Below, in pieces: positions 1 to 12,028 of a DNA stretch of 12,028 bases. Origin of the DNA: Campylobacter sp. (GTDB taxonomy: Bacteria; Campylobacterota; Campylobacteria; Campylobacterales; Campylobacteraceae); contig JAGAZK010000268.1 of NCBI GenBank assembly GCA_017940085.1, positions 1-12,028 on the forward strand, written 5' to 3'. Position numbers and translations under genes: made by a program. The notes under the pieces were generated by a model that worked only from the letters and a program-made list of their open reading frames with translations, was not told where the DNA came from and did no database searches. Position 1 is the stretch's first letter, and each line of letters starts with the position of its first letter.

Positions 1-204
1 AATCAAGCGAGAGCCCGTTATATCGCCTTCTAAAATTTGAATATCAGCCACAAACGAAAGCACAAATAAAAAATGCATCAAAAACATACTCAAATAGCGA
101 TAAAATCGTATGCTAGGACGAGTTTTGCCGTTTTTGTTTTTTTTGAAAAAGGTATCAAAAAAATTTGAATTTTTCAAATTTTGGTGCGTTTTATACTGAT
201 CCAT
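1..204 (-). CDS. nosH: NosH, NapH-like membrane ferredoxin, 5' end only
   Basis: The first 68 codons of a gene that runs off the left edge. From the ATG at 204 the frame stays open to base 1. The peptide begins MDQYKTHQNL, has a Lys/Arg-rich cytoplasmic stretch, then RPSIRFYRYLSMFLMHFLFV, a membrane helix (about residues 42-58), and ends DIQILEGDITGSRLI. That last motif is typical of the NapH/NosH family of polytopic quinol-dehydrogenase subunits with cytoplasmic 4Fe-4S clusters. The iron-sulfur part is outside the window, so this call rests on the N-terminus and on the position after nosG, nosC1 and nosC2, as in Wolinella succinogenes. It starts 5 nt after the nosC2 stop with no clear Shine-Dalgarno sequence, so it may depend on translational coupling. 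An A8 run on the coding strand (137-144) lies near codon 21. By family, NosH works with NosG to feed menaquinol electrons toward NosZ. Confidence 0.82.
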   Translation of the reverse strand, partial: MDQYKTHQNLKNSNFFDTFFKKNKNGKTRPSIRFYRYLSMFLMHFLFVLSFVADIQILEGDITGSRLI

Positions 205-209
205 TTTGT

Positions 210-656
210 TTAAAATTTTGAAATTTCATCAGCCAAAATCGTTAAATTTTCATCGCTAATGTTTTCAAAAAGTCCTTTCATAAGGGTATTTTCAACCTTG
301 TTTTCTTTGTAATCTTTAAGTTTTGCTAAAATCTCATCTTTGCTTTGACCGCCAATTTTAGGAGCGATTATGCCGTTTCCATCTTTGCCGTGGCAAGGCG
401 CACAAGATTTGATATAAAGCTTACTAGCGCCAATATCTGGCGTATCAAGAGATTGTCTTAGCTCTTTGATTTTTTCTAAATCTTCGTTTGTTTGGTAATT
501 GCTATCATTTTGCGTGATTTGATTTTGTGAAGTTTCTTGTGGTTGCGAAATTTGCTCGTTTGGCACATTTGCACTCTCACCGCTAAATAACACATAAGCT
601 ATCAAAAGCACCACAATTACGCTTAAAATTATGCCAATTAGTTTGCCTGTTTTCAT
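210..656 (-). CDS. nosC2: NosC2, membrane-anchored monohaem cytochrome c
   Basis: 148 residues. An uncleaved-looking N-terminal membrane helix (about 5-24) is followed by a low-complexity Gln/Asn/Ser-rich linker (about 30-58) and a small class I cytochrome c domain. The haem motif is CAPCH (C85, C88, H89); the likely sixth ligand is M126 in NTLMKG. The protein should be tethered to the periplasmic face of the inner membrane with the haem on a flexible arm. Its C-terminal domain is clearly related to that of the upstream neighbour (shared NGIIxP, ...LM..., ...LADEISxF), so the two arose by duplication. The start ATG overlaps the TGA of nosC1 by 4 bp. In the W. succinogenes type nos cluster, two such cytochromes are proposed to carry electrons from NosGH to NosZ; C1 and C2 are assigned here by order in the operon. 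Confidence 0.85.
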   Translation of the reverse strand: MKTGKLIGIILSVIVVLLIAYVLFSGESANVPNEQISQPQETSQNQITQNDSNYQTNEDLEKIKELRQSLDTPDIGASKLYIKSCAPCHGKDGNGIIAPKIGGQSKDEILAKLKDYKENKVENTLMKGLFENISDENLTILADEISKF

Positions 657-1216
657 TTTTTCTCCCTAAATTGTCTATTAAATTCGCTAATTTCATCAGC
701 TAAGGCTTTGATTTCATTTTCACTCATAGCCTTCACCAAATCCGCCATAAGCACATTTGCTTTTGTTTTTGTTTTATATGCACTAATCATTTCAAAAATT
801 TGCTCATTTGTTTTATCTAAAAGAGAAGGTCCAATTATGCCGTTTGCATAATCATCATGACAAGCCGAGCATTTTTGGATAAAATTTTTACTTAATTTAC
901 CCCTAATCAAAGCTTTATTTATGCTTTGAAGCGGGCTACGCACAAAAGCTAAACCGCCAATTGCCGTTGCTGTTTGTTTGGCGCTCTCGTTTAAATCTGC
1001 ATTTTCTACGCCAAATTTGACCCTTTTTACGCCGTCCATATCATAGCTTGTGTAAGCATTTTGTAAATTTTGCAAATTTGAGTTTTCGCCTGATTTTATG
1101 GTGATTTCTCCGCTTTTTGTGTTTAAATTTGGCTCTAAATTTGTATTTTTGCTTTTTTCTTCACCGCACCCTAAAAATAAAACTAAACAAAACAGCACAA
1201 TTAAGTATTTTTTCAT
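653..1216 (-). CDS. nosC1: NosC1, monohaem cytochrome c lipoprotein
   Basis: 187 residues. The N-terminus MKKYLIVLFCLVLFLGC has a lipobox (LFLGC), so C17 should be lipidated and the protein held at a membrane facing the periplasm. A Lys/Asn/Ser-rich linker follows (about 18-55), then a region without recognisable motif (60-108), then a cytochrome c domain with CSACH (C116, C119, H120) and probable methionine ligand M157 (NVLMADL). The region around and after the haem motif resembles that of NosC2. The gene overlaps nosG upstream and nosC2 downstream by 4 bp each (ATGA), so translation is probably coupled. By family and position it is a candidate electron carrier to NosZ; that role is inferred, not visible in the sequence. 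Confidence 0.85.
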   Translation of the reverse strand: MKKYLIVLFCLVLFLGCGEEKSKNTNLEPNLNTKSGEITIKSGENSNLQNLQNAYTSYDMDGVKRVKFGVENADLNESAKQTATAIGGLAFVRSPLQSINKALIRGKLSKNFIQKCSACHDDYANGIIGPSLLDKTNEQIFEMISAYKTKTKANVLMADLVKAMSENEIKALADEISEFNRQFREKK

Positions 1217-1920
1217 AAAATTTCCTTTTTGTAAATTTGAGCATAAGTTGCATTTGGGATTATTTCAATGACATTTGCAAAACAAACTTCCACACAAACC
1301 CCACATCCAACGCAACTTTCATTTATTTTTGGCAATTTGGCTAAATTTTGCGAGTTTTCATTTAAATTTACAAATTCAATAGCTTTTGGCACAGGGCAAG
1401 AATTCACGCAAAGTTCGCAAATTTTGCCTTCGTTATTAGCGATAATCTCTTTTGCTTTTTCTTCTCTTTGGTTATAAGTTTTTCGCTTTAAAAGTTCGCT
1501 TATATCGCTGTTTTCAACCTTTTTTTCTAAATTTGCATAACATAAATTTACAAATTCGCTTTTTACCACAGCAACGCCCATTTTGACATCATCAATAGTT
1601 GTTGTTTTATGAGCTAATGCTCCGCTTGGACAGGCCAAAACGCAAGGAAAAAGATCGCACAAATAACAACCCCTTTTGTTTGCATTAATATAAGCAGTGG
1701 CTAAATTTATCCCGTCATCAAATCCTAAAAGTTCGATCGAGTGATATGGGCAAACTTGCACGCATTGTCCGCATTTTATGCAAAGCGAGTCAAATCTATC
1801 CACAGCTCCTGGTGGTCTTAGATGCAAATTTGGCTTAGCGTTAATTTTGATGCCAAGTCCGCTAAGTGTAGCTAAGCCTATAACACACGAGCCAAAAATC
1901 CCAAAATTTCGTCTAGTCAT
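1213..1920 (-). CDS. nosG: NosG, periplasmic polyferredoxin (NapG-like)
   Basis: 235 residues, with a twin-arginine-like start (MTRRNFGIFG) and hydrophobic stretch to about residue 28, suggesting Tat export of a folded iron-sulfur protein. LRPPGA (34-39) is shared with NapG in this window. Cysteine groups for 4Fe-4S clusters are: C47/50/53/57, C85/88/93/97, a third group C168/171/175, and C203/206/209/213. The first ligand of the third cluster is probably C127, which leaves a ~40-residue charged insertion (128-167) where NapG has only seven residues. NosG is thought to pair with membrane NosH as a menaquinol dehydrogenase for the nos pathway, parallel to NapGH. The gene overlaps nosD and nosC1 by 4 bp on either side. 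Confidence 0.9.
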   Translation of the reverse strand: MTRRNFGIFGSCVIGLATLSGLGIKINAKPNLHLRPPGAVDRFDSLCIKCGQCVQVCPYHSIELLGFDDGINLATAYINANKRGCYLCDLFPCVLACPSGALAHKTTTIDDVKMGVAVVKSEFVNLCYANLEKKVENSDISELLKRKTYNQREEKAKEIIANNEGKICELCVNSCPVPKAIEFVNLNENSQNLAKLPKINESCVGCGVCVEVCFANVIEIIPNATYAQIYKKEIL

Positions 1921-3128
1921 AAATTTGGCTCCGTTTTTGGTTTTTCATCGGTTAATATAAGTTCTGGCTCACTAAATGGGGCAAGTTTGGCGATGAAATT
2001 TAAAATACTCATCGCACTAGTTCCATAAAAAAACCGCATATTTGGATAATACTGCCAAAGCGTGTCAAAATACGCATAGTTTTGATACGGCGTGTCGCCA
2101 AAGCCGTTTTTGTCGCTATCAAAGCCTTCAAAATCATCAAAATAATTTTGCTCCCACGAAACTTTTGAAATAGCAGCACCCGGAGTATCATTTACGGCAA
2201 TGTCAAGATTGCCGATAAAATCGTTATTTTCAAATCTGCTCTCATGAAGTGTGGCGTGAAGCTGAACGCCTATGGTATTGTATAAAATTTGATTTTTTCT
2301 AAAAATATTTTTATGAGCCGGTTGAAATGGGGATTGATCAAGATAAAATCCCCTAGCGTTGTGCGAAAGAGTGTTGTTTTCTATGATGAAATTGCCCGTA
2401 TCTTTCATACCGATCCCAACCCCATAAGCTCCGTGTGAGTTAAAAACTCTATTTTCTCGCACCACGCAATCCCTTGAATACATAAAAAACATACCAACAG
2501 AATTTCCTTCAAATTCGTTTTGTTCAACTAAATTTTGCCCCGCATACATAAAATGAAGCGAATAACGGCTATTTGTGCCACGATTTTTGCGAATTTGATT
2601 ATTGCTTGAATACCAAATCACCATATCTTTGACTTCGTGGATAAAATTTTCTTCCATTATATTATCATGACTATACCAAAGGCGAATTCCATCTCCCCTA
2701 AGTGCGGTAGCAACGGGCTTTGAGCTGATTTCATTGTGAGTGATTTTAGCTCCGCTACACTCTTGCATATCTATGCCATAAAGTGCGTTTTTAATACGGT
2801 TTTGACTGATTTCAATATTATTTGCCTTTTCGCATTTAATGCCTGCGTCCAAATAAGTATGCGAATCTCCGCTATTTTCTATGGTTAAATTTAAAATTCT
2901 CACATTTGGTGCTATGATTTTTATGACATTGCCTTTTCCGCTTCCTTTTATCACGGCATTTTTATCAAGTCCTTTTAGCGTAATGCTTTTATTTATCACA
3001 ATATCGCCTTCATAAACTCCGCTTCCAAGCTCGATAATATCACCGTTTTTAGCCGAATTTATAGCTTCTTGTAAAGCATTAGCAAAAGCTAAATTTGCAA
3101 AAATCAACACCAAATTTATAAATTTCAC
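1917..3128 (-). CDS. nosD: NosD, periplasmic copper-site maturation protein
   Basis: 403 residues. The start codon is GTG (3128-3126), overlapping the nosB TGA; no ATG lies earlier in the open frame and the GTG gives a proper signal peptide (MKFINLVLIFANLAFANA, cleavage near residue 18). The body is made of repeated Asn/Gly-rich beta-strand units (for example NNIEISQNRIKNALYGIDMQ and NNQIRKNRGTNSRYSLHFMY), the parallel beta-helix (CASH/NosD) fold, spanning roughly residues 30-320. The C-terminal ~60 residues are outside the helix. NosD acts in the periplasm with the NosF/NosY ABC transporter to supply what the tetranuclear CuZ site of NosZ needs. nosF and nosY are not in the window but would be expected just past the left edge. 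Confidence 0.93.
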   Translation of the reverse strand: MKFINLVLIFANLAFANALQEAINSAKNGDIIELGSGVYEGDIVINKSITLKGLDKNAVIKGSGKGNVIKIIAPNVRILNLTIENSGDSHTYLDAGIKCEKANNIEISQNRIKNALYGIDMQECSGAKITHNEISSKPVATALRGDGIRLWYSHDNIMEENFIHEVKDMVIWYSSNNQIRKNRGTNSRYSLHFMYAGQNLVEQNEFEGNSVGMFFMYSRDCVVRENRVFNSHGAYGVGIGMKDTGNFIIENNTLSHNARGFYLDQSPFQPAHKNIFRKNQILYNTIGVQLHATLHESRFENNDFIGNLDIAVNDTPGAAISKVSWEQNYFDDFEGFDSDKNGFGDTPYQNYAYFDTLWQYYPNMRFFYGTSAMSILNFIAKLAPFSEPELILTDEKPKTEPNL

Positions 3129-3889
3129 TTAGCTTTTTCCTTTAAAAATTTGTTTTTTGATAGTATTGCTAAAATACAAAGCACACTCATCGCTATCATC
3201 ACCCAAAATCCAATACTAGGATATGAATGCGTGGTAAATTGCGCTACTTTGCCGTCCCCAAGAGCAGTTGGCATAAACGGCTTAATCTTAAATGCACCCC
3301 ACTCTTGCATATTGTGTCCATACCAGTATAACCAGCCTGTAAATGCACCCATAAACAAAATCGGTGCGATGATAGTCGGCACGAGCAAAAGTGAGTTAAA
3401 TTTACCGTTATAATACAAATACCAAATCATAAGCAAAGTCGCCACTAGCAAATAATACGGTGCGATAGACCGCTCGACATTTCCGCCATGCTCCATAGGA
3501 TACATACCGATATAGTGGTTTATCGTATTCATCTCATGCACATCGCCGCTATAACCATCTACATGAAAATAAACAGGAATTCCATCAGGAAATGCTTCTT
3601 TTGGATAATTTGGAGCTTCTAAGCTCACATACCACACAGGCAAAGACGGAACGCCGATTTCAGCCCTAGTTTCTATGAGCTTGTCTAAATCATTTTTGAC
3701 ATCATCTGGGATTATGTGGTTTTTATACTGCAATTTTGTGTATTGATTGAAAATCATTTTTGTATAGGTTGGTATTGGTTGATTGTTTTTTATTTTTGCT
3801 CCCATACCGTGAAATGAAATAACAGGGATTGTAAAGCCGATTGTCATTAAGATTAGGGCTAGGATAGTATAAATTTGATATTTTTTCAT
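3125..3889 (-). CDS. nosB: NosB, membrane protein of clade II nos clusters
   Basis: 254 residues with four predicted membrane helices: about 5-27, 141-161, 166-190 and 225-244. Between helices 1 and 2 is a ~115-residue extramembrane domain with conserved-looking His and aromatic residues (HYIGMYPMEHGG at 125-136). No cofactor motif is visible. NosB is a hallmark of atypical (clade II) nos clusters, encoded between nosZ and nosD; its biochemical role is unresolved to my knowledge. A strong ribosome site (AAGGAAAAGAG) sits directly upstream of the ATG. The gene is separated from nosZ by 520 bp but overlaps nosD by 4 bp, so it opens the accessory block. Assignment rests on topology and position. 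Confidence 0.85.
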   Translation of the reverse strand: MKKYQIYTILALILMTIGFTIPVISFHGMGAKIKNNQPIPTYTKMIFNQYTKLQYKNHIIPDDVKNDLDKLIETRAEIGVPSLPVWYVSLEAPNYPKEAFPDGIPVYFHVDGYSGDVHEMNTINHYIGMYPMEHGGNVERSIAPYYLLVATLLMIWYLYYNGKFNSLLLVPTIIAPILFMGAFTGWLYWYGHNMQEWGAFKIKPFMPTALGDGKVAQFTTHSYPSIGFWVMIAMSVLCILAILSKNKFLKEKAK

Positions 3890-3904
3890 CTCTTTTCCTT
3901 AAAC

Positions 3905-4000
3905 GGCTTGATTTTTGAGTGCTTTTTCGTGAGCTTGTAAATTTCTCACTCGATAGGCGTTTTAGCCTTATCTCGCTCGAAATTTACTACGCAACACAAA
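3905..4000 (-). repeat. Inverted ~100-bp repeat, copy A
   Basis: Read on the minus strand this copy aligns with copy B at about 4151-4252 on the plus strand. Shared blocks in the same order are GTGTTG, CGAGATA, ATCGAGT, CTCACG and CAAAAA. The centre of each copy is itself a hairpin of about 51 nt. Divergence between the copies is considerable, so the pair is old or the family is variable. Confidence 0.65.
3937..3987. repeat. Imperfect hairpin in copy A
   Basis: Outer arms GTAAATTTC (3937-3945) and GAAATTTAC (3979-3987) are perfect complements. Inside them lie partly complementary CTCGATAGGC and GCCTTATCTCG around a short loop. Total length is 51 nt. Confidence 0.7.
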
Positions 4001-4090
4001 AAATCATCTCAAAACTCTTCGCCTTGTGGTTTTTAAATTTATAAATTTAAAAATTTAGACAAATTTGTAAATTTATAAATTTGAAAAATT

Positions 4091-4124
4091 AGCAAATTTG
4101 GCAAATTTAATCGCCAAATTTGCT
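4091..4124. repeat. 12-bp stem-loop, possible weak attenuator
   Basis: Arms AGCAAATTTGGC (4091-4102) and GCCAAATTTGCT (4113-4124) are perfectly complementary with a 10-nt loop. On the transcribed (minus) strand the stem is followed by AATTTTTC, a short U-run, so it could lower read-through from nosZ into nosB. The stem is AT-rich, so strong termination is unlikely. Confidence 0.5.
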
Positions 4125-4150
4125 TGTAAATTTGTTAAATTAGTAAATTT

Positions 4151-4252
4151 TGCGTGTTGTGCAGTGAAAAATTTACGAGATAGAACAACAAAGTTCATCG
4201 AGTAAATTTTTCACAAATCTCACGCAAAATTACCCAAAAACATGATTTTTGA
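4151..4252 (+). repeat. Inverted ~100-bp repeat, copy B
   Basis: Plus-strand partner of the copy at about 3905-4000, with GTGTTG, CGAGATA, ATCGAGT, CTCACGCAAAA and CAAAAACATG in corresponding order. It encloses the perfect 13-bp stem at 4164-4214. The two copies face each other across about 150 bp of AAATTT-rich sequence. Confidence 0.65.
4164..4214. repeat. 13-bp perfect inverted repeat in copy B
   Basis: GTGAAAAATTTAC (4164-4176) pairs exactly with GTAAATTTTTCAC (4202-4214). The inner bases CGAGATAGAA and TTCATCGA extend the pairing with mismatches. Length (51 nt) and core sequence match the hairpin at 3937-3987, marking both as members of one repeat family. Confidence 0.75.
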
Positions 4253-4291
4253 GCTATTTTTAGGGTTGCAAAGATTTTGCGAAATGAGACG

Positions 4292-4340
4292 AAATTTACA
4301 CGATGCAAGAAATGCGAACAGCATTTTTGCGTGTAAATTT
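4292..4340. repeat. Third ~50-nt hairpin of the island
   Basis: Outer arms AAATTTACACG (4292-4302) and CGTGTAAATTT (4330-4340) are complementary. Inside, GCAAGAAATGC and GCATTTTTGC continue the stem with a bulge and mismatch around a GAACA loop. The AAATTTAC edge is shared with the other hairpins but the interior differs from copies A and B. Confidence 0.65.
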
Positions 4341-4409
4341 GGAAATAAATTTCCTTGTGCCCGTCGCAGTAGAGCAAAATCAAGTCTCCCTAAAAAGAGC
4401 CAAAAAGCA

Positions 4410-7001
4410 CTAATTTAACCCCGCATTTTCATCAATCCATTTTAGGTATTCAATTATATTTTTAATCTCCTCATCGCTCATATTTTGATTTGGCATTCGC
4501 AAGTTAAAATAATTAATCATTGCTTTGACATAATCTTCTTCATATTTGCTAGCAGGATTTTTAATAAAATCGCTTACCCATTTTTCGGCATTTTCATGTC
4601 TTAGTAAAACTCCTGTTAGATCAGGACCTGAGCTTACTTGACCGATGACATGGCAACCATTGCAACCACCTTTTAAGTAGGCTTCTTCTCCTTTTGCGGC
4701 AATCGCACTCATAGGAGTTGCTAACTCTCTTGTAAGGTTGTTTTTAGCCCTAAGTCCGACATCGGCAGTTTTTACCATATATTGCCAAACTTGATATTCC
4801 CATAAAATCGCATTGTTTAAATCGCCTTTTTTGTGTGCTTCATCGGCTTTTGCTTTGACTTCTGCGATTTTGCCGTATTGATCGAGTGCATCTTCGACTA
4901 GTCGTTTGACTTTTGGGAATTTTTCATATTGTTTTTCTTTTAAGAAAGCAACAACACTTTGAATTACATCATCAGTTGCTTTGTTTGTCGCAATTACTTT
5001 GTCATACTCTGCTTTTAGTTGTTCAGGGCTTAATTTCAACAAATTTGCTTTTCTTGCAGATTCATATTTTTTCTTTGGATCTTTTACAAGCAAATATCCC
5101 ATCATTTCTAAGTGTAAAGCAGAGCAAAACTCGGTGCAGTAGTATGGGAAAACGCCTTCCATATCGGCTTTAAATGTAACGCTTGAAGTCTTACCAGGCT
5201 CGATTGAAGCATGGACATTATAAATATCAATGCCAAATCCGTGAGTTTCATCTTGGGCTCTTTCAAGGTTGGTTAGATAAATCGTTACCTCATCGCCTTT
5301 ATTTACTTCGATGTGCTCAGGATTTATATGGCTTCGCACCAAAGTAGCATAAACGCTGACTTTATTGCCGTTTCGCTCAATCCTTTCTTGACCGGCTAGT
5401 GTCATACCTTTGTGTTCTTTTCCAGTTCTTGAATTTGTTCCCATTTTGTATGAGACATGCGGATTTAGCTTACTTGCTGAGATTGAAATAACATCGTGCG
5501 GCTCACCAAGAGGAATTGGCATATCATAGATTAACTCCATTTTTGCACCACCAATATCAATTAATTGGTGATTTTGTGGGTGCAAAGGACCAACAGGATT
5601 AAATCTATCGATTGAGAGCTTATCTAATGCGATAACATATTTTCCTTTTGGTTTGGCTGATTTACCTTCCATAGAATCAAGGTGTCCGATGTTATAATGC
5701 ACATTTACTCTATCTAAGACTTTTAAATTTTTGTAATCCCACTTAACAACTTGCGAATCAACATAAAGGCTAGTATAAACTATACCGTCTTTTGTCTCAA
5801 AAGTGCTATGAAGCGGTCCAAGTCCAAGCTCAACTTGTCCGTGTAGAGATTTTTTCATATCCAAAATCGGTATCCCAAATGGATCTTTACCAGCAAAATC
5901 TTTTTTGTCAATCAATGCTTTGATTTTTGTGAAATCATAAACACTAGCGTGAGTATCGAGCTTACCACCTACGATGATGTATCTGCCATCTGGTGTAACA
6001 TCAACTCCGTGTGGAGATTTTGGCTCAGGGATCAAAAACAAAGCATTGTTTTTGACAGCAACTTCAATCGGAATAACTTTATGTCCATTGATAACTTTGT
6101 AATTTTTCTTATCAGCGACTAGTTTTTCTAAAATTTGCCAGTTATAAACATGCAAATAATCCGTATCATTTCGGCTCATACCTGCTTCAAAAGGTGGTAA
6201 GCCTTTTTGTATGCCACCAGTATACATTTCTGAATTGAAACTATTTGTAAAAGCCCAACCCATAGAAATGCCTTTTCCGGCATCACTTAGATCTTGCATA
6301 TAAGGTGGGAGTTCGAGAGAAAATGATTTGTTTTCTTCGATTTTACCGCTTTGATAATTAAATTTCCACATAGTAATCGCACCACGATATACAGCTTCAT
6401 ATTCATCTATCGGATGCCAATCATTATCAAGTGGAGCAGCGTATTGACTAGCTTCTATGACATACTCAGTATTTGGAGTAACAAAGCTTCCGCCGTGTTC
6501 GCTTTTCATAATCGGATTTACCACGATTTGAGTGGTTTCAAAATCTTTTAAATTTATAACAGCAATTCTAGGATTTGCTTTGTCGTTGATAAAAAGATAA
6601 TCCCCCATATATTCGCCGTTTTTCTCGCTAAAATTTGGGTGGTGAGTATCGCCCCAGGATATTTCTTTGCCCCTAATCGCACCGCCTTTTAAGATAGCTT
6701 TACTTTCGTTGTCATATCCATACCCTTGCCATGGTTCAGGCGTAAAAACACCGATATATTTGTAAATTCTCATGGACGGGACGCCATAAACTATGACTTG
6801 TCCGCTTTGTCCGCCTGAGCTAAAGACGATAAATTCGTCTCTCTTGCCACTTGGCTGATATGTTTTTGCAGCCGCCAAAATATCTTTTTCGCTTAGATTT
6901 CGCTTTTTCATAATGGTTTCAAGCTCACTTGCAGCGAAACTTGAGCTGACCATACACAAAGCTGCACCCAAAGCCAAAAAGGTTTTAGTAAAAGCTTTCA
7001 T
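4410..7001 (-). CDS. nosZ: Nitrous oxide reductase NosZ, clade II, with fused cytochrome c domain
   Basis: 863 residues. It reduces N2O to N2 in the periplasm. A Sec signal peptide (MKAFTKTFLALGAALCMVSS..., cleavage about residue 23) rather than a Tat signal is the mark of atypical clade II NosZ. The N-terminal seven-bladed propeller carries all CuZ histidines: H120 and H121 (DTHHP), H169 (EHGG), H331 (SPHG), H398 (GPLH), H440 (IGH) and H502 (EPHD). The cupredoxin domain has the CuA site: H587 (ETHGF), then C622, C626, H630 and M633 in YYCTEFCSALHLEM. After a helical, charged linker (about 645-765) comes a monohaem cytochrome c domain with CNGCH (C780, C783, H784) and probable ligand M836, as in other epsilonproteobacterial NosZ. 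A strong ribosome site sits 11 nt after the preceding gene's stop. No essential residue is missing. Confidence 0.98.
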   Translation of the reverse strand: MKAFTKTFLALGAALCMVSSSFAASELETIMKKRNLSEKDILAAAKTYQPSGKRDEFIVFSSGGQSGQVIVYGVPSMRIYKYIGVFTPEPWQGYGYDNESKAILKGGAIRGKEISWGDTHHPNFSEKNGEYMGDYLFINDKANPRIAVINLKDFETTQIVVNPIMKSEHGGSFVTPNTEYVIEASQYAAPLDNDWHPIDEYEAVYRGAITMWKFNYQSGKIEENKSFSLELPPYMQDLSDAGKGISMGWAFTNSFNSEMYTGGIQKGLPPFEAGMSRNDTDYLHVYNWQILEKLVADKKNYKVINGHKVIPIEVAVKNNALFLIPEPKSPHGVDVTPDGRYIIVGGKLDTHASVYDFTKIKALIDKKDFAGKDPFGIPILDMKKSLHGQVELGLGPLHSTFETKDGIVYTSLYVDSQVVKWDYKNLKVLDRVNVHYNIGHLDSMEGKSAKPKGKYVIALDKLSIDRFNPVGPLHPQNHQLIDIGGAKMELIYDMPIPLGEPHDVISISASKLNPHVSYKMGTNSRTGKEHKGMTLAGQERIERNGNKVSVYATLVRSHINPEHIEVNKGDEVTIYLTNLERAQDETHGFGIDIYNVHASIEPGKTSSVTFKADMEGVFPYYCTEFCSALHLEMMGYLLVKDPKKKYESARKANLLKLSPEQLKAEYDKVIATNKATDDVIQSVVAFLKEKQYEKFPKVKRLVEDALDQYGKIAEVKAKADEAHKKGDLNNAILWEYQVWQYMVKTADVGLRAKNNLTRELATPMSAIAAKGEEAYLKGGCNGCHVIGQVSSGPDLTGVLLRHENAEKWVSDFIKNPASKYEEDYVKAMINYFNLRMPNQNMSDEEIKNIIEYLKWIDENAGLN

Positions 7002-7006
7002 AGGCT

Positions 7007-7012
7007 CTCCTT
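7007..7012 (-). promoter_or_regulatory. Ribosome binding site of nosZ
   Basis: AAGGAG (followed by AGCCT and the ATG) lies in the 11-nt gap between the upstream gene's TAA and the nosZ start. It fits a consensus Shine-Dalgarno at good spacing and supports strong independent initiation of nosZ even if translation of the upstream gene stops early. Confidence 0.85.
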
Positions 7013-7894
7013 TTAAAAATTTGTATCAGTATGGATACTCTTTAGATTACAATTATAAATAGCCCTATTCCACATAACTACGAGTAAATTTGAGCTATCA
7101 ATAAACAATTCCTTGATTTCATCAGCTTTTAAATTTATTTGTTTTTTTATATGAAAATTTAAATCCGAAATTATTAAATTTGATTTGCTATCGCCAAAAT
7201 ACAAGGCATTTTGTCCAACTTTTATGGCACTAATTTTATTTTTTGAGATTTCATAAATTTGATTTTTATACCAAATTTTTCCATCAATCATACTGGCAAG
7301 TGGTTTATTGTCTAAAATCTCAACTTTTGTTATTAAATTTGGCAAATTTGCGATTTTGTTTATACTAAAATCTCCCAAATTTAATTCATATAAATTTCTA
7401 TCAAAACACGCGATAAAAACGGAATTTTCGCTGATTTTACTATCAATTATTTTTGAGTTTAAATTTGTAGTTTTGCTTTTGTAAATTCGGTTGATAAAAT
7501 CATAAACAATAGCGTGATTTTTGCTTAAAAATACGGCTTTGTCTTTGGTGAGTAAAATTTGATTAAAAGGTTGGTTGATTTTTGTTTTGAGCGGATCTAA
7601 AATATCTTGAGTTGAGTTTAAATTTATTGTTTTGACACTTTTATCGTCAAAACTAACTAGTAAATCCCCCCCCCCTAACAATTTAGCTGAGATAATGTTG
7701 TTTGCTTGGCTTGTATAAGAAAACAAATCATCAAATTTAGAAGTATTTTTAATAAGAAGTTTTTTAGTGTCAAAAAGAGCAAGTTTTGAGTCTATAAAAT
7801 CAGCCCCAACTATGTCTTTAGTGCTGTCTAAAATAATATTACAATTTCCAAAACATAAGCTACTAAAAAGCAATATATTAAGCAAAATTCTCAT
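7013..7894 (-). CDS. Unassigned exported propeller-like protein with poly-G tract, upstream of nosZ
   Basis: I do not recognise a named family. From the ATG at 7894 the product is 293 residues, with a signal peptide (MRILLNILLFSSLCFG). A GTG four codons further upstream (7906) is also in frame, but the ATG gives the cleaner signal sequence and has AAGTGAG at a suitable distance. The rest is about 270 residues of short beta strands and turns (for example GDLLVSFDDKSVKTI, NSVFIACFDRNLYELNL, NALYFGDSKSNLIISDL), the pattern of a beta-propeller, loosely like NapL in this window. There are no cofactor motifs. Ten consecutive G at codons 74-76 keep the frame open; one G more or less gives a stop within five codons. 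The gene has its own probable promoter and sits 11 nt before nosZ, so it likely serves N2O reduction, perhaps in NosZ assembly or electron transfer. That role is inference from position only. Confidence 0.8.
   Translation of the reverse strand: MRILLNILLFSSLCFGNCNIILDSTKDIVGADFIDSKLALFDTKKLLIKNTSKFDDLFSYTSQANNIISAKLLGGGDLLVSFDDKSVKTINLNSTQDILDPLKTKINQPFNQILLTKDKAVFLSKNHAIVYDFINRIYKSKTTNLNSKIIDSKISENSVFIACFDRNLYELNLGDFSINKIANLPNLITKVEILDNKPLASMIDGKIWYKNQIYEISKNKISAIKVGQNALYFGDSKSNLIISDLNFHIKKQINLKADEIKELFIDSSNLLVVMWNRAIYNCNLKSIHTDTNF
7666..7675 (-). repeat. Poly-G(10) tract, probable phase-variation switch
   Basis: Ten G in a row on the coding strand (C on the plus strand), inside the gene at 7013-7894, encoding Gly-Gly-Gly and the first base of the next Asp codon. 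No other G or C run in the window that I noticed exceeds about five. With nine G the reading becomes Ile-Tyr-stop; with eleven, Gly-Phe-Thr-Ser-stop. Tracts of this kind in Campylobacter change length by slipped-strand mispairing. The sequenced copy is in the ON state. Confidence 0.85.
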
Positions 7895-7917
7895 TTTATC
7901 ACTCACTTGATAGAGCG

Positions 7918-7926
7918 ATTATAGCA
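7918..7926 (-). promoter_or_regulatory. Extended -10 promoter for the nos unit
   Basis: On the minus strand TGCTATAAT fits the extended -10 consensus TGNTATAAT exactly. Upstream of it are a T8 run and other T-rich phased stretches (7927-7945), with no clear -35, which is the usual form of sigma-70 promoters in Campylobacter. A start of transcription near 7911 would leave about 17 nt before the ATG at 7894. I see no convincing FNR- or NssR-type operator palindrome in the spacer. The spacer also shows no clear rho-independent terminator after napD, so read-through from nap is possible. Confidence 0.7.
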
Positions 7927-8008
7927 CAATAAATAAAAAAAACAGCTTATGAAAGTATGATATTTGCAATATAGCCAATAAATTTAATAATAAATTTAAT
8001 AAATTTGA

Positions 8009-8344
8009 TTAAATTTTCAAATGTCCGCTATACTCAATATCTTTGGCGTCTTTAGAATCTATTTCTAGCATGATGTTTTCTAGATTGTTGTTATTTACAG
8101 CTTCTATATCATCATCTAAATCTTGATAAGTATAAATCATCGACACATCTCTTACGCCTTGCATGGCTTGGATATTTTTAAATACTTTTATTTCATAATC
8201 AAGCTCTTCGCTTTCAATCGTAACTACAATCTTATCATCTTGGTTTGCAGCGACTTCACAACCTTCTATTTTTGAAATCTCAGCGATTAAATTTTGGGCT
8301 AAAGACTGATCTTTTAGATAAACAACTAAACTAGAAATATTCAT
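8009..8344 (-). CDS. napD: NapD, chaperone for nitrate reductase NapA
   Basis: 111 residues, cytoplasmic, no signal or membrane segment. The N-terminus MNISSLVVYL and the ferredoxin-like alternation of strands and helices (EISKIEGCEVAA, KIVVTIES, FKNIQAMQGVRDVSMIYTY) match NapD, the small protein that binds the Tat signal of NapA and holds back export until the molybdenum cofactor is in place. The acidic C-terminal tail (about 77-111) goes beyond the conserved core. The start overlaps the napL TGA by 4 bp. It ends the nap cluster; the next gene begins after a ~115-nt AT-rich spacer. Confidence 0.9.
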   Translation of the reverse strand: MNISSLVVYLKDQSLAQNLIAEISKIEGCEVAANQDDKIVVTIESEELDYEIKVFKNIQAMQGVRDVSMIYTYQDLDDDIEAVNNNNLENIMLEIDSKDAKDIEYSGHLKI

Positions 8345-9243
8345 TTATAACTCCAAAAATGTATAGTTTTGTCATATCCAGCTCCCACTAGATAATCCCC
8401 ATAAAATATTAAATAATTGATAATTTCGCCATCATAAGGAATTTTTTCGATGATATTTCCTTTGGTATCGATTATATTGATCCCATCTTCTACGCTAAAT
8501 GCACCAAATTCATCACTTAATGCGACACTATAAACCAAAAATCCAGCATTGAAAAATTTCCACGCATTGCCATTTTCATAATAACAAGTTTTGTCATTTG
8601 AGCCGGTAATAACGCGGTTTTTATTCATCGCTACGCTAAAAATATTGTCTTTGTGAATACTTTTTTCGCGTAAAAATTTCTTATTTTTAGTATCAAAAAA
8701 ATAAATCACACCACCTTCATTTGAAAGCAACAAAAGATTTTTTTGTCTATCAAAAGCCACTCCACCAAAAGGCGAATCTGAGATTTTATGCGAAAATGTA
8801 ACTTTTTTTGAGTTTATATCAAAATACAAAATCTCACTACCAATTCCTAGCAAGATTAAGGTGTTTTCATCAAGAAAAAACAATCTTTTTATGCCAGTTA
8901 TCGGGGGAGAAAATTTTGTAAGTTCGCCATTTTCATAAATACCAAGAGCTTTGTGCATATAATCATCATCTATCAAAAGAGCAAATTTAGAGTCAAATTT
9001 GTCCATATCTATGATTTTTGAATCAATTTGCCCGTCAATATAGCTTTTGATTTGCGGTAATGTAAAAATGAGTTCGGTTTTATTATTTTTGCGATCAAAT
9101 TTAAATAATTTTCCAGCATCTGTCCCTGCATAAATCGCATCATCAAAATGCTTCAAAACAGCGATATTTCCAACAACTTCAATTTTTTGGTCTCCAAAAA
9201 CAACGCTCAACAAAAACACAAAAACAATAAAAAACTTTTTCAT
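8341..9243 (-). CDS. napL: NapL, periplasmic WD-like propeller protein
   Basis: 300 residues, signal peptide MKKFFIVFVFLLSVVFG, then a propeller of WD40-like repeats; the last ones are easiest to see (NRVITGSNDKTCYYENG near 210-226 and YLVGAGYDKTIHFWSYK at the C-terminus). This and the position between napB and napD fit NapL, found in epsilonproteobacterial nap operons in place of other accessory genes. Its exact function is not settled; in this group it is regarded as an accessory factor for full Nap activity. AAAGGTG serves as ribosome site. The gene follows a 55-nt gap containing a perfect hairpin and overlaps napD by 4 bp (ATGA). Confidence 0.88.
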   Translation of the reverse strand: MKKFFIVFVFLLSVVFGDQKIEVVGNIAVLKHFDDAIYAGTDAGKLFKFDRKNNKTELIFTLPQIKSYIDGQIDSKIIDMDKFDSKFALLIDDDYMHKALGIYENGELTKFSPPITGIKRLFFLDENTLILLGIGSEILYFDINSKKVTFSHKISDSPFGGVAFDRQKNLLLLSNEGGVIYFFDTKNKKFLREKSIHKDNIFSVAMNKNRVITGSNDKTCYYENGNAWKFFNAGFLVYSVALSDEFGAFSVEDGINIIDTKGNIIEKIPYDGEIINYLIFYGDYLVGAGYDKTIHFWSYK

Positions 9244-9254
9244 TTTACACCTTT

Positions 9255-9290
9255 AAATTTGCGTAAATTTAAGCAAATTTACGCAAATTT
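9255..9290. repeat. 16-bp perfect hairpin between napB and napL
   Basis: Arms AAATTTGCGTAAATTT (9255-9270) and AAATTTACGCAAATTT (9275-9290) are exact complements around a 4-nt loop. It fills most of the 55-nt gap between the napB stop and the napL start. On the minus strand it is not followed by a U-run but by the napL ribosome site, so it is more likely an mRNA stability or processing element than a terminator. Confidence 0.8.
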
Positions 9291-9298
9291 TATTAAAT

Positions 9299-9880
9299 TT
9301 ATTCTGCACCTTGATTTAAAACATCAAGCAAATTTGAATTTGACTTAGAATCGCCATATCTAAATTCTGCATTGAAGTTATTTTGAACAAGTGCTTTTGC
9401 ATTTGTTTGTGCCACATGGCAAGAAACACAATCATATCTAGCCATTGACAATTTGCCTTCAACAAATGTTTGTTTTTCATCTCTTAGATCAGCCATATGG
9501 CTTTTTGGCACAGAAGTAGCATTTAAATCTTTTGCAAATTCTGGTAGGTGGCAAGAGATACACATATTGTTCTCAGTGGTAATAGGCAACATATCTTCAA
9601 TCGTATGAGAAATAAGTGGTGGAGCATTTTCAAAGCTTCTTTCAACCAATTTGCTCTCGCCTGCTGCTTGAGTATTTTGCTCAAAAGTAGGCAACACCAA
9701 ATCTTCGCTAGTCAAATCAGATCTAAATCCTATCTCTGCATCGCTAACTGATTGTTGTTGTTGAGCTTGTGGCTGTTCAGGGCTTACCATTCCTTGCTCT
9801 GTTTTGTTATCAGAGCAACCGCTCAATCCCAAACACACGATAATAAACGCTATCGTGGAAGAAATCAACATTTTTTTCAT
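9299..9880 (-). CDS. napB: NapB, dihaem cytochrome c subunit of nitrate reductase
   Basis: 193 residues. Two haem motifs, CISCH (C107, C110, H111) and CVSCH (C151, C154, H155), and the expected distal histidines H92 (PPLISHTI) and H128 (KSHMADLR) identify NapB, the electron-transfer partner of NapA in the periplasm. The N-terminus MKKMLISSTIAFIIVCLGLSGCSDNK contains a lipobox (LSGC, C22) followed by a Gln-rich spacer (about 36-45), so this NapB is predicted to be a lipoprotein on a flexible arm rather than freely soluble. The start at 9880 is supported by AGGAG 7 nt upstream; a second ATG follows at codon 4. It overlaps the napH TGA by 4 bp. Confidence 0.95.
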   Translation of the reverse strand: MKKMLISSTIAFIIVCLGLSGCSDNKTEQGMVSPEQPQAQQQQSVSDAEIGFRSDLTSEDLVLPTFEQNTQAAGESKLVERSFENAPPLISHTIEDMLPITTENNMCISCHLPEFAKDLNATSVPKSHMADLRDEKQTFVEGKLSMARYDCVSCHVAQTNAKALVQNNFNAEFRYGDSKSNSNLLDVLNQGAE

Positions 9881-10656
9881 TTTTTTACTCCTAAAATACT
9901 AAAACTCAAAGCATCATCATGGCAAATTTCCACGCAACGACCGCAACTTATGCACTCAGAGCTTATTTTAAAATCTTGTTTTCCTATTAGATCTAAAACT
10001 TGCACTTCTGGACAGACCGTTTTGCATTTATTGCATTTTTCACATTTGCTTACATTATGATAGATGCGAATTAGACTAAATTTACTTATTATCGCCCAAA
10101 ATCCGCCAAGCGGACATAAATGGGAGCATATTACTCTATTTCCAGCAAAAACTTCAAATACGACAACGACTATGGCAATAGCAACAGCAGTAATACTCAA
10201 ACTAGTAACCGCTCTTGTAAAAAATCCCACAAAATTTAATGTTTCAAAAGCAGCAATACTGAAAAATCCGCTACAAACAAGAGCTAAAACAACCAAATAA
10301 TATCTTGTTTTATTGCTAAGGTTTAATATTTTTGCTCTAATATCTAGCTTTGCTCTAATCCAAGCTGCTAAATCAGTCAGTAAATTTATAGGACATACCC
10401 AGCCGCAATACGCTCTTGGTGCGATTATCGCATAAAATACTAGCACAATCAATGCACCAAATAAGCTCGTAGTAGCTATACTAAAACTTGCTAAAAATAA
10501 TTGAAGCAAGGCAAATGGATCGCTTAAATTTATGCTATCAAAAAGCATTGATGAGCTTAAATTTCCTTGCAAAATCTTAATCCCATAGCAGTTTCCTGCT
10601 ATAAACAATGCAAGAATACCGAGTTGAACTATTCTTCTAAATATTGTCCATTTCAT
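9877..10656 (-). CDS. napH: NapH, membrane quinol dehydrogenase subunit
   Basis: 259 residues with about four membrane helices (near 8-26, 58-80, 118-137 and 152-172). Two CxxxCP motifs, CGWVCP (C84, C88) and CSHLCP (C177, C181), follow helices, and two 4Fe-4S ferredoxin sites sit in the cytoplasmic C-terminus (C205/208/211/215 and C235/238/241/245). This is the standard layout of NapH. NapH and NapG together oxidise menaquinol and pass electrons to NapB, replacing the NapC cytochrome of other bacteria; no napC is present here. The start overlaps the napG stop by 4 bp and the end overlaps napB by 4 bp. Confidence 0.95.
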   Translation of the reverse strand: MKWTIFRRIVQLGILALFIAGNCYGIKILQGNLSSSMLFDSINLSDPFALLQLFLASFSIATTSLFGALIVLVFYAIIAPRAYCGWVCPINLLTDLAAWIRAKLDIRAKILNLSNKTRYYLVVLALVCSGFFSIAAFETLNFVGFFTRAVTSLSITAVAIAIVVVVFEVFAGNRVICSHLCPLGGFWAIISKFSLIRIYHNVSKCEKCNKCKTVCPEVQVLDLIGKQDFKISSECISCGRCVEICHDDALSFSILGVKK

Positions 10657-11396
10657 AGCTCATCTCCGTCATTTAAGTAATCAGTGCCTTTTTTTAGATT
10701 TAATTTGATGTCGCTTTTGACATCATCTAATCTAGCATCATCGCCTTCTATCCAACCTTTGACATAATTGTCATTTGGGATACCTAAAACTACATTTCTA
10801 GGAAGTATAGTAATAGCTGGTTTTTGGGTTATACAGACTTTTTCGCACTTACCACAACCAGTGCAATAATCACTATCTACAACAGGAAGCAATAAAGCGT
10901 GTTTATCTGTTCTATCGTTGCGTTTGTATTCAATAAACAAAGCCTTATCCAAAACAGGACAGGCTCTATAACAAGCATCGCATTGTATTCCAAAAAATGC
11001 GACACAATTTTTTTGATCTACTACAGCAACACCCATTTGAGCTTTGTTAATATTTAATTCTCCGTTTTCGCTAACTAGATCTTTATCTAATGCACCAGTA
11101 GGACATTTGACCGTGCAAGGAATATCTTCACACATATAGCATGGAATTTTCCTTGGCTCGAAAAAAGGCGTCCCATTTGGCACACCGCCATCACGAAATT
11201 CGGCTAATTTTAGAGTATCAAATGGACAGGCTTCAACACAAAGCCCACAACGAATACACTTACTCATAAAGTCTTTTTCGTCTTTGGCTCCTGGTGGGCG
11301 GAGTTTTATTTTGTCATTTGCAAGAGCAAATTCACAAAATCCCGTGCCACCAGCTACAAGCAGTCCGATCAAACCTAAAACTTCGCGTCTTTGCAT
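10653..11396 (-). CDS. napG: NapG, periplasmic polyferredoxin
   Basis: 247 residues. A twin-arginine start (MQRREVLGLIGLLVAGG) indicates Tat export. LRPPGAKDE (32-40) leads into four 4Fe-4S cysteine groups: C47/50/53/57, C86/89/94/98, C131/139/142/146 and C178/181/184/188, which is complete. It is the periplasmic partner of NapH in electron delivery to NapB/NapA. It begins 2 nt after the napA stop and overlaps napH by 4 bp. It is clearly related to NosG in the left half of the window, which suggests that the Nap and Nos quinol-oxidising modules derive from a common ancestor. Confidence 0.96.
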   Translation of the reverse strand: MQRREVLGLIGLLVAGGTGFCEFALANDKIKLRPPGAKDEKDFMSKCIRCGLCVEACPFDTLKLAEFRDGGVPNGTPFFEPRKIPCYMCEDIPCTVKCPTGALDKDLVSENGELNINKAQMGVAVVDQKNCVAFFGIQCDACYRACPVLDKALFIEYKRNDRTDKHALLLPVVDSDYCTGCGKCEKVCITQKPAITILPRNVVLGIPNDNYVKGWIEGDDARLDDVKSDIKLNLKKGTDYLNDGDEL

Positions 11397-11398
11397 GA

Positions 11399-12028
11399 TT
11401 AGGCCTTGTAAATTTTAACTGCACATTTTTTATAGTCTGTTTCTTTTGAAAGCGGACAAGTCGCATCCAAGCAGACTTTATTGATAAATACTTTTTCATC
11501 AAACCAAGGAACATAAATAAGTCCAGCTGGTGGGACATTTCTGCCTCTAAAATCAACTCTGACTTTTACTTTACCTCTTCTTGATTCGACCCAAATAATA
11601 TCGTTTTGTGCTACGCCAAATTTCTTACCATCAGCTTCGTTCATATAACAAAGTGCTTCAGGAACCGCACGATATAGCTCAGGAACACGCATTGTCATTG
11701 TGCCTGAATGCCAGTGTTCTAGCACACGACCTGTGCATAACCAAAGTGGATATTCTTGGCTTGGCATTTCTGCTGGATCCATATAAGGGCGGAAGAAAAT
11801 TTTACCTTTATTTTTAAATGAAGTTTTATTATCTCCAGAAGTCACACCTTTCATATCACCACTTGGGAGTGCTCCTTGATTTCCATAAAATGCAAAATTT
11901 CCGTTTGGATTTGCTTTTTTGGCGTAAGTATCATAGCGAGTATTAAATCTCCATTGAGTTTCTTTGCCATCGACAACTGGCCATTTTAAACCCCTAACTC
12001 TGTGATATGTATCAAAATCAGCTAAGTC
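11399..12028 (-). CDS. napA: NapA, periplasmic nitrate reductase catalytic subunit, 3' end only
   Basis: The last 209 codons of a gene that enters from the right edge; the frame is open from base 12028 to the TAA at 11399. The first visible residues are [18 protein letters not shown], followed by KETQWRF. The segment [20 protein letters not shown], then [20 protein letters not shown] and [20 protein letters not shown], is the C-terminal molybdopterin-dinucleotide binding domain of NapA. The N-terminal Tat signal, 4Fe-4S cluster and molybdenum cysteine lie outside the window. NapA reduces nitrate to nitrite in the periplasm. An ATG inside the domain at 11854 is internal, not a start. Confidence 0.95.

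Follow-up and report, generated by a model that had tools for sequence, protein, structure and literature searches.

A candidate phase-variable poly-G tract at the head of a Campylobacter nitrous oxide reductase operon

Introduction

Can a run of ten guanines in the first gene of a nos operon act as an ON/OFF switch, and could such a switch reach the respiration of nitrous oxide? Phase variation in Campylobacter has mainly been studied for surface structures and for escape from immunity or phages, and if a respiratory operon were switched likewise, energy metabolism would be hedged too. Switching through poly-G tracts is in itself well established and ordinary in this genus: among 1,944 poly-G/C tracts counted in a genus-wide phasome survey, 53% have a length of 9 and 26% a length of 10, and 77% lie in open reading frames (PMC6321876). 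Here we analyse a 12,028-nucleotide stretch of Campylobacter DNA, referred to below as the window, in which a first-pass annotation made from the letters alone had singled out such a tract in the gene directly upstream of nosZ.

Results

The window belongs to contig C254 of a metagenome-assembled genome (G000; 1,500,737 bases in 268 contigs, 83.55% complete), and the minus strand encodes its main genes. They comprise the end of a nap operon (napG-H-B-L-D, 8009..11396), a gene that we call X, nosZ, a gene for a 254-residue membrane protein, nosD and a gene for a NapG/NosG-type ferredoxin, after which two small cytochrome-c-like proteins are encoded. The NapD and NapB matches fall below cut-off, and the names napG, napH and napL are our assumption from gene order. 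The product of nosZ (4410..7001, minus strand) is a Sec-type (clade II) nitrous-oxide reductase (TIGR04246, 858.6 bits with a cut-off of 625) with a C-terminal cytochrome c domain (Pfam), and nosD (1917..3128, minus strand) scores 418.3 bits with TIGR04247 (cut-off 300). The membrane protein of the nos cluster (3125..3889, minus strand) matches no NCBIfam family at E ≤ 0.01 and is presumably NosB-like, as judged by its position, while the ferredoxin (1213..1920, minus strand) stays below the cut-offs of the NapG models. About 520 nt between nosZ and the next nos gene (3890-4409) hold no convincing gene and many AAATTT words.

Gene X is separated from the nosZ start codon by 11 nt (7002-7012), exactly the spacing that had been noted at first sight, and a GATACAAATTTTTAAAAGGAGAGCC block (7003..7027, minus strand), similar by eye in genus relatives, contains both the X stop codon and the ribosome-binding site of nosZ. 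The first-pass annotation had also placed X at the head of the nos unit, and comparison bears this out. We collected the nos regions of 59 genomes with nosZ over the family cut-off (63 of the 153 family genomes have any nosZ match), and in 51 of the 59 an ORF of 229-407 aa ends at most 50 nt before nosZ, with one of the 51 truncated at a contig end after 91 aa and homology tested for only some of them. The place is empty in the other eight regions, those of G066 and seven g9 genomes, and X may therefore be dispensable for N2O reduction.

Gene X (7013..7894, minus strand) encodes 293 residues when read from ATG 7894 and 297 residues from GTG 7906. The ATG is the likelier start, because a TATAAT at 7918..7923 (minus strand), the likely -10 box of an X/nos promoter, leaves little room for the GTG. 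TATAAT-like boxes stand at a similar position in many genus relatives, as judged by eye; the box at 7918-7923 is missing from the output of a sigma-70 scan, which demands a -35. A signal peptide can be recognized by eye. According to the AlphaFold2 model of the 293 residues (pLDDT 90.0, pTM 0.87), X is a β-propeller, and a Foldseek search with this model returned WD40-type and designed propellers as the best matches (best E = 2.3e-13). Sequence families are less informative: X has no NCBIfam family at E ≤ 0.01 and a single weak Pfam match below cut-off, while the database domains of its homologues are PF17005 for P0005 and PF20067 plus PF24807 for P0009. Residues C18 and C282 show almost no variation and are jointly lost in two loci (L015 and L016), which suggests that a disulfide closes the propeller ring. 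The neighbouring NapL is likewise an exported, propeller-like protein of a nitrogen-oxide respiratory operon (weak WD40-type Pfam matches), but it shares no meaningful sequence match with X (BLASTP E = 0.59 within the window), and the idea that X is a NapL paralogue was rejected.

A search with one query sequence found X homology at E ≤ 0.001 in 20 of the 153 family genomes, some of the matches not being the nos gene, and a profile search adds homologues in further g2 genomes. Another profile search (A1) yielded 46 proteins among the 7,993 scored candidates sharing most words. Forty of these are 377-404 aa long, two of them named C. rectus; P0009 is named C. californiensis. No tract signature was noted in the eight proteins of this search that were examined. 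The ω values (NG86) of X homologues are low in seven of eight pairs (0.11-0.43) and reach 0.99 in one almost identical pair, and these low values, together with the recurrent position upstream of nosZ, indicate that X is a maintained gene and not debris.

Several side observations concern X. Second, weaker X-like matches lie distant from nosZ in four genus genomes, at L021-L024 (G002, G014, G006 and G003), and are perhaps NapL or another propeller. At L187-L191 (G050 and G053-G056), X reaches 338-407 aa through an Asn/Leu/Thr-rich low-complexity insert of varying length, behind which no DNA tandem repeat was found in the two loci tried. The main BLASTN similarity of the window to G072 (91.5% over 3.2 kb, covering the rest of X and nosZ) starts 118 nt 3' of the tract, at about 7548; neither nap nor the 5' third of X, which includes the tract, has a BLASTN match to G072 at E 1e-10. 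With the match confined to the 3' part of X and to nosZ, X looks mosaic.

The tract itself reads C10 at positions 7666-7675 of the plus strand, that is, G10 on the coding strand of X (7666..7675, minus), where it forms codons 74-76 (GGG GGG GGG) and the first base of codon 77, in frame. Its position inside the gene for an exported protein had been given correctly, and the frame outcomes that had been worked out by eye for G8 to G11 were reproduced by computation. The X frame is open with G7, G10 and G13. G9 leads to Ile-Tyr-stop and a product of 78 aa, G8 and G11 lead to Phe-Thr-Ser-stop (79 and 80 aa, respectively), and G8, G9, G11 and G12 all terminate X at 78-80 aa. A shift of the tract by one or two units consequently gives an early stop in X, the behaviour by which contingency genes are recognized, and the length of ten exceeds the PhasomeIt threshold for such genes (a G/C tract of at least 7 in an ORF or promoter). 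In these respects X is the same as the known Campylobacter poly-G contingency genes, with an ORF that contains G9-10 on its coding strand and a frameshift that brings an early stop (PMC6321876). In the AlphaFold2 model, the tract sits in a turn between strands 67-72 and 78-82.

For runs of at least ten, a first-order Markov model of the window predicts 0.0007 of C and 0.00007 of G, and a chance origin of the G10 is very unlikely. In the 11 other window genes examined, GGG accounts for 19 of 221 glycine codons, and none of these genes encodes Gly-Gly-Gly.

The genomic background was examined in 16 genomes of the genus. None has a MutS1 over the TIGR01070 cut-off, and 15 show no more than a weak partial match, whereas 11 of 14 control genomes exceed the cut-off; for the window's own genome this absence is that of an assembly 83.55% complete. 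Rho is over cut-off in 15 of the 16, the sixteenth having a partial match, and G9 tracts occur in all 16. G000 contains 20 distinct G tracts of at least 8, two of length 8, 15 of length 9 and three of length 10. Deep reads published for three genomes of the C. fetus group show 76 of 97 tracts of at least 8 to be variable (PMC4943207, PMC4153485), which makes variability likely for a tract of the kind found in X. Individually, 29 of 34 and 24 of 29 tracts are variable in two C. fetus testudinum genomes (PMC4943207), and 23 of 34 are hypervariable in C. iguaniorum 1485E (PMC4153485). The variable share is lower in relatives with few tracts, at 2 of 5 for C. californiensis and 1 of 6 for C. concisus, and is 49 of 51 for C. 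mucosalis (PMC11457942); C. gracilis ATCC 33236 is reported to be without contingency genes (PMC4574385).

Among the 13 genus genomes with X, two have a tract inside the gene and two have a tract upstream of it. The in-gene tract of G015 is a G9 at codon 92, in frame and in a loop, and amounts to a net gain of 3 nt compared with five relatives reading CCCAAAAGG, two of which (L010, L012) read CCCAAAAGGGG. In both G000 and G015 the tract falls in a turn of the early propeller. The upstream tracts, a G9 in G014 and a G10 in G004, lie 136 and 267 nt before the X start codon, respectively, and may serve something other than X. G072, which is sister to G000 in the NosZ tree, lacks a G tract; a T15 stands ten nt upstream of its X TATAAT (-10), and this is the sole A/T run longer than 9 in the 59 regions (897,699 bases). 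The same operon head therefore carries long homopolymers in five lineages at five different positions, either coding or in or before the promoter. The g2 regions showed no tract at X; in five of them the contig ends near or inside X. The remaining long G tract of the regions is a G11 at L089:1848 (G006), 7.8 kb upstream of nosZ, and the nos region at L193 (G067) is one without a long tract.

At the protein level, Gly-Gly-Gly is retained in P0001 (99% identity) and P0002 (84%), and the tract is therefore not an error of one assembly. Gly-Gly-Gly is missing from G072 (73%) and P0003 (70%); in P0005 (34%, by which it is another species), seen as protein only, an inserted Gly-Gly-Gly occupies almost the same loop. 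The two in-gene tracts known at the DNA level are both ON. We searched for OFF alleles by comparing the N-terminal halves of X from the window, L011, P0005 and P0002 with 5.8 billion proteins, and found none ending at a tract; only P0006-P0008, pieces of tract-free relatives, were returned, and clustering at 90% together with the small number of contigs limits the sensitivity of this search. When three tracts were examined for RNA structure, there was no excess over shuffled sequences (z = -1.07, -0.13 and -0.29). The central proposal of the first-pass annotation, a phase-variable tract, thus gains from its length, strand, frame logic and genomic setting, but both in-gene tracts being ON and the lack of a frameshifted N-terminal product in the search weigh on the other side. 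A homologous gene lacking the tract had been named there among the observations that would count against switching, and most homologous X genes are indeed tract-free.

The distribution of run lengths sets the long tracts apart. In the 58 nos regions besides that of the window (885,671 bases), there are 1,247 G/C runs of length 4, 93 of length 5 and two of length 6; none has a length of 7-8, and two have a length of 9, one of 10 and one of 11. The gap at 7-8 indicates that the long tracts are a separate class. With long homopolymers defined as G/C runs of at least 7 or A/T runs of at least 10, and with the window excluded, these regions contain five, four of which are in X or at most 280 nt upstream of it. 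For the 1.2-kb stretch tested, which makes up 7.6% of the bases, this clustering has a p-value of about 0.00015, compared to 0.0009 with a 2-kb boundary and 0.07 if the 3 kb on either side of the nosZ start are taken; all of these are post hoc values, the boundary having been picked after viewing the data, and a few regions end near X. By another estimate, which assumes a uniform spread and is based on 479 9-mer matches with overlapping ones counted, about 0.35 tracts are expected by chance at the X stretches of the 12 other nosZ-carrying genus genomes, and three were seen. Across many genes, some would gather several tracts by chance. On a 19-row NosZ tree (G020 and G021 left out, G012 and G013 partial), the four genomes with G tracts require four changes, a value that also holds throughout the 5-95% range of 200 bootstrap trees. 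As few changes are required in 500 of 500 label shuffles, so the tree speaks for separate origins and not for clustering.

Discussion

We consider it likely that the G10 is a slipped-strand contingency tract that switches X ON and OFF, probably with some polarity on nosZ. Copying slips would alter the tract by one or two G and thereby give rise to mixed populations. At lengths of 7, 10 and 13, X would be read through and the exported propeller protein made, whereas at lengths of 8, 9, 11 and 12 translation would stop two or three codons past the tract, with the loss of about three quarters of the propeller. Cells in the OFF state would lose X and probably also part of the nosZ transcript through Rho, because X is first in the nos unit, about 640 nt before nosZ (7013..7655, minus strand) would be left untranslated, and the host has Rho. 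The first ~130 nt of this segment contain the 78-nt stretch of X with the largest excess of C over G (C-minus-G of 0.205). Values of at least 0.2 occur at 7 of 805 positions in X, at 3 of 688 in the NosB-like gene and at none in ten other genes. The outcome would be a population in which some cells are ready for N2O respiration and others are not, and the recurrence of homopolymers at this operon head would be expected if variability in the expression of X or the nos unit has been favoured repeatedly.

It is a real possibility, if short of a probable one, that the tract varies and yet switches X only. In that case nosZ would still be translated independently and sufficiently transcribed, and the role of X would be a minor one such as NosZ tuning, cytochrome docking or sensing. 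This explanation overlaps with the one we prefer, in which the effect on nosZ is itself the conjectural part, and it agrees with the strong ribosome-binding site that nosZ has of its own, with the regions that have no X before nosZ (8/59) and with a promoter and terminator scan that did not settle read-through into nosZ. However, in 51/59 regions the unit begins with an ORF at the X position, and the T15 of G072 belongs to the promoter preceding X, from where it would affect the entire unit if this is one transcript. We regard it as unlikely that the glycines form a fixed neutral loop that arose by drift, favoured by hypermutability of the background, and that further tracts at the locus are coincidental. 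The gap in run lengths between 6 and 9, the rarity of GGG elsewhere, the clustering of long runs at X and the variability of most tracts of such length in the C. fetus group (PMC4943207, PMC4153485) all argue against it, even if both in-gene tracts are in frame, the protein search returned no OFF allele and the loop is one that tolerates insertions. Neutrality would also be in keeping with the genus phasome, where 347 of 536 phase-variable gene groups are found in one isolate only (PMC6321876).

Two further explanations are less likely still. Transcriptional or ribosomal slippage in each cell, in place of heritable switching, might yield a constant low level of frameshifted product, and long homopolymers can make RNA polymerase slip. 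This is nevertheless very improbable: the known sites are mostly A/T runs, the encoded frame is open so that slipping only loses product, and the intergenic tracts of the relatives would be unable to act in this way. Least credible of all is an error in homopolymer length introduced by metagenome assembly, which the fragmented state of G000 might bring to mind. The frame is open across 293 aa, Gly-Gly-Gly is also present in P0002 and in P0001, whose cluster includes a contig of 43,827 bases, and relatives assembled into a single or few contigs carry tracts at the same operon head.

Returning to the contingency tract that we favour, what stands out is the respiratory target, together with several lineages that apparently reached the same operon head separately. 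X differs from the genes of the PhasomeIt catalogue in that it heads a respiratory operon (PMC6321876). The core phasome table of that study lists methyltransferases, flagellar and glycan genes, autotransporters, chemoreceptors and many hypotheticals, along with a few metabolic genes (AnsA, MurD, MenA) (PMC6321876). The names of nos genes are absent from its Table 1, in which the hypothetical entries are not matchable to X (PMC6321876). The closest parallel is MenA of the C. fetus core phasome, which has a G7-9 and thus, like X, a homopolymer on the respiratory side, in menaquinone synthesis (PMC6321876, Table 1). Unlike X, it would affect all menaquinone-linked respiration and not one terminal acceptor, and it is not described in that source as the head of an operon (PMC6321876). 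The first-pass remark that a respiratory switch would be unusual, the known ones serving mostly surface structures, accordingly needs to be softened in view of MenA. For the T15 of G072, a parallel is provided by PorA of Neisseria meningitidis, where a homopolymer in the promoter alters expression (PMC3639595); in PorA this is a poly-G in a porin promoter, whereas G072 has a poly-T before a nos operon, with a putative role beside the -10 of X. In titles and abstract openings linking Campylobacter or phase variation with N2O or respiration, we found no report of a phase-variable nos gene.

A broader proposal, which we put forward tentatively and hold to be somewhat doubtful, is that N2O respiration itself may be a contingency trait in C. 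fetus-like campylobacters. Homopolymer switching would then have arisen independently by way of translation (G000, G015), the promoter (G072) and the upstream region (G014, G004), and gut populations would be mixtures of N2O-reducing and N2O-emitting cells. If this is true, the N2O consumed or released by gut Campylobacter would depend on tract lengths and not on gene content, and caution would be called for where nosZ gene counts are used as a proxy of N2O reduction.

Two other elements came to light during the analysis. A palindrome, TTGATNNNNATCAA, which we take to be of the Crp/Fnr type, was considered as an element of X and set aside, its exact copy being absent from the window. Exact copies are present in 11 of the 59 nos regions (L086, L089, L096, L098, L183 and L186-L191), 700-1500 nt before nosZ, in a scan that included some regions with little upstream sequence. 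The second element emerged from the other G tracts of G000, 15 of 19 of which were examined. Eight of the 15 belong to one dispersed intergenic element, and the rest include, as assigned by eye, a DUF2172/M28-like (Cj1295-like) gene and glycosyltransferase-, formyltransferase-, PdxA- and LysR-like genes. The dispersed element is found on contigs C10, C19, C24, C33, C35, C45, C130 and C179 (L056, L058, L061, L063, L065, L067, L076 and L078) and has the form TAAGCTAATTTTAAT-G8..10-TAGAATAATACTTTG, with the G tract immediately before a -10-like box; from these sequence features it looks like a family of switchable promoters. On C10, C19, C24, C35 and C130, the element is followed by an ATG and a similar coding sequence, the product of which appears by eye to be secreted.
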